This document shows, one piece after another, positions 1-64,000 of a DNA stretch of 64,000 bases. Source of the DNA: Bacillus zhangzhouensis (GTDB taxonomy: Bacteria; Bacillota; Bacilli; Bacillales; Bacillaceae); contig CP099514.1 of NCBI GenBank assembly GCA_025809375.1, positions 1,612,001 to 1,676,000 on the forward strand. Direction: 5' to 3'. Under the pieces are notes generated by a model. It did no database searches. It was not told where the DNA came from and saw only the letters and a program-made list of their open reading frames with translations. The translations under genes were made by a program, and so were the position numbers. Position 1 is the stretch's first letter. Every line of letters starts with the position of its first letter.

Positions 1-133
1 ATTCGTCTAAAGCTGTCATCCATTGAAGTGAATCGTCACGAGCTTTGAGTTGTTCATCTTTCGCTGAAAAAGGGAGAAACAAAATTGACAGGATACATAT
101 TTGTAAAAACATGAGCTGTGAAAAACGCTTCAC
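1..133 (-). CDS. Partial secreted protein, N-terminus only
   Basis: The start is GTG at 133-131, preceded by a good ribosome binding site (GGAGGG on the minus strand, 139-144). The reading frame stays open to the window edge. The first residues are basic (VKRF), followed by a hydrophobic stretch ending near FLPFSAKDEQ, which looks like a cleavable Sec signal peptide. The remaining ~25 residues are charged and I do not recognise them. Only 44 codons are visible, so no function is assigned. Confidence 0.6.
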   Translation of the reverse strand, partial: MKRFSQLMFLQICILSILFLPFSAKDEQLKARDDSLQWMTALDE

Positions 134-277
134 GCAATCCCTCCTTTTTGTTGCAGCCAATTTTAGAAGAATATGTTCATTATACACAAAAGAACGTTTG
201 TTCTCAAAGGTTTTTTAAACAGAAAAGTCAGCTTTCTTTGACGAAAACTGACAAGCCCTTTATCTCTTTTTTGGATT

Positions 278-400
278 TCAGCCAACAGCCTGAACTGTAA
301 TTTGACTTGCTTCAATTTTAATCAAACACAAGGGAAGTGAAGCGGGGTCAAATAAAAATAAAAACAAGACCATGACAATCCATACGTTTCTATATTTCAT
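278..400 (-). CDS. Possible 40-aa secreted or membrane peptide
   Basis: An ATG at 400-398 is preceded by AGGTGGA (408-414) at an ideal 7-nt distance and opens a 40-codon frame. The peptide has a basic start (MKYR), one long hydrophobic segment (about residues 7-17) and a short polar tail ending in VQAVG. Size and layout resemble Phr-type pro-peptides, but no rap gene lies upstream; the upstream gene is a DUF421 protein with its own terminator. It may equally be a short single-pass membrane peptide. Evidence is the ribosome binding site and hydrophobic profile only. Confidence 0.35.
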   Translation of the reverse strand: MKYRNVWIVMVLFLFLFDPASLPLCLIKIEASQITVQAVG

Positions 401-461
401 CACATACTCCACCTCATTTTGTGAATGTTTTCATCAAATATTCTTCCTATTTTATATACTC

Positions 462-501
462 AAAAAAAACACCCACGTTTTTATGTTGTGGATGTTTTTT
501 T
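462..501 (-). terminator. Terminator of the DUF421 gene
   Basis: Arms ACATCCAC and GTGGGTGT (469-495) are followed on the minus strand by a run of eight T. It overlaps the stop codon of the DUF421 gene. Confidence 0.8.
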
Positions 502-1182
502 AGACTTCTCGTATTGCATCGCATAAATCCCTTCATTTTCAATCCATTCACAAAATAGAACATCTCGATAGGAAGAAATGTGCTGCTTTTTTAATTGCTC
601 ATTCAGCCAGGATTCGTCAAAGCCGGCTTCTTGCAGATCTTTTTTTAAAATTTCGCCGTCAATAATAAACGTTCTAGGCAAGTTGACCTTTTTTCCCTTC
701 ACGTTCACATCTTCAGCTGTGGCTTGGGCGTATTTCATTTTGGGAAGAACGCTGACAGAGCCGTCAGTTTCCAAAATGGCATATTCAATTTCATTCAGGG
801 CAAAATGGCCTTTTGCGCGAACCAGTGTTTGTAGCTGATTGATATCAAGCATATTCTTCTTCAACCGGTTGTAGTGAATCTTCCCTTTATCAATCACAAG
901 AGTAGGTCTTCCTTCTAAAAAAGCACGAATGGATTTAAAGCGCTGAGAAAGCCATTCAACTGTATAAATGAGAATGCCCCATACCGCAACAGCAAATAAA
1001 ATGTGCTGAATCTTGACTTCTGGATCGAAAATGGCGTTTCCGACCATTTCGCCTAAAATTAGTGCAGAAATGAAATCAAACGGTGTGATTTGTGCAAATT
1101 GTGTTTTCCCTAATAATTTTGTAATAAAAAATAAAGCGAAAAACCCGATAAAGAGTTCAATCAAAATACTAAGAAACGGCAC
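481..1182 (-). CDS. DUF421 membrane protein, YetF/YdfS type
   Basis: An integral membrane protein with three N-terminal hydrophobic helices (LIELFIGFF, FISALILGE, IQHILFAVAVWGIL) and a soluble C-terminal alpha/beta region. The RPTLVIDKGKI and DGSVSVLPK motifs are typical of the DUF421/YetF family, whose members are linked to spore and envelope physiology but have no defined activity. I place the start at GTG 1182, because AGGAAGGA (1189-1196) sits just upstream. The longer ATG start at 1227 has no ribosome binding site. The resulting 233 aa fits the family length (about 230). The gene follows nasE but is separated from it by a hairpin that buries this ribosome binding site. Confidence 0.85.
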   Translation of the reverse strand: MPFLSILIELFIGFFALFFITKLLGKTQFAQITPFDFISALILGEMVGNAIFDPEVKIQHILFAVAVWGILIYTVEWLSQRFKSIRAFLEGRPTLVIDKGKIHYNRLKKNMLDINQLQTLVRAKGHFALNEIEYAILETDGSVSVLPKMKYAQATAEDVNVKGKKVNLPRTFIIDGEILKKDLQEAGFDESWLNEQLKKQHISSYRDVLFCEWIENEGIYAMQYEKSKKTSTT

Positions 1183-1186
1183 TAAG

Positions 1187-1240
1187 ATTCCTTCCTTTCT
1201 TGCTGCATTTACATACAGCATATACACGAAAGGAAGGATC
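1187..1240 (-). promoter_or_regulatory. Leader hairpin sequestering the DUF421 RBS
   Basis: On the minus strand GATCCTTCCTTTC (1228-1240) pairs with GAAAGGAAGGAATC (1187-1200), with a nested TGCTG/CAGCA stem inside. The downstream arm contains the Shine-Dalgarno AGGAAGGA of the DUF421 gene. No U-run follows on either strand, so this is not an ordinary terminator. Confidence 0.5.
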
Positions 1241-1248
1241 TAAACCAT

Positions 1249-1572
1249 TTATGAAGGCAATAAAATAAATACATTGTCCCCTTCAACTAATGTTTCATAT
1301 GTTCTAACGCATCCGTGATCTGGTGCTTCAACGTTTCCTGATGAAAGATCAATCTTCCAATCATGCATTGGACAGAAGACATGATTGCCGCTGATCATCC
1401 CTTCAGCTAGAACGCCGCCTTTATGAGGACAGCGATTTTCAATGGCTTTGAACTGCTTATTAGAGGTTTGAAAAACAGCTAATTCAAGCGTACCTGCTTC
1501 AACTGTTTTCCCTAACTGGAGCGGAAAATCTGATAGGGTGCCAATGTGAACTTTAACAACTGAAACTGTCAT
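1249..1572 (-). CDS. nasE: Assimilatory nitrite reductase small subunit
   Basis: A 107-aa Rieske-type NirD protein. The [2Fe-2S] ligands are visible as CPH (residues ~43-45) and CPMH (~67-70). It partners NasD in NAD(P)H-dependent reduction of nitrite to ammonium in the cytoplasm. The length matches B. subtilis NasE (106). It starts 23 nt after nasD with the ribosome binding site AAGGGATGA and is the last nas gene here. The siroheme methyltransferase gene nasF, which follows nasE in B. subtilis, is absent. Confidence 0.93.
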
Positions 1573-1595
1573 ATGATCTCATCCCTTCAATTGAT

Positions 1596-4007
1596 TTATA
1601 CGGAAGCCGTCGCTTTTTGAAATAATTGTCTCGTGTCTTTTTGACTCTCTCGAAGCTCCTGCCAAGGCTCTTCATATGTTGAAAGCGCAATGTCCATTCT
1701 TTCGATTAAGGCTGTTCGTTTTTCATCATCTAGGAGTACTGATTGAATATGATCTAACCCAAGTCGATCAACCCAAGCAGAGGTTCTTTCTAAATAATTT
1801 GCTGTTTCTCTGTAATATTGCAGATATGCAGCGGCCATTTGCTCTACTTCTTCTGCTGTACTGACCTTCATTAATAAATCTCCAGCCCGCAGGTGTGTGC
1901 CGCCATTTCCGCCGGCGTACAATTCAAACCCTCCATCTATTCCCACAATGCCGAGGTCTTTAATTCCGGACTCTGCACAGTTTCTAGGACAAGCAGAGAC
2001 GGCCATTTTTACTTTATGCGGTGTCGCGAGTCCTTCAAATTTCTTTTCAAGTGCAATTCCAAGAGCCATGGAGTCCTGCGTGCCGAACCTGCAAAATTGT
2101 TCTCCAACACATGTTTTGACCGTTCTTAAAGATTTTCCATATGCATAACCCGATGGCATATCGAGATCCGCCCACACTTTAGGTAAATCTTCTTTTTTGA
2201 CACCTAGAAGGTCGATACGCTGGCCGCCAGTCATTTTCACAAGCGGTATTTCATATTTGTCGACGACATCGGCTATTTTCCTCAGGTCATTTGCATTGGT
2301 GACACCGCCGTACATCCGCGGAACAACCGAATAGGTGCCATCGTTTTGAATATTGGCATGCATGCGTTCATTTACAAAGCGTGAGCTCTTTTCATCTTTA
2401 TACTCAAGTGGATGAAGCATGCCTAAATAATAATTCAGCGCAGGGCGGCATTTTGAACAGCCTTCCTCTGTCTTCCAGTCAAGTACATTCATCACTTCTT
2501 TGACATGCTGCAAGCCTTTCTCTTTGATTTCATGAATGACTTCATCTCGTGAAAGATTGGTGCAGGCGCAGATGGTTTCTTTTTGGGCTGTACGGTTCGC
2601 ATCCTCACCCAGCGTATGCCAAAGAATCTCTTCAACGACGGGCTGACAGCCTCCGCATGATCGTGAGGCGCTTGTACATTGCTTGACTTCCTGAAACGTT
2701 GTTAAGCCTTCTTTTTGAATGGCTTCCACAATCTGCCCTTTTGACACACCATTACAGCCGCAAACGATATGGTCGTTTGCCATGCTGTCAATCGAGCTTT
2801 CTTGCGCCGGATTATTGGAGGTTAAGACGGATACCTTCTCCATATCCGACATATCTACTCCTTCTTTAATGTACGAGAATAAACGAGGTCCGTCGCTTGT
2901 TTCTCCAAACATGACGGCGCCTACTAATCGGTTTTGCTGGAAGACGAGTTTTTGATAGATGCCTTTTTGTTCGTCAAAAATCTTAATCGCTTTTTTCTCA
3001 TCATTTTCAATAAAATCACCAGCTGAAAATACATCAACTCCTGATACTTTCAGCTGTGTTGACAGAACAGAGCCTTCATATGGAGCAGGGTTCAAGCCGC
3101 ATACATGCTTGGCAAGTACATTCGCTTGATCGTATAAAGGAGCAACTAATCCATACGTTTGTCCCCTGTGTTCTACACATTCTCCGACCGCATAAATGCC
3201 CGGGACACTTGTTTCCATGAAATCATTGACGATAATACCTCGATTCACTTCAAGCCCGCTTATTTCTGCAAGCATTTTACTTGGTTTAATTCCCGCAGCC
3301 ATGACGACTAGGTCTGTCTCAAGTGCAGAGCCGTCTGAAAATGATAAACCTTCTACTCTTGTATCTCCTAAAATCTCACTCGTCTGTTTTCCTAACAGGA
3401 ATTTCATGCCCTGTTCTTCTAATGCTTTTTGAAGGAGCTGGCCTGCAATAGGGTCTAGCTGGCGTTCCATTAAATGAGAGCCGAGGTGAATGACATTCAC
3501 TTCCATGCCTAAGTTTAATAGGCCGCGTGCCGCTTCAAGCCCAAGGAGTCCGCCTCCGATGACTGCTGCTTTTTTGTACTTGGTAGAGGCATTGACCATT
3601 TCCTCAGTGTCCTGCAATGTACGAAAAGCCGTCACGCCTTTTTTATCACTCCCTGGAATTGGCAGGATGAATGGAAGTGACCCTGTTGCTAAAATCAATC
3701 GGTCAAAATGCACGGTCCGTCCTTGATCACTGGTGACTGTTTGGTTCTTTGTATCGATCTTCACAATGGTCTCGTTTGTAAACAGCTGAATATCATGCTC
3801 TTGATACCAGTTCCAATCGTTTAACGTAATATCTTCGACCTTCGTATCTCCTTGAAGCACTTTCGATAAGAGAATCCGGTTATAGTTAGGATGCGGTTCA
3901 CTCCCAAACACCGTCATGTCGAATCGTTCGCCGTCTGTTTTTAAAATGTTTTCAAGGCTTCGAATGCCGGCCATACCGTTCCCCACTAATACGAGTTTTT
4001 CTTTCAT
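1596..4007 (-). CDS. nasD: Assimilatory nitrite reductase large subunit
   Basis: An 803-aa NirB-type enzyme reducing nitrite to ammonium with six electrons. The N-terminal FAD/NAD(P)H domain begins with the Rossmann motif GNGMAG and has a second dinucleotide motif GGGLLGLEAA (~150). Two BFD-like [2Fe-2S] domains follow (CGCNGVSKG with CGGC ~415-460; CACTNLS with CSKC ~485-525). The C-terminal half carries the siroheme/[4Fe-4S] ligands CVGEQFC and CPRNC (~635-685). The length fits B. subtilis NasD (~805). It is transcribed in nasB-C-D-E after a 69-nt gap from nasC, with ribosome binding site AGGGGTG. Confidence 0.95.
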   Translation of the reverse strand: MKEKLVLVGNGMAGIRSLENILKTDGERFDMTVFGSEPHPNYNRILLSKVLQGDTKVEDITLNDWNWYQEHDIQLFTNETIVKIDTKNQTVTSDQGRTVHFDRLILATGSLPFILPIPGSDKKGVTAFRTLQDTEEMVNASTKYKKAAVIGGGLLGLEAARGLLNLGMEVNVIHLGSHLMERQLDPIAGQLLQKALEEQGMKFLLGKQTSEILGDTRVEGLSFSDGSALETDLVVMAAGIKPSKMLAEISGLEVNRGIIVNDFMETSVPGIYAVGECVEHRGQTYGLVAPLYDQANVLAKHVCGLNPAPYEGSVLSTQLKVSGVDVFSAGDFIENDEKKAIKIFDEQKGIYQKLVFQQNRLVGAVMFGETSDGPRLFSYIKEGVDMSDMEKVSVLTSNNPAQESSIDSMANDHIVCGCNGVSKGQIVEAIQKEGLTTFQEVKQCTSASRSCGGCQPVVEEILWHTLGEDANRTAQKETICACTNLSRDEVIHEIKEKGLQHVKEVMNVLDWKTEEGCSKCRPALNYYLGMLHPLEYKDEKSSRFVNERMHANIQNDGTYSVVPRMYGGVTNANDLRKIADVVDKYEIPLVKMTGGQRIDLLGVKKEDLPKVWADLDMPSGYAYGKSLRTVKTCVGEQFCRFGTQDSMALGIALEKKFEGLATPHKVKMAVSACPRNCAESGIKDLGIVGIDGGFELYAGGNGGTHLRAGDLLMKVSTAEEVEQMAAAYLQYYRETANYLERTSAWVDRLGLDHIQSVLLDDEKRTALIERMDIALSTYEEPWQELRESQKDTRQLFQKATASV

Positions 4008-4076
4008 GGAAAAACACCCCTCATGTAATCATTTTTTAGAAAGTACCATAATCTAAACATAGATGGAAAATACATG

Positions 4077-6236
4077 TTAAATTTTCTCACATACTTTTTC
4101 ATTCACATAGACTGACAGTTGTACAGGACAATATTTAAAGCCTGGCATTTTACTGTGCGGATCTAGTTGATCATCAATTAATTGATTAATTGATTGATGT
4201 TTGCTCCAGTGAAATGGAACAAACACGGTATCTTTTCGAATGGTGTCTGATATGCGGCATCTGATGATGACACTTCCTCTTTTTGACTTGATGGTCACGA
4301 GCTCCTCGTGCTGAAGTCCATACGTTTTCGCTGTGTCAGGATGAATTTCTACATATGCTTCAAACTGCCTGGCAACAAGAGAGGTGCTTTTTCTTGTTTG
4401 AACGCCCGTTTGGTAATGAGCCATCACCCTGCCGGTCGTTAAATAAAGAGGGTATTCTTGACTGACGGGTTCCTTTGCAGCCTTTTTTCCGTGTGTGACG
4501 ACGGCAAACTTTGCTAAACTGTCAGAATGTGAGAATGTATGTTCAAATAATCTTTCAGTTCCTGGGTCTTCTAAATGAGTACAAGGCCACCTTATGCCTT
4601 GTTCCTTCCTCAGCCTTTCATAGGTTATGCCTGAATAATCAGCTTTTGCACCTTTCGTTACGGCTCTTAATTCCTCAAAGATCTCTTCTGCGGATGAAAA
4701 GGAAAAATGGCTGCCTTTGCCTAATACAGCTGCTATTTCACAAATGATTTGCCAATCGTGCTTCCTTTGATGTTGAAGTGGATATGTTGCTTCTCTTAGC
4801 GTAACGCGCCCCTCTATGTTTGTCATGGTACCTTCGTCCTCTAAATATGACGAAGTAGGTAAAATTACATCTGCCAGCGCAGCTGTCTCAGACATGAATA
4901 AATCAACGGCAACAAAAAAGGACAATTGCTTGATTGCTTGCTGAATCAAGCGCGCGTTCGGCCCTGACTGAACAGGATTTGAGCACATTAAAAAGAGTGC
5001 TTTGATCTCACCTGCCTGCATTTTTTCAAACATCTCAAAAGCAGACACGCCCTTTCCTGGGAGTTCATTTTCATCAATGTTCCATCGTTCAGCCATTTCT
5101 TTTCTGTGAGCAGGGTTTGAGATATCTCGATATCCTGGAAGCTGATCTGCTTTTTGCCCATGCTCTCTTGCTCCCTGGCCATTTCCCTGGCCGGTTATTG
5201 CGCCATAGCCGCATCCAAAACGGCCGATTTTCCCAGTAAAAAGCAGGATATTCAGGAAGTTACGAACAGAGGCTGTTCCGTCTATTTGCTGCTCAATGCC
5301 TCTTGCTGTAAAAATCATGCCTGTCTTTTCTAGCGCGAATTTCCTTGCTATTTTCTGCATCACATCAATCGTCACACCGGTTTGCTCAGCAATGTCTAGC
5401 AGGGAGATGCCTGAGATGTGCTCCTTTAATTCTTCGAAACCTGACGTTCGTTGGTGAATAAAAGATTCATTGATTAAATGCTCATGCAGCATGATGTGCA
5501 ATATGCCGTTTGCCAGTGCGGCATCTGACCCTGGTTTTAGGCTGACATGTAAATCGGCTAATTGAGCTGTCGGTGTTTTCCGCGGATCAATGACGACGAG
5601 AAATGCGCCATTCTTTTTCGCCTCTTCGATGTATGGCAGGAAGGTTGGCTGACATTCCGCTATATTCGTTCCAACCAATATCAACACCCGTGCATGCTTG
5701 ATGTCGCTTAGAGGAAAGGTCAGACCACGGTCAAGTCCGAATGTTTGATTTGCCGCAGTTGCTGCCGTTGACATACATAGTCTCCCGTTGTAATCGATGT
5801 ATTTCGTTTTCAGCGCCACTCTTGCAAATTTCCCGAGTAAGTACGCTTCCTCATTTGTAATCGATGCGCTTCCGTACACACTGATCACATCATGGCCATG
5901 CGACAGCTGAAGGGATTCTATGTTTGTTTTGATTTCTTCGAGTGCCTCCTGCCATGTCGCTTTTACAAATTGTCCGTTTCTTTTGATCAGCGGGTGATTT
6001 AGGCGTTCTTTGTGAAACGCGTGCTGGTGTGCATGCTGTCCTTTCATACAAAGCCGGCCGTGTGTTGTTGGATTGTGTACGCCAATCGTTTGATAGCGTG
6101 TTCGCCCTTCCACATGCTGCTCGATTAATTGCATTTTGCACTGCATACTGCAAAAAGGACATTGGGATAAAAACACTCGCTTTTGTTCTTCCTGCTCTAA
6201 TTTTTTCTGGGTATATTGTAAAAAAGATTGACTCAT
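4077..6236 (-). CDS. nasC: Assimilatory nitrate reductase, catalytic subunit
   Basis: A 719-aa molybdopterin oxidoreductase that reduces nitrate to nitrite. The N-terminal [4Fe-4S] motif CPFCSMQC plus a fourth Cys in LCMKG is followed by molybdopterin domains (NEEAYLLGK; GTNIAECQP; CSNPVQSGPN; LPTSSYLEDEGT). A C-terminal molydopterin-dinucleotide domain begins at LYLTTGRVMAHYQT. Its start codon overlaps the nasB stop (ATGA at 6233-6236), implying translational coupling with its electron donor. There is no signal peptide, so it is cytoplasmic. Confidence 0.94.
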   Translation of the reverse strand: MSQSFLQYTQKKLEQEEQKRVFLSQCPFCSMQCKMQLIEQHVEGRTRYQTIGVHNPTTHGRLCMKGQHAHQHAFHKERLNHPLIKRNGQFVKATWQEALEEIKTNIESLQLSHGHDVISVYGSASITNEEAYLLGKFARVALKTKYIDYNGRLCMSTAATAANQTFGLDRGLTFPLSDIKHARVLILVGTNIAECQPTFLPYIEEAKKNGAFLVVIDPRKTPTAQLADLHVSLKPGSDAALANGILHIMLHEHLINESFIHQRTSGFEELKEHISGISLLDIAEQTGVTIDVMQKIARKFALEKTGMIFTARGIEQQIDGTASVRNFLNILLFTGKIGRFGCGYGAITGQGNGQGAREHGQKADQLPGYRDISNPAHRKEMAERWNIDENELPGKGVSAFEMFEKMQAGEIKALFLMCSNPVQSGPNARLIQQAIKQLSFFVAVDLFMSETAALADVILPTSSYLEDEGTMTNIEGRVTLREATYPLQHQRKHDWQIICEIAAVLGKGSHFSFSSAEEIFEELRAVTKGAKADYSGITYERLRKEQGIRWPCTHLEDPGTERLFEHTFSHSDSLAKFAVVTHGKKAAKEPVSQEYPLYLTTGRVMAHYQTGVQTRKSTSLVARQFEAYVEIHPDTAKTYGLQHEELVTIKSKRGSVIIRCRISDTIRKDTVFVPFHWSKHQSINQLIDDQLDPHSKMPGFKYCPVQLSVYVNEKVCEKI

Positions 6237-8482
6237 ACCTTCACATCCTTTTGTCTTACATCTCCTAGTCTGCTTTGGTCAAATAGTGCACAGAGCTCTT
6301 CTCTTATTTCCTCATCAAGCAACTTTTCTCGAATAGAAACGTTTCCATGCCGGAGAAGCCAATCGCCAATGGATTCTTGAAAGTAAGCATTTTTTCTATA
6401 CTCTTCAAGCAGCGCTTTAAAAAAAGGAATAAGCTCACTTGAATGAGGCAAGGTGTAAAAAAGCTGTCCTCCTATATAAATATTCCATTCACCCAGCTGC
6501 TGCTTCAGACAGATGTCATCAATTAGAGCAAGTTTGCACGTGCAGGAAGCACCGGTGATATGAATGGAGGTGACTGCTGGTAAAAGTGTATCTTCTACTT
6601 GTCTTTCCAGCTCCATCACAAGTGACGTGACAGCTGGATCGTTGCAGTCACATGAAAGAATATGAGATAGTCTCCTTTTCTCTTTCGGCATGATTGGCCA
6701 ATGATTTTTGACGATTTGTGCCGCCTGTTTCGACACGCCGATGAGCCGTATTCGTTTATGCTTTGTCAGCTCTGCCTGCTCAATCAGCCCGTTCTCTAAC
6801 AAAGACGTCATGATTTTCAAAAAATCCAGATCAAGCTGGCCGCCATATAATTGAGGAATCAACGTGTCTTCCTGATCAGCAGCGCTGATTTTTTCCACCG
6901 ATGCCTGAAATTGCTCAAGATAATAGGCAATGGCCGGCCGGCAGATGCTGCAGCCGTGACTTGTTTTCCATTGAAAATGTCTTCTTATTTTCTCAGCATC
7001 CACCGGCTGATACTTTTTCATAAACAAAAAAATGGTCTGCTCATCTGCTTCTGTACATGGACAAAAAGAGGTCAGCGATTCCGTTTGTTCATGTGATGAT
7101 AACTGGCAGCAAGCACGGACGAGCTCTTGACAGCCGCCGCATCCGGTTGCTGCCCCTGTCTGTTTTTTCACCTCTTCTAAGTTTGTCAGCTGATGGACCG
7201 ATATGCTCTTTAAAATCGTCCCTTTTGTAACAGTTTGACATTGGCAGACGAGGTCTTCCATTTTTAATGAATCTAACGGGGATGGCTGCTTCTCATGAAG
7301 AGATTTCATAACCACACTTTTATCACGCCCCACTTTCACATCTTGCAAAAGCTGATCGGCATTCTCCAGCTCTCCGACGAATAAAATACCTGCCAGCGCC
7401 TCACGTTCAAAGACGAATTTTTTATACACTTCTTGCTCTTCATCTAAGTAAATCACAGCTGACGTAAACGGGGAATGATGTTCAATACATCCAGCAGAAT
7501 AAATCGGCATATCAGGTACTTTTAATTTTGTTGCGAAAATGGGCTGGGGTGTATATGTGATTTTTTCTCCTAAAAGATGCTTGGCGAGCACACTTGCTTG
7601 TTCATAAATGGGCTGAACAAGACCGTGCACCATCCCTTTGTGCTCTGCACATTCTCCAATCGCATAAATATTAGGGATATTGGTCTGCATCACGTCATTG
7701 ACGACAATGGCTTTTCTCGTGTGTATGCCATGATTCTCTGCAAGCTGTATATTCGGACGGATACCTGTTGTAAAAACAACAAGATCAGCATCCACAATGT
7801 CGCCATTTTTCAATAGAACACCTTCTACCCTCCCGCCGCCTAAACATGCAATGGTATGGGCATTTGTTTTCACCTGAATGCCTTTTCGCATGAGTTGTCG
7901 ATGTAATAATTCGGCAGCTGTTTCATCTAATTGGCGCTGCATGAGCCGCTCCGTATGATGAATGATGGTGGTTTCCAGCCCTGCAATCTGCAGACCAGCT
8001 GCCACCTCCACACCAAGCACACCGCCTCCGATCACTGCTGCTCGTTGATAACGCATCGCATCCGCACAAATGACCTCATAATCATCAATTGTACGAAAAG
8101 CGTAAATCCCTTTTTTGGACAAACCTTGAATTGGAAGAAAATACGGCGATGAACCTGTTGCAATGACGAGCTTGTCATAGGGAATTTCCCGGCGTGCATC
8201 TGTCATGACACACTTCCGATTGGTATCGATATGTACAACTGATTCTCCTTTGTACAATGTGATGTCATGCGCGGTGTACCATTCTTTTTCCTTTAATTCA
8301 ATTTGAGCTAATGATTCGCTTTTTTGTAAAATCGATGAAAGTTTTATTCGATTGTAGGCAGCGTGCTTTTCTTTTCCAATGACTGTTATGGTGTAGTGTT
8401 CTGGCTGCTTTTGAATGATCTCTTCGATACATTTCATACTCGCCATGCCGTTTCCGATAAACACGAGTTTGCGTTTTGACAT
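6233..8482 (-). CDS. nasB: Nitrate reductase electron-transfer subunit
   Basis: A ~749-aa FAD/NAD(P)H oxidoreductase that passes electrons to NasC. The N-terminal motif FIGNGMAS and a second GGGVLGVEVA dinucleotide site match the NirB-like reductase domain. BFD-type [2Fe-2S] cysteines follow at CQCQTVTKG, CGGC, CPCTEAD and CSIC. The last ~170 residues resemble a NirB half-domain without the siroheme cysteine cluster. I start at ATG 8482; the in-frame TTG two codons upstream is too close to the ribosome binding site. It is the first gene of the nas operon, behind the TnrA box. Confidence 0.92.
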   Translation of the reverse strand: MSKRKLVFIGNGMASMKCIEEIIQKQPEHYTITVIGKEKHAAYNRIKLSSILQKSESLAQIELKEKEWYTAHDITLYKGESVVHIDTNRKCVMTDARREIPYDKLVIATGSSPYFLPIQGLSKKGIYAFRTIDDYEVICADAMRYQRAAVIGGGVLGVEVAAGLQIAGLETTIIHHTERLMQRQLDETAAELLHRQLMRKGIQVKTNAHTIACLGGGRVEGVLLKNGDIVDADLVVFTTGIRPNIQLAENHGIHTRKAIVVNDVMQTNIPNIYAIGECAEHKGMVHGLVQPIYEQASVLAKHLLGEKITYTPQPIFATKLKVPDMPIYSAGCIEHHSPFTSAVIYLDEEQEVYKKFVFEREALAGILFVGELENADQLLQDVKVGRDKSVVMKSLHEKQPSPLDSLKMEDLVCQCQTVTKGTILKSISVHQLTNLEEVKKQTGAATGCGGCQELVRACCQLSSHEQTESLTSFCPCTEADEQTIFLFMKKYQPVDAEKIRRHFQWKTSHGCSICRPAIAYYLEQFQASVEKISAADQEDTLIPQLYGGQLDLDFLKIMTSLLENGLIEQAELTKHKRIRLIGVSKQAAQIVKNHWPIMPKEKRRLSHILSCDCNDPAVTSLVMELERQVEDTLLPAVTSIHITGASCTCKLALIDDICLKQQLGEWNIYIGGQLFYTLPHSSELIPFFKALLEEYRKNAYFQESIGDWLLRHGNVSIREKLLDEEIREELCALFDQSRLGDVRQKDVKV

Positions 8483-8566
8483 CTGCAATCAACCTTTCTA
8501 AGCCTCTTGCTCCAACACATTGTATAGATTGATTATGGCACAAATTTGTAAAAAAGTGTTTATTTT

Positions 8567-8583
8567 TGTCATTTTTTCTCACA
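8567..8583. promoter_or_regulatory. TnrA box between nasB and nasA
   Basis: TGTCATTTTTTCTCACA matches the TnrA consensus TGTNA-N7-TNACA exactly. Its centre (8575) lies about 50 bp from the predicted start sites on both sides: the -10 CATAAT for nasB (minus, 8532-8537) and TATCTT for nasA (plus, 8613-8618). That is the usual activating position of TnrA, so one box probably turns on both units under nitrogen limitation. Confidence 0.85.
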
Positions 8584-8651
8584 AAATACTTTCATTACAT
8601 CCGTGAACTCGATATCTTTAAGACAGAAAATCAAATTAGAGGAGGCGTTTT

Positions 8652-9842
8652 ATGAAACTCTCAGAATTAAAATCAAGTGGTCATCCTAAGACATTGTTTG
8701 GTTCCTTTTTATATTTTGATGTGAGCTTTATGATCTGGGGTTTGTTAGGGGCGCTGGGTGCTTTTATTGCGCAAGATTTTGCTTTATCAACCATAGAGAA
8801 AGGTATGATTGTTGCTATTCCCATTCTATCTGGTTCTTTTTTTCGGATTGTACTTGGTTTATTCACCGATCGAATAGGACCTAAAAAGACTGCAGTGATG
8901 GGAATGCTTTTAACGACCATTCCGCTCATTTGGGGGGTTATCGCTGGTACAACCCTTTCAGAGCTCGTACTGATTGGGATTTTGCTTGGAGTAGCAGGTG
9001 CAAGTTTTGCTGTTGCTCTGCCAATGGCAAGCCGGTGGTATCCTCCTCACTTACAAGGAGTAGCTATGGGGATTGCAGGCGCCGGGAATAGTGGAACACT
9101 GATCTCCACATTATTTGGTCCAAGGCTTGCGGAGATTTACGGATGGCATGCCGTAATGGGGCTCGCTCTGATTCCGCTAAGTCTTGTCTTTTTGTTTTTT
9201 ATTTTCACTGCAAAAGATGCACCAAATCAGCCCGCTCCTCAGCCGATTCGGTCGTACTTTTCAGTATTTCAAGTGAAATCGACATGGTTTTTCTGTCTGC
9301 TATATGCGATAACATTCGGAGGGTTTGTCGGGCTTTCTAGTTTCCTCAGTATTTTCTTTGTGGATCAATATGGGGTTTCGAAAATTCATGCTGGTGATTT
9401 TGTGACCCTTTGTGTGGCGGCGGGCAGTTTCTTTCGGCCAGTTGGCGGTCTCATTGCCGATAAAATAGGCGGAATGAAAGTACTGCTTGGATTATTCGGA
9501 ATCGTCGGCATCTGCTTAGGTGGAGTAAGCAGTCTTCCAGCTTTACCTGTGGTCATCGCGCTTTTATTTGCCGGAATGATGTGTCTTGGGATGGGGAATG
9601 GCGCTGTTTTTCAGCTGGTGCCTCAAGTATTTCATAAAGAAATTGGGATTGTGACCGGAATTGTTGGCGCTGCTGGAGGCATTGGCGGATTCTTTTTACC
9701 TAATATTCTCGGCAGTTTAAAAGAATTGACTGGCTCGTATACATTTGGCTTTTTGACCATTTCCCTTTTTGTTCTTATTGTATTTCTCTGTTTAGTCGTA
9801 TCGCAGCTTAAACGTAAAAAAGTGTTGATCAACCATACTTAA
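8652..9842 (+). CDS. nasA: Nitrate transporter, MFS (NarK/NNP type)
   Basis: A 396-aa, 12-helix major facilitator protein. NNP-family signatures are seen in [19 protein letters not shown] (~helix 5) and [13 protein letters not shown] (~helix 11). It imports nitrate for the divergently transcribed nasBCDE operon. The ribosome binding site GAGGAGG lies 7 nt before ATG 8652. Length is near B. subtilis NasA (~400). It ends in a strong terminator. Confidence 0.92.
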
Positions 9843-9875
9843 AAAGCCATGACCAACGTGTGGTCATGGCTTTTC
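9842..9875. terminator. Bidirectional terminator nasA / gltB
   Basis: AAAAGCCATGACC pairs with GGTCATGGCTTTT around a 7-nt loop, with A- and T-runs on the two sides. It lies between the convergent nasA and gltB. Confidence 0.9.
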
Positions 9876-9898
9876 TTTATATTGTCACCCTGTTTAAC

Positions 9899-11383
9899 CT
9901 ATTTTGGCAGAACGGAACTCCCCATTAAATAACGGTCTACCTCGTGCGCCACTTGTCTGCCTTCATTAATTGCCCAGACAATCAAGCTTTGCCCGCGTCT
10001 AGCATCTCCCGCTGCAAATACACCTTCTACATTTGTTGTATACTCCCCATATTTTGCGTCAATCCGATTGTTTTTGCTGTTCACGCCAAAGTGTTTCAAA
10101 AGCGGCTGTTCAGTTCCCTCAAAACCAATTGCAATAAACACTAGCTGAGCAGGCCATACCTTCTCTGTCCCTGGAATCTCATGAAATTCAAACTTCCCTT
10201 GTTCGTTTTTCACCTTTTCCATTTGAATGGTATGAAGCTCTTTTAATTTCCCATTTTTATCAGCCACAATTTTTGTGGTTTGAATTGAATATTGACGCGG
10301 ATCTTCTCCGAATTTTGCTTCTGCTTCTTCATAAGCATAATCCAGCGAGAAGACATAAGGCTGTTCTGGCCACATGTTATCCCCTACACGTGTATCCGGA
10401 AGCTTTGGATGCTTCCCGAATTGAACAACACTTTTTGCTTTTTGGCGAAGTGCAGTTGCAACGCAGTCTGCACCTGTATCTCCTCCGCCAATCACAATCA
10501 CGTCTTTTCCTTTTGCATCAATAAAGTTTTTGTCTTTAAATCCTGAATCAAGCATGCTTTTCGTTGCGAGGGTTAAATAATCCATCGCAAGGTGAATCCC
10601 TTTTGCTTCGCGGCCTTCAATCAACAGATCACGCTGCTTTTGTGCACCTGTACATAGGATAACTGCATCAAACTGCTCTTTCAGTTCGTCGGCAGTTATA
10701 TCCACGCCGATTTCTGTGTTCGTCACAAAATCAATGCCTTCTTGTCTTAGCAGTTTGACTCTTCGCTCGACCACTTCTTTGTCGAGCTTCATATTTGGGA
10801 TGCCGTATGTCAGCAGTCCGCCAAGGCGATCAGAACGCTCAAACACTGTCACAGCATGTCCTGCTTGGTTTAATTGATCAGCACTTGCAAGTCCTGCTGG
10901 TCCTGAGCCGACAATGGCAACTTTCTTCCCTGTACGGCTTGAAGGGATTCTTGGCTTGATCCATCCATTTTCAAAGCCTTTATCAATGATCGTGCGTTCG
11001 ATATTTTTAATCGAAACAGCCGGGTCATGAATAGCGACTGTACATGAACCTTCACAAGGCGCAGGACATACTCGCCCAGTAAACTCAGGGAAATTATTTG
11101 TTTTTTGCAGTCTTTCAAGAGCTTCTTTCCATCTCCCGCGATAGACAAGATCATTCCACTCTGGAATTAAATTGTAGATCGGGCAGCCAGATACGCCGCC
11201 TCTGATCTCCATCCCAATTTGACAAAACGGTGTTCCGCAATCCATACATCTAGCGCCCTGCTTCTTCAATACGTCATCTGTATAAGGAGCTGAATATTCT
11301 TTCCAGTCATTTTGACGAGTGAGAGGGTCACGTTCATTTGGCTTTTCTCTTTTATATTCCATAAAACCTGTTGCTTTGCCCAT
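9899..11383 (-). CDS. gltB: Glutamate synthase small subunit
   Basis: A 494-aa NADPH-dependent flavoprotein subunit of GOGAT, supplying electrons for 2-oxoglutarate + glutamine -> 2 glutamate. The N-terminal iron-sulfur cysteines are visible (CMDCGTPFC, CPAPCEGSC). The FAD site is VGSGPAGLASA (~155) and the NADPH site is IGGGDTGADC (~295). I choose ATG 11383, with AAAGGGGAGAGG just upstream; the 30-residue longer frame overlaps gltA and has no site. It follows gltA by 16 nt, and the length matches B. subtilis GltB (493). Confidence 0.95.
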   Translation of the reverse strand: MGKATGFMEYKREKPNERDPLTRQNDWKEYSAPYTDDVLKKQGARCMDCGTPFCQIGMEIRGGVSGCPIYNLIPEWNDLVYRGRWKEALERLQKTNNFPEFTGRVCPAPCEGSCTVAIHDPAVSIKNIERTIIDKGFENGWIKPRIPSSRTGKKVAIVGSGPAGLASADQLNQAGHAVTVFERSDRLGGLLTYGIPNMKLDKEVVERRVKLLRQEGIDFVTNTEIGVDITADELKEQFDAVILCTGAQKQRDLLIEGREAKGIHLAMDYLTLATKSMLDSGFKDKNFIDAKGKDVIVIGGGDTGADCVATALRQKAKSVVQFGKHPKLPDTRVGDNMWPEQPYVFSLDYAYEEAEAKFGEDPRQYSIQTTKIVADKNGKLKELHTIQMEKVKNEQGKFEFHEIPGTEKVWPAQLVFIAIGFEGTEQPLLKHFGVNSKNNRIDAKYGEYTTNVEGVFAAGDARRGQSLIVWAINEGRQVAHEVDRYLMGSSVLPK

Positions 11384-11399
11384 TGTCCTCTCCCCTTTC

Positions 11400-14300
11400 T
11401 TAATGAGCGAGGGCTGCTTTTTGCCCGTTTGCCGTTTCTTGATTTTTCGGTTTTGTGTTTGCTTCAAAGGCAAACATCACCGCTTCTTCATGACTGAGAC
11501 CCGCTTGTTTTTGTTCTTCAATGCTTTGAAGCATCATTTTATAATTTCTCGGAATGACTTTGATGAATTGATCCTTTTCCTGCTCCCAGTTTTCGAGAAT
11601 TGCTGCTGCTTTTGAGCTGTTTGTATAATCAAGATGTTCTTTGATCATTTGCTTCACTTCTTGTTCTTCTTCATCAACTGTGAGCTTTTCAAACATGATC
11701 ATTTCCATGTTGCACATTCTTTTGAACTGTTTTGCATCCGCTGTATGGACATAAGCCACACCGCCAGACATACCTGCACCAAAGTTTTTCCCAACGTCTC
11801 CTAAAATGACGACACGTCCGCCAGTCATGTATTCACAGCCGTGATCACCGATTCCTTCCACAACCACATGTACACCTGAATTACGAACGGCAAATCGTTC
11901 ACCAGCACGCCCGTTAATATAAGCTTTTCCGCTAGTTGCGCCGTAAAATGCGACGTTTCCTACAATAACGTTTTCATGTCCATTTTGTACAAAGTGGTCA
12001 GAGGTTTTAACAACAATTTTGCCTCCTGAGAGTCCTTTGCCGATATAGTCATTTGAATCACCTGTTAAATAGAGAGACATGCCCTTTGGCACAAATGCGC
12101 CAAAGCTTTGTCCAGCTGAACCAGTGAACCTTAGTGTGATTGTATCCTCTGGCAAGCCTTCTTCCCCGTAACGCTTAGACACTTCACTGCCAGTAATCGT
12201 TCCGGCCACACGGTGAATATTGCGAATGTTCAATGATAGATCAACCGGTGTTTGATGATTCAGCGCTTCTTGCACATAAGGAAGGATTTCATTCATATCC
12301 AGCGATTCATCAATTTTATGATTTTGCGGTGTTCTGAATGTCCGCGCTCCTTCTGGCTGATAAAGCAGTGTTTCAAGGTTTAGCTGACCTGCTTTCCAGT
12401 GAGCTTTTGCTCGTTCACTGACCGCTAACACGTCCGTGCGACCGATTAATTCATCCATTGATGTAAAGCCGAGTTCCGCTAAGATTTCTCTTACTTCCTC
12501 TGCAATAAACATCATGAAGTTCACAATGTGATCAGGGTTACCCATGAATTTTTTGCGAAGCTCTGGATTTTGTGTGGCAACACCGACTGGGCAAGTATCT
12601 AAATGACATGCTCTCATCATTACGCAGCCCAGTACGACAAGTGGAGCTGTCGCAAAGCCATACTCTTCTGCTCCTAAAATCGCAGCCATGACAACGTCGC
12701 GGCCAGTCATTAACTTTCCGTCCGTTTCAAGAACGACTCGCTCGCGAAGACCGTTTAACACAAGGGTTTGATGCGCCTCTGCCAATCCAAGCTCCCAAGG
12801 AAGTCCTGTGTGTTTAATACTCGTTTTCGGTGAAGCACCTGTACCGCCGTCATAACCGCTAATGACAATGACGTCCGCCGTCCCTTTTGCTACACCTGCT
12901 GCAATCGTGCCGACGCCGGCTTTAGATACAAGCTTGACACTGATGCGTGCATCACGGTTCGCGTTTTTCAAATCATGAATCAGCTGAGCTAAATCTTCGA
13001 TGGAATAAATATCATGATGCGGCGGTGGTGAAATCAACCCGACGCCTGGCGTAGAACCGCGTACATCGGCAACCCAAGGATACACTTTATTTCCTGGCAA
13101 CTGTCCGCCTTCTCCCGGCTTTGCTCCTTGCGCCATTTTAATTTGCAGTTCATCTGCATTGACCAAGTAATGACTTTTTACACCAAATCGGCCAGAAGCG
13201 ATTTGTTTAATTGCACTTCTGCGGTCATTACCTTGTTCATCTACTGTAAAACGGGCAGGATCTTCTCCACCTTCTCCGCTGTTACTTTTACCGCCAATTC
13301 GGTTCATCGCAATCGCAAGTGCCTCATGCGCTTCTTTACTTAAAGATCCAAATGACATGGCACCTGTCTTAAAGCGGCGCACGATGGATTCAGCAGATTC
13401 AACCTCTTCCAGGCGGACCGGCTTTTGTTTTGGCTGAAATGCAAACAAATTTCTGAGGAAGCCGATTCTTTCTTCGTCCGCTGCCTTTGTATATTGTTTA
13501 AATAGGTTGTAATCTTCATTACGGCATGCCCACTGAAGCGTATGAATCGTTTTTGGGTTAAAAGCATGGTGCTCTCCATTTTTTCTCCACTGGAATTCGC
13601 TGCCTGATTCAAGTGTTTGGTCAGTTGCTGCTTGATACCCTGCTTCATGGCGAAGTTTTGCCTCATAAGCAATGGTGTCAAGATCAATTCCGCCAAGCTG
13701 AGAAGCTGTTCCTGTGAAATACTCTTGAATGACGTCTTCACTAATCCCGACTGCTTCAAAAATTTGCGCGCCTCTATAGCTTTGCACAGTGGAAATCCCC
13801 ACTTTGGACATAACTTTGACGACACCTTCTGTCACGCTTTTACCAAACTTTGTAACAGCTTCATCAAAGCTGATCGAAATCGTTTCGTCTGCAATCAGCT
13901 GTTTGTACGTTTCATAGACAAGGTAAGGGTGGATCGCATCTGCTCCGTAGCCAATCAGTGCGGCAAAATGATGGACCTCCCTCACCTCTCCAGATTCAAC
14001 GATCAGACTGACCTTTGTCCGTAGACCTTGACGAACAAGGTGCTGATGAAGTGCACTTAGCGCAAGAAGTGGTGGAATCGGTACTTTTTGTTCTGTCATT
14101 TCACGGTCTGAAAGGATTAATAAAGAGACACCTTCTCGGATCGCTTTTTCCGCCTCTTCAAACATCGCATCCAGTCCGCGCTTTAAATCATCGGTGAAAA
14201 GTGTATGAATTGTTTTGCTTTTAAAGGCATTATGAACAATCGTTTTCAAGCCGTTAAATTGTCCGCTCGTTAAGACCGGTGTATAAAGTTTAATTCTTCG

Positions 14301-15971
14301 GCATGAATATTCATTCGGATGTAAAATGTCGCCTTCAGCACCTAACCAAGTCATAGTGGATGTCACGAGCTGCTCACGAATGGCATCAATCGGCGGGTTC
14401 GTGACTTGTGCAAACAGCTGCTTAAAATAATGAAAAAGAGACTGCGCACGATCTGATAACACAGCAAGCGGTGTGTCACTTCCCATTGAACCTATTGGGT
14501 CCTTGCCTTCCTCTAGTAAAGGAATTAAATACTTTTGAATGTCTTCATACGTATAATGGAACGCTCGCTGACGCGTCAATAAATCATCCATTATGCTAGA
14601 ACTTTCTGAATTTTCTTCCGAGCGATTGACATGGACCATTTCTTCATCGAGCCATTTTTGATAAGGCAGTTCATTCGCAATGGCCGATTTCACTTCTTCG
14701 TCAGAAATAATTCGCCCTTCTTCTAAATCAATGAGCAGCATTTTGCCAGGCTCAAGCCGATCTTTATACTTAACATCTTCTTCATTCGTGTCGATTACGC
14801 CAACTTCAGAAGAGAAAATGATATGATCATCATTTGTGACATAGTATCTTGCCGGTCTTAATCCGTTTCGGTCTAAGATCGCCCCGATTTGTTTGCCATC
14901 TGTAAAGGAAATGGCTGTTGGTCCATCCCACGGCTCCATGAGGGAACTATGGTATTCATAAAATGCCCGTTTCTCTTTCGACATGTGCGTGTTTTCCGTC
15001 CAAGGCTCAGGAATTAGCATCATGGCTGTATGAGCAGGTGTACGGCCTGCAAGCACAAAAAATTCAAAGGCATTGTCTAAAATAGATGAATCACTTCCGT
15101 CTGCATTCAGCACTGGCAAAATCTTGTCTAAATCGTCTCCGAAGGCTTCAGATACGAATTGTTGTTCTCTTGCTCTCATCCAGTTGATGTTTCCTCTTAA
15201 TGTGTTGATTTCTCCGTTATGAATTAAGTAACGGTTTGGATGGGCTCTTTCCCATGTAGGAAATGTATTTGTACTAAATCTTGAATGAACAAGTGAAAAT
15301 GCAGAAACAAAAGTTTCATCCTGTAGATCAAGATAAAAAGCATCGACTTGATCTGATGTTAAAAGCCCCTTGTATACGATGGTTTGACTTGACAGGCTGA
15401 CAAAGTAAAATTGTTTTTCTTCTCTTGTTCCCCAGTTCTCAGCCTGCTTACGGATGACATATAATTTTCGTTCAAATGACAAACGATCTGTGATGTTGTC
15501 GTTTGCTCCGATAAAGACCTGTCTCACAACCGGACAGCTCTTGGCTGCGACAGTACCAATTTTCCCGGCATCGACAGGAACCGTTCTCCAGCCAATTAAT
15601 GTTTGACCTTCTTGTTTAATGAACCCGTTGATTTTCTGTTCGATGGCTTGACGCGTTTTTTCGTCATCATCTTTTGAAAAGAAGACCATTCCTACCCCGT
15701 AACGGCCTTTTTCAGGAAGTGCAAATTTTTTGCAGTTCTTTCTAAAGAAAGCGTCTGGCAGCTGTACCATTAAACCGGCACCATCACCTGTATACGGATC
15801 ACTGCCTTGCCCGCCGCGATGATCAAGCTGGCACAGCATTTGTAATCCCTTTTTGACGATGCTATGTGTCGCCTCCCCTTTTAAATGAGCGTACAGTCCA
15901 ATTCCACATGCATCATGTTCAAATTCAGGACGGTAGAGACCTTGTGGTTGTGGTAGTTGATTATAAGTCAT
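11400..15971 (-). CDS. gltA: Glutamate synthase large subunit
   Basis: A 1523-aa protein with the expected domain order. An N-terminal class II glutamine amidotransferase comes first, with nucleophile Cys22 in ACGIG after a 21-residue propeptide. A central domain and the FMN-binding synthase domain follow (GGEDPARF, GGTGASPKTS). The [3Fe-4S] cluster CVMMRACHLDTC lies near 1130, and the C-terminal GXGXG beta-helix is rich in glycine repeats. It is the first gene of gltAB, divergent from its activator gene gltC. Confidence 0.96.
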   Translation of the reverse strand: MTYNQLPQPQGLYRPEFEHDACGIGLYAHLKGEATHSIVKKGLQMLCQLDHRGGQGSDPYTGDGAGLMVQLPDAFFRKNCKKFALPEKGRYGVGMVFFSKDDDEKTRQAIEQKINGFIKQEGQTLIGWRTVPVDAGKIGTVAAKSCPVVRQVFIGANDNITDRLSFERKLYVIRKQAENWGTREEKQFYFVSLSSQTIVYKGLLTSDQVDAFYLDLQDETFVSAFSLVHSRFSTNTFPTWERAHPNRYLIHNGEINTLRGNINWMRAREQQFVSEAFGDDLDKILPVLNADGSDSSILDNAFEFFVLAGRTPAHTAMMLIPEPWTENTHMSKEKRAFYEYHSSLMEPWDGPTAISFTDGKQIGAILDRNGLRPARYYVTNDDHIIFSSEVGVIDTNEEDVKYKDRLEPGKMLLIDLEEGRIISDEEVKSAIANELPYQKWLDEEMVHVNRSEENSESSSIMDDLLTRQRAFHYTYEDIQKYLIPLLEEGKDPIGSMGSDTPLAVLSDRAQSLFHYFKQLFAQVTNPPIDAIREQLVTSTMTWLGAEGDILHPNEYSCRRIKLYTPVLTSGQFNGLKTIVHNAFKSKTIHTLFTDDLKRGLDAMFEEAEKAIREGVSLLILSDREMTEQKVPIPPLLALSALHQHLVRQGLRTKVSLIVESGEVREVHHFAALIGYGADAIHPYLVYETYKQLIADETISISFDEAVTKFGKSVTEGVVKVMSKVGISTVQSYRGAQIFEAVGISEDVIQEYFTGTASQLGGIDLDTIAYEAKLRHEAGYQAATDQTLESGSEFQWRKNGEHHAFNPKTIHTLQWACRNEDYNLFKQYTKAADEERIGFLRNLFAFQPKQKPVRLEEVESAESIVRRFKTGAMSFGSLSKEAHEALAIAMNRIGGKSNSGEGGEDPARFTVDEQGNDRRSAIKQIASGRFGVKSHYLVNADELQIKMAQGAKPGEGGQLPGNKVYPWVADVRGSTPGVGLISPPPHHDIYSIEDLAQLIHDLKNANRDARISVKLVSKAGVGTIAAGVAKGTADVIVISGYDGGTGASPKTSIKHTGLPWELGLAEAHQTLVLNGLRERVVLETDGKLMTGRDVVMAAILGAEEYGFATAPLVVLGCVMMRACHLDTCPVGVATQNPELRKKFMGNPDHIVNFMMFIAEEVREILAELGFTSMDELIGRTDVLAVSERAKAHWKAGQLNLETLLYQPEGARTFRTPQNHKIDESLDMNEILPYVQEALNHQTPVDLSLNIRNIHRVAGTITGSEVSKRYGEEGLPEDTITLRFTGSAGQSFGAFVPKGMSLYLTGDSNDYIGKGLSGGKIVVKTSDHFVQNGHENVIVGNVAFYGATSGKAYINGRAGERFAVRNSGVHVVVEGIGDHGCEYMTGGRVVILGDVGKNFGAGMSGGVAYVHTADAKQFKRMCNMEMIMFEKLTVDEEEQEVKQMIKEHLDYTNSSKAAAILENWEQEKDQFIKVIPRNYKMMLQSIEEQKQAGLSHEEAVMFAFEANTKPKNQETANGQKAALAH

Positions 15972-16088
15972 CGTTTCTCTCCCCCGTTTAAAAGATCCGT
16001 TTTTTCACAGTCATAAAATCTCACAAACTCTGTAACTTATTTTAAGTTTTCAAATTAATATAAACAATATATAATTTAGATCAAAACA

Positions 16089-16103
16089 ATCTCTTTTTGA
16101 GAT
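16089..16103. promoter_or_regulatory. GltC operator (Box I-like)
   Basis: ATCTCTTTTTGAGAT is a perfect ATCTC-N5-GAGAT dyad with the LysR T-N11-A pattern, as in Box I of the B. subtilis gltA-gltC region. A second half-like ATCTCA is present at about 16017-16022. GltC bound here would activate gltA and repress itself. Confidence 0.7.
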
Positions 16104-16124
16104 AGATGGGTGTGAATTGCAAAA

Positions 16125-17027
16125 ATGGAGCTTCGTCAGTTACGTTATTTTGTAGAAGTCGCAGACCGTGAACACGTGTCAGAAGCGGCTGAAAACTTAC
16201 ATGTTGCCCAATCTGCCATCAGCCGGCAGATTGCGAATTTAGAAGAAGAACTTGGAGTGGCCTTATTTGAACGAGAAGGACGAAATATCAAATTAACGAA
16301 GATCGGCAGACAATTTTTAGACCATGTCAGAACGGCACTAAAAGCCATTGATTATGCGAAAGAACAAATTGATGAATACTTAGATCCGCACAAAGGAACG
16401 GTGAATATTGGCTTTCCTACGAGTCTAGCAAGCCAAGTGCTCCCTTCTGTCATCTCCGCCTTTAAGCAGGAATATCCAGAGGTCGATTTTTTACTTCGTC
16501 AAGGGTCCTATAAATTTCTCATTGAAGCTGTTAAAAATCGAGATATCGATCTCGCCTTTTTAGGACCCGTACCGACAAACGATTCTCAAATAGAAGGAAA
16601 TATTTTGTTCTCCGAAAGCATTTATGCCCTTTTGCCAATCAGCCATTCCTTTAGCGGACAAAGGAGCATTCATTTAAGTGATTTAAGAAAGGATCATTTC
16701 GTGTTATTTCCTGAAGGGTATGTGCTGAGACAAATTGCGGTTGATGCTTGCAAGCAGGCAGGCTATGAGCCTACCATTTCATCTGAAGGAGAAGATTTGG
16801 ATGCCATTAAAGGTCTCGTATCGGCAGGTATGGGCATTACTTTATTACCCGAAAGCGCTTTTTATGAAACAACACCGCGGTTTACAGTGAAAATTCCGAT
16901 CGATTTTCCTCAAGTGAGAAGAACGGTTGGAATTATTGCATCTAAAACGCGAGAAATGTCTCCTTCTGCCCATGATTTTTATGTGTTTGTGAAGGATTTC
17001 TTTTCTAAAATTGAACAATATAAATAA
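16125..17027 (+). CDS. gltC: LysR-type activator of gltAB
   Basis: A 300-aa LysR regulator, identical in length to B. subtilis GltC. The N-terminal winged helix-turn-helix (MELRQLRYFVEVADREHVSE, with AISRQIANLEEELG as recognition region) precedes a periplasmic-binding-like effector domain. The effector responds to the 2-oxoglutarate/glutamate balance. It is divergent from gltA with Box I between them. The Shine-Dalgarno is weak (GGGTG), consistent with low-level autoregulated synthesis. Confidence 0.93.
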   Translation: MELRQLRYFVEVADREHVSEAAENLHVAQSAISRQIANLEEELGVALFEREGRNIKLTKIGRQFLDHVRTALKAIDYAKEQIDEYLDPHKGTVNIGFPTSLASQVLPSVISAFKQEYPEVDFLLRQGSYKFLIEAVKNRDIDLAFLGPVPTNDSQIEGNILFSESIYALLPISHSFSGQRSIHLSDLRKDHFVLFPEGYVLRQIAVDACKQAGYEPTISSEGEDLDAIKGLVSAGMGITLLPESAFYETTPRFTVKIPIDFPQVRRTVGIIASKTREMSPSAHDFYVFVKDFFSKIEQYK

Positions 17028-17120
17028 TTCCCTAAACAAGACATTTCATTTGTAGAAATAACCCCTCTTTGTATATGATGGGTTACAGAACAAAAGACTA
17101 TATGGAAGAAAGGTATTCGT

Positions 17121-18854
17121 ATGAAATCAATATTATCGTTTTTAAAGCCGTATCGGCTATCCGTTGTGTTCATTGTCATTCTCACCTTTTTAAGCAGTAT
17201 GCTCCAGCTGTATTTACCGACGTTAACAGCAAATATCGTTGATGTCGGTATCGTTCAAGGAGATATTGCTTACATATGGAAGGTTGGCGGCTGGATGGTG
17301 GCTTGTTCTTTACTCGCCATTTTGCTCACCATTTGGAAGTCTTACTTGTCATCAAAGACAGCACTTGGCTTCGGGCGTGATATGAGAAGACAGCTGTTTG
17401 TACATGTCGAACAATTTTCATTAGAAGAATTTCAAAAGATTGGCACGTCTTCCTTTATTACAAGATCAACAAATGATGTGAAACAAGTCCAAGATGTGAC
17501 AATCATGATCTTACAAATGATGACGCAGGCCCCGCTCATGCTTGTGGGCGGAATTATTTTGGCTGTTTCCAGGGATGCTGTCCTGTCTCTTATCTTTTTA
17601 GCAGCCCTCCCCCTTCTTGGCGGATTTATCTATTTGGTGTCAAGAAAAGCCATCCCGTTATTCGGCCAGCTTCAGAAAAAAACAGACCGGCTGAATTTAA
17701 TTATGAGAGAATCTCTTTCAGGCATCCGGGTCATTCGTGCATTTAACCGTGTGGATGATGAAAAGGAGCGTTTCCAAGAAGCCAACACGTCCTATAAGGA
17801 TACTGGCCTTAGAGTCAACCGATTAATGGCTTACTTGTTTCCATTTATGATGATTATCATGAACTTCACGAATATCGGCATTGTCTGGCTTGGTGCAAAC
17901 CGAATTGATGCCGGAGAAATGGAAGTTGGAAATCTCATTGCCTTCATTCAATATGCGATGATGATTTTAATGGCACTTATTATGCTGTCGATGAGCTTTA
18001 TTATGGTCCCAAGAGCACAAGCGTCAGCAAAACGCATGAATGAAGTGTTAAACATTGAACCAAAGATTCAAGACAAAGAAAAGTCTATAACTGAGCTTCA
18101 CGAGCCCGTCCAATCCATTCGCTTTGAGGATGTGTCATTTTATTACTCAAATGCAGAGAAACCGGCCGTTCAAGATATAACATTTGAAGCCAAAACTGGC
18201 GAAACAACAGCCATTATTGGAAGTACGGGTTCTGGGAAAACAACGCTTCTCCAGCTGATGACGCGTTTTTATGAAGTGACAGAAGGCCGGATTACACTAG
18301 ATGGGGTAGACATTAGAGAGCTGCCTCAGGAGAAACTGAGAAACCAGATGGGCTATGTCTCTCAAAAAGCTGTTTTATTTAGTGGAACCATTGCCGATAA
18401 TGTGCGCTTTGGCAAGCAGGATGCAAGCGATGAAGACGTCTGGCAGGCGCTACGAACTGCGCAGGCTGAAGAATTTGTTTTGCAAAAAGACGGCGGAATT
18501 CATGCAGAAATTGATCAAGGTGGTTCCAATCTATCCGGCGGCCAAAAGCAGCGGCTTTCCATTGCAAGGGCATTAGTGAGAAAACCTTCATTCTATCTGT
18601 TTGACGATAGTTTTTCAGCACTTGATTACAAAACAGATGCTAAGCTGCGGGCATCATTAGAAGCAGAAAAAGCACATGCAGCCCTCATCATTGTGGCTCA
18701 GCGAATCAGCACTGTGAAGCATAGTGATAAAATCATTGTACTTGATGAAGGGAAAATCGCAGGGATCGGAACACATGAACAACTATTAAAGGACAATCTT
18801 GTATACCAAGAGATTGTCGCATCTCAAGAAGGTCAGGAGGTGGAGCGAGGATGA
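17121..18854 (+). CDS. yfiB: ABC exporter half-transporter, YfiB-like
   Basis: A 577-aa type IV ABC half-transporter with six transmembrane helices (~1-300) and an ATPase domain. Walker A is GSTGSGKTT (~370), the signature is NLSGGQKQR, and the Walker B region reads LFDDSFSALD. The residue after Walker B is Asp in place of the catalytic Glu (FDDS), the usual mark of the degenerate site in heterodimeric exporters. The stop overlaps the start of the next half-transporter (ATGA). The pair resembles B. subtilis YfiB/YfiC, but the YheI/YheH type cannot be excluded. The substrate is unknown. Confidence 0.78.
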   Translation: MKSILSFLKPYRLSVVFIVILTFLSSMLQLYLPTLTANIVDVGIVQGDIAYIWKVGGWMVACSLLAILLTIWKSYLSSKTALGFGRDMRRQLFVHVEQFSLEEFQKIGTSSFITRSTNDVKQVQDVTIMILQMMTQAPLMLVGGIILAVSRDAVLSLIFLAALPLLGGFIYLVSRKAIPLFGQLQKKTDRLNLIMRESLSGIRVIRAFNRVDDEKERFQEANTSYKDTGLRVNRLMAYLFPFMMIIMNFTNIGIVWLGANRIDAGEMEVGNLIAFIQYAMMILMALIMLSMSFIMVPRAQASAKRMNEVLNIEPKIQDKEKSITELHEPVQSIRFEDVSFYYSNAEKPAVQDITFEAKTGETTAIIGSTGSGKTTLLQLMTRFYEVTEGRITLDGVDIRELPQEKLRNQMGYVSQKAVLFSGTIADNVRFGKQDASDEDVWQALRTAQAEEFVLQKDGGIHAEIDQGGSNLSGGQKQRLSIARALVRKPSFYLFDDSFSALDYKTDAKLRASLEAEKAHAALIIVAQRISTVKHSDKIIVLDEGKIAGIGTHEQLLKDNLVYQEIVASQEGQEVERG

Positions 18855-20659
18855 GTAAGAAAATGTCTTCCGGCATTAAAGGACCAGCCGCCAAACCGAA
18901 AGAATTTAAGAAAACACTGCTTCGTTTGACAGGTTATTTAAAACCAAGGAAATTTCAGTTGATCATAGTCTTTATTGCAGCGATTGGTTCAACTATCTTT
19001 AACGTCATTAGTCCAAAGCTGCTTGGGGATGCCACCTCTTCCCTATTTGACAGCTTTACGAATGGAACAGACGTTCAATTTGATGTCATTTCACGCATCT
19101 TATTGCTGCTTGTCGTGCTGTACGTCGTTGCTTCTCTCTTTTCATTCGTTCAGCAATATGTCATGGCCGGTGTCTCTCAACAGACCATTGCTGAATTGCG
19201 GCAGGAAGCAAATGACAAGCTCACACGTGTCCCCCTTCGTTATTTTGATAAAACAACTCACGGGGACACGCTAAGCCGTGTGATGAATGATATCGATAAT
19301 ATTAATACATCGCTTCAACAGGCGCTCACCCAAGTGATTACATCTGTTATTACAGTCATTGGGATTGTCGTAATGATGCTCTTCATCAGTCCGCTGCTTA
19401 CGTTGCTTGTTTGTTTGACGCTGCCGCTCAGCCTGTTTGCGATTCGCGGCATTACGTCATTTTCCCAAAAGCATTTTAAAGCGCAGCAAAAAGAGCTTGG
19501 GACGATTAATGGACATATTAATGAAATGTTCACAGGACATCAGACAGTTCGTGCGTACGGCTACGAAAAGAAAGCGATTGATACATTTGATCAATTAAAC
19601 GAAAAGCTGTATGAATCCTCAAGGAAAGCGCAGTTCATTTCTGGTTTAATGATGCCGATGATGACCTTTATCGGGAATCTTGGCTATGTGGCAGTCAGTG
19701 TAGCCGGCGGTATTCTTGTCATTAACGGAAATATTCGCGTCGGGGATGTGCAGGCATTTATCCAATACACACAGCAAATGTCTCAGCCGCTTGTGCAGGC
19801 ATCAAGTGTCGCAAACTTAGTCCAATCAGCGATCGCTTCTGCTGAAAGGGTGTTTGAAATCCTCGATGAGGAAGAAGAAAATACTGAAGAAGATGCAGCA
19901 ATTGATCTTGCATCACTCTCAGGTGATGTGAGCTTTGAACAAGTTCAATTCGGATATGAAAAAGATCATCCGATTATTAAAGGTTTGAATTTAGATGTGC
20001 AGGAAGGACAGACGGTTGCCATTGTCGGACCAACAGGCGCAGGAAAAACAACCATCATTAATCTTTTAATGCGTTTTTACGAATTAGACCAAGGCTCCAT
20101 ACGCATTGGCGGTGTCAAAACAACAGATCTCAGCCGTCAGCAAGTACGAGACTTATTTGCGATGGTTCTTCAGGATACGTGGCTCTTTGAAGGAACGATT
20201 TACGACAACATTGCTTATGGCAGGCAGCACGTTTCAAAAGAGGATGTCATCAAAGCTGCCAAACATGCCTATGCGGATGATTTCATCCGCACGCTTCCAG
20301 ATGGATATGACACACTCTTAACAGAAGATGCCGGCAACCTGTCACAAGGTCAGCGCCAGCTGTTAACCATCGCCCGTGCCATTTTATCTGATCCAAAAAT
20401 CTTAATATTAGATGAAGCAACAAGCAGTGTGGATACACGGACAGAGATGCATATTCAAAAAGCAATGAATGAATTGATGAAAGGCAGAACGAGCTTCGTG
20501 ATCGCACATAGACTTTCAACGATTAAGGATGCAGACCTCATTTTAGTCATGAAAGATGGAAGCATCATTGAAAAAGGATCGCACAGCGAACTTTTAAAAC
20601 AAAAAGGTTTCTATGCAGACTTATATATGAGTCAATTTGCCGAAAATCAAGTTGGGTAA
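18851..20659 (+). CDS. yfiC: ABC exporter half-transporter, YfiC-like
   Basis: A 602-aa partner of the preceding gene. A ~30-residue cytosolic N-terminus precedes six membrane helices. The ATPase has Walker A GPTGAGKTT (~400) and Walker B ILILDEATSSVD with the catalytic Glu present. Its signature is NLSQGQRQ, with Gln in place of the usual Gly in SGGQ. One canonical and one altered site across the pair point to an asymmetric heterodimer. The two genes separate gltC from the proH locus, which are adjacent in B. subtilis, so this block has been inserted or rearranged. Confidence 0.78.
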   Translation: MSKKMSSGIKGPAAKPKEFKKTLLRLTGYLKPRKFQLIIVFIAAIGSTIFNVISPKLLGDATSSLFDSFTNGTDVQFDVISRILLLLVVLYVVASLFSFVQQYVMAGVSQQTIAELRQEANDKLTRVPLRYFDKTTHGDTLSRVMNDIDNINTSLQQALTQVITSVITVIGIVVMMLFISPLLTLLVCLTLPLSLFAIRGITSFSQKHFKAQQKELGTINGHINEMFTGHQTVRAYGYEKKAIDTFDQLNEKLYESSRKAQFISGLMMPMMTFIGNLGYVAVSVAGGILVINGNIRVGDVQAFIQYTQQMSQPLVQASSVANLVQSAIASAERVFEILDEEEENTEEDAAIDLASLSGDVSFEQVQFGYEKDHPIIKGLNLDVQEGQTVAIVGPTGAGKTTIINLLMRFYELDQGSIRIGGVKTTDLSRQQVRDLFAMVLQDTWLFEGTIYDNIAYGRQHVSKEDVIKAAKHAYADDFIRTLPDGYDTLLTEDAGNLSQGQRQLLTIARAILSDPKILILDEATSSVDTRTEMHIQKAMNELMKGRTSFVIAHRLSTIKDADLILVMKDGSIIEKGSHSELLKQKGFYADLYMSQFAENQVG

Positions 20660-20664
20660 CATCA

Positions 20665-20710
20665 AAAAAGAGGATAGACACGCATGTCACATGCTGTCTA
20701 TCCTCTTTTC
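20665..20710. terminator. Strong bidirectional terminator after yfiC
   Basis: GAGGATAGACA pairs with TGTCTATCCTC, with an inner GCATG/CATGC stem, flanked by A- and T-rich tracts. It terminates yfiC and the opposing pro remnant. Confidence 0.88.
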
Positions 20711-20814
20711 ATTTGTCAACTGCTCGGGTTTTTCACTTTTACACTGAGCTTTCAGCTTCATCTTTAGACATGAGCGAATGAAGTAAATACTCCTCGAATA
20801 CATCTCCATCCAGC

Positions 20815-21270
20815 ATTTTGTTTGATCCAATGCCTTATGAATCACACTGACGATGGATTTGTTGGAAGAAATAGCGGAGGAACCGCCTTTTAGAATCACT
20901 GAGTTGCCTGCCTTTAAGGCAAGGCCTGCTGCATCGACAGTGACGTTCGGTCTCGCTTGCTTCATAGATCATGCCGATCACGCCGAGCGGTACTCTTCGG
21001 CTTTTCACGTGTAAGCCGTTATCAAGAGTCCATTCATCCAATATTTCTCCCAACAGGATCTGTTAATCTCGTCACAAGCCGCAAACTTTCAGCAAACTCA
21101 TGAATTCTTTATTCGATCCAAGAGTGCCTCTGAGAAGCCCTTTTCTTTCCCAGTATCTAAACCCTTTTGATTCTCCTCTAAAATGAAGCGGCTTTTTTGC
21201 TCTAACACTTCTGCCATTTTCAGCACCGCGTCATTCTTTTCCTCCTGTACTTGAGCTGTATTTATATAGA
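20815..21270 (-). pseudogene. Decayed proA-type gamma-glutamyl phosphate reductase
   Basis: Joined reading frames give recognisable ProA segments in order: [83 protein letters not shown] and [14 protein letters not shown]. At least three frameshifts separate them (near 21110, 21055 and 20965). Similarity stops after about the first third, so the catalytic Cys region is missing. Its 5' end runs directly out of the proH stop codon. It matches the proAA gene that ends the proH-proJ-proAA osmostress operon of B. licheniformis. Confidence 0.85.
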
Positions 21271-22098
21271 CACTTTTTGTTTTTGCTGATTGCTTATCTC
21301 TTTTGATCGATTGGCAGCATGTTTGACAGCCTGCTTGATCGCTTCTCCTCCGCCAAAATCATCTAATGCATTCAGTCCTGCAGCAGTTGTTCCATTTGGT
21401 GACGTAATTTTCTCTCTTAGGACAGAAGGATTTTCCTTTGTTTCTTGCAGCATTTTTGCCGCACCGAGGAGTGTCTGTGTACCGATTTGGCGAGACAATT
21501 CTCTTGTTAAACCTGCCTCTTCTCCTGCTTCTTCGATTCTTTCCATTAAAAAATAAAAGTAGGCGGGCCCGCTTCCAGCAATTCCAGTGAAGATATCCAT
21601 TTGTTCTTCCTGAATGGTATAGACTTCGCCCATTTCAGATAAAAGAGCCTGGCATATGGTTATATGGTCGTTTTTCACGTAACGCCCAGCAGATAAAGCA
21701 GTCGCTGATGCCCCGATCGTACTTGATGTATTTGGCATGACCCTCATAACAGACTGGCCTTTATGCAGCATGTCTTCAATATACGATAGCTTAACACCTG
21801 CAAGCACAGACATGATGAGCTGATCTGGCTGAATACGAGGTTTTAATGATTCAAGTGCTGCTTCAGCATCCTTTGGCTTCATGGCCAGGATCAACATATC
21901 CATTTCTTCAAAAGGAAATGAATCCATTGCGGCTGTTTGGATTCCATATCGTTTCGTTAGTTCATTCAATCGAAGTTGATTTTGTCTGTTTGTTGCGTAG
22001 ATTTGGCTGAGTGGCATCTGTCCTGATCGCACAATCCCTGCAATCATTCCTTCCGCCATAGAACCTGCTCCAATGAAAGCAACTTTCTTTTGATCAAT
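21262..22098 (-). CDS. proH: Pyrroline-5-carboxylate reductase, non-ATG start
   Basis: P5C reductase, the last step of proline synthesis. The NAD(P) motif FIGAGSMAEG is intact, but the first ATG (22059) lies inside it. Reading back in frame gives IDQKKVAFIGAG with no ATG, GTG or TTG before an in-frame stop. The Shine-Dalgarno AAGGAGAGG (22108-22116) points to ATT at 22098, or ATC at 22101. The C-terminal catalytic domain (AGSGPAYFYFLMERIEEAG, SPNGTTAAGL) looks complete. Position between gltC and yoaE matches B. subtilis proH. The glutamate kinase gene proJ that should follow is missing. Either a rare AUU start is used or the gene is newly silenced. Confidence 0.75.
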   Translation of the reverse strand: MDQKKVAFIGAGSMAEGMIAGIVRSGQMPLSQIYATNRQNQLRLNELTKRYGIQTAAMDSFPFEEMDMLILAMKPKDAEAALESLKPRIQPDQLIMSVLAGVKLSYIEDMLHKGQSVMRVMPNTSSTIGASATALSAGRYVKNDHITICQALLSEMGEVYTIQEEQMDIFTGIAGSGPAYFYFLMERIEEAGEEAGLTRELSRQIGTQTLLGAAKMLQETKENPSVLREKITSPNGTTAAGLNALDDFGGGEAIKQAVKHAANRSKEISNQQKQKVSI

Positions 22099-22152
22099 GA
22101 TATTGATCCTCTCCTTTGTTCGCTTTTTGTTCGTGTTTTTCGCACGTTAGTA

Positions 22153-22180
22153 ATCGTAACATGATGAGAAATCGTGTCAA
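22153..22180 (-). promoter_or_regulatory. Predicted proH promoter
   Basis: TTGACA (22175-22180), a 16-bp spacer and TACGAT (22153-22158) with an upstream TGT form a good sigma-A promoter reading into proH. It is intact although the operon behind it has decayed. Confidence 0.6.
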
Positions 22181-22530
22181 GAAAGAGCCTGCGCTTTTCA
22201 AAAGTCCCGAATACATGGCGAACAGCTTGCTGTAAGTATGTTAGCCGTGTTTTTCAAACACAGTCATTTAGATCAAATGAACTATGATCATTTGAATCAT
22301 AGGACCCTTTCGTTCGACTGGATTCACCATTTTATTTTTGGTTTCGGTGACTTCAATTCTATTTTTTAGTAAGCGCTATTATTTTTCATGACTTTCTATT
22401 TTCCTATATGGTGAATGTGCTTGAATCTTTCGATTAGACTATTGACATATTTTAGAAAACATGTCCGTTGAAATGATATTTTACTGGTGATACCGTGAAA
22501 GAGAAATCATGTGAAAAAGGAGCGTTCATA
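22181..22530. other. Intergenic region upstream of the P450 gene
   Basis: This 350-bp AT-rich stretch holds no gene I can support. It has a perfect dyad TCAAATGA-N7-TCATTTGA (22273-22295) that could be an operator, and a TTGACA (22442-22447) without a convincing -10 at normal spacing. In B. subtilis the rtp gene and terminus sites lie next to proH; no rtp gene is present here. Confidence 0.4.
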
Positions 22531-23727
22531 ATGAAAGTGAAAGAAAACTATGTCAATGTGATTCCAATGAAAGAAATCCGTTCTGCCGATGACCTTCTTT
22601 TCCCATTCCCTATTTACAATGAGCTGCGTGCAGAGAATGATATTAGATATGATGAGACAAGAAAGTGCTGGGATCTCTTTCGATATGCGGATATCCAGTC
22701 TGTTCTAAAGCAGCCTAAAATGTTCTCTTCACAGCGAGGAAGAAGTACGTCTAAAACAAGTATTTTAACGATGGATCCTCCAAAACATACAAAGATGAGA
22801 GCGCTTGTGAATAAAGCATTCACCCCAAAAGCAGTCAAGCAATTAGAAGATAAGATCAAAGACCTGACACATGATCTATTAAATCAAGTCAAGGATCAAC
22901 GTACGTTTGATATCGTGCAAGATTTAGCAGCTCCCCTGCCAGTGATGATCATCGCTGAGCTTCTCGGTGCAGAGGTGCAGGACAGAGAGCTGATTAAAAA
23001 ACATTCCGATGCCCTTGTGGCAGGTGCTAAGGATGAATCAAAAGAAGCCATTCAGGCTGTTATAGATATGCAGAAACGCGCTGAAGAGGAGCTGTCCATT
23101 TATTTTGCTCATTTGATCCAAAAACGAAAAGAAACACCTGCTGATGACTTGATCTCGCTTCTCATTCAAGCGGAAATCGATGGTGAGCGTTTAACAGAGA
23201 ATGAACTGCTTGGCTTTTGTATTCTATTACTCGTTGCAGGCAATGAGACAACGACTAATTTAATCACCAATGCTGTACGACTGCTGACAGAGCAGCCGTA
23301 TATCGCTGAATCAGTTCGGCAGGACCCCTCTCTTATTCCTCAATTGACTGAGGAAACGTTACGGTATTATCCGCCTGTTCAAGCCATTGGCCGAATCGCC
23401 GCAGAGGATGTTGAAATTGCAGGGGCACGCATTGAAAAAGGAGACTACCTCATCAGCTGGGTTGCTTCGGCAAATCGGGATGAACAGAAGTTTGAGGATC
23501 CAGATACGTTCAGGCTTGACCGGAAATCAAATCCGCATATGAGCTTTGGGTTTGGCATTCATTTTTGTCTCGGTGCACCGCTTGCCCGGCTTGAAAGCAA
23601 TATTGCGCTTGACGTTTTACTCCATACGTTTCAAGACATCACCTGCGTGGCTGATCAGCTAAAACCTATACAAAGCACGTTTGTTTTTGGGGTAAAAGAA
23701 TTTCCTGTCCAAGTCACCTGTTTTTAA
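22531..23727 (+). CDS. Cytochrome P450
   Basis: A soluble bacterial P450 of 398 aa. It has the I-helix motif AGNETTTN (~250), the ExxR pair EETLR (~285) and the heme loop FGFGIHFCLGAPLAR (~345) with the Cys ligand. The start is ATG 22531, with AAAAGGAG 8 nt upstream; an upstream GTG (22495) has no ribosome binding site. There is no redoxin partner nearby. It resembles CYP109-type Bacillus enzymes (YjiB-like) more than CypA/BioI, but the substrate cannot be told. It ends in its own terminator. Confidence 0.85.
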   Translation: MKVKENYVNVIPMKEIRSADDLLFPFPIYNELRAENDIRYDETRKCWDLFRYADIQSVLKQPKMFSSQRGRSTSKTSILTMDPPKHTKMRALVNKAFTPKAVKQLEDKIKDLTHDLLNQVKDQRTFDIVQDLAAPLPVMIIAELLGAEVQDRELIKKHSDALVAGAKDESKEAIQAVIDMQKRAEEELSIYFAHLIQKRKETPADDLISLLIQAEIDGERLTENELLGFCILLLVAGNETTTNLITNAVRLLTEQPYIAESVRQDPSLIPQLTEETLRYYPPVQAIGRIAAEDVEIAGARIEKGDYLISWVASANRDEQKFEDPDTFRLDRKSNPHMSFGFGIHFCLGAPLARLESNIALDVLLHTFQDITCVADQLKPIQSTFVFGVKEFPVQVTCF

Positions 23728-23752
23728 AAGTCCCTTTTCAGGGGCTTTTTTC
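23725..23752 (+). terminator. Terminator of the P450 gene
   Basis: AAAAGTCCCT/AGGGGCTTTT hairpin with a T-run, immediately at the stop codon. Confidence 0.85.
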
Positions 23753-23845
23753 ATTTTCTTCAATTTCATCCTCTCTTTCTTACCATCCACCTCCGAACAT
23801 GCTAAAATAAAGTCCATAGGAATTCAGAAAGGAAGCCAAAAACTC

Positions 23846-25888
23846 ATGACCGATTATACAGCGATGAAAGACGGAATATTCAAATCAGTTTGTTCGTTAG
23901 ATTGCCCGGATCAGTGCGGTCTTTTAATACATAAAGAAAATGGAAAGATCGTGAAAGTGCAGGGAGATCCGGACCATCCTGTCACACAAGGACACATATG
24001 CAACAAAGTGCGTCATGTCACAGCCCGTTTATATGATGAAAAAAGGCTGACCACTCCTTTAAAACGTATTGGCCGAAAAGGCGAAAGTCAGTTTGCGCCG
24101 ATTACGTGGGAAGAAGCCATTGAAACCATTCGTCAAAAATGGACAAAGCTCATCGAAGAAAAAGGGCCTGAAAGCATTCTGCCTTACAGTTTCTATGGGA
24201 ACATGGGCAATCTCAACGCAGAAGGAATGGACCGCCGCTTTTTTTATCGCCTTGGTTCAAGTCAGTTAGACCGGACCATCTGTCAGTCAGCAGGAACGAC
24301 TGGCTATAAATATACAATGGGTGCAAGCATTGGGACAGATCCTGAAGACACCATTCATACAAAACTATTTATCTTTTGGGGCATCAATGCTGTGTCGACC
24401 AATATGCACCAAATCACCTTGGCACAAAAAGCGCGAAAGCAAGGAGCCAAGATTGTCGTAATTGATGTTCATAAGAACCAAACCGGCCGGATGGCAGATT
24501 GGTTCATCCCGCTTCGGCCTGGTACTGACAGTGCGCTTGCACTTGGCATCATGCATGTCCTTTTTAAAGAGGAACGTACAGATGAAGCATTTTTAGAAAC
24601 TTACACGGTCGGCTATAAAGAGCTGCGCGAGCATGTAAAACAGTATGATCCAGACACAGTTGAGCGCATCACGGGTGTTTCAAGGTACGACATCATCACA
24701 CTTGCGAGAATGTACGCTGAGATATCACCATCTCTCATTCGCATTGGGAATGGTTTACAGCATCATGATAATGGCGGGATGACTATTAGAACCATTTCCT
24801 GCCTCCCTGCCCTGACTGGTCAATGGCTGCACAAGGGCGGCGGCGCGATAAAATCAAACTCTTCTTTTCTCAGCTATAATGAAACAGCTCTTCAGCGGCC
24901 GGATTTATTAAAAGAACGTATGCCTAGATCATTTAATATGAACCAGCTGGGCAGCGTGCTGACAAGCGCAGAGCCTTCCGTTGATTCTCTCTTTATCTAC
25001 TCGTGCAACCCAGCGGTTGTGACACCTGATGCGAATAAAGTAAGAGAAGGTTTGCTGAGAGAGGACTTATTTACAGTGGTTCATGATTTATTCCTGACAG
25101 AAACAGCGGCGTATGCAGACATTGTCCTGCCAGCAACATCCGCCTTTGAAAACGAGGATTTCTATACATCATATTGGCATCATTATATTCAAATACAGGA
25201 GCCAGTGATAGAACACTACGGAGAAAGCAAATCCAATACTGAAGTATTCCGCCTGTTAGCCCATGCGATGGGCTTTGAAGATGAAGCCTTCCGCGAGACA
25301 GATGCTGAACTCATGGAACAAGCTCTTCATCATCCAGAAAATCCGCATTATGAGGACATTTCATACAAAGCTTTAAAAGAAAAGAAATGGATCAAAGCAA
25401 AACGTAGACCTTTCGAGGAATTAAAGCTTCAAACCCCAAGCGGGAAAATTGAGCTTTATTCTGAACAAATGAAAAAAGACGGGTATCCAGCACTTCCAAC
25501 CTATGTGCCCCTTTATCAGGAAAGCGATTATCCGCTTACCTTTATACCGGGACCGAACCATCATTTTCTGAATTCCACCTTCTCACATCATGAAAAGCAT
25601 CAAAAGCTTGAGAAATTTCCGAAGCTTCACATGAATGAACAAGATGCAAGGGAAAGAAAAATTGAAGATGGTGACATGGTCCGTGTGCTGAACGACCGAG
25701 GAGAGTGTGAACTTGTCGTGTCAGTCGGTCAAAATGTATTATCTGGTGTTGTGGTCAGTCAAGGATTATGGGCAGATCAAAAAGGCAAAAAGCATTTAGT
25801 GAATGGGTTAACACCTGATCGATTGGCAGATATGGGCGGCGGCGCGACGTTCTTTTCTGGCAGAGTGGAAGTTAAAAAATTATCATAG
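23846..25888 (+). CDS. yoaE: Molybdopterin oxidoreductase, YoaE type
   Basis: A 680-aa DMSO-reductase-family protein, the same length as B. subtilis YoaE. The [4Fe-4S] motif CSLDCPDQC with a fourth Cys in HICNKVRH lies at residues ~16-53. Molybdopterin-binding segments follow (FWGINAVSTNMHQ, CNPAVVTPD, LPATSAFENEDFYTSYWHHY). The C-terminal dinucleotide domain holds FIPGPNHHFLNSTF. No twin-arginine signal is visible, so it is cytoplasmic. The in vivo substrate is unknown. The ribosome binding site is GAAAGGAAGCC. Confidence 0.88.
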   Translation: MTDYTAMKDGIFKSVCSLDCPDQCGLLIHKENGKIVKVQGDPDHPVTQGHICNKVRHVTARLYDEKRLTTPLKRIGRKGESQFAPITWEEAIETIRQKWTKLIEEKGPESILPYSFYGNMGNLNAEGMDRRFFYRLGSSQLDRTICQSAGTTGYKYTMGASIGTDPEDTIHTKLFIFWGINAVSTNMHQITLAQKARKQGAKIVVIDVHKNQTGRMADWFIPLRPGTDSALALGIMHVLFKEERTDEAFLETYTVGYKELREHVKQYDPDTVERITGVSRYDIITLARMYAEISPSLIRIGNGLQHHDNGGMTIRTISCLPALTGQWLHKGGGAIKSNSSFLSYNETALQRPDLLKERMPRSFNMNQLGSVLTSAEPSVDSLFIYSCNPAVVTPDANKVREGLLREDLFTVVHDLFLTETAAYADIVLPATSAFENEDFYTSYWHHYIQIQEPVIEHYGESKSNTEVFRLLAHAMGFEDEAFRETDAELMEQALHHPENPHYEDISYKALKEKKWIKAKRRPFEELKLQTPSGKIELYSEQMKKDGYPALPTYVPLYQESDYPLTFIPGPNHHFLNSTFSHHEKHQKLEKFPKLHMNEQDARERKIEDGDMVRVLNDRGECELVVSVGQNVLSGVVVSQGLWADQKGKKHLVNGLTPDRLADMGGGATFFSGRVEVKKLS

Positions 25889-25922
25889 AAAAAAAGCCAG
25901 CCGTTTTTTTTAGTGGCTTTTA
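25889..25922 (+). terminator. Terminator of yoaE
   Basis: AAAAGCCA/TGGCTTTT arms just after the stop codon, with a T-rich loop and tail. Confidence 0.7.
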
Positions 25923-25988
25923 TCATATCTTCATTCCTCCATAGTACGCTTTGTAAGTTGATTCAACAAACTAATGATCAATCGATGA

Positions 25989-26007
25989 GAAAATCATGTT
26001 GATTTTC
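25989..26007. repeat. Short dyad upstream of the bsrF-like RNA
   Basis: A perfect GAAAATC-ATGTT-GATTTTC inverted repeat about 120 bp before the RNA start. Its AT-rich halves loosely recall a CodY site, but it fails the full 15-bp consensus. Confidence 0.35.
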
Positions 26008-26094
26008 TATATCTGATCCTTTCAGCTTAGCCCGCATACGCAGCAAATGATCTGAATGACAGAATCATATCCTTTAATGTTAGTTTATTAATGG

Positions 26095-26123
26095 TTGCAA
26101 TTCAGCTCATCCCATGCTATATT
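26095..26123 (+). promoter_or_regulatory. Sigma-A promoter of the bsrF-like RNA
   Basis: TTGCAA (26095-26100), exactly 17 bp, then TATATT (26118-26123) with the extended -10 TG. The start site is expected near 26130. Confidence 0.8.
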
Positions 26124-26144
26124 TATCAAGCGATGAGCTGAATT
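26099..26144. repeat. Perfect 13-bp inverted repeat around the -10
   Basis: AATTCAGCTCATC (26099-26111) is repeated exactly in inverse orientation as GATGAGCTGAATT (26132-26144). The arms bracket the -10 element and the start site, so the right arm is in the RNA 5' end. It looks like an operator or a cruciform-forming site. Confidence 0.7.
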
Positions 26145-26246
26145 GTGTAAGCCGGGTAACATGTCTCCTTGAGACACACACGAATGTGGCGTGTGGTTAT
26201 TCCGCCTCAATACGCAAAAGACATCTTCTCAGGAAGATGTCTTTTT
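26130..26246 (+). ncRNA. bsrF: BsrF-like small RNA
   Basis: A strong promoter and a strong terminator delimit an RNA of about 115 nt with no plausible open reading frame. It can fold internally (GTCTC/GAGAC; CACAC/GTGTG; CGGGTAAC with GTTATTCCG). In B. subtilis the ~112-nt RNA BsrF, reported to be activated by CodY, lies just beside csaA. Position, length and architecture agree here. I could not compare the sequence itself with B. subtilis BsrF. Confidence 0.62.
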
Positions 26247-26247
26247 T
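26217..26247. terminator. Terminator shared by the sRNA and csaA
   Basis: AAAAGACATCTTC/GAAGATGTCTTTTTT with a 4-nt loop, between the convergent sRNA and csaA. Confidence 0.9.
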
Positions 26248-26248
26248 C

Positions 26249-26581
26249 TTATCCTATTTTTGTCCCATTTTCAACAGGCTCATCTGTTGTTAGTAAAACC
26301 ACGTCTTCTTTTGAGGGCATGCCCCCTAAAACAAGCACTTCTGATTTGAACCCTGCAATTCTTCTTGGCGGAAAATTAACGACTGCGACGACTTGTCTGC
26401 CAGTGAGACTCTCAGCCGTATAACGTTTTGTCAGCTGAGCACTGGATTGCTTTAGACCAATCTCTTCACCAAAATCAATCTTAAGTTTCAATGCAGGTAC
26501 TCTTGCCTCTGCAAAGAATTCTGCTTCGATGATCGTTCCAACACGAATATCTAATGCCAAAAACTGTTCAATATCTGCCAT
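26249..26581 (-). CDS. csaA: CsaA chaperone-like tRNA-binding-fold protein
   Basis: A 110-aa protein, exactly the length of B. subtilis CsaA. It is a dimeric OB-fold (tRNA-bind/EMAP-like) protein with LDIRVGTI at the start, IGLKQSSAQ in the middle and [21 protein letters not shown] at the end. CsaA was described as a SecA- and preprotein-interacting export chaperone. The ribosome binding site is GAGGAGAG. Monocistronic. Confidence 0.95.
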
Positions 26582-26745
26582 CTGCTTCTCTCCTCTTCAT
26601 TCAAAGGTAAGTTTATTTAATAGATTCAGCTATTATCTTTTTCATTGTAGCACATTTATTTCGAAAAAAAAGTGAGTCAAAAAGCCGATTCACTGCAAAA
26701 GCCTTTTTAGTTAACATAATGTTTTTATTGTCATATATTAAATAT

Positions 26746-26774
26746 TTGCATCCTCAAAATGAATTCAGTAAAAT
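26746..26774 (+). promoter_or_regulatory. Predicted promoter of the M50-like gene
   Basis: TTGCAT (26746-26751), 17 bp, TAAAAT (26769-26774). The start site near 26781 excludes the longest possible reading frame of the gene that follows. Confidence 0.5.
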
Positions 26775-26835
26775 GGCAAATAATCCTACTGCTTCCTCCC
26801 AAATTTATTGGGGAGGGGTTAATAGGTTATCGGAT

Positions 26836-27297
26836 ATGTGGACATTTTGCTGGTCGTTTTTCGTCTTTCTTCCTATCATTGCCATCTTGCATCAGCTTGG
26901 TCACATTATGGTCGCGTGGATGTTTGGGGCAAAGGTTTCTTTTGCTCTTGACAGAGGCAAAAAAGTATTGAAAATAGGCATTGTTGAAATTAGACGAATC
27001 TATTTTCTAGATGCATTTTGCCATTATGAAGAAATGAGGAAAAATAACCGATTTTCGCACATTTTTGTCTACCTAGGCGGATCATTATGCAACCTGCTCA
27101 GTGTTCTCATACTGAATACAATGATTGCCGATGATATCCTGCCAGAACATCCATTTTTCTATCAATTTGTTTCCTTCTCAGTCTACTATGTATTTTTTGC
27201 ACTGCTGCCAGTCCAGTATGCAGATCATCATCCGAGTGATGGGCAAGCAATTGTGAACATCATTCGGCACGGTGAACCATGTGACATCATTGACTAA
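26836..27297 (+). CDS. M50-like membrane protein with HQLGH motif
   Basis: About 153 aa, with a first helix (WSFFVFLPIIAILHQLGHIMVAWMFGA) that carries a site-2-protease-like HxxGH motif. The catalytic Glu of HExxH is Gln (HQLGH). Two more hydrophobic segments follow, and a late YADHHPSDG resembles the second M50 motif. The frame is open back to 26719, but the predicted promoter lies inside that part, so I prefer ATG 26836. The ribosome binding site is poor. An RNA hairpin (CCTCCC/GGGAGG, ~26796-26817) sits before the start. It is probably a pseudoprotease; the client is unknown. Confidence 0.6.
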   Translation: MWTFCWSFFVFLPIIAILHQLGHIMVAWMFGAKVSFALDRGKKVLKIGIVEIRRIYFLDAFCHYEEMRKNNRFSHIFVYLGGSLCNLLSVLILNTMIADDILPEHPFFYQFVSFSVYYVFFALLPVQYADHHPSDGQAIVNIIRHGEPCDIID

Positions 27298-27357
27298 CAG
27301 GATGGCTTTCACTGTCAATTTGATAATGAATCGTTAAAAAGGGAATTCCGAATAGCT

Positions 27358-28863
27358 TCATTTGATGAACCGCTGTGAGACTTTTATCTGTCTCCGGTCT
27401 ATTGGCAGTTTCATGGTGATAAAAGGCGTATGCAAATACAATCCTTCGTCACTGCCGTTTGGACATGCACTTTTTAATAGAAAGTCTTCCTTTTCATTAA
27501 AAGGTTTTAAAATGACGGTTAGCTGAGAATATGGAAGTGGTAGTGCAATCTTCATATAGCCAGTAGCTGCATCGTGATGATGAGCATAAAGTGCAAAAAA
27601 GACCTGCTCCCCTGTTTCGTTGTAACGAATCCACGCCCTGACATTCTTTCGCTCTTCTTTAGGATGTTGAAATGTAGTCAGACTTCCCTTCATTTCATAC
27701 GGAATACGAGATGATCACAAATAGAGCTGACCGATCTTCTTAAAAACTGGCTGAAGCAAAAAAACAAACGGCCTCACCCACCAATGAAAACAAATGGCTG
27801 CTTTTAATGTAAATGCCCGCGGATTTTTATAAAACCTTCGAATCACTGGTGACACCCTATCAGCTGAAAACGTCGTTCCATTTAAATCATCAAGTGAATC
27901 GACTAAACCGAGCTTCTCTTGATCATCCATTCTTTCCTTTTGAAAAGAGATCAAACCAAAACGGCCATGTACTTTTGATATCGGAAAATCTTTCTGCTTC
28001 AATTGATCCTTTGGCCCTTCGATCAGCCATCCAATCAGACCTGGTAAAATCACAAAAAAGGCATTGATACTGCCATGAAACCAAATCATTTGATCAATAC
28101 TGATATAGGTCACGCGCATAAGCATACCAGCGGAATAAAGAAAAGATAGCACGATCGTCCCCATTAACGCGCAGCTAGAAAACACAACCAGCCCTTTTGC
28201 CACAGTCAATCGAAACCTTGTTTTCATACAAAAAATACCGTACAAATAGAGTGCAATGACATATAGCATGACGCTGAACGTATCAAATAGACGGGAGAAG
28301 CTAATCCCAACAGCGATCATCACAGGCGACAGCAAGATCACCCAGCCTGCCGCATTGTATAAAGCTGTCTCTTTTTCTCGTTGTCTCCCTAATAATCCAT
28401 AGAAAAGCGGGATAAAAAAAGCAGAGTAGTGAAAATGAATAGCAGTCAAAAGCACTATAATTGGTGAAAAGGTCATCACCTGTATATCTGCCGTGTACAA
28501 CCAAAACCAAAGCCCACCTAAACCGAGATACATCCATGCACCATTGATCATCAATTATTGAAGTGCCATATAACGCCAAAATGATCGTATACAAAAACCA
28601 TCCCGATGCGAACAAGGCAGAATGATAGATGAATGCAACCGTTGCACAAAGAGCAGCTAATGGAAAGGTTTTCATTAAAAAGCCGTTCAGTATCCCAGCT
28701 TACTCTCCTTCCCTTCCTTCGCAAAAAAGGATAAAACTTCAGGTAGGAAAAACAGAATCGCTATTAGCACAAAAAACTCTGCTATCGGACCTGTCATCAA
28801 ACGGGTGGCGATAAAATAACACATGAGACCAAGGCTTGATATCAAATGCCATTTATTCATCAT
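27358..28863 (-). pseudogene. yndJ-like membrane protein gene, three lesions
   Basis: Four pieces of one polytopic membrane protein follow each other: the start at 28860-28863 (MNKWHLISSLGLM...), MKTFPLAALCATVAF, MINGAWMYLGLGG, and a C-terminal soluble part (KNVRAWIRYNETGEQ, ALPLPYSQLTVILKP). They are separated by frameshifts near 28690 and 28550 and by an in-frame TGA at 27715-27717. The last piece (27358-27693) is in the same frame as the part before the TGA and has no ribosome binding site of its own. Intact length would be ~500 aa, close to B. subtilis YndJ from memory. Sequencing errors cannot be excluded. Confidence 0.7.
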
Positions 28864-29440
28864 GAGACTCCACCAGTAAACCGGCCTTTATATGTAAAAA
28901 GAGTCCCAAACAGTCGATTTTTCACACTCACCTGTATGCTCCTCGTAGCCTTCTGTGACATCTGACACACCATAAAGCCATGAAGGCAGCGCGGCCACTC
29001 ATGTCCTAACATCAGCAGTCTCTGCTGGCCGGATTGAATGTAAAGGAACCCATGCTTGGTTACTGTAAAATGAAGCTCTGACATAAGAAGTTGAGGCTTT
29101 CCAAAATAATCTAGTACTTTATGATTCTTCTGATCAATGATCATATCTGCATCAAAGTGCCGTTCCTTCTTTGGGAAATAAAACGTACGAAACCAGTGTA
29201 TGCCTTCCTCTCCTTTACTTGCATAAAGGGTTTATTCACAATCCGGAAGGGAATGTTTTTTCCTCTCTCAGGGAAAAAACAGCGAAACAATGAACCAATT
29301 TTGAAGAAAAACCGAATGAGCCTCGTTCCGCCGCCAATTTCCTCCATGACACCTTCAGCAGTAAACGCACGGTTGTATCTCTCTTTTAATTTTGGATGCA
29401 GCTTATCGTAATCCTTTACTAGATGACGATGAACGACCAT
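28860..29440 (-). pseudogene. DUF4166 protein, frameshifted
   Basis: The N-terminal half (MVVHRHLVKDYDKLHPKLKERY, EGVMEEIGGGTRLIRFFFKI) reads in one frame from ATG 29440, which has an excellent ribosome binding site (GGGGAGG). The expected continuation (WFRTFYFPKKERHFDADMIIDQ) is in the next frame. A single missing base near 29200 explains this. The restored protein would be ~193 aa. Its stop overlaps the start of the yndJ-like gene (ATGATGA), so the two were translationally coupled. Function of DUF4166 proteins is unknown. Confidence 0.7.
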
Positions 29441-30284
29441 GTCTACCTCCCCTTTTTCGTTTGATTGAAAATACATCTATACAATGTTTTAAATTAATCA
29501 TCCCTGCAATGGATAGAATCAGAAATGCACTCATCACAAGCGGCTCATGAAGTGTCGTTTGTGGGGATAGAACCCCGATACAAAGCATCATCAGCAGAAA
29601 CATGCTTTGAAGAATGAACAGATATTTCTTTGATAGTTTAGGTATCAGCCACGATACGCCTATGAAGACATAAAACAACCGAAATCCGCTACTATGATCA
29701 AAAGCAGCATGTGAAAAAGGAATGACCGCTTGGCAAAGCCAGACGATGGCAAACAGCAAACAAATTCCATAATGGGCAAGTGTCCTCTCCAGTAACAACC
29801 GAGGGTGCGTTCCTTTTTCAAGCCACGTCTTTAGTGCGCCAAAACTAAAGGCCGTCATAAATCCCATCATGGGGCGAAAAAGAAATCGGTCTGCCCACGT
29901 CCATCCTTTTCCTTCTTTCGTTTCGTAATCAAATTGAGTTTGAAACACAATATGATCGTTCGTCTTCACATATTTCCAATAGCCGCCGCCTTCTTTGATA
30001 AAAGACAACGGGTGTGACGAGTTGAATTTAAGCGAGGATGCCCGTTCATTCCGTTCATCCATCATTCTTGTTCGATATGCTCCTGTCCCTGTGACACTTA
30101 CACCAAATCCAAGATGCTTTTCATACAAAAAGGTTTGGGGCTGTTCATCTTGAGGTTCATTTAATGAAATGGTTGAAAAGCGCAAATCCCACTGTTCATG
30201 AAGCTTCGGATTTTGCGTATATTCCCATACTTTCTCTAAAGGTGCATGAATGGTTGTTTCCACATAAACAGGCTTTCTTTTCAT
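29403..30284 (-). CDS. SRPBCC-domain membrane protein, YndG-like
   Basis: A 293-aa protein. Residues ~1-150 form a START/SRPBCC-like lipid- or ligand-binding domain (VETTIHAPLEKVWEYTQNPKLHEQWD). About five hydrophobic helices follow (LLFAIVWLCQAVI, LFYVFIGVSWLI, ILQSMFLLMMLCIG). It is first in a three-gene set with the two damaged genes above and overlaps the DUF4166 start by 38 nt. That overlap is unusually long, and the Ser/Arg-rich last 15 residues are probably a run-on after loss of the original stop. The set recalls B. subtilis yndG-yndH-yndJ. Confidence 0.65.
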   Translation of the reverse strand: MKRKPVYVETTIHAPLEKVWEYTQNPKLHEQWDLRFSTISLNEPQDEQPQTFLYEKHLGFGVSVTGTGAYRTRMMDERNERASSLKFNSSHPLSFIKEGGGYWKYVKTNDHIVFQTQFDYETKEGKGWTWADRFLFRPMMGFMTAFSFGALKTWLEKGTHPRLLLERTLAHYGICLLFAIVWLCQAVIPFSHAAFDHSSGFRLFYVFIGVSWLIPKLSKKYLFILQSMFLLMMLCIGVLSPQTTLHEPLVMSAFLILSIAGMINLKHCIDVFSIKRKRGGRHGRSSSSSKGLR

Positions 30285-30301
30285 CTGCCTCTACTCCTCT
30301 A

Positions 30302-30321
30302 TATGTGAATTATTTCACATA
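30302..30321. promoter_or_regulatory. Perfect palindromic operator before the yndG-like gene
   Basis: TATGTGAA-TTAT-TTCACATA sits just downstream of a minus-strand promoter (TTGACA 30347-30352; TATGCT ~30325-30330), on the expected start site. Another half, TTTCACAA, occurs at ~30336-30343. A repressor bound here would block transcription of the operon. Confidence 0.6.
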
Positions 30322-30419
30322 ATAAGCATACCATGTTTCACAAAACTGTCAAATTTTTATTTGTTTTCTCTCAAAAAATGGTCCCAGACGGATGCTCCTT
30401 TATGATATCGGTTCGCTGC

Positions 30420-30457
30420 AAAAAAAAGACCTGTCAAATAGACAGATCTTCTTTTTT
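30420..30457. terminator. Bidirectional hairpin terminator
   Basis: AGACCTGTC/GACAGATCT with A- and T-runs on both sides. It originally ended the degraded minus-strand gene to its right. Confidence 0.75.
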
Positions 30458-30803
30458 TCAAGCTGTTCTTTTCGTTGAAATCCCTTTATATCACCGAAGC
30501 CGTGCAGTAAACTACTCAGTTCTCTGACGACATGCGTCATTTTCTCTTCTTTTACACCAAGGCGCTCTGCTGCAAGACGTACTTCTTTTTCTAGCCCCCT
30601 TACTGCGAGTGCTGCCTGAATCTCATGAAGGCCGGATACATGATTGTAAAGAGAAGGCGGTCTATTTTAGACAATGCAGCAATGGTCAAAACGGAAAAGC
30701 CTTCTTCATCAGCAAATGCAGCCGCTGTATCCATTTTTTCATAAATGCAGGTTTTGATTTGATAAAAAAAGAAAGAATGGTAAAGATAAGTAACAGCCAG
30801 CAT
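30440..30803 (-). pseudogene. Degraded unknown gene
   Basis: Two frames join into one protein-like sequence: DEEGFSVLTIAALSKIDRLL continues as YNHVSGLHEIQAAL, VRGLEKEVRLAAERLGV and MTHVVRELSSLLHGFGDIKG after a frameshift near 30645. The frame then runs through its own terminator, so the original stop is also lost. The N-terminus looks like a membrane segment (YLYHSFFFYQ). I do not recognise the family. Confidence 0.5.
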
Positions 30804-30841
30804 TCGTCTACATCCCTGCACATGCAGGAGGAGGTTGCATC

Positions 30842-31366
30842 ATGACACATCACGTGTGGCAGTTATTCATAATTGGGAGCATTATGGTAATCTGCATCAT
30901 CTTTCGAATGAATCGAATGAGACGCTATCAGCTTGTGCGCCCGATCAGTCTTTTGATGAGAATGTATGTATTTGGACTCACTGCCCTTATTCTGCTATCA
31001 GAAGGCTGGCAAAATCACAGCATTTTCATCTATGCAGCTATTGGTATGCTCTTTGGAAGCAGTCTTGCCGTTCATGCCTATGAGACGATCCGCCTGAAAG
31101 AAGAAAATGGCCGTCTTTATGTGAAAACGAGTAAATGGATTGAAAGCTTCATTTTATGCTTATTTTTATCTAGACTTAGTTTTAAGCTGGGTGAGCTGAC
31201 AAACCATTCGCTCACAAAGATTGGTGTCGTTGAACTGTATCAGCATATTGTGAGTGATGATGCTATGACCATGCTCAGCTTTTTTCTGTTAGCTGCTTAC
31301 TATGTCGTTTTTTCTTATCAAATGATGAAAGCAGGTAAACGATCAACACATATGCATCATGCGTAA
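30842..31366 (+). CDS. yobW: CcdC/DUF1453-like membrane protein
   Basis: A 174-aa protein with about five hydrophobic helices (FIIGSIMVICIIF, VFGLTALILL, FIYAAIGMLFGSS, SFILCLFLSRLSF, MTMLSFFLLAAYYVV) and the family segment RLKEENGRLYVKTSKWIE. It is similar to CcdC. The location beside czrA matches B. subtilis yobW. The ribosome binding site AGGAGG is 7 nt before ATG. A hairpin terminator shared with czrA follows. Confidence 0.7.
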   Translation: MTHHVWQLFIIGSIMVICIIFRMNRMRRYQLVRPISLLMRMYVFGLTALILLSEGWQNHSIFIYAAIGMLFGSSLAVHAYETIRLKEENGRLYVKTSKWIESFILCLFLSRLSFKLGELTNHSLTKIGVVELYQHIVSDDAMTMLSFFLLAAYYVVFSYQMMKAGKRSTHMHHA

Positions 31367-31398
31367 AAACCTTTCTATATGAGCAGGAAGGTTTTTAT
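31366..31398. terminator. Bidirectional terminator yobW / czrA
   Basis: AAAAACCTT/AAGGTTTTT arms between the two convergent stop codons. Confidence 0.8.
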
Positions 31399-31727
31399 TA
31401 ATCATGCTGCGCATGATGAATCATTTGTTCAAGTACTTCCATCACATGCTGATCTTCAGGGCTGTAAAAAATCGATGTCCCTGCTCGTCTAGATTTCACG
31501 AGACGAAGGTTTTTTAAAAAGCGCAGCTGATGAGAAACCGTTGATTGCATGAGATTCAGCGTTTCCGCGATGTCATTTACCGAGTGTTCACCTTGAGACA
31601 GCAGGTGCAGGATACGAATACGTGTCGGATCAGATAAGGCTTTAAAAGTTTGGGAGACAAGAAATAAACTTTCTTCATCCAGCTCCATCCGTTCCTGTTC
31701 TTGATTTGTATTCAGTTCTTCCTTCAT
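31398..31727 (-). CDS. czrA: ArsR-family metal repressor CzrA
   Basis: A 109-aa winged helix repressor. The recognition region is [20 protein letters not shown]. The alpha-5 metal site characteristic of Zn/Co sensors is present in EDQHV and IHHAQH near the C-terminus. It closely resembles B. subtilis CzrA (107 aa), which represses zinc/cobalt/copper efflux genes (cadA, czcD) elsewhere on the chromosome. No metal exporter is nearby. Ribosome binding site AAGGTG. Confidence 0.92.
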
Positions 31728-31835
31728 TTCGCTTCACCTTTCTTGTTAGTCAAATCACGACTTATTCTATGTATCATCATATACCAAAACGTGCGGTGTG
31801 CAAAGCAGGCACACTTTAGAAAAAAGATTTATTTA

Positions 31836-31871
31836 GGTAGCATTGACACTTGGTAGCATTCTTTTTAAAAT
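31836..31871 (+). promoter_or_regulatory. Promoter with GGTAGCATT direct repeat
   Basis: TTGACA (31843-31848), 17 bp, TAAAAT (31866-31871). The 9-mer GGTAGCATT occurs twice, at 31836-31844 and 31852-31860, 16 bp apart and flanking the -35. This resembles a direct-repeat operator. Confidence 0.65.
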
Positions 31872-31914
31872 GAGCATTATTTATTCATTTTTTAAAGAGG
31901 AGCTGATAGGCAAA

Positions 31915-33240
31915 TTGACTGAAGAGCCAAGACTAAAACGCAACCTGACTGTCTTTCCACTTGTTGTGATCGGGCTTGCTTATATGGATCCACTTGTCGT
32001 ATTTGATTCATACGGCATTGTTGCTCAGCTGACGAAAGGACACGTAGCTGCAGCTTATATATTTACATTACTTGCATTACTATTGACAGCACTTAGCTAT
32101 GGGAATATGGTGAAGGCTTTTCCAAAAGCAGGATCTGCTTATACATATGCGCAAAAAAGTATTCATCCTCATGTCGGCTTCCTTGTGGGCTGGACACTTT
32201 TACTGGATTATTTATTTTTGCCTATGGTGAATTTTGCGATCGGTAGTGCTTATTTAACCGCAGCCTTTCCTGATGTGCCTCATTACATTTGGATCATCAT
32301 ACTTGCTATCGCCATAACGACTGTCAATGTAATCGGTATTCGGCTTACAGCCAACATTACGGCGCTATTTGTGACGTTTCAGGTCATTGTCGCCGTCACC
32401 TTTGTTGGGTTTGTTATTTATGGGATCACGCAAAACGCTGGCAGTGGAGAATTATTGTCAGCGCGGCCTTTTTATTCAGCGAGCTTAGATCCAGCGCTTA
32501 TTTTTTCAGGAGCGACCATTTTATGTTTCTCCTTTCTAGGATTTGATGCCATTTCAACTATGTCTGAGGAAACCATTAAACCAAAAAAGACAATTCCTCT
32601 TGCCATTTTCTTAACAGTTGCGATTGGAGGCGTACTGTTTACTTTAACGTCTTATTTTTTGCAGCAGGTGTTTCCAAATTTTCAGCAGTTCAAGCATCCT
32701 GATGCGGCCTCACTTGAAATAGCGGAATTTGTGGGCGGCGCATTTCTCCACTCGTTCTTTTTAGCTGGCACAATGGTCGCTGTCATTTCTTCCTCCTTGT
32801 CGTCACATGCGAGTGCAGCAAGGCTTTTATATGCAATGGGAAGAGATCAATCGTTACCGAAGCGTTTCTTCGGGTATATTCATCCGAGATTAAAAACCCC
32901 TGTTTTTAATATTTTATTAATCGGGGCTTTCTCCTTAACCGCAGTCGTTGGCGAACTTGAAGTCATTTATTCCTTTATCAGCTTCGGCGCGTTAATTGGA
33001 TTTACCTTTGTGAATTTGTCTGTTTTTGCGTACTTTTTCGTTAGACAAAAACAAAGAGGTATTCTGAATACATTGAGATATGCAGTGATCCCTCTATGCG
33101 GGACCGCGTTTTGTATTTGGCTGTTAACGAGCATCAGTACAAATGCATTAATCATTGGGATGATTTGGCTGATTATCGGTTTTATTTATTTCTGCTTCAG
33201 GCTGAAAACAAGACCTGAATTTACATTTGGATATGATTGA
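31915..33240 (+). CDS. APC-superfamily amino acid/amine permease
   Basis: About 442 aa, with 12 predicted helices and the APC segments PLVVIGLAYMDPL, GSAYTYAQKSIHPHVGFLVGW (helix 3) and CFSFLGFDAISTMSEET (helix 6). It resembles PuuP/YhdG-type amino acid or putrescine importers; the substrate cannot be read from sequence. The frame is open from 31843, but the promoter occupies 31843-31871, so translation must begin later. TTG 31915, with AGAGGAG at 31896-31902, is the best start. Monocistronic. Confidence 0.75.
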   Translation: MTEEPRLKRNLTVFPLVVIGLAYMDPLVVFDSYGIVAQLTKGHVAAAYIFTLLALLLTALSYGNMVKAFPKAGSAYTYAQKSIHPHVGFLVGWTLLLDYLFLPMVNFAIGSAYLTAAFPDVPHYIWIIILAIAITTVNVIGIRLTANITALFVTFQVIVAVTFVGFVIYGITQNAGSGELLSARPFYSASLDPALIFSGATILCFSFLGFDAISTMSEETIKPKKTIPLAIFLTVAIGGVLFTLTSYFLQQVFPNFQQFKHPDAASLEIAEFVGGAFLHSFFLAGTMVAVISSSLSSHASAARLLYAMGRDQSLPKRFFGYIHPRLKTPVFNILLIGAFSLTAVVGELEVIYSFISFGALIGFTFVNLSVFAYFFVRQKQRGILNTLRYAVIPLCGTAFCIWLLTSISTNALIIGMIWLIIGFIYFCFRLKTRPEFTFGYD

Positions 33241-33337
33241 TTATAAGGTTTTCACTTGGTATCCTGCGTAGGATATGGCATAATAAAAAGGCTGTACTTC
33301 CCTTTTAAAAGCGGGGCAAAACAGGGGTGAACTGACC

Positions 33338-34000
33338 TTGAAAAAGAAAAAAACAGGATGTTTTGCCATTTCAGGCTGTTTCACGATTTTTCTATTTGTT
33401 TTCGTATTAGCAGCCATTGCCATCTCCTTTAATCAAGAAGAGCTAAAAAAGCTACCGATTGATACGGAACCAATTGTTTTGTCGAGATTGGATGATTACA
33501 AACCGCTTGTAGAAACAGAGTTAAGAGATCAAGATTTAGATCAGTATACCGCGTTAATCCTCGGTATGATGTATCAAGAATCAAAAGGCAGAGGCGGAGA
33601 TCCAATGCAGGCCTCTGAATCTCTTGGTTTGAAACGAAATGAAATCAATGACCCTCAGAAAAGCATAAGACAAGGAGTTCATCATTTTTCTACTATGTAC
33701 AAGCATGGGAAGAAAAAAGGCGTTGATTTGGAAACCATTATTCAAAGCTATAACATGGGAATCGGCTATATTGATTTTGTTGCAAAAAACGGGGGAAAAC
33801 ATTCCGAAAAATTGGCAAAGCAATACTCTAAAAAACAAGTGAAACGAAACCCCAAGGTCTATACGTGCGGCGGCAACAAAGATAACTTCCGCTATCCGTA
33901 TTGCTACGGTGATTTCACTTACGCTGAAAAAGTAAAAGAAAAAACGAAAACAGTTAAAGAAAAGATGAAATTGGCTTCATCATCCACACCATCATCTTAA
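33338..34000 (+). CDS. yocA: Lysozyme-like (CwlT-type) secreted protein
   Basis: A 220-aa protein with TTG start (AGGGGTGA upstream), a basic N-terminus and one membrane anchor (FTIFLFVFVLAAIAI, ~16-32). A CwlT/bacterial lysozyme-like domain follows, with catalytic Glu in GMMYQESKGRGGDPMQASE (~80) and the late motif QSYNMGIGYIDF. It probably cleaves glycan strands at the outer membrane face. Position next to czrA fits B. subtilis yocA. Its terminator has been split by the IS element. Confidence 0.75.
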   Translation: MKKKKTGCFAISGCFTIFLFVFVLAAIAISFNQEELKKLPIDTEPIVLSRLDDYKPLVETELRDQDLDQYTALILGMMYQESKGRGGDPMQASESLGLKRNEINDPQKSIRQGVHHFSTMYKHGKKKGVDLETIIQSYNMGIGYIDFVAKNGGKHSEKLAKQYSKKQVKRNPKVYTCGGNKDNFRYPYCYGDFTYAEKVKEKTKTVKEKMKLASSSTPSS

Positions 34001-34004
34001 AAAA

Positions 34005-34027
34005 AGCACTTCCGTAATGGAAGTGCT
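34005..34027. repeat. Left copy of the 23-bp hairpin duplication
   Basis: AGCACTTCC, loop GTAAT, GGAAGTGCT. It is identical to 35576-35598 and is both the target-site duplication of the IS and the hairpin of the yocA terminator. The U-tract that should follow now lies beyond the IS. Confidence 0.9.
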
Positions 34028-34030
34028 CAG

Positions 34031-34066
34031 GCTGTCGAGAAAATCTCGACAGCTTTATTTTTTCCT
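34031..34066 (+). terminator. Inward-facing terminator at the IS left end
   Basis: GCTGTCGAGA-AAA-TCTCGACAGC followed by TTTATTTTTT. It should stop yocA read-through before the transposase gene. Confidence 0.8.
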
Positions 34067-34128
34067 TAAAGTTTCCATTCCCTTTCTTTATAATAGAGAA
34101 AAGCATATTAAAGGAAGGTGTTTTTCTC

Positions 34129-35481
34129 ATGTTCCACACTAGACATTCTTCTCAGCACGAAGCCGAATTTGTATTGCTAGATCAACTGGTCGAAGAGGAT
34201 CACCTGCTTCGTAAAATTGATCAGTACATTGATTTTTCATTTATCGTAGATAAAGTAAAACCATATTATAGCGAGAATAAAGGTCGTCCTTCACTTGATC
34301 CACTTATTTTGTTCAAAATGATGTTTATCGGATACCTGTACGGTATCCGTTCTGAAAGACAACTCGAAAAAGAAATTTACTATAACATGGCGTATAGATG
34401 GTTTTTAGGTTTGAACATCAATGACCCCGTTCCTCATCACTCGACCATTAGCTGGAATCGTCGGACTCGCTTCAAAGATACAACGATTTTTCAAGATATT
34501 TTTGATGAAATTGTGCTCCAAGCCATCAATCATGATATGGTAGGAGGCCGCGTTCTTTTTACTGATTCCACTCATCTTAAAGCCAATGCCAATAAACATA
34601 AATATACGAGAAAAACGATTGAACAAGATACTCAGAACTATATAAATCATTTAGAAGAAGCGATCCAAGAAGATCGGGTGGCACACGGAAAAAAGCCCTT
34701 AAAGATAAAGGAGGAGGTGAAAACAGAAAAAAACATCCGTCAAAGTAAGACTGATCCTGAAAGTGGCTATCTTTATCGTGAAAATAAACCGGAAGGATTT
34801 TTCTACCTGGACCATCGTACAACCGATATGAAGTTCAATATCATCACGGATGCCCATGTTACGCCCGGCAATGTCCATGATTCCGTTCCATATCTTGAAC
34901 GATTGGATCACCAAATCGCCCGATTTGGTTTTCAAGTAGAAGCTGTTGCCCTTGATTCTGGTTATTTGACAACGCCCATCTGTAAAGGTTTATCTGATCG
35001 TCATATTTTTGGTGTCATTGCACATAGACGCTTTCATCCAACAAGAGGATTATTCGAGAAGTGGAAATTCCAGTATGATTCTGAACATGATCATTACATA
35101 TGCCCAAATGGTGAGAAGCTATTATATACAACAACTGATCGAAAAGGTTATAGATTCTACAAATCAGACACTAAAAAATGCGTATCGTGTCCTTTCCTTG
35201 AGAACTGTACAAGATCGAAAAATCATCAAAAAGTGATCTCAAGACATGTATGGGAGGAACATAAAGAAAAGATCAGACAAAATCGTCTGTCTGCCTTTGG
35301 AAAAGAGCTATATCAAAAAAGAAAAGAAAAAATAGAGCGAAGCTTTGCAGATTCAAAACAACTGCATGGGCTTCGCTACTGCCGGTTGAGGGGAAAACAA
35401 AATGTGAGTGAGCAAGTGCTTCTCACAGCTGCCTGCCAGAACATGAAGAAGATTGCCACACACCTAGCGAAGCTAGGCTAG
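34129..35481 (+). CDS. IS1182-family transposase
   Basis: A 450-aa DDE transposase. The N-terminal DUF772-like domain shows GRPSLDPLILFKMMFIGYLYG and SERQLEKEIYYNMAYRWF. The catalytic acidic residues are likely Asp in FTDSTHLKANANK (~145), Asp in VALDSGYL (~270) and Glu in KEKIERSFADSKQLHGLRYC (~400). A Cys-rich insert (CVSCPFLENC) precedes the last. ATG follows AAAGGAAGG and a TATAAT -10 (~34090). A CACACACCTA/TAGGTGTGTG hairpin covers the stop. The frame is intact, so the element may be active. Confidence 0.92.
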   Translation: MFHTRHSSQHEAEFVLLDQLVEEDHLLRKIDQYIDFSFIVDKVKPYYSENKGRPSLDPLILFKMMFIGYLYGIRSERQLEKEIYYNMAYRWFLGLNINDPVPHHSTISWNRRTRFKDTTIFQDIFDEIVLQAINHDMVGGRVLFTDSTHLKANANKHKYTRKTIEQDTQNYINHLEEAIQEDRVAHGKKPLKIKEEVKTEKNIRQSKTDPESGYLYRENKPEGFFYLDHRTTDMKFNIITDAHVTPGNVHDSVPYLERLDHQIARFGFQVEAVALDSGYLTTPICKGLSDRHIFGVIAHRRFHPTRGLFEKWKFQYDSEHDHYICPNGEKLLYTTTDRKGYRFYKSDTKKCVSCPFLENCTRSKNHQKVISRHVWEEHKEKIRQNRLSAFGKELYQKRKEKIERSFADSKQLHGLRYCRLRGKQNVSEQVLLTAACQNMKKIATHLAKLG

Positions 35482-35540
35482 GTGTGTGGGAGGCCTTTTT
35501 CATTAAATCTCATCCATCATAATTAAGATGGAATTAAAAA

Positions 35541-35574
35541 AGATTGTAGAAAAACATGAGTTTCTCTACAATCT
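35541..35574 (-). terminator. Inward-facing terminator at the IS right end
   Basis: Read on the minus strand, AGATTGTAGA and TCTACAATCT arms are followed by a T-run. It should stop transcripts of the prpCDB-type operon entering the IS. Confidence 0.75.
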
Positions 35575-35575
35575 G

Positions 35576-35598
35576 AGCACTTCCGTAATGGAAGTGCT
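35576..35598. repeat. Right copy of the 23-bp hairpin duplication
   Basis: Identical to 34005-34027. It retains the plus-strand U-tract (TTTTCATTTT) that once belonged to the yocA terminator. Confidence 0.9.
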
Positions 35599-35605
35599 TT
35601 TCATT

Positions 35606-36523
35606 TTATCGCTGTTCTTTCCCAATTTCCGGCAGGATCGTTTTCGCTAAATGCTGATCCATTTCCTCATATTCATCATAATGAATCGTTTCATACAGCT
35701 CTTTTCTCGTTTGCATATCCCCAAGTATCCCCTGCTGCGTCCCCTTTTCCATGATTTCTGTAAATAAACGCTCATACGCTTTTGCAGCGACTCTGAGTGA
35801 TGACACAGGGTAAATAACCATCTGAAAACCAAACATAGAAAATTCGTCTGCAGGATAATAAGGTGTCTTGCCAAATTCTGTCATGTTTGCAAGGAGCGGA
35901 CTTTGAATATGGTTTGACACATGCGTGAAGTCCTCTGCTGTGATGAGTGCCTCAGGAAAAATAGCATCAGCCCCTGCTTCTACGTAAAGATTGGCCCGGC
36001 AGATGACATCCTCCATTCCATTTACGGACTTTGCATCAGTTCTCGCAATCACCAAAAGCGTTGGTGCCGCTTGTTTGATGGCTTTGATTTTTTCGACCAT
36101 TTCTTCTACTGGAACGAGTGATTTTCCGTTTAAATGCCCGCATTTTTTTGGCATTTGCTGATCTTCAATTTGAACAGCTGCCACCTTGCTTTCAACCATT
36201 TCTTTTGCCGCTCTTGCTGCATTTAAAACACCGCCATAACCTGTGTCCATATCGACCAAAAGCGGAAGCTGGGAAGCTCGAATAATTTCCTTCGCTTTTT
36301 CAGCCATTTCTGTTGAATGGATCATGCCGAGATCAGGCAGTCCTTTGCTGGCGCAAAAAGCGGCACCTGATAAATAGAGCCCTTGGAAGCCCATTTTTTT
36401 TGCATAGAGCGCAGACATTCCGTCGTGAACGCCTGGAATTTGAAATAAAGCTGATTTGTGCATTTGTTCTTTAAAGGCTGCGGCTAAATCAGCCTGATTT
36501 GTTTCTTCATTCACGATCCACAC
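35606..36523 (-). CDS. prpB: 2-methylisocitrate lyase
   Basis: A 305-aa isocitrate lyase/PEP mutase family protein (B. subtilis YqiQ/MmgF type). It splits 2-methylisocitrate into pyruvate and succinate. The motifs YLSGAAFCASKGLPDLG, MDTGYGG and the catalytic loop MPKKCGHLNGK (Cys at ~127) are present. Third gene of the 2-methylcitrate operon, 12 nt after prpD, with ribosome binding site AGGGGGAG. Confidence 0.92.
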   Translation of the reverse strand: MWIVNEETNQADLAAAFKEQMHKSALFQIPGVHDGMSALYAKKMGFQGLYLSGAAFCASKGLPDLGMIHSTEMAEKAKEIIRASQLPLLVDMDTGYGGVLNAARAAKEMVESKVAAVQIEDQQMPKKCGHLNGKSLVPVEEMVEKIKAIKQAAPTLLVIARTDAKSVNGMEDVICRANLYVEAGADAIFPEALITAEDFTHVSNHIQSPLLANMTEFGKTPYYPADEFSMFGFQMVIYPVSSLRVAAKAYERLFTEIMEKGTQQGILGDMQTRKELYETIHYDEYEEMDQHLAKTILPEIGKEQR

Positions 36524-36535
36524 GTTAGCTCCCCC

Positions 36536-37978
36536 TTATATGACGAATAAGTCCATAAATGCTGGTACTGTTGTTGTTTTTAATTGATTTGGATTTTGGC
36601 AGAGTGACACAATTTGATCCACTTGTTTTTGTGGAAATCTTGTCTTCAAATGATAGACCCATTTCTTTTCAAGCAGCGGAATGCCTTCCTGTCTTCTTCT
36701 GCGATGACCAAGCGGGTATTCAATTTCAATTCTGTCTGTCATCGTCCCGTCTTTAAAGAAAATTTGTACACAGTTTGCAATCGATCTCTTTTTCGGATCT
36801 AAATAATCCTCTGTATAACGTTTATCCTCTTTGACAACCATTCGATCACGAAGACGATCAATGACTGGATTTTGCGCCGTTTCTTCTTCATAATGCTCAG
36901 CTGTTAGTTCACCATAAATCAGTCCAATGGCTGTAATATACTGCAAGCAATGATCACGGTCTGCCGGATTATAAAGCGGCCCTTTCTTATCAATAATCCG
37001 CATCGCTGACTCATGTGTCGTAATCTCGACCTGGTCAATTTCATCTAAACGATCTTTTACTGCGTCATGCAGCATCACAGCCGCCTCTGCAGCAGTCTGC
37101 GCATGAAACTCAGCGGGGTAAGCAATTTTAAAAAGAACATTTTCTATGACGTATGATCCAAGGGGCTGAGCGAGCGTAAGCGATTTTCCTTTCATGAGAA
37201 CATCTTCAAAGCCCCACTTCTCTGCACTGAGCGGCGTTTGATAGCCCATTTCCCCTTTACGTGTCATCATTGCCAGTCTCACTCCGCGGCTTGTTGCATC
37301 CCCTGCTGCCCATGATTTCCTCGATCCTGTGTTTGGTGCGTGGCGATACGTCCTAAGCGGTGAATTATCAACAAACGCTTGTGATAAGACATGCTGGACT
37401 TCTTCCTTTGTTCCGCCAAGCATTGCACATACAACTGCACTTGTTGCCACTTTGACAAATAACACATGATCCAAGCCATTTCGATTGAGACAATTTTCTA
37501 AAGCAAGCACACCTTGAATTTCATGTGCTTTAACTATTGCATGCAGTACGTCATTCATCGTTAGCGGCTCTTCTCCGTTTGCAAGGCGTGTTTTGCTGAT
37601 ATAATCACTTACAGCTAATATTCCGCCTAAATTATCTGACGGATGGCCCCACTCCTGTGCAAGCCACGTGTCATTGTAATCTAGCCAGCGAATCATACAG
37701 CCAATATTAAAAGCGGCTTGAACAGGATCTAGCACAAACGAAGTGCCGGGAACTCTTGCTCCGTTAGGCACGACAGTTCCAGGTACGATGGGTCCAAGGT
37801 GCTTCGTACATTCTGGAAAATGAAGTGCCAGCATTCCGCACCCGAGTGTATCTATCAACACATACCGCGCTGTTTCAATGGCCTCTTTGCTCATAATTTC
37901 TCCGTCTACTGCATAAGCAGCGATTTCTTCTAATAGCTGATCTGTTTGATTGGCGACTGCTGTTCTGTTCATGTTCAT
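36536..37978 (-). CDS. prpD: 2-methylcitrate dehydratase
   Basis: A 480-aa MmgE/PrpD family protein that dehydrates and rehydrates 2-methylcitrate without an iron-sulfur cluster. Family segments include [45 protein letters not shown] and [15 protein letters not shown]. Its ATG overlaps the prpC stop by 4 nt. B. subtilis calls the homologue mmgE. Confidence 0.93.
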
Positions 37979-39120
37979 TCCCCCGTTTTTCCATCATTAT
38001 TTGAAACCTTTAATCCTCTTGGCCCTAAATACCGGACTCTCGGTCTAAAAATGCGATTATGCAAATGCTGTTCAATGACATGGGCTGCTAATCCACTAGC
38101 TCTTGCAGCAAAGAATATGGGTGTATAAAGTGAAAGAGGAATTCCGAGCACGTCATAAATAGGTGCAGCGTAATAATCAAGATTTGGATAGAGGTTTTTC
38201 TGCTCTTTCATGTATGCCTCTCCTGCTACACACATGTCATATAGCGTTGTATCTCCCTTTGATTCCGTAAGCGTTTTCAATGAACGTTTTAAAAGAGCGG
38301 CTCGCGGGTCCATTTTTCTCATGTATACTCTGTGGCCAAAGCCCATCATTTTTTCTTTTGCGGCTAACTTTCGTTCAATGAGCGCAAGAAATCCTTCCGT
38401 TGTTTTTCCTTCAAGAAGCATGTGCATGACAGCTTCATTTGCTCCTCCGTGAAGGTCACCTTTTAATGAAGAGATCGCTCCAGTAAAAGCACCATACATG
38501 TCAGAATGCGTGGATGCAATCACTCTAGCCGCAAACGTTGAATTCGGCAGCTCATGTTCGCTATATAGGGTGAGTGTCTGGTCAAAAGCGGTGATTTCTT
38601 CTTGTGTCGGGGGGCGTCCTGTTAGCATGGATAAAAAGTTTTCAGTGTAGAATTGGGTCTGATCTGGAGAAATAGCGCCGTCTTTTGTGAGAATATGATA
38701 GCTTCCAGCAACAATGGCCGGCAGCTGGCCTAGTAATCGAACTGCACGTCTTTTTTGGCAAGCTTCAGATCGATCATGTAATGCGTCATCGTACCCTGCA
38801 AGAGCAGATAAACACGTTCTCACCGCATCCATAGGGTGGGTGGTTTTTGGCAGCTTCGTTAAAATGGTTTGAATGGTTGGATGTAAATTCGTTTGTGAGG
38901 ATATATTTTGCTGAAATTGGTGATATTCCATCGCATCTGGTAATTTTCCATAAATAAGCAGATAAGCTGTTTCTAAATATGTCTTGTTTTGTGCTAGTTC
39001 AATGAGGTCGTACCCGCGAATCACAATTTCCTCTTGCTCCACATCTAAATATGATATGGACGTTTCGCTTGCCACAATGTCTTCAAGCCCCGGTTTATAC
39101 TGCAATTGTTCAGTCAACAT
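37975..39120 (-). CDS. prpC: 2-methylcitrate synthase / citrate synthase
   Basis: A 381-aa citrate synthase family protein (B. subtilis MmgD type) joining propionyl-CoA or acetyl-CoA to oxaloacetate. Catalytic His are in [11 protein letters not shown] and MGFGHRVY; the last catalytic Asp region is [12 protein letters not shown] start at ATG 39120 with AGGGGGTGAT 3-11 nt upstream; the longer frame to 39162 lacks a site. First gene of prpC-D-B. Compared with the B. subtilis mmg operon, the acyl-CoA genes mmgA-C are absent here. Confidence 0.92.
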
Positions 39121-39172
39121 ATCACCCCCTTTTCGTCCAATTGTTGATCTCCAAACGAGCAAACGGCCAGAA

Positions 39173-39202
39173 ATGATATGAATCTATAGATCGGAAAATA
39201 CC
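39173..39202 (-). promoter_or_regulatory. Possible sigma-E promoter of prpCDB
   Basis: On the minus strand GGTATTT (39196-39202) and CATATCAT (39173-39180) are 15 nt apart, similar to the sigma-E pattern -35 ATATT / -10 CATACAAT. The B. subtilis mmg operon is sigma-E dependent. The match is imperfect. Confidence 0.35.
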
Positions 39203-39285
39203 GTGCAAGTCGGATGCCCAGTTTCCATTTTATCCAAGGCACTTCATCTTGTAAATAAAAGAACGTATGTCCAGTTGAACATACG

Positions 39286-39825
39286 TTAGCTGTAGTATGG
39301 AGAAATCATAATATATACAATGACGCCAGTGAGACTAACATAGAGCCAAAGCGGCATCGTCCAGCGGGCAATTTTACGGTGACGCTCAACTTGCATCTGT
39401 GCGCCTCTAAATAGTGTAATCAGTGCAAGCGGTACAATAATTGCTGAAAGCACAATATGTGTAATCAAAATAAAGAAGTAAATTGGACGAATGATCCCTT
39501 CTCCTCCGAAGTGTGTATCAGCTGCCATTGAATGATACGTCACATACGAAATTAAAAAGACAAGTGTTGTTGAAAATGCAGCAAAGATAAATCGTCTATG
39601 CGCTTTAATGTTCTTTTGTTTAATCATGATAAGTGCTGAAAGTAAGAAGATAAACGTAAAGCTGTTCATCACGGCATTCAGTAACGGCAGAAATGTAATA
39701 TCCAGATGACTAAATTTATCTGTTTTTGGCATTAAAAATAATAAAGCGATTAATCCGTTTATGGCAATTGTTAAAATGACAACAATGCCGGTGAAATTTT
39801 TCGGTTTTTGATTCTGTTCATTCAT
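39286..39825 (-). CDS. yozB: DUF420 membrane protein YozB
   Basis: A 179-aa protein with five predicted helices (GIVVILTIAINGLIALLFL, LLNAVMNSFTFIFLLSALIMI, FAAFSTTLVFLISYVTYHS, YFFILITHIVLSAIIVPLALI, LWLYVSLTGVIVYIM). Conserved His lie in KAHRRF, VTYHS, ITHIV and VERHRKIARW, typical of DUF420/CtaM-like proteins linked to heme-copper oxidase maturation. Same length and place as B. subtilis YozB (178). Confidence 0.88.
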   Translation of the reverse strand: MNEQNQKPKNFTGIVVILTIAINGLIALLFLMPKTDKFSHLDITFLPLLNAVMNSFTFIFLLSALIMIKQKNIKAHRRFIFAAFSTTLVFLISYVTYHSMAADTHFGGEGIIRPIYFFILITHIVLSAIIVPLALITLFRGAQMQVERHRKIARWTMPLWLYVSLTGVIVYIMISPYYS

Positions 39826-40029
39826 GTTTGAAAACCTCTCTTTATTAGTTCCGACTAAGAGTATGTTATTTAACTTTTTCTATAAAGTCAATGAATTCGC
39901 TGTCTTCGTCGAATTTTAGACAAACTTGCCGATTACTGGCATTCTAGCGGGTTGAAAGATTCATCCACTTCCTTTAGAATAGAAACTTATGTGGTTTTTA
40001 TGATTTCTTATATGAAAGGAGTAATGGAC

Positions 40030-40536
40030 TTGTCAATCTTACAGGAAACAGCCAAAGATGTGAAGGCGTTAGAGCAAGAATTACAGCAATTGCAGTTCCA
40101 AATGTATCGAATGCAAGAAAATATGAAAGATATTTCGAAAAAAGCAAAAATCATTGGTATCGATCAGGCGAAAGAAGATGAATGGATGATTGTATCTGCA
40201 ATTGAAAGTGCTGATACATGTAAAATCATGCTGACCGATTGTGAAAAAGCTTTTCGCGGACAATCTGATTTTTCCTTAATCGCGGAATATCCTGAAGAAG
40301 GAAAGATTCATATTGCAGATATTAAAGGACCTCCCGATAATGGATACGGTTCAATCTGTATGAAGCATTTAAAAGAAATTGCAAGAGAACAGAACATCCC
40401 AGTCATCACAGGTGACCTCGTCAAAAGAGACTGGAATCACGTGGACCGCTTGATTCACTTTTATGAAAAGCACCAATTTGATGTCCAAATCAATTGGAAA
40501 GAACAAAGCGGAGAAATTTATTGGGTAGACAGCTAA
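40030..40536 (+). CDS. yocC: YocC-like protein with GNAT-type C-terminus
   Basis: About 168 aa. A Gln/Glu-rich coiled coil (~5-40, ALEQELQQLQFQMYRMQENM) is followed by a region with an acetyltransferase-like signature (IKGPPDNGYGSICMKHLKEIA, then IHFYEKHQFDV). The TTG start at 40030 has AAAGGAG 8 nt upstream; the longer frame from 39952 is unlikely. Position matches B. subtilis yocC. Substrate unknown; the fold is inferred from motif pattern only. Confidence 0.65.
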   Translation: MSILQETAKDVKALEQELQQLQFQMYRMQENMKDISKKAKIIGIDQAKEDEWMIVSAIESADTCKIMLTDCEKAFRGQSDFSLIAEYPEEGKIHIADIKGPPDNGYGSICMKHLKEIAREQNIPVITGDLVKRDWNHVDRLIHFYEKHQFDVQINWKEQSGEIYWVDS

Positions 40537-40584
40537 CGACAAATAACCAGCGTGTATGATGGAATATACGCTGGTTATTTGTCG
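40537..40584. repeat. Perfect 17-bp inverted repeat after yocC
   Basis: CGACAAATAACCAGCGT pairs with ACGCTGGTTATTTGTCG around 14 nt that can pair further (TAT/ATA). It begins at the yocC stop codon. No clear U-run follows, so it may act as an RNA end-protecting or processing hairpin, or as an imperfect terminator. Confidence 0.75.
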
Positions 40585-40636
40585 AAAATGCAAATTTTTC
40601 TGAAAAATATGTGTTTTTTTGACCAAAAAAGGGTAC

Positions 40637-40665
40637 AATAAAAACATCAGGCCGCCACCTGATGC
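40637..40665 (-). terminator. Terminator of yocH
   Basis: CATCAGG/CCTGATG hairpin followed by TTTTTATTG on the minus strand, 25 nt beyond the yocH stop. Confidence 0.8.
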
Positions 40666-40689
40666 TTTCTTCCAAAAAACAATAGATTA

Positions 40690-41511
40690 CTAGTTAAGTA
40701 CTTTCACTTTGACTGATTTTACGCCCCAATTTTTTGCTTGGGATTTGTTTGGTACATGTACATCAATTTTGTTACCTTTAATTGCGCCGCCAGTATCTGC
40801 TGCGATGGCTTCACCGTAGCCTTCAACATAAACCTTACTTCCTAATGGAATGACATTAGGATCTACTGCAATCACTTTTACATTTGGGTTTTTGTTTAAG
40901 TTTACCCCTGTTGCAGTGATACCTGAGATGCCACCATCATTTGCTGTATAAGCCGTAGCCGTTACAGTCATTTCTTTTTGTACACTTTGACTAGCAGAAG
41001 ATGATTCTGCTTTAGCTGTTTCCTGTGTAGGAGCAGCTTTTTTCGTTGCTTCCTGTTTAGGAGCAGCTTTTTGTGCTGTTTGCTCTTTTTGGACAGGCTC
41101 CTGTTTTTGTACAGGCTCTGAGCTTACCGGAGCTGAGCTTTGACCAGCAACACTTAGTGTTGAACCAATCATAATTATATCTGAGTTTAAGTTATTCCAA
41201 GACTTAAGATCGCTAATTGAGACATTGAATTTTTGAGCGATTTTCCAGAGGCTGTCCCCCTTCTGGACTTTATACTGCTCCTGAGTTTTCTCTTTTGAAG
41301 AGATTGTCAATTTATCACCTACATAAATCATGTCTGTAGATAAATTGTTCCAACCCTTTAGGTCCTTTAGAGACACATCATTTTTTTGAGAGATTCTCCA
41401 AAGTGTATCACCTTTCTTCACAGTGATTTCCTTTGCAGAAGCTTGCTGTGCTCCAAATGCTGTTGTTGAGATTGCTGCAACAGCAACCAAGGACATAATA
41501 GTCTTCTTCAT
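40690..41511 (-). CDS. yocH: Cell-wall hydrolase with LysM and 3D domains
   Basis: A 273-aa secreted protein. It has a signal peptide with cleavage near QQASAKE (~26), two LysM modules (~28-70 and ~77-121) and a Gln/Lys/Ala-rich linker (~125-175). A C-terminal 3D domain holds conserved Asp residues (YTANDGGISG, AVDPNVIPLGS, AADTGGAIKGNKIDVHV). It resembles B. subtilis YocH (287 aa), a WalRK-controlled muralytic protein that acts during growth. A WalR box lies upstream. Confidence 0.93.
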   Translation of the reverse strand: MKKTIMSLVAVAAISTTAFGAQQASAKEITVKKGDTLWRISQKNDVSLKDLKGWNNLSTDMIYVGDKLTISSKEKTQEQYKVQKGDSLWKIAQKFNVSISDLKSWNNLNSDIIMIGSTLSVAGQSSAPVSSEPVQKQEPVQKEQTAQKAAPKQEATKKAAPTQETAKAESSSASQSVQKEMTVTATAYTANDGGISGITATGVNLNKNPNVKVIAVDPNVIPLGSKVYVEGYGEAIAADTGGAIKGNKIDVHVPNKSQAKNWGVKSVKVKVLN

Positions 41512-41574
41512 AAAGTAAATCCTCCCTTGTTAGCTTTTTATGGCGGCTAACGAGTGCTATCGTAACATATGTAA

Positions 41575-41591
41575 ATGTCAATTCAATAACA
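41575..41591 (-). promoter_or_regulatory. WalR box upstream of yocH
   Basis: Minus strand TGTTAT-TGAAT-TGACAT fits the WalR direct repeat TGTWAH-N5-TGTWAH with one deviation in the second half. It overlaps the -35 of a promoter whose -10 is TATGTT (TTGTTA-17-TATGTT). Confidence 0.65.
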
Positions 41592-41744
41592 AAACGATAT
41601 GTTTTAGATTACAGTTCCTTTACATGAAACATCTCTCTCCATTGGTAAATCAGACCACAAAACAGCTCAATTACCTGCCATATCAAGGTTTTGAAAGGAT
41701 CAGAAATCTCCTGTTGAAAACGCGTCCAAACGTAGAGAAAAAAA

Positions 41745-43547
41745 TTATTTTTCTTCTTCAACTTCTTTATTTTTCTCTTTTTCTATAAATAAACGGATTT
41801 CTTCTAAAAAAACATCCCCGTATTTCTCTCTTTTTTGAGCGCCTATTCCCTTAATATGGAGAAGTTCTTCTTCTGTTTTAGGTTGAACAGCTGACATTTC
41901 CTTCAAGGTTTGATCAGAAAATACAACAAATGGCGGAACGCCCTGCTCTCTCGCCAGCTTCATTCTCACCGCTCTCAGCTGCTCAAATAATGCATCGTTT
42001 TCTTGAATCGCCTCTCTTTTAACTGCTTGTTTTTTATACACAGCCTCTTGTCCGATTAACACTTTCTTTCCTTTATGTGTCACTTTTAATGTTGGATAAG
42101 CGCCTTCAGACATGTGCAAATACTCTTCTGTAATTAAAAATTCGATAAAATCACTGATTTGCTGGGCTGATTGCTGCTTCATTAATGCGTATGTAGGAAG
42201 ACGGTCGAAACCGAGGTCAAGCACTTTTTTATTTTTAGAGCCTGCCAGTACTTGAGCAATCATTATTTTTCCAAATCGCTCGTTCATTCTAACTGTACAC
42301 GATAAAACCATTTGCGCTTCTTGAGTGACCTCTTCACGCGCGCTCTCATCAAGGCAATTGCTACATTTTTGGCAAGGGGTACTTGCTGATTGATCAAAGT
42401 AGTCCATCACAAATTGCTGCAGACATTGCTCAGTATGACAGTAATCGACCATTTGCCTTAGTTTAAGCAGTTCATGGTGATAGCGCACTTCATCTTCTGT
42501 TGACTGTTCAATGAGGAAGCGCTGCAATCGTACGCCCTGCGGCGAAAACAGTAAAATGCATTCACTTTGGAGTCCGTCTCTGCCGGCACGTCCAGCTTCT
42601 TGATAGTAGCTTTCAATATCCCTTGGAATTTGATGATGAATCACAAAACGGACATTTGACTTATTAATTCCCATGCCAAATGCAGATGTAGCGACCATGA
42701 CCTGGATGTCATCATTTAAAAACAGGTTTTGCTGCTCTTCTCTCACATCGTCATCTAACCCGCCATGATAAATGCCAGCTTTGATTTTTTGTTTCTTTAG
42801 CCGATTGTAAATGTTTTCGGCTTCTTTTCTTGTAGCAGTATAAATAATGCCAGACTCAAGCTGATTTTTCTTCATATAATGGGTGATAAAGCGGTCACTA
42901 TTTTCTCCTTTAACCACCTGAAAAGATAAATTCTCTCTAGCAAACCCAGTTAAGATGGTTTCTTCTTCGTTCATACCAAGCTGTTCACATATATCTCTGT
43001 GGACCTTTTTCGTGGCTGTAGCAGTTAATGCGACAATCACTGGCCTTTTTGTCAGCTTATTTAAGCATTCTTGAATATAGCGATAGCTTGGCCTAAAATC
43101 ATGGCCCCACTCAGATATACAGTGCGCTTCATCAACTGCAATTAAAGGGATCGTTAACCGATCAAGCAGCTGAAAAAAACGTTCATTTTGTAAACGTTCA
43201 GGTGTGATATAAAGCAGCTGATATTCCCCATGTTCACATTTTTTCAGCCTTTTATTCATTTCAGCTGCGGAAAGTGTGCTGTTTAAAAAGGAAGATCGTA
43301 TGCCCATCTCATTTAGCGCATCGACTTGATCTTTCATTAAAGAAATTAGCGGGGATACAACGATTGTTGTTCCTTCCATCATCAGGGCAGGAATCTGGTA
43401 GCAAGCTGATTTCCCCCCGCCAGTCGGCATAATACAGACGGTATCCTTCTGTTTGTTTACAATCGATTCAATGGCTTGCTTCTGTCCCTGCCTAAAGGCA
43501 TCAAAGCCAAAGTATTGTTTCAGGAGTGCTTCTGCTTGTTCTAACAT
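41745..43547 (-). CDS. recQ: RecQ-type ATP-dependent DNA helicase
   Basis: A 600-aa RecQ helicase (B. subtilis YocI type). Helicase motifs: Walker A MPTGGGKSACYQ (~40), DEAH box AVDEAHCISEWGHDFRP (~135), motif VI QEAGRAGRDG (~315). The zinc-binding RecQ-Ct cysteines are in CHTEQC, CQKCSNC. An HRDC domain follows (VVFSDQTLKEMSAVQPKTEEEL, ~525), then an acidic/lysine tail. It acts in recombination and fork repair. It lies between yocH and the 6S-2 RNA as in B. subtilis. Confidence 0.94.
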   Translation of the reverse strand: MLEQAEALLKQYFGFDAFRQGQKQAIESIVNKQKDTVCIMPTGGGKSACYQIPALMMEGTTIVVSPLISLMKDQVDALNEMGIRSSFLNSTLSAAEMNKRLKKCEHGEYQLLYITPERLQNERFFQLLDRLTIPLIAVDEAHCISEWGHDFRPSYRYIQECLNKLTKRPVIVALTATATKKVHRDICEQLGMNEEETILTGFARENLSFQVVKGENSDRFITHYMKKNQLESGIIYTATRKEAENIYNRLKKQKIKAGIYHGGLDDDVREEQQNLFLNDDIQVMVATSAFGMGINKSNVRFVIHHQIPRDIESYYQEAGRAGRDGLQSECILLFSPQGVRLQRFLIEQSTEDEVRYHHELLKLRQMVDYCHTEQCLQQFVMDYFDQSASTPCQKCSNCLDESAREEVTQEAQMVLSCTVRMNERFGKIMIAQVLAGSKNKKVLDLGFDRLPTYALMKQQSAQQISDFIEFLITEEYLHMSEGAYPTLKVTHKGKKVLIGQEAVYKKQAVKREAIQENDALFEQLRAVRMKLAREQGVPPFVVFSDQTLKEMSAVQPKTEEELLHIKGIGAQKREKYGDVFLEEIRLFIEKEKNKEVEEEK

Positions 43548-43636
43548 TCAATTCCCTCTCTGTCTTTTGTTTTGTTTATTTTAACATACATTCATGCCTC
43601 TTTCGGCTGTCTGTGCAATTTCGTTTTTTTCGCAAA

Positions 43637-43671
43637 ATAAAAAGCCATTTTCCAAAATGGAAAATGGCTTG
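43637..43671 (-). terminator. Terminator of the 6S-2 RNA
   Basis: AAGCCATTTTCC/GGAAAATGGCTT with 5-nt loop followed on the minus strand by TTTTTATTTT. Confidence 0.88.
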
Positions 43672-43675
43672 AATC

Positions 43676-43866
43676 ATCCTAGGAAAAGCTGCGGATGCCG
43701 TAATCTAAGTAAGAAAGTTTTAAACCACCACTCCTCAAAGTGGGTGTTTGCAGAAACGTTCCTGTCTTCCTCTCTAAGGAGGCATGACATTCCAGCTTCA
43801 ATATAAAACTCCCTATTACAGCTTAAAGGTTAAAACTTAATTAACATTACGCGCATCGCAGCCTTT
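43676..43866 (-). ncRNA. bsrB: 6S-2 RNA
   Basis: The two ends form the long closing stem of 6S RNA. 5' AAAGGCUGCG-AUGC-G-CGUAAU pairs with 3' AUUACG-GCAU-C-CGCAGCUUUU. The interior is unstructured purine-rich and hairpin sequence (e.g. CACCCACUUUGAGGAGUGGUGG) forming the sigma-A holoenzyme-binding bubble. The promoter is TTGAAA (43895-43900), 17 bp, TAGTAT (43872-43877). In B. subtilis bsrB is located beside yocI/recQ, as here. The RNA is ~190 nt. It modulates RNA polymerase and serves as template for pRNAs. Confidence 0.88.
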
Positions 43867-43871
43867 AAACT

Positions 43872-43900
43872 ATACTACACGAAAGCTTATTAAATTTCAA
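43872..43900 (-). promoter_or_regulatory. Promoter of 6S-2 RNA
   Basis: TTGAAA - 17 bp - TAGTAT on the minus strand; start expected at about 43865. Between it and the next gene (43901-44044) I see only AT-rich sequence. Confidence 0.7.
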
Positions 43901-44044
43901 GAGATCTTTTTTCTATGAAATACTCATGTATACAAGATATTTGTTCATGTGTACATAAGAAAAAATTATTCTGAAAAAATTTAACCTTCGCTTATGATTC
44001 TATTTTTCCTCATTCCTTTCCCGCTGGAAGGGAAAAGAAAACAT

Positions 44045-44075
44045 CAAAAAAGCCGCCGCCTATTTGGCAGCAGCT
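44045..44075 (-). terminator. Terminator of the YhfK-like gene
   Basis: Minus strand GCTGCTGCC / GGCGGCGGC hairpin with a T6 tail. Confidence 0.85.
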
Positions 44076-44083
44076 CTCTTCTC

Positions 44084-44731
44084 TTACAGATTGCGAAGTG
44101 CTTCTTCTACTGGTTTATCACCTTTAATCAAGTCAAAGGACTTATTTTTCACATTGGATTCTGTTAAGCTCTCCACAAGAACAATGGCTACGTCCTCTCT
44201 TGAAATCTCGATATTATGATTATCTGGAATATGTTCTGCAGCTTCAATTTTTCCTGTTTTCTCCTCATGCAGCAAGGCACCTGGACGGACAATCGTATAG
44301 GAAAGACCAGATTGTTTTAAGTGCTCATCAGCTTTTCTTTTCGCTTCATAATAAGTTTCCATACTTCCTTGCCCTTTACCTTGGTTCGGATCATCAGCAT
44401 TATAGGCACTAAGCATAACAAAATGCTGGATGTTTTCTTTTTTCGCTGTATCAATGAGGCGTTTTGCACCTTCTTGATCTACCGCAATGGTCTTATCTGC
44501 ACCTGTTTTTGAGCCTGAACCAGCTGCAAAGATGACAGCGTCTGCTTGTTTCACAGCATCTGTCACATCTTTTTCAAGATCGCCGATGACAGGTGCTGCA
44601 CCAAGTTCTTTTAGCACATCAGCTTGTTTTTCGTCTCGAATGAGCGCAAGCGGCTCATGTCCTTTTTCTTTTAAATAACGAACGACAAGTCTGCCTGTAT
44701 GTCCATTTGCTCCTGCAACTAACACTTTCAT
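44084..44731 (-). CDS. NAD(P)-binding atypical SDR, YhfK-like
   Basis: A 215-aa Rossmann protein of the NmrA/SDR_a5 type. The cofactor loop is GANGHTGRLVVRYL (~7-20). AAGSGSKTGADKTIAVDQEGA, YEAKRKADEHLKQSGLSYTIVRPG (YxxxK) and EDVAIVLVESL follow. It resembles B. subtilis YhfK. It probably reduces or epimerises a small metabolite; the substrate is unknown. Ribosome binding site AGAAAGGAGAA. Confidence 0.82.
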   Translation of the reverse strand: MKVLVAGANGHTGRLVVRYLKEKGHEPLALIRDEKQADVLKELGAAPVIGDLEKDVTDAVKQADAVIFAAGSGSKTGADKTIAVDQEGAKRLIDTAKKENIQHFVMLSAYNADDPNQGKGQGSMETYYEAKRKADEHLKQSGLSYTIVRPGALLHEEKTGKIEAAEHIPDNHNIEISREDVAIVLVESLTESNVKNKSFDLIKGDKPVEEALRNL

Positions 44732-44799
44732 TGTTCATTCTCCTTTCTGTATCTGTTTCATCTTTATCCTTTTTTGCTATCATTCAAACACTTAAGCAG

Positions 44800-44832
44800 A
44801 AAAAAGCCCTTCCCAACAGGTGGGAAAGGCTC
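44800..44832 (-). terminator. Terminator of the YozO-like gene
   Basis: Minus strand AGCCTTTCCC/GGGAAGGGCT with a T-run. Confidence 0.85.
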
Positions 44833-44905
44833 AGCAATGTGCGATCTATGAAATAAGAACAAAGAATGAGAAAAGTGCATATGATCTATGTAATCGCAAA
44901 ATTGA

Positions 44906-45244
44906 TCAGCAAAGATGTTTTGTCAAAATGGCTTGCACATCACTCAAATCCGTCTCTTTAGAAAAGTCGAGTTCAAATACTTTTGAGCTTGTGACAATCA
45001 GCATACCTGTGTCCTGATCAAACACGCCTGCTTCTTGAATAGCAAAACTTTCAATTGATCGATACGGCAAGGAGACCCTGACTTTCTTCTTAGAAAAGAC
45101 GCGGTTATCGCCAAAGATCAGTCGTTTATTGGTCAAGCAAACTTGGTCGTGACGCAGTCTGTAAACAGCCTCAATTCTTTCCCCTTCAATCAATAAGGAT
45201 TCGAATTTCTTATCATTTTGTTTACTGACAGAAAAAATACCCAC
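44906..45244 (-). CDS. Bacterial PH-domain protein, YozO-like
   Basis: About 112 aa forming a single bacterial pleckstrin-homology-like domain. Evidence is the strand pattern LIEGERIEAVYRLRHDQVCLTNKRLIFGD, SLPYRSIESFAIQ and MLIVTSSKVFELDF. I start at GTG 45244, with GAGGGGGT 5 nt upstream; the ATG at 45268 has no site. It resembles B. subtilis YozO, which is of unknown function. An imperfect hairpin (45283-45313) lies in its leader. Confidence 0.65.
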   Translation of the reverse strand: MGIFSVSKQNDKKFESLLIEGERIEAVYRLRHDQVCLTNKRLIFGDNRVFSKKKVRVSLPYRSIESFAIQEAGVFDQDTGMLIVTSSKVFELDFSKETDLSDVQAILTKHLC

Positions 45245-45480
45245 GTAAACCCCCTCTTCCTGCATCAAATTCCTTTATGACAAAACGGCCACACGGCTCT
45301 GTGGGTACGTTTTATTCTCACTTATAGAATACGCTATAAATGATCGTTATTCCATTACGAATAGATTAAATTTCATTTAACTTTTCCTTTTTGATCCGAT
45401 GCGCTTTCCTCTACTTATTTAGACTGTTACAGCAGGAAAAAAGTTTCAGTTCTTTTCGAGAAATAATGCTGAATCATTCC

Positions 45481-45518
45481 AATAAAAAAACAGTGATTAT
45501 GCCAAATCACTGTTTTTA
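45481..45518 (-). terminator. Terminator overlapping the 54-aa gene stop
   Basis: AAAAACAGTGATT / AATCACTGTTTTT with a long T-run on the minus strand. The left arm is the last codons of the small gene. Confidence 0.85.
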
Positions 45519-45661
45519 AATGACGATTCGTCTTTTGGTGTATCAATCGTTCCCTCGGCATACACATCGGAAATCTGTTCAAGCGTAATCGCCATATCAG
45601 CGTCTTCGTGTTCATGCCAAGCATTTTGATTTTTCTGCTCGTCATTTTGCTGCTTTTTCAT
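45497..45661 (-). CDS. 54-aa acidic hypothetical protein
   Basis: Starts at ATG 45661, the third of three consecutive ATG codons. AGGGTG (45669-45674) is correctly spaced only for this one. The protein is hydrophilic and acidic (KKQQNDEQKNQN, WHEHEDADMAITLEQISDVY, DTPKDESSF) with no membrane segment. Codons look coding-like, and a proper ribosome binding site and terminator frame the gene. The alternative frame (72 aa, 45427-45645) is arginine-rich and implausible. I do not recognise the family. Confidence 0.75.
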   Translation of the reverse strand: MKKQQNDEQKNQNAWHEHEDADMAITLEQISDVYAEGTIDTPKDESSFKNSDLA

Positions 45662-45710
45662 CATCATCACCCTTTACTGTTTTTCTTAGTATGAGTGATG
45701 ACCCTCAAAA

Positions 45711-45923
45711 TCATTCAGCCGAAAACTCTTCGAAATACTCCTTGTAATACCCGCCTACTCTACCCGTATTGTCAATAACAAACAAGAATTCTTCTGTTTC
45801 ATTTTTCACTTCATATGTGCTTCCAACCGTTAATGCCCGGTCGACCATATATTTTTTCGCGTTTGTATGTACACATTTTACTTGCTTTAACGTTTGTGCC
45901 GTTTGCCAGTTTTGATGGATCAT
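45711..45923 (-). CDS. DUF6501-like small protein
   Basis: A 70-aa basic/acidic cytoplasmic protein: WQTAQTLKQVKCVHTNAKKY, then a small beta-rich SH3-like core (LTVGSTYEVKNETEEFLFVIDNTGRVGGYYKEYFEE). It is of a widespread Bacillus family with no known function. Ribosome binding site AAAAGGAG. It lies between the 54-aa gene and dhaS. Confidence 0.78.
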   Translation of the reverse strand: MIHQNWQTAQTLKQVKCVHTNAKKYMVDRALTVGSTYEVKNETEEFLFVIDNTGRVGGYYKEYFEEFSAE

Positions 45924-45997
45924 GATTTAAAAACTCCTTTTTTCATCTATACATTTATTGTAGCCAAATTCTCGCGAAATGCAATGAGTGTTATGGA

Positions 45998-46043
45998 TTG
46001 CATTCAAACATGTCGTGTAATATGATAATTGTATACGTTTACA
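45998..46043 (+). promoter_or_regulatory. dhaS promoter with cre-like operator
   Basis: TTGCAT (45998-46003), 17 bp, TATGAT (46021-46026). TGTATACGTTTACA (46030-46043) matches the CcpA cre consensus TGWAANCGNTNWCA at all but one position and covers the predicted start site. CcpA would block initiation, so catabolite repression of dhaS is likely. Confidence 0.55.
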
Positions 46044-46135
46044 TCTATGTGCGTATACAGTTTCGTTGCATGTCCGCTTTTCCCACCTAGAACTCGCAGA
46101 AAACAATCCATATCTTTAAGGAGGTTTGTTTATTT

Positions 46136-47620
46136 ATGAGCTCTACAACACTTCAAATTAGTTCAAAACTCGAATCTTTTCTCCAAGGGACGAAAAAACT
46201 CTACATTAATGGTCAGTTTGTCACAAGTCACGATAACAAAACCTTTTCTACTCCTAACCCAGCCACAGGCGAAACCCTTATTGATGTTTATGAAGCAGGT
46301 GTAAAAGATATTGATGAGGCAGTAAAAGCTGCAAAAAAAGCCTTTCATGGTCCTTGGCGCTCAATGTCTGCCGCTGAACGCGCCCGCCTCATGTTCAAGC
46401 TTGCTGATTTAATGGAAGAAAATCATGAAGAGCTTGCACAGCTTGAAACTTTAGATAACGGAAAACCAATTAATGAAACAACAAATGCAGATATCCCTCT
46501 CGCTATTGAGCACATGCGCTATTATGCGGGCTGGACGACAAAAATGAATGGACAAACCATTCCTGTTAGTCAAGGATATTTTAATTATACCCGCCATGAG
46601 CCGGTTGGCGTTGTGGGACAAATCATCCCGTGGAACTTCCCGCTGCTCATGGCTATGTGGAAAATGGGTGCCGCACTTGCAACAGGGTGCACCATCGTTT
46701 TAAAGCCAGCAGAACAAACTCCACTCTCTGCTCTTTATTTAGCAGAATTAGTGGATAAAGCCGGCTTCCCAGAAGGCGTGATTAACATTGTTCCTGGATT
46801 TGGCGAAACAGCCGGAGATGCCTTAACTGATCATCCTGACGTGAATAAGCTGGCCTTCACAGGGTCAACAAGTGTTGGGAAATTAATTATGGAGAAAGCA
46901 GCTAAAACCATTAAGAGGGTCACATTAGAGCTTGGCGGAAAATCACCGAATATTATTTTACCTGATGCCGATTTAAAGAAAGCCATTCCAGGTGCTTTAA
47001 ATGGTGTCATGTTTAACCAAGGCCAAGTATGCTGCGCGGGTTCCAGAGTCTTTGTTCACCGGAGCCAATATGATGAAGTGGTCGATCAAATGGCTAAATA
47101 TGCAGAGTCCCTTAAACAAGGTGCTGGTCTTCATCAAGATACGCAAATTGGACCTCTTGTAAGTAAAGAACAGCACGAACGCGTGTTAGGCTATATTGAA
47201 AAAGGTAAATCCGAGGGGGCAACAGCCGTTGTCGGTGGCGATTGCCCTTATGAAGCTGGCTATTTCGTCTCCCCTACTATTTTTAAAGATGTAGAAGATG
47301 AAATGACCATTGCCAAAGAAGAAATCTTCGGACCTGTCTTATCTGCCATTCCTTACGATTCCATTGATGAAGTGGTCGAACGGGCCAACCAGTCTGAATA
47401 TGGATTAGCAGCAGGACTTTGGACAGAAAACTTAAAGCATGCCCATGATATCGCTGCACGTCTTGAAGCAGGAACGGTTTGGGTCAACTGCTATAATGTC
47501 TTTGATGCCGCCTCCCCGTTTGGAGGATATAAGCAATCAGGTCTTGGCAGAGAAATGGGATCATATGCCCTTAACAACTATACTGAAGTCAAAAGTGTAT
47601 GGATTAATCTTCAAGACTAA
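46136..47620 (+). CDS. dhaS: Aldehyde dehydrogenase DhaS
   Basis: A 494-aa NAD(P)-dependent aldehyde dehydrogenase. The substrate and cofactor motifs are PWNFPLLMAMWK (~165), FTGSTSVGK (~240), catalytic Glu in LELGGKSPNI (~265), catalytic Cys in NQGQVCCAGSRVF (~300) and EEIFGPV (~400). Near-identical length and sequence style to B. subtilis DhaS (495). It oxidises aldehydes in the cytoplasm. Ribosome binding site AAGGAGG, own terminator. Confidence 0.94.
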   Translation: MSSTTLQISSKLESFLQGTKKLYINGQFVTSHDNKTFSTPNPATGETLIDVYEAGVKDIDEAVKAAKKAFHGPWRSMSAAERARLMFKLADLMEENHEELAQLETLDNGKPINETTNADIPLAIEHMRYYAGWTTKMNGQTIPVSQGYFNYTRHEPVGVVGQIIPWNFPLLMAMWKMGAALATGCTIVLKPAEQTPLSALYLAELVDKAGFPEGVINIVPGFGETAGDALTDHPDVNKLAFTGSTSVGKLIMEKAAKTIKRVTLELGGKSPNIILPDADLKKAIPGALNGVMFNQGQVCCAGSRVFVHRSQYDEVVDQMAKYAESLKQGAGLHQDTQIGPLVSKEQHERVLGYIEKGKSEGATAVVGGDCPYEAGYFVSPTIFKDVEDEMTIAKEEIFGPVLSAIPYDSIDEVVERANQSEYGLAAGLWTENLKHAHDIAARLEAGTVWVNCYNVFDAASPFGGYKQSGLGREMGSYALNNYTEVKSVWINLQD

Positions 47621-47631
47621 TGACATTAAGG

Positions 47632-47661
47632 AAAGCCGGTGACTCTGTCATCGGCTTTTTT
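47632..47661 (+). terminator. Terminator of dhaS
   Basis: AAAGCCGGTGA/TCATCGGCTTT with T7 tail. Confidence 0.88.
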
Positions 47662-47724
47662 TGTGTTTGCATGTGACAGGCCGGCTCCTGAATATAGTAT
47701 GAAAGGAAAGGAGCATGGCCGAAT

Positions 47725-49599
47725 ATGCAAGATATTACATTGCAAGTAAACAAATTTATCGAAGAATTGCACATGCAAATGCAGCGAAGACAACGAGAAG
47801 ATGGCGCCTTTGTTTTCTGCTTTGAAGGTCCGATGATGACAAATGCTTTTTTGATTATGCTGTTAAAGGCTGTCGGCGATTCGGATCAGGTTTTGGTTCA
47901 TCAATTAGCAGAAGCGATACGAGAAAAGCAAAATGAGGATGGGTCTTTTTCTTTGTATCATGATCAAACGGGACATGTAACTGCCACTGTTCAAGGCTAT
48001 TGCGGAATGCTCGTTTCAGGCAGGTTTCAACAAGATGAGCCTCATATGGAAAAAGCAGCAGAATATATTCGATCAAAAGGCGGATTAAAGAACGTTCACT
48101 TTATGACAAAGTGGATGCTCGCCGTCAACGGCATGCACCCTTGGCCGTACTTCTATGCACCACTTTCCTTTTTACTCATCCCTACATACTTTCCGCTGCA
48201 CTTCTATCATCTTAGTGCATATGCAAGAATTCACTTTGTGCCAATGATGATTGCACTCAACAAACGATATACTTCTCATGAGGAATTTCCAAGCTTAGCA
48301 CACCTTGATAAGAACATGTCTAAGAATCCATTTGACTGGTTTATGGCAAGAGAAGAACGTTCCACTCATCACTTTCTGACTTACATGCGATCGTATACAG
48401 CACTTGACAGCCGGCTGGACTTTTTCGGATATGAAGCAGCGAAGCGGTATATGTTTGGTCGCCTTGAAAAAGATGGCACGCTGTACAGCTATTTAAGTGC
48501 AAGTATTTTTATGGTCTATGCACTGATGAGTCTTGGATACTCCCCAGGACATCATCTCATTTTAAAAACAGTCAAAGGCATGAAAAAGCTAGTCACTGAC
48601 TGTCAGGGCAGAATGTATGCAGAAAATTCCACATCCACAGTTTGGGATACAGCGCTTGTGAGTTATGCTTCTCAAAAAGCAGGTAAAAAACAAGAAGATC
48701 CAGTCATCACAAAGTCCTTTTCATACTTGCTGAACCGGCAGCAAATGAAGAAAGCAGATTGGGCGATTCATAACCGTCATGCTGCTCCGGGAGGCTTTGG
48801 TTTTTCAGATATCAACACAAATAACCCAGATTGTGATGATACACAAATTGTATTAAAAGCTATTCCGCAAACATACGCACCAGTTCAGTGGAAGCGAGGA
48901 TTTCAATGGCTTCTTTCCATGCAAAACCGTGACGGCGGGTTCTCTGCTTTTGAAAAAAATCAAGATCACTTCCTGCTTCGACATCTGCCGCTCGAATCTG
49001 CGGAGGATGCAGCAATTGATCCATCAACTCCCGATATTACAGGACGCGTGCTTCATCTCATTGGTCTTGAAGAGAAAAACATGTCACTACCTATTCACAG
49101 GCAAAAAGATCAATGTGTCAAGTGGCTTCTAGATCATCAAGAGAAAAATGGATCATGGTTTGGCAGATGGGGCGTTTGTTATATTTATGGAACGTGGGCA
49201 GCATTAACAGGTCTAAAAGCTGCCGGCATTCCCTCCACCCATCCTGCTGTTCAAAAAGCGTGCCGATTTTTAAAGCAGATTCAACGAGAAGATGGCAGCT
49301 TCGGAGAATCGTGTAAAAGTGCAGAGGTAAAAACGTATGTCCCCCTCCCGTTTGGCACAGTGGTCCAGACGGCTTGGGCAGCAGAGGCACTTTTACAATA
49401 TGAGAAGCCAGATGACAAAACGATTTTAAAAGCCATTTCATTTTTGATCCATCATCAGCACACGAGTGAAGCCTTGCACTATCCAGTAGGCATTGGCCTG
49501 CCAAAGCAATTTTACATCACCTATCATAGCTACCCATTTGTCTTTCCCATGATGGCTTGTTCCACATTTTTAGAAGAAATGAGGCGTAAGTATGAGTAA
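47725..49599 (+). CDS. sqhC: Sporulenol synthase / squalene-hopene cyclase
   Basis: A 624-aa terpene cyclase. The class II DXDD motif appears as NPDCDDTQIV (~370). Several QW repeats are visible (LSMQNRDGGFSAFEK, LLDHQEKNGSWFGRWGV, KQIQREDGSFGES), and the late GTVVQTAWAAEALLQY region is conserved. In B. subtilis SqhC cyclises tetraprenyl-beta-curcumene to sporulenol, a spore lipid. Its stop overlaps the sodF start by 8 nt. Confidence 0.92.
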   Translation: MQDITLQVNKFIEELHMQMQRRQREDGAFVFCFEGPMMTNAFLIMLLKAVGDSDQVLVHQLAEAIREKQNEDGSFSLYHDQTGHVTATVQGYCGMLVSGRFQQDEPHMEKAAEYIRSKGGLKNVHFMTKWMLAVNGMHPWPYFYAPLSFLLIPTYFPLHFYHLSAYARIHFVPMMIALNKRYTSHEEFPSLAHLDKNMSKNPFDWFMAREERSTHHFLTYMRSYTALDSRLDFFGYEAAKRYMFGRLEKDGTLYSYLSASIFMVYALMSLGYSPGHHLILKTVKGMKKLVTDCQGRMYAENSTSTVWDTALVSYASQKAGKKQEDPVITKSFSYLLNRQQMKKADWAIHNRHAAPGGFGFSDINTNNPDCDDTQIVLKAIPQTYAPVQWKRGFQWLLSMQNRDGGFSAFEKNQDHFLLRHLPLESAEDAAIDPSTPDITGRVLHLIGLEEKNMSLPIHRQKDQCVKWLLDHQEKNGSWFGRWGVCYIYGTWAALTGLKAAGIPSTHPAVQKACRFLKQIQREDGSFGESCKSAEVKTYVPLPFGTVVQTAWAAEALLQYEKPDDKTILKAISFLIHHQHTSEALHYPVGIGLPKQFYITYHSYPFVFPMMACSTFLEEMRRKYE

Positions 49600-50413
49600 G
49601 GAAGAATATCGAATGCAGCTCAAAGAGTGGCTTAGCTCCATTCAAAGCACGATTCAAGATGACAACATCCGTCAGAAAGCAGACAATTTATGGTTCGCAA
49701 TGGATGATGAACATTCCAGTGAACAAGAGTGGTACGAACTGGCAGAACGTATTGCTGAGGACATGAAACCACAAGGAGAAATGCGAGAGGTTGCAGCGGG
49801 AAGTCATCAATTACCTCCTCTCCCTTACCGGTATGATGCACTAGAACCGTTTATTTCAAAAGAGATTATGTATTTGCATCACCAGAAGCATCATCAATCA
49901 TATGTTGATGGTTTGAACAAAGCTGAACTTGCATTAAAAAAAGCAAGAAGAACCAATGATTTTAAAATGATCAAGCATTGGGAACGGGAGCTTGCCTTCA
50001 ATGGTGCAGGACATTATTTACATTGTATTTTTTGGTTTTCCATGAGTCCTTCAGGAAAACGTAAGCCCACTGGACAAATGCTTCGTCTCATTGAACAATC
50101 GTTTGACAGCTATGATGCATTTAAATCTCAATTTTCAGAAGCAGCCAAACAAGTAGAGGGTGTTGGCTGGGCTATACTCGTATGGGCGCCCAGATCGCAG
50201 CGATTAGAGATTTTACAAGCAGAACGCCATCAATTTTTGTCACAATGGGACGTGATCCCCCTCCTAGCCCTTGATGTATGGGAGCACGCCTACTATCTTC
50301 AATATCTAAATGAAAAACCGAAATATGTAGATCATTGGTGGAATGTAGTCGACTGGCGTGAGCCAGAAGCAAGGCTTAAGCAAGCACAGCAAGTGAAATG
50401 GACCCCTTTTTAA
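49592..50413 (+). CDS. sodF: Fe/Mn superoxide dismutase SodF
   Basis: A 273-aa protein: an extra ~75-residue acidic N-terminal helical extension, then a Fe/Mn-SOD. Metal ligands are His in YLHHQKHHQSYVDGLN, His in AGHYLHCIFW, and Asp/His in LALDVWEHAYYLQY. B. subtilis SodF has the same extension and the same neighbour, sqhC. Translational overlap with sqhC suggests joint expression, perhaps protecting polyprenoid lipids from oxidation (inference). Confidence 0.92.
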   Translation: MSKEEYRMQLKEWLSSIQSTIQDDNIRQKADNLWFAMDDEHSSEQEWYELAERIAEDMKPQGEMREVAAGSHQLPPLPYRYDALEPFISKEIMYLHHQKHHQSYVDGLNKAELALKKARRTNDFKMIKHWERELAFNGAGHYLHCIFWFSMSPSGKRKPTGQMLRLIEQSFDSYDAFKSQFSEAAKQVEGVGWAILVWAPRSQRLEILQAERHQFLSQWDVIPLLALDVWEHAYYLQYLNEKPKYVDHWWNVVDWREPEARLKQAQQVKWTPF

Positions 50414-50419
50414 GACGAT

Positions 50420-50456
50420 GCTCCATATAGGCAAATGCTTATATGGGGTGTTTTAA
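50420..50456 (+). terminator. Terminator of sqhC-sodF
   Basis: CTCCATATA/TATATGGGG hairpin then GTTTT. Confidence 0.7.
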
Positions 50457-50562
50457 GTTTACATAATTTAATGATGAACACATTTATAAAGAATGGGTTG
50501 TTTTTTTAGAAAAATCGTTTAAAATAGGAAAGATATGTGAGGAAAGTGAGATGAAGCAATGA

Positions 50563-51513
50563 ATGAACATTCTTTTAACTATTAGTCAATTTGCAGGAAG
50601 AACCTTTGCAATCTGGGTCATTATCTTTGCATGTCTTGGATTTGCTTTTCCTGACGTATTTTCTCAGATTGGGCCGTATATCCCTTTTTTACTAGGTTTG
50701 ATTATGTTTGGGATGGGGCTTACGTTATCTAGTGGAGATTTTAAGGAGCTTTTTCGAAAACCTCTCTATGTGCTAATCGGGGTTTTGGCGCAGTACACAC
50801 TCATGCCGCTGATTGCCTTTATATTAGCTTACGGATTACGTCTGCCGTCTGAAATTGCAGTAGGCGTTATTCTAGTAGGCTGCTGTCCGGGGGGTACAGC
50901 ATCCAATGTCATGACCTTTTTGGCAAAAGGCAATATGGCATTATCCGTAGCGGTCACAACAATATCGACCCTTCTTGCTCCCTTTTTAACGCCTCTTTTT
51001 ATCTTCATTTTTGCAAGATCATGGTTACCTGTATCACCGGAGTCATTATTTTTGTCGATTGTCCAAGTTGTGCTAATTCCTATTATCTTAGGGGTTATCG
51101 TTCAGGTGTTTTTCAAAAAACAAGTAAACTATGCGGTTCAAGCATTGCCGCTTGTATCTGTTGCTGGAATTGTGATGATCATTGCAGCGGTTGTCAGTGC
51201 AAATAAAGAGCAGATTCTTCAATCTGGGTTGCTGATATTGGCCGTTGTCGTTTTACATAATGGGCTCGGTCTTCTGTTTGGTTACCTCATTGCAAAATGG
51301 TGCAAAATGGATATCCCTTCTCAAAGAGCGATTTCGATTGAAGTAGGCATGCAAAACTCGGGGCTCGGTGCAGCCCTTGCGACAGCACACTTCTCCCCGC
51401 TCGCAGCCGTACCAAGTGCAATTTTTAGTGTGTGGCATAATTTATCTGGTTCCTGGCTTGCGACGTATTGGTCAAAACGAGGACAACATGACACCGAAAA
51501 GAAAAAAAGCTAG
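50563..51513 (+). CDS. yocS: Bile acid:sodium symporter family protein YocS
   Basis: A 316-aa BASS-family transporter with about nine to ten hydrophobic helices. Family motifs GLIMFGMGLTL (~45), GCCPGGTASNVMTFLAKGNMAL (~107) and ISIEVGMQNSGLGAALA (~255) form the sodium and substrate sites. Likely Na+-coupled uptake of a small organic anion. The best ribosome binding site (GAGGAAAG) points to a 3-codon mini-frame (ATG AAG CAA TGA, 50551-50562) that ends directly before the real ATG. Confidence 0.88.
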   Translation: MNILLTISQFAGRTFAIWVIIFACLGFAFPDVFSQIGPYIPFLLGLIMFGMGLTLSSGDFKELFRKPLYVLIGVLAQYTLMPLIAFILAYGLRLPSEIAVGVILVGCCPGGTASNVMTFLAKGNMALSVAVTTISTLLAPFLTPLFIFIFARSWLPVSPESLFLSIVQVVLIPIILGVIVQVFFKKQVNYAVQALPLVSVAGIVMIIAAVVSANKEQILQSGLLILAVVVLHNGLGLLFGYLIAKWCKMDIPSQRAISIEVGMQNSGLGAALATAHFSPLAAVPSAIFSVWHNLSGSWLATYWSKRGQHDTEKKKS

Positions 51514-51532
51514 CACCTTAACAAGTGCTAGC
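51508..51532. repeat. Left copy of the 25-bp hairpin duplication
   Basis: GCTAGCAC/GTGCTAGC arms with loop CTTAACAA, preceded by A. Identical to 51709-51733. It overlaps the yocS stop codon and was the shared yocS/odhB terminator hairpin. Confidence 0.9.
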
Positions 51533-51708
51533 CAGCGTGTAGACAAACCCTCGCATTCGGTGTCAGTCCTGCGCGCTGGTGCTCACGAATGTCAAATTCG
51601 CTCCGCGCCAGTGCTCGTCCTTCCTAGAGCTGCAAAGGTTTTCTATCACGCTGAAAAGAAGAAAAAGGGCTAAAATCAACATCATTTTAGCCCTTTGTCA
51701 ACAATCTG
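51533..51708. mobile_element. MITE-like element (176 bp) with IS1182-type ends
   Basis: The ends CAGCGTGTAGACAAA and, inverted, CAGATTGTTGACAAA match the ends of the full IS in this window (consensus CAGNNTGTNGASAAA). Exact 25-bp repeats flank it. There is no coding capacity. The inside is highly structured: the left end repeats inverted at 51637-51652 (GGTTTTCTATCACGCTG), with a nested GCGCTGGTGC/GCGCCAGTGC hairpin. A GGGCTAAAAT/ATTTTAGCCC hairpin lies near the right end with a T-rich tail on the minus strand. Confidence 0.8.
51660..51697 (-). terminator. Terminator in the MITE right end
   Basis: Minus strand GGGCTAAAAT / ATTTTAGCCC followed by TTTTTCTTCTTTT. It can terminate odhA-odhB transcripts; the opposite strand has a shorter TTT tail. 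Confidence 0.8.
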
Positions 51709-51733
51709 AGCTAGCACCTTAACAAGTGCTAGC
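51709..51733. repeat. Right copy of the 25-bp hairpin duplication
   Basis: Identical to 51508-51532; followed by the original T-run of the plus strand. Confidence 0.9.
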
Positions 51734-51749
51734 TTTTTATGATTCAAAG

Positions 51750-52994
51750 TTATCCTTCAAGCAATAGCTGCTCAGGATCTTCAAGCAGGTTTTTAATCGT
51801 GACGAGGAATCCAACTGCTTCTTTACCATCGACAATACGGTGGTCGTAAGAAAGAGCTAAATACATCATCGGACGGTTCTCAAAACGTTCTTCGTCAATC
51901 GCCACCGGACGAAGCTGAATTTTATGCATCCCTAAAATTCCAACTTGAGGGCTGTTTAAAATCGGTGTTGAAAGCAGAGAACCAAATGTTCCGCCATTTG
52001 TGATCGTGAATGATCCACCTTGTAACTCATTAAGAGACAATTTGTTATCTCTTGCTTTTTTCGCAAGATGACCAATTTCTTTTTCAATTCCCGCAAATGA
52101 CAATCTGTCTGCATCACGGACAACCGGTACGACAAGTCCTTCGTCTGCAGCAACAGCGATGCCAATGTCATAGAATTTCTTCAAGACAAGCTCATCACCT
52201 TGAATTTCTGCGTTAAGCAACGGATATTTCTTCAGTGCTGCTACAACTGCTTTTGTAAAGAAGGACATGAAGCCAAGCTTGACATCATTTTGTTCTAGGA
52301 AGGCATCTTTACGACGTTTTCTTAAATCCATCACAGCTGTCATATCGACTTCATTAAATGTCGTCAGCATCGCAGCCGTTTGTTGAACTTCAACTAAACG
52401 TTTTGCAATTGTTTGTCTGCGGCGTGACATTCTTTCACGTTCAACTGGCTTTCCTGGTTGTTCAGTTTGCACCGCAGCATTTGCTTTTGGCGTGGCTTTT
52501 GGTGCACTTGCAGGTGCTTCATTCTTTTGATAAGAAGCGACATCCTGCTTTCGTACCCTGCCCAGCGGATCTACGGTTGGAATCTCAGATAAGTCTAATC
52601 CCTTCTCTCTCGCTAGTTTTCTAGCTGCAGGAGAAGCGATGGTTCTGCCATTACCAACTTTCGGCTCTTCTTTCACTGCTTCTTCTTTTTGAGCAGCTAC
52701 TGGTTCTTCTTTAGAAGCTTGCTCAGGTGCTGGAGCTGCGGACTCGCTTCCGCCGGCTTCACCTGCTGCAATCGTTCCGATGACTTCTCCAACTTGTACA
52801 GTGTCACCAGAATCTTTCAGCACTTCTTTTAGTACACCAGATTCTTCAGCAGTCAGTTCGACATTGACTTTATCTGTTTCAAGTTCTAGCAGGTACTCCC
52901 CCTGCTCCACATAATCGCCCGGCTGCTTTAACCATTGAGCAATCGTTCCTTCCGAGATTGATTCCGCTAATTCAGGTACTTTAATTTCCGCCAT
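51750..52994 (-). CDS. odhB: 2-oxoglutarate dehydrogenase E2 (succinyltransferase)
   Basis: A 414-aa E2 subunit. The N-terminal lipoyl domain carries the modified Lys in [10 protein letters not shown] (~42). A Glu/Ala-rich linker (~80-115) leads to the E1/E3-binding domain ([19 protein letters not shown], ~120). The acyltransferase domain has the catalytic [13 protein letters not shown] near the end. It transfers succinyl groups to CoA in the TCA cycle. It follows odhA by 14 nt. Confidence 0.95.
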
Positions 52995-53008
52995 TTTTCA
53001 TTTCCCCC

Positions 53009-55843
53009 TTAGTTTTTGCGAGTCAAGCTATCAGATACAATTCGTTCTTGTTCTTTTTTATGCACAGTTGGATCACCCTCAGCCGTACTTGAACGTCTTC
53101 TTCGGCCGATGTAGCGTACTTTTACTTTTTTAGGCGCAATTTCACGTAAGTATGGCTCGATGTATCCCCAAGCTCCCATGTTTTGCGGTTCTTCTTGCAC
53201 CCAAACGATTTCTTCTAAATTTGTCAGCTTTGTTAAAATGCCTTTAATATCTTTGGCTGGGAACGGATATAGCTGTTCCACTCTTGCAACGTGAAGCCAA
53301 TCTTTCGGCTCTTCCATTTGCGTAAAACGATCACTAATATCAATGGATACCTTCCCGCTAGATAGCACGAGACGCGATACTTTTTCGTAATCATGTACAA
53401 GACCTGGCTGTTCAAGAACTGGACGGAACTGTCCATCCGTTAATTCTTGGACTTCAGACAATGTGTTCGGGTTACGAAGCAGACTCTTCGGCGTCATAAT
53501 GACAAGCGGACGAATCTCTTCACGAAGCAGCATTTTCGCCTGTCTTCTAAGAATATGGAAATATTGCGCTGCACTTGTCAGATTCGCAACTGTCCAGTTA
53601 TTCTCAGCAGCTGATTGCAGGAAGCGCTCTGTTCTTCCACTTGAATGCTCAGGACCTTGTCCTTCATATCCATGCGGCAACAGCATGACTAAACCTGATT
53701 TTTGTCCCCATTTTGCACGGCCAGCTGAGATAAATTGATCGAAATACACTTGAGCCGCATTTGCGAAGTCTCCGAATTGAGCTTCCCAAATCACTAACGT
53801 TTCAGGAGAATAGACATTATAACCATATTCAAACCCGATGACTGAGCCTTCTGACAATGGACTGTTATGAACAGTAAACGATGCATTAGCATCACTTAGT
53901 TCATGAAGAGCAATAAATTCATCTCCCGTTTGACTGTCGTGAAGAACAAGGTTTCTTTGAGCAAAAGTACCACGCTCTGAATCCTGTCCGGTCATTCGAA
54001 TTGGCGTACCGTCTTTTAATATAGATGCAAATGCGAGTGCTTCCCCAAGTGACCATTCTACTTTACGGTCGTCTGTAAACACTTTTGCACGTTTTTCAAG
54101 GATCCGCTTCAGCTTACCAAATACTTGGAAATCATCCGGCCAGCTGATCAATTCTTCATTCAGCTTTCGCAATACATCAAATTCTACTGATGTATCCACT
54201 GCTGGGAAGCCGTTTGATACAGGCTCTGGCAGTTCGATTTCTTGAATCGTATGTTCTTTCTTTGAAGGCACCTTTTTATAGGCTTCTTCTATTTTTGCCG
54301 TCACAGCCTGCTCGATTTCTTCACGCTGCTCTTTTGTCAAAAGACCTTCTGAGACAAGTTTATCTGCAAAGATATTCTTGACCGTTTTGTGCTTTCTGAC
54401 CGCATCGTACAGCATTGGCTGAGTTGTAGAAGGCTCATCCATTTCGTTATGACCGTATCTGCGGTAACCAATCAAGTCAATAAGGAAATCCTTCTTGAAA
54501 CGTTTGCGGTATTCTACAGCTAGCTGAACAGCCGCTAAACACGCTTCTGGATCATCTGCATTGACGTGAACAATAGGAATCTCAAATCCTTTTGCGAGGT
54601 CACTTGCATATTTCGTCGAACGAGATTCATTGCTTTCCGTTGTAAACCCGATCATATTGTTTGCGATAATATGAATGGTTCCGCCTACTTGATAGCCTAC
54701 AAGTTGGCTTAAATTTAATGTTTCTGCCACAATTCCTTCTCCAGGGAATGCTGCATCACCATGAATTAAGATGGCTAACGCTTTTTCAACATCTTGAACT
54801 GGATAGCCTTTTTGAGTACGTGATTCCTGAGCGGCACGCGTGCTTCCTTCAATGATTGGATCAATGAACTCCAAGTGACTTGGATTATTAGCAAGCGTGA
54901 TTCTCGCACTCTTTGTATCTTCGTCTTTAATTTGGCGATCTGCTCCAAGATGGTACTTCACATCCCCCGTCCATCCATAGCTGATGCCAATAGAGCCTTC
55001 TGATGGAACGAGCTCTTTATTTGGCGCATGCTGGAATTCTGAGAAAATGATTTCATATGGCTTTCCTAGCACATGTGCCAACACATTTAAACGGCCTCTG
55101 TGTGCCATTCCAATGTTAATATTTGAAGTCCCTTGTGTAACAGACTCTGAAATAATTTCATCAAGTACTGGAACAAGTGCGTCTAAACCTTCTATAGAGA
55201 AACGCTTTTGCCCAACAAATGTTTTATGAAGAAACTGCTCGAACTGCTCAACTTCTGTTAATCTCTTGAATACAGAAACTAGTTTATCCGCTGGTTTTTT
55301 CTTAAATAGTTCACCAGACTCGATTGATTTTGAAAGCCAGTTTCGCTCTTCGAAATCATGCACGTGATCAAACTCAAATGAAATGGTGCGCTTATACGTA
55401 TTTCTCAAATGGTTAATGGCTTCTATGCCGTTTGAAATGTGTTTTGGTGCATTCGGGCTAATAATAGATATTGGAATATTCTTGACATCATCTTCTGTTA
55501 AACCGTACTCCTTTAAAGGAAACAGCTCTTGTACTTCCTTTTCTTTGCGAAGAGGATTGACGGAAGCATTTAAATGGCCATACGTTCTGATGTCTTCTGC
55601 CAGTTTAACGACTGATGCTATCTTTTGGATTTGTTCAGAAGTAACTACGTTATTTTCTTTTTTCCAAATTTCCTCCTTCATTTCACTCGGTGGTGCACCA
55701 AGTTCATCAAATATGCCTCTTAGATCTTCATCAACACTAGTAGGATCCTGGACATACTGATCGTATAACTCGAGCACATAGCCGAGGTTCGGACCATGAA
55801 ATTCTTCCCAACTCAACGGTTGTTTCACATCATTTTGAAACAT
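53009..55843 (-). CDS. odhA: 2-oxoglutarate dehydrogenase E1
   Basis: A thiamine-diphosphate E1 subunit. Starting at ATG 55843, it is 944 aa, the length of B. subtilis OdhA. The longer frame begins with TTG at 55861 and leaves no room for the GGGGGT site. Motifs: [18 protein letters not shown] (~235), [10 protein letters not shown] and NNMIGFTT of the ThDP fold (~370-400), [14 protein letters not shown] (~455), and the transketolase-like [16 protein letters not shown] (~610). It decarboxylates 2-oxoglutarate. Confidence 0.95.
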
Positions 55844-56053
55844 TTTGAACACTACCCCCAACTTTGATCATCAAGTGATTGAACACTATCTCGATATAAC
55901 TTTCAGAACACAATGACCAAATTTATGTAATAAAACGCTTCCAATAATATTCTACCACTGTTTTGGATTACTTTCTACATTCTTTGTTCAATTAAAGATA
56001 AAAAATTCACAGAAAAACAAAAAATTTAAATCATTCCGAAAAATAATTTGAAG

Positions 56054-56076
56054 AAAGGGGCAAAACCTTATGCCCC
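56054..56076 (-). terminator. Terminator of yojN-yojO
   Basis: GGGGCA/TGCCCC hairpin at the yojO stop, with a T-rich tail on the minus strand. Confidence 0.65.
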
Positions 56077-57984
56077 AATGCTTTTATGCAGCAGTTTCTT
56101 CAGTAATGGATATAAAACATCTGGTAATGTATCGACATCTGGTACAAAAATGCTGAACTTGCCATACATATCTTGAATGGTTTTCATTTGTGCTTCTTCT
56201 ATCGGCGAATTGGATAAAAATACATTGATCACCTCAATGCCCTTTTTCCTCGCTTCAAGAACTGCTTCATGCGTATCGACAATCCCATTTTGTTCATAGC
56301 TGAACGCAGCTGGCTCTCCGTCTGAAAAGACAATCAGAAACTTTTGCTCTTCTCTTCGTTTTAAAATCATCTTTGTCATTTGGCGGATCGCATAGCCATC
56401 CCGGTTATCCTCTTCTGGCTCAAGAGACATAATAGAAGGCCCTGCATCAAATAGAGAATCTTTGAACGACACGACTGTATTGAAGTAGTTTGGCTGACTT
56501 GTTTCTGTTGCGTCGTTTGTATCTTCCCAAAACCCAACAATTTGATGTGGGACTTGCACGGATTTTAACGCTTCATGAAATAGAACAATGCCTTTTTTCG
56601 TCTCGTCCATCTTGTCAAACATGCTCGCTGAACAGTCTACTAATAAGGTGAAAACAGCATCAATCTGAGAAGACGGTGCCTGTTTTTTATAGAAAAGACG
56701 CGGATTAGACTCTGTAAAGTAGCGCATCAGCTTTTTGCTGAGACGTCCTGCATGAAGGTCTGTTTTTGGCCATGATTTTTTATGTTCAAGTGTTTTTTGG
56801 ATCATTTGTTTTAAGCGTTTCTGGTAAGGCTCAATTTCCTTAGCATACTGCTTGTATACATCGATTTGTTCAGGTATAGGAGGATCTGGTGAAATCATGA
56901 CTGGAAACGCATATTTGTTCTCTTTTCCATTCTCATGACCATCTGCCCCGCTTTCTTCACCTTCAGCTTCTTCCAGCGCCTCAAGCTTTGAATAATCTTT
57001 TCGGTGTGTTTGTTTTGCAGAGCCTTGCACAGTTCCGAGTGCCTGATCTCCGTCATCACCTTCTCTTGCTGCATCCTTACCAAGATCACTTTTACCGCCG
57101 TGCGCTAAATCAAATTGAAGAAAGCTTTTGGATGGCGCTTCAGTTTCTCGATGCCACACTTCCATATACTCTTGGTGAATGTCTTCATTGCCTTCTTTTT
57201 CTCGGTCGACTTTAATGTCCTCACTTAATTTAGGTTTTCTTTTTAAATCATGGAACAGCGGTTCTTTTGCCGCTTGTTCATAGTCCAATTCAGGGAAGAA
57301 AAAATACGTATTCAGCATGTCCTTTTCAAGTAGCTCATCGAAGCCTTCCATCAATTCTTTTACAATAGCTGCGATGTCTGCTGTTGAACCCGCATCATAT
57401 ACACGTTCAAGACTTGACTCAATAAACGGAATCATCGGGTTGATCTGCTCATGAAGAGGTGGAATCTCTTCGAGCGGAGAATCAGCTGTCAGCTTCACAT
57501 AAATGGCACAAAAGAGTGCATCCGTTAAAATGCTTCGTTCTTGGTTAATCGTTAATTGTGTCTTAAAGTGACGCCGGTATAGCTCTCTTCTTCGTTTAAA
57601 TACCTTTTTTGTTCCTGGACGGCCGCGTTTAATCCGCTCTTCAATCCGGATATCTTCAAACAGCATAAACAATTGTTTACATAAATTAGGAATGGATAAT
57701 GTATGGGCATAGCGAATGATCTGCTGAAATACAGTAAGATCACTATAAACCGTCCCTACTGCACGAAGGAACACATCGCTTTTCAGCCCTGCTATCATAT
57801 CTTGTTGTGTACGATCATCCCAAAAATGACTGATGAAAATTTTCTTTTCAAACGGTTCATAGTAGGACTGCACACCGTATTCAAGCTCGATATCATCACT
57901 TTTTGCTAACGTTTTGGCCAAATCCGTTAATTCCATAAATAGAAATGAATCGATTCTGCTGTCATTAAATTTGATGAATTTCAA
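56068..57984 (-). CDS. yojO: VWA-domain protein YojO
   Basis: A 638-aa protein with a helical N-terminal region, a charged central linker (~280-350) and a C-terminal von Willebrand A domain. The MIDAS motif is DCSASM (~450), with SDGEPAA (~550) as a further metal-site segment. It pairs with the MoxR-type AAA+ ATPase YojN encoded 11 nt upstream. Such pairs act as metal insertion or remodelling chaperones. Same length as B. subtilis YojO from memory. Confidence 0.88.
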   Translation of the reverse strand: MKFIKFNDSRIDSFLFMELTDLAKTLAKSDDIELEYGVQSYYEPFEKKIFISHFWDDRTQQDMIAGLKSDVFLRAVGTVYSDLTVFQQIIRYAHTLSIPNLCKQLFMLFEDIRIEERIKRGRPGTKKVFKRRRELYRRHFKTQLTINQERSILTDALFCAIYVKLTADSPLEEIPPLHEQINPMIPFIESSLERVYDAGSTADIAAIVKELMEGFDELLEKDMLNTYFFFPELDYEQAAKEPLFHDLKRKPKLSEDIKVDREKEGNEDIHQEYMEVWHRETEAPSKSFLQFDLAHGGKSDLGKDAAREGDDGDQALGTVQGSAKQTHRKDYSKLEALEEAEGEESGADGHENGKENKYAFPVMISPDPPIPEQIDVYKQYAKEIEPYQKRLKQMIQKTLEHKKSWPKTDLHAGRLSKKLMRYFTESNPRLFYKKQAPSSQIDAVFTLLVDCSASMFDKMDETKKGIVLFHEALKSVQVPHQIVGFWEDTNDATETSQPNYFNTVVSFKDSLFDAGPSIMSLEPEEDNRDGYAIRQMTKMILKRREEQKFLIVFSDGEPAAFSYEQNGIVDTHEAVLEARKKGIEVINVFLSNSPIEEAQMKTIQDMYGKFSIFVPDVDTLPDVLYPLLKKLLHKSIGA

Positions 57985-57995
57985 AAGTCAGAACC

Positions 57996-58874
57996 TCACT
58001 CGAATAATGTTTGGGCGATATTTCTTACCGCTGCTTTTTCCCGATCATCTTCCAGCTTTTCAACAATCCCTCGTTCAATGGCACGAAGCGGCGGGATGTA
58101 TTGCGCAAGATCACAAGTATCTAGGAGCGCGCGGATGGATGCTGCTTCTTCACTCACCTGTCCGTTATGAGCTTGGGTAATGAGGTCTGATGAGAGCTGA
58201 ACGAATTGATCAATTAACCGCTCATCCTTTAAAACAGATTGAGATTGCAGTACATCTTTCAAGAGACCGCCGCCGATATATGGAACGTCAATGACAACAA
58301 AACGGTTTTTTAGTGCTTCATTTAGAGGCACTGTGCCGACATACCCTTCATTGATTGCCGCAATAACGCCAAAGCCTTCTTCTGCTCGAACAACCTCACC
58401 TGTAAATGGGTTTGTCATCATTTTTCTGTAGTCGAGTACACCATTTAAAATAGGCAGTGTTTCTGGTTTCGCCATGTTGATTTCATCAATATATAAAAGA
58501 TGGCCTTTTTTCATTGCTTTCGTCACAGGTCCTTCAATGAATTCAATCGAAGCCACCTGACCATCATTGTGAATGGTTTTATAGCCAATCAAGCTTTCAG
58601 CATCAAGATCAACTGAGCAGTTCACACTGTGCATCGGCTGCTGAAAGAAAGCGGATAATGTTTCTGCTAGTTTTGTTTTACCTGAGCCGGTCGGCCCCTT
58701 TAAAAGAACATTTTTTCCTAGTGCTAATGCAATTATGGCATCTTGAATGATAGAAGTATCCTGTGATTCATAGCCGCCTGTTCCAATAAGTGGACGAAAT
58801 TCTTCATCCAGCACTTTTGCTTTTGCTTCAATCATTGCTTGAATTTCTTCTGGGAGTGATTGTTCGTTAAACAT
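57996..58874 (-). CDS. yojN: MoxR-type AAA+ ATPase YojN
   Basis: A 292-aa AAA+ protein. Walker A is [14 protein letters not shown] (~60), Walker [16 protein letters not shown] (~125), with sensor and arginine-finger region [19 protein letters not shown] (~180). It resembles NorQ/CbbQ-like MoxR ATPases that work with a VWA partner (YojO) to activate a client complex. The client is unknown; no obvious oxidoreductase is co-transcribed. Confidence 0.88.
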
Positions 58875-58920
58875 GTATGATTAATTCCTCTCTTCGATCA
58901 TTTTCCTCACCAAGTATACT

Positions 58921-58956
58921 AAAAAAACCTTTATGCACTCAATACATAAAGGTTAG
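58921..58956 (-). terminator. Terminator of the SOD-like gene
   Basis: AACCTTTATG/CATAAAGGTT with T7 on the minus strand. Confidence 0.85.
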
Positions 58957-58963
58957 ACTTCTG

Positions 58964-59542
58964 TTATTTTACCATTTCTTTTGTCATCGCTCCGCATGCG
59001 ATGCGTCTCCCTGAGTTTCCAGAAGGGTTACTTAAGTAATCATCGGCTTCTGCATGAATGATAAAACTTCGCCCATTTTGACCGATTAATTGATTCGGGC
59101 CTTCTTTTAATATCACATCTGGTACATTCACGACAACATCAATTTGTCCATCTGCCCCTACCTCTAAATTAGGCATATCTCCAGCATGATGCCCCTTTGG
59201 ATTGTCAAAACCATGCTCTTTATGAGTTGGATTAAAGTGAGCTCCTGCTGTTTCAAAATCTGGCGTTTCACATCTTCCTGTTTCATGAATATGAAAGCCG
59301 TGAGGACCTGGCGGCAGTCCTTTCGCTTTCACATGCAAATCCAGCCCATTTTCTGAGGATTCTCTAATTTCAATGCTTCCTATTTTTTGCCCGCTTTTGT
59401 TTATGAGTGACGTCGTGACTGGTGATTGTTTAGGTGCTGCAACTTCGCTTGTTTCTTCTGTCGTTTCTTTTTTCGGCGGTGCATGACATGCTGCTGCGGC
59501 AAAGACAAAACACATCATGATCATCCACACTGACTTTTTCAT
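58964..59542 (-). CDS. sodC: Cu,Zn superoxide dismutase-like lipoprotein YojM
   Basis: A 192-aa lipoprotein: signal MKKSVWMIMMCFVFAAAAC with lipid-anchored Cys19, then a Cu,Zn-SOD domain. The copper ligands appear complete: His-x-His in GFHIHETG, bridging His in AHFNP, and His in FIIHAEADD. Zinc ligands in EHGF and HHAGD are also present. As I recall, B. subtilis YojM lacks two of the copper His. If so, this orthologue, unlike that one, should be an active SOD. Confidence 0.88.
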   Translation of the reverse strand: MKKSVWMIMMCFVFAAAACHAPPKKETTEETSEVAAPKQSPVTTSLINKSGQKIGSIEIRESSENGLDLHVKAKGLPPGPHGFHIHETGRCETPDFETAGAHFNPTHKEHGFDNPKGHHAGDMPNLEVGADGQIDVVVNVPDVILKEGPNQLIGQNGRSFIIHAEADDYLSNPSGNSGRRIACGAMTKEMVK

Positions 59543-59598
59543 TTATGACTGCCCCCTTTTCCTATTGTTATCAGTATGGACAATGGCAGCAGCAGGCA

Positions 59599-59627
59599 AA
59601 CAAAAAAGCCGATTTTCGGCTTTTTTA
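59599..59627 (-). terminator. Terminator of cwlS
   Basis: AAAAGCCGA/TCGGCTTTT hairpin with T-run, overlapping the cwlS stop. Confidence 0.85.
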
Positions 59628-60914
59628 GAAGAAACGTTTTGCACCTAAGTACGCTTTTTTCCAATATGGGTTGCTTAAGTTCGAGATTCCTACTCCTTTG
59701 TCACTTGCATGAAGGAAATCTCCTCCGCCAAGATAGAGTCCCATATGAGAAGGACCCGCTTTGTACGTTGTAAAATAAACAAAATCTCCAACTTGTGGTG
59801 TGCTTACAGGAGTCATCATATTCCAGTAGCCTGCTGTGCTTAATCTGGATACAGATGAAACTTTGTTAATGAGATAGTAAACAAAGCCGCTACAGTCAAA
59901 TCCTGCTGGTGTATTACCGCCCCATCTGTAAGGAACGCCTGTCAGCTTTTTCCCCTCTTGGATCATTGTCGTGATCTTTGCATTCATTGGTACATCATTT
60001 TTGTTATTGTTGACCGGTTTTTTTGAACCGTTAGACGTAGAACCATTCGATCCAGAAGCTGCACCATTAATTTTCAATACTTGTCCAATTCTAAGCACAT
60101 CACTTTTCAAGCTGTTGGCTGTGCGGATTGATTGAACCTGTACTTTGAATTGATTCGCAATTTTCCATAACGAATCGCCTGATTTTACAGTATAAGATGT
60201 TGTTTTGCCGCTAGAAGACTGGTTACTGTTTGAATTGTTTGGTTTAGCAGATTTCGACTGACTTGGTTTTGATGCAACCGTCCCTTTTACTTTCAATACT
60301 TGATTCGGATAAATGATATCAGATTTTAATCTGTTCAAAGTTTTGATTTCACCAATCGACATATTTAGCGAATTCGCAATTTTCCAAAGGGAATCCCCTA
60401 ATTTAACCTTGTATGTACTTGAAGATGATGAACTATTTGAGTTCGTTGTCTTATTGCTTGAGCTGGAATTTGATGACTGGCTTCCGCTCGTCTTCGTGCT
60501 GCCAGATACCTTTAGCTTTTGACCTGGTCGAATCAGATCGCTGTTTAAGCTGTTTAGGCTTTTTAAGCTCGCAACTGACATTTTATGATTTTTTGCAATC
60601 AGCCATAAAGAATCTCCAAGTTTTACAGTATAGCTGGAAGTCGTTGAAGCACTTGATTTTTTTGCTTTTGATGATGAATTGGATTTCTTGCTTTTTTCGC
60701 CAGGAATTTTTAAGCTTTGTCCTGCAAAAATCATTGTCGTTTTTAATTGATTAAGAGATTGAAGCTCCGCAATACTTGTATTGTACTGTTTGGCAATTTT
60801 CCAAAGTGAGTCACCGCTTTTCACCTTGATCGTCTGTGCTTCTGCCGGTGCAGCAAACACAGCTGAGCCAGCAATCGCTGAAACTGTAAGGCCGGTTACT
60901 ACTTTTTTCTTCAT
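59625..60914 (-). CDS. cwlS: LysM D,L-endopeptidase CwlS
   Basis: About 429 aa. A signal peptide ends near FAAPAEAQT. Four LysM repeats follow, each with the KxGDSLWxIA signature (~28, ~95, ~170, ~250), joined by Ser/Asn/Lys-rich linkers. A C-terminal NlpC/P60 domain has catalytic Cys in [10 protein letters not shown] and His in [11 protein letters not shown]. It cleaves the peptide stems of peptidoglycan, mainly at septa and poles, for cell separation. ATG 60914 has GGCGGAG upstream; the frame begins at 60947. Confidence 0.93.
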
Positions 60915-61275
60915 AGAGGAATCTCCGCCTTTCATGATTTTGTTCATTAAGACTTATGTACTGTTTTGAGTTTAGCATTTAATGGTTCTGCTTCTCTTGC
61001 ACTATTTTATCTTTATTTCTATTATATTACTCGACATGAAGACGATGGGCAATAACAAATAGGCTAAAGCAGCCAACTCAAAATGCTAAAAACAAAGCCA
61101 TATCGTTTCTATCGGCTGTTTATTGTATTTATAAACATTTTTTAAGGAATTTTTAAGTTGACGTTTAGAAATTTGTCAAAACAAGCACACTGCTAGTTTC
61201 ATAGTTCTATTCTACATGACAAATTTTTCTGTATCAAATGACTTTTTACTTAATTAGCTGTTTTTTCCGCGCAAT
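60915..61275. other. Long intergenic region upstream of cwlS
   Basis: AT-rich with no credible gene. It must hold the cwlS promoter on the minus strand; a TAAAAT/TAATATAAT-like segment lies near 61000-61030. A 10-bp inverted repeat AAATTTGTCA (61169-61178) / TGACAAATTT (61217-61226) is the only other structure I see. Confidence 0.4.
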
Positions 61276-61306
61276 AGAAAAGCATCCTTCCGAATGAAGA
61301 ATGCAG
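61276..61306 (-). terminator. Terminator of cdaS
   Basis: GCATTCTTC/GAAGGATGC hairpin (one mismatch) then TTTTCTATT on the minus strand. Confidence 0.7.
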
Positions 61307-61330
61307 CGTTCGTTTTTATTTTCTTATTTC

Positions 61331-61942
61331 CTAATCTTTTACGGTAAGCGGATAAAGCACGCCTTCTTTCGCAAACGACATTTTCCCCGTTTCTTCTGAT
61401 ACGACAAGAACAAGTGCATCAGTTATACCAGAGAGTCCGATCGCTGCCCTGTGCCTTGTGCCGAGCGAAGGGCTCACTTTTTTTGATGTAAGCGGCAGCA
61501 CATTTGCAGCAGAAACTAGTATATTTTCTTTGACTAAAAGAGCACCATCATGCAGTGGATTTCCCGGATAGAAAATGCTTTCTATTAAAGAAGCACTAAT
61601 TTTCGCATGAAGATTTGTCCCTTTTTGAATAAAATCCTCAACCTCATCGCGTCTTTGAATCACAATGAGCGCTCCATGCTTTTGTTTTGATAAATTCTCA
61701 ATGGCTAAAGAAAATTGAGCAAATCCTGGTGTGAATTCTTCCATATACGCTTGTAAATAAAACGACGAAGCCTCTGCATGCATTTCATTAAACTGATCAT
61801 GCAATGATTCGAGATCACATAGTAAACACTGCTCTGTTTCATCAAGGGAATCAATGATGTCACTTGCATCCTTCATTATGTTCATCAAATGTAATCTCAT
61901 CCCGGCTTTAAATGTCACTTCTTCGTTCGTCCGATGGATCAT
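61331..61942 (-). CDS. cdaS: Sporulation-type c-di-AMP synthase CdaS
   Basis: About 203 aa. Two N-terminal helices (~10-65; autoinhibitory in CdaS) precede a DisA-N diadenylate cyclase domain. The active-site motifs are PLHDGALLV (DGA) and GTRHRAAIGLS (RHR). It converts 2 ATP to c-di-AMP. The start at ATG 61942 follows AAGGAGGG; the longer frame to 61996 is unsupported. The length fits B. subtilis YojJ/CdaS (207). The gene is the only second-messenger gene in the window. Confidence 0.9.
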   Translation of the reverse strand: MIHRTNEEVTFKAGMRLHLMNIMKDASDIIDSLDETEQCLLCDLESLHDQFNEMHAEASSFYLQAYMEEFTPGFAQFSLAIENLSKQKHGALIVIQRRDEVEDFIQKGTNLHAKISASLIESIFYPGNPLHDGALLVKENILVSAANVLPLTSKKVSPSLGTRHRAAIGLSGITDALVLVVSEETGKMSFAKEGVLYPLTVKD

Positions 61943-62024
61943 CTGTCCTTTTCCCTCCTTCTTTGGTTTGTTGTTATAAAATAGCAAATTGTGCACATTC
62001 TATTTGTATGGAGGTGAGCTTAAT

Positions 62025-62150
62025 ATGACCATTCAGAAAATCATCCAATATGCTTGCAGCATTTTAGGTGTTGTCAGTCTTTCTTTTATTTATGCCCAAA
62101 TGTTTAAAAAAACAAAGTCATCTAAGAAAAATAATCCGACGGAGAATTGA
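62025..62150 (+). CDS. 41-aa single-pass membrane peptide
   Basis: ATG 62025 follows GGAGGTGAGC at 6 nt. The peptide has a central hydrophobic helix (ACSILGVVSLSFIYA, ~9-24) and a lysine-rich tail (FKKTKSSKKNN). It lies between divergent cdaS and yojI and could be co-transcribed with yojI (56 nt downstream). A likely small membrane protein; no function known. Confidence 0.7.
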   Translation: MTIQKIIQYACSILGVVSLSFIYAQMFKKTKSSKKNNPTEN

Positions 62151-62206
62151 TTTTTTTACATAGCATGATATAATTCCTCTCGTTATTTCTGTTCAGAGAG
62201 GAACTT

Positions 62207-63571
62207 ATGATGAGAGAAACGAATAGCATTCGATCAAAGCTGACACTATTTTTAACCATTTTGATTCCGATTTTAATCACCCAAGCAGGTCTTTCGCTTA
62301 TTACCTTTTTAGATACGGTGATGTCTGGAAAAGTGAGTGCAGAAGACCTTGCGGGTATTGCGATCGGTTCTAGTATTTGGACACCTGTTTATACGGGGCT
62401 TGCCGGGATTTTGATGGCCGTTACTCCGATTGTGGCACAGCTGATGGGCGCTGGGCATAAAGAAGATGTTCCCCGGGCTGTCTTTCAGGCGATCTATTTA
62501 TCCTTTCTTTTAAGTATTGCGGTGATTGTCATAGGTACGGTCAGCATTCCTTACATACTAGGAGGACTCGGACTCGAGCACTCCGTAGAGGATATTGCCC
62601 GGCATTTTCTCAGCTTTCTTGCATTTGGCATCATCCCGCTGTTTGGTTATTCGGTGCTAAGGTCATTTATTGATGCATTAGGGAAAACACGTGTGACGAT
62701 GTTCATCACGCTCACAGCACTTCCTATTAACTTTGTTTTAAATTATGTATTTATTTTTGGGCATTTTGGCTTTCCAAAGCTTGGCGGTGCGGGTGCCGGT
62801 CTAGCTTCTGCAATGACGTATTGGGCGATTTTCATCATAAGTATTTGTATTGTCATCAAAGCAGAGCCATTTGCCTCATTTCGCTTGTTTCAGAAACTGC
62901 CTCGAATGAATATCTCTCGTATAGGGCAAATACTGAAAATTGGTCTTCCAATCGGGTTTGCGATCTTTTTTGAAACAAGTATCTTTGCAGCAGTGACGCT
63001 ATTGATGGGTCACTTTGATACCATGACAATCGCCAGTCACCAAGCAGCAATGAACTTTGCTTCTATCCTATATATTTTACCACTTAGTATCTCAATGGCG
63101 TTAACGATCGTTGTTGGTTTTGAAACGGGGGCTAAGAGGTATCAAGATGCGCAAAGCTACAGCTATATCGGTATTGGAACGGCAGTTTTATTCTCATTAT
63201 GTACGGCCGCACTCATCTTGTTATTCAGACCAGAGATTGCTGGGTTATATACAGCTGAATCAGCTGTTTTACAAATGACACAGCACTTTTTGATTTACGC
63301 GATCTTTTTCCAACTGTCAGATGCGATTGCTGCACCCATTCAAGGTGCTCTGCGCGGCTATAAAGATGTGAATTATACGCTGATTGCTGCTTTTGTTTCT
63401 TACTGGGTCATCGGTCTTCCTGCCGGTTATCTCATTGGAACATATACCTCCTTTGGGGCATTTGGTTATTGGATTGGGCTGATTGCCGGGCTTGCCGCAG
63501 GTGCCATCGTTCTCTTTATCCGTCTCAGATTGATTCAAAAACGTCAACTCAGGCATGTATCAAATCACTAA
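62207..63571 (+). CDS. yojI: MATE family multidrug exporter YojI
   Basis: A 454-aa, 12-helix MATE (DinF/NorM) protein. It has LITFLDTVMSGKVSAEDLAGIAIGSSIW in helices 1-2 and pseudo-symmetric GLPIGFAIFFETSIFA in helix 7. Expected to export cationic drugs by Na+ or H+ antiport. Near the length of B. subtilis YojI (452). Ribosome binding site GAGAGGAAC. Confidence 0.9.
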   Translation: MMRETNSIRSKLTLFLTILIPILITQAGLSLITFLDTVMSGKVSAEDLAGIAIGSSIWTPVYTGLAGILMAVTPIVAQLMGAGHKEDVPRAVFQAIYLSFLLSIAVIVIGTVSIPYILGGLGLEHSVEDIARHFLSFLAFGIIPLFGYSVLRSFIDALGKTRVTMFITLTALPINFVLNYVFIFGHFGFPKLGGAGAGLASAMTYWAIFIISICIVIKAEPFASFRLFQKLPRMNISRIGQILKIGLPIGFAIFFETSIFAAVTLLMGHFDTMTIASHQAAMNFASILYILPLSISMALTIVVGFETGAKRYQDAQSYSYIGIGTAVLFSLCTAALILLFRPEIAGLYTAESAVLQMTQHFLIYAIFFQLSDAIAAPIQGALRGYKDVNYTLIAAFVSYWVIGLPAGYLIGTYTSFGAFGYWIGLIAGLAAGAIVLFIRLRLIQKRQLRHVSNH

Positions 63572-63579
63572 ATACAACA

Positions 63580-63617
63580 CAAAAAAGAAGCTGATCTATG
63601 TCAACTTCTTTTTTGTT
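63580..63617. terminator. Bidirectional terminator yojI / bshB2
   Basis: AAAAAAGAAG / CTTCTTTTTT arms, with TGA/TCA inner pairing, between the convergent stops. Confidence 0.75.
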
Positions 63618-64000
63618 TAATCATTCCATTGGTACGTCCAGAAAATTTCTTCATCGAACCATTTTTGGACGACTGGTTCTTTGTTTTTCAGCTTTTGTTC
63701 AAGCTCTCTCAGCATACCTTCTGTTTGCGTTCTATGCGCTCTCAGTGCATTTAATTTGATATCTGCAACATCTGTAATATCAATCACAATATCCGCATTT
63801 CCAAGTACTTCTTCTCTATTTTTCGTAATGGCCATGCAGTATGTGACAGGACGGTCCTCTTTTTTCTTGCGGTATAGGGCACGAATCACAGCTTCGCCTG
63901 TTGCATCATGATCAGGGTGTACACCGTGTCCTGGATAAAACGTTACAATGAGTGTCGGTTTGACTTCATCAATAATGGTTTCCATCACATCTGCCAAATA
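63617..64000 (-). CDS. bshB2: Bacillithiol biosynthesis deacetylase, partial
   Basis: The C-terminal ~128 residues of a LmbE/PIG-L family zinc deacetylase; the 5' end lies beyond the window. The metal motif HPDHDATG (with GHGVHPDHD) is visible. BshB2 (YojG) removes acetyl from GlcNAc-malate in bacillithiol synthesis. It directly follows yojI; the rsbRC gene that separates them in B. subtilis is absent here. Confidence 0.88.
   Translation of the reverse strand, partial: YLADVMETIIDEVKPTLIVTFYPGHGVHPDHDATGEAVIRALYRKKKEDRPVTYCMAITKNREEVLGNADIVIDITDVADIKLNALRAHRTQTEGMLRELEQKLKNKEPVVQKWFDEEIFWTYQWND

Follow-up and report, generated by a model that had tools for sequence, protein, structure and literature searches.

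Genetic context of the insertion

The window, that is the whole 64,000-nucleotide stretch of DNA analysed, contains an IS1182-family insertion sequence (IS) located between two convergent host genes. The features used below are the following.

33338-34000, + strand: upstream host gene, lysozyme-like (yocA type), PF13702
34005-34027, no strand: left target copy, a complete terminator hairpin of 23 bp, single copy in genomes G013, G023 and G024
34028-35575, + strand: IS1182-family insertion sequence, 1548 bp, ends CAG...CTG
34029-34063, + strand: left-end inward terminator, with the terminal repeat as 5′ arm and a T-rich run after it
34129-35481, + strand: transposase, 450 aa, single ORF (NF033551, E 5e-142; DDE residues D146, D276 and E403)
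35456-35500, no strand: hairpin at the transposase stop codon, from terminator scan and RNA folding
35534-35574, - strand: right-end inward terminator, a hairpin with a 15-bp stem and a T-run read leftward
35576-35598, no strand: right copy of the duplicated hairpin, identical to the left copy
35606-36523, - strand: convergent host gene, PEP mutase / isocitrate lyase superfamily (prpB type)
51533-51708 (site 51508-51733), - strand: second example in the window, a 176-bp MITE with CAG...CTG ends

Four nucleotides separate the stop codon of the lysozyme-like gene from the left hairpin copy. Both flanking copies (34005-34027 and 35576-35598) are exactly AGCACTTCCGTAATGGAAGTGCT. An earlier note on this DNA had described an exact 23-bp stem-loop on both sides of the IS, the left copy being followed by CAGGCTG and the right copy, in reverse reading, by CAGATTG; each of these points was confirmed in the sequence. 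A terminator scan found seven terminator-like sites, against a mean of 1.6 in shuffles. The left-end inward hairpin was placed at 34029-34055 (+) with the tail TATTTTTTCC, and the right-end one at 35574-35541 (-) with the tail TTTTTAATTC, in agreement with the same note, which had read the IS ends as inward hairpins with T-runs. The scan also showed both host hairpin copies to be outward-reading (35575-35599, + and 34028-34004, -), a feature absent from that note; the right copy followed by TTTTCATTTT retains its outward terminator reading. RNA folding gave z-scores of -5.9 and -7.0 for the IS ends and of -7.2 for the hairpin of the joined empty site. For each hairpin, the folding energy was far under that of shuffles. 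Judging from its sequence, the hairpin at 35456-35500 probably serves as the terminator of the transposase gene itself.

Repeated insertion at one terminator

For an empty-site search, the flanks were joined with one hairpin copy and used as a query across the genus. The uninterrupted site was found in three relatives (G023, G024 and G013), with one hairpin each, its stem conserved and its loop variable. This comparison with uninserted strains, suggested in the earlier note, is in line with duplication of a single hairpin. Further elements occupy this terminator in other relatives, in every case between hairpin copies: an internally deleted, oppositely oriented copy of the window IS in G029, a MITE of about 175 bp in G022 and G041, and the MITE again, but in the other orientation, in G021. 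The window terminator is a hot spot, with at least four insertions in the genus that are separable by orientation and element type. Directly upstream of it, G029 and G018 (L358 and L359) have over 1 kb of inserted foreign DNA that apparently carries a gene.

The genome contains ten near-identical copies of the window IS. All ten are flanked by an exact direct repeat of 19-25 bp, and every repeat is a complete hairpin with a stem of 7-10 bp. None of the ten lies within a gene; the neighbour genes are convergent at seven of them and the stop codon is usually within 10 nt. One copy, L009 (G000:C1:1605855-1607203), has a broken transposase frame. Chance and an assembly artefact were ruled out, the ten flanks being different and each having its own hairpin.

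The 176-bp MITE of the window is flanked by exact 25-bp copies of another hairpin (51508-51532 and 51709-51733) and only one of its ends has an inward terminator. About 40 places in the genome match it. Among 30 MITE copies examined, a hairpin was found within 30 nt at 20 on the left and at 19 on the right (null 4%). IS copies L003, L005 and L154 are nested in or adjoin MITE copies; L003 is inserted into the MITE's own internal terminator hairpin.

The duplication is the hairpin

The analysis was then extended to IS copies found within the genus, in the class and in public genomes; the single copies among L284-L300, a part of the class-wide sample, were not delimitable. We counted 141 distinct insertions with both flanks, taking 12 bp or more as a duplication. 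A duplication was present in 106 of them. In 102/106 cases it contained a stem of at least 6 bp, the corresponding proportions being 16% among dinucleotide shuffles and 5% among flanking windows. The dyad was the exact centre of the duplication (offset zero) in 95/106, and the duplication length, which ranged from 13 to 33 bp, followed the hairpin length (r=0.95). Overall, the target is an inverted repeat whatever its sequence (102/106). Random sites with short unrelated duplications, which according to the earlier note would have spoken against targeting, were not what we found: the duplications are hairpins in 10/10 own-genome copies and in 102/106 cases among relatives.

The 35/141 insertions without a duplication are in part fragments; at several, the hairpins on the two sides differ from each other, a pattern compatible with recombination between copies. 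At L100, the two flanking hairpin copies are mutually reverse complement (loop TCC vs GGA), as if inverted during or after insertion.

One may ask whether selection alone would produce this pattern, insertion being more or less random and only gene-end insertions surviving, with hairpin duplications left over. No own-genome copy lies within a gene and purging of gene disruptions is general, and loss of gene-borne copies may exaggerate the apparent targeting. Such purging would not, however, make the duplication equal the hairpin: it cannot centre the duplication on the hairpin in 95/106 insertions or make its length track that of the hairpin, nor does it account for one terminator struck by at least four separable insertions. 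We therefore regard selection as a highly improbable explanation.

At least three T were present in the next 6 nt at 95/106 sites, against 28% in the null. With this T-tract and a location just past stop codons, the targets are putative working terminators. The claim of the earlier note that the element targets terminators is thus supported, most hairpin duplications lying beside A- or T-tracts. Good tracts on both sides were found at 62/106 sites and on neither side at 7/106, so that the hairpin is a more constant feature than the tracts. Because of these seven sites, the recognised feature is probably the hairpin itself. At the feet of the hairpin, the first base is A in 86% and the second is never or almost never T. 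Both feet show an A/AR pattern, with a strong preference for A at positions -3 to +1. This weak sequence preference at the cut means that recognition is not purely structural.

A dimeric transposase reading two inverted half-sites (AAA/AR feet, formed by the A-tract and the T-tract of a terminator) at variable spacing, with an incidental hairpin, would fit the base composition of both feet, where A is preferred from -3 to +1 and T hardly occurs at +2, as well as the A- or T-tract found at most sites. It fits less well with a stem in 102/106 duplications when only 62/106 have both good tracts and 7/106 have neither, and a spacing of 13-33 bp without fixed helical phase is awkward for a dimer on linear DNA. 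Sequence recognition of this kind is in our opinion rather unlikely, though much less so than selection. We consider it probable that the window IS is a cut-and-paste IS1182-family element whose transposase targets intrinsic-terminator hairpins, guided mainly by hairpin structure.

The IS ends read as conserved inward terminators

A hairpin followed by a T-run, read inward, was found at 66/67 left ends and 65/67 right ends, and at both ends in 64/67 distinct end pairs. The nulls were 4% for interior windows and 0% for the same ends read outward. The double inward terminator design, proposed in the earlier note from the window copy, is thus conserved. In most members, the terminal repeat itself is the 5′ arm of the end hairpin and the partner arm covaries with it. 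For example, position 9 of the right end forms A-T, C-G, T-A and G-C pairs among members. Own arms were 98-99% paired, as compared to 89-90% when arms were swapped. In distant members (L103, L106, L111 and the right end of L182), the hairpin begins at about position 9-13, with the T-run still following in most. Proteobacterial and Lentisphaera members have a deeper end hairpin, usually still with a T-run behind it. Overall, the conserved sequence features point to termination as a maintained function of the end hairpins.

The end hairpins might instead serve transposase binding or end recognition, termination being a by-product, as the identity of the 5′ arm with the terminal repeat in most members would suggest. 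Against this, the hairpin starts at about position 9-13 in distant members with the T-run yet present in most, the T-run has no obvious part in end recognition, and an IS1272-like clade, defined by GAGGCTG-type ends, has its inward hairpins and T-runs about 30 nt inside the end (9/11 left and 8/11 right ends). We hold this explanation to be unlikely and favour termination as the maintained function.

At L360 (G021, 898-2440), an IS1182 relative with 46% identity has a copy of the window IS within its left-end terminator hairpin, with a chimeric right end. Therefore, IS-end terminators themselves serve as targets.

Two clades with two insertion modes

The transposase scored 474 bits against the IS1182 family model NF033551 (cut-off 270). 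The element has the traits of the family: one 450-aa DDE ORF, terminal inverted repeats starting with CAG and a length of 1548 bp, IS1182 members usually measuring about 1.3-1.95 kb. Residues D146, D276 and E403 were invariant in 23 sequences. The predicted structure (pLDDT 88) had piggyBac and Tn5 as nearest solved folds, with low TM-scores (fold matches 6x67, E 4e-5, and 1muh, E 8.5e-5); a sequence search of the transposase against solved structures gave no match.

A tree of 69 transposases was built with midpoint rooting; some branches are long. The hairpin-duplicating elements form one supported clade (99/97) across Bacillota, Pseudomonadota and Lentisphaerota. The hairpin flanks of an Ignavibacteriota element within it are loop-inverted. 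A separate clade (100/100) comprises the elements that have GAGGCTG-type ends and lack a duplication. The window IS, with ends CAGGCTGTCGAG/CAGATTGTAGAG, is not of the GAGGCTG type and falls outside the IS1272-like clade. Rather than the IS1272-type removal of the stem-loop without duplication, an exact whole-hairpin duplication was found in 10/10 copies. In the GAGGCTG-type clade, a 26-bp hairpin is present in four relatives exactly where the IS of L266 now sits without it. Hairpin replacement by the IS1272-like sister clade is confirmed at this one site; a similar search for the empty site of another IS1272-like copy (G085) gave no useful relative.

A model for insertion and its consequences

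In established DDE chemistry, the 3′ ends of the transposon are linked to 5′ phosphates of the target, and whatever lies within the stagger is duplicated. That this stagger measures 13-33 bp and matches the hairpin is most simply explained by a folded target with both 5′ feet attacked. Since this range is tied to the dyad, a fixed stagger on linear DNA is hard to fit. In our model, the palindrome would be extruded to form a cruciform, or be kept folded in some other way, which in vivo would involve stems of 7-10 bp. The transposase would attack the two 5′ feet of the folded hairpin and gap filling would then duplicate the whole stem-loop. If the attack were moved from the 5′ to the 3′ foot, the hairpin would be lost, as in the sister clade.

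On insertion, each host terminator would lose its inner tract, but the inward terminator of the IS would come directly after it. The outer T- or A-tract would remain with the host hairpin copy and form an outward terminator. The insert may thereby be insulated at both ends, neighbours ending at the IS edge with little transcription in or out. Judging from these predicted terminators, the neighbours would remain terminated and the transposase gene would be shielded, as the earlier note had envisaged. Such insulation could be of selective benefit.

In its most general form, the model states that a clade of DDE transposases recognises the folded cruciform junction and attacks both 5′ feet, the duplication being set by DNA structure, that in a sister clade the attack falls on the opposite feet and the hairpin is deleted, and that both are insulated passengers with paired inward terminators. 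We give this general form an even chance.

Comparison with known systems

A short duplication of constant length is the normal product of DDE transposases. One whose length is set by a hairpin points to structure-directed integration; with two sister clades, one duplicating and the other deleting hairpins of the same kind, this mechanism lends itself to direct testing. Targeting of this kind explains how IS build up in compact genomes without gene breakage; their spread leaves extra terminators. Structure-directed integration at safe sites could also serve as a tool. PiggyBac and Tn5, the nearest solved folds though weakly so, have fixed and short targets (TTAA or 9 bp). ISfinder gives direct repeats of 0-60 bp for the IS1182 family and thus probably contains repeats of hairpin size already, though not analysed as such.

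In the openly accessible literature searched, whole-hairpin duplication appeared only as a hypothetical pathway (PMC5678879). No description was found there of the clade-wide duplication, of the duplication/replacement split or of the paired inward terminators as a conserved feature; such repeats may already be listed in databases, for instance ISfinder. REP-targeting insertion sequences insert in extragenic palindromes (PMC1525189). REPs are repeated sequence families, whereas the targets of the window IS share nothing beyond the A/AR feet. Some IS1182 members were noted to target palindromes by Siguier et al. 2015, as cited in PMC4923244 and PMC5678879; both papers mention this in passing, and according to PMC5678879 it came with no detailed data.

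Hairpin and terminator targeting, as well as stem-loop deletion, are already known for IS1272. IS1272 / TnSha1 (IS1182 family) uses stem-loop targets without sequence consensus, several of which are RNA-seq-confirmed terminators, and the stem-loop is replaced or partly deleted with no duplication made (PMC4923244, PMC5678879). The IS1272 transposase has 548 aa, and a published primer at the IS1272 end contains GAGGCTGAGACG (PMC5678879). IS1272 and the window IS have the transposase family and stem-loop targets in common, but IS1272 has the longer transposase, an end of the GAGGCTG type and no duplication. By ends and size it resembles the GAGGCTG-type clade, the IS1272 sequence itself being outside our tree. 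In Figure 13 of PMC5678879 (2017), pathway a, for IS1272, involves the 3′ feet and loses the hairpin, whereas in the hypothetical pathway b, for which no natural element is cited, attack of the 5′ feet duplicates the whole stem-loop. Pathway b predicts exactly the product seen with the window IS, where it is the rule for a clade. Our data provide the natural case of this pathway.
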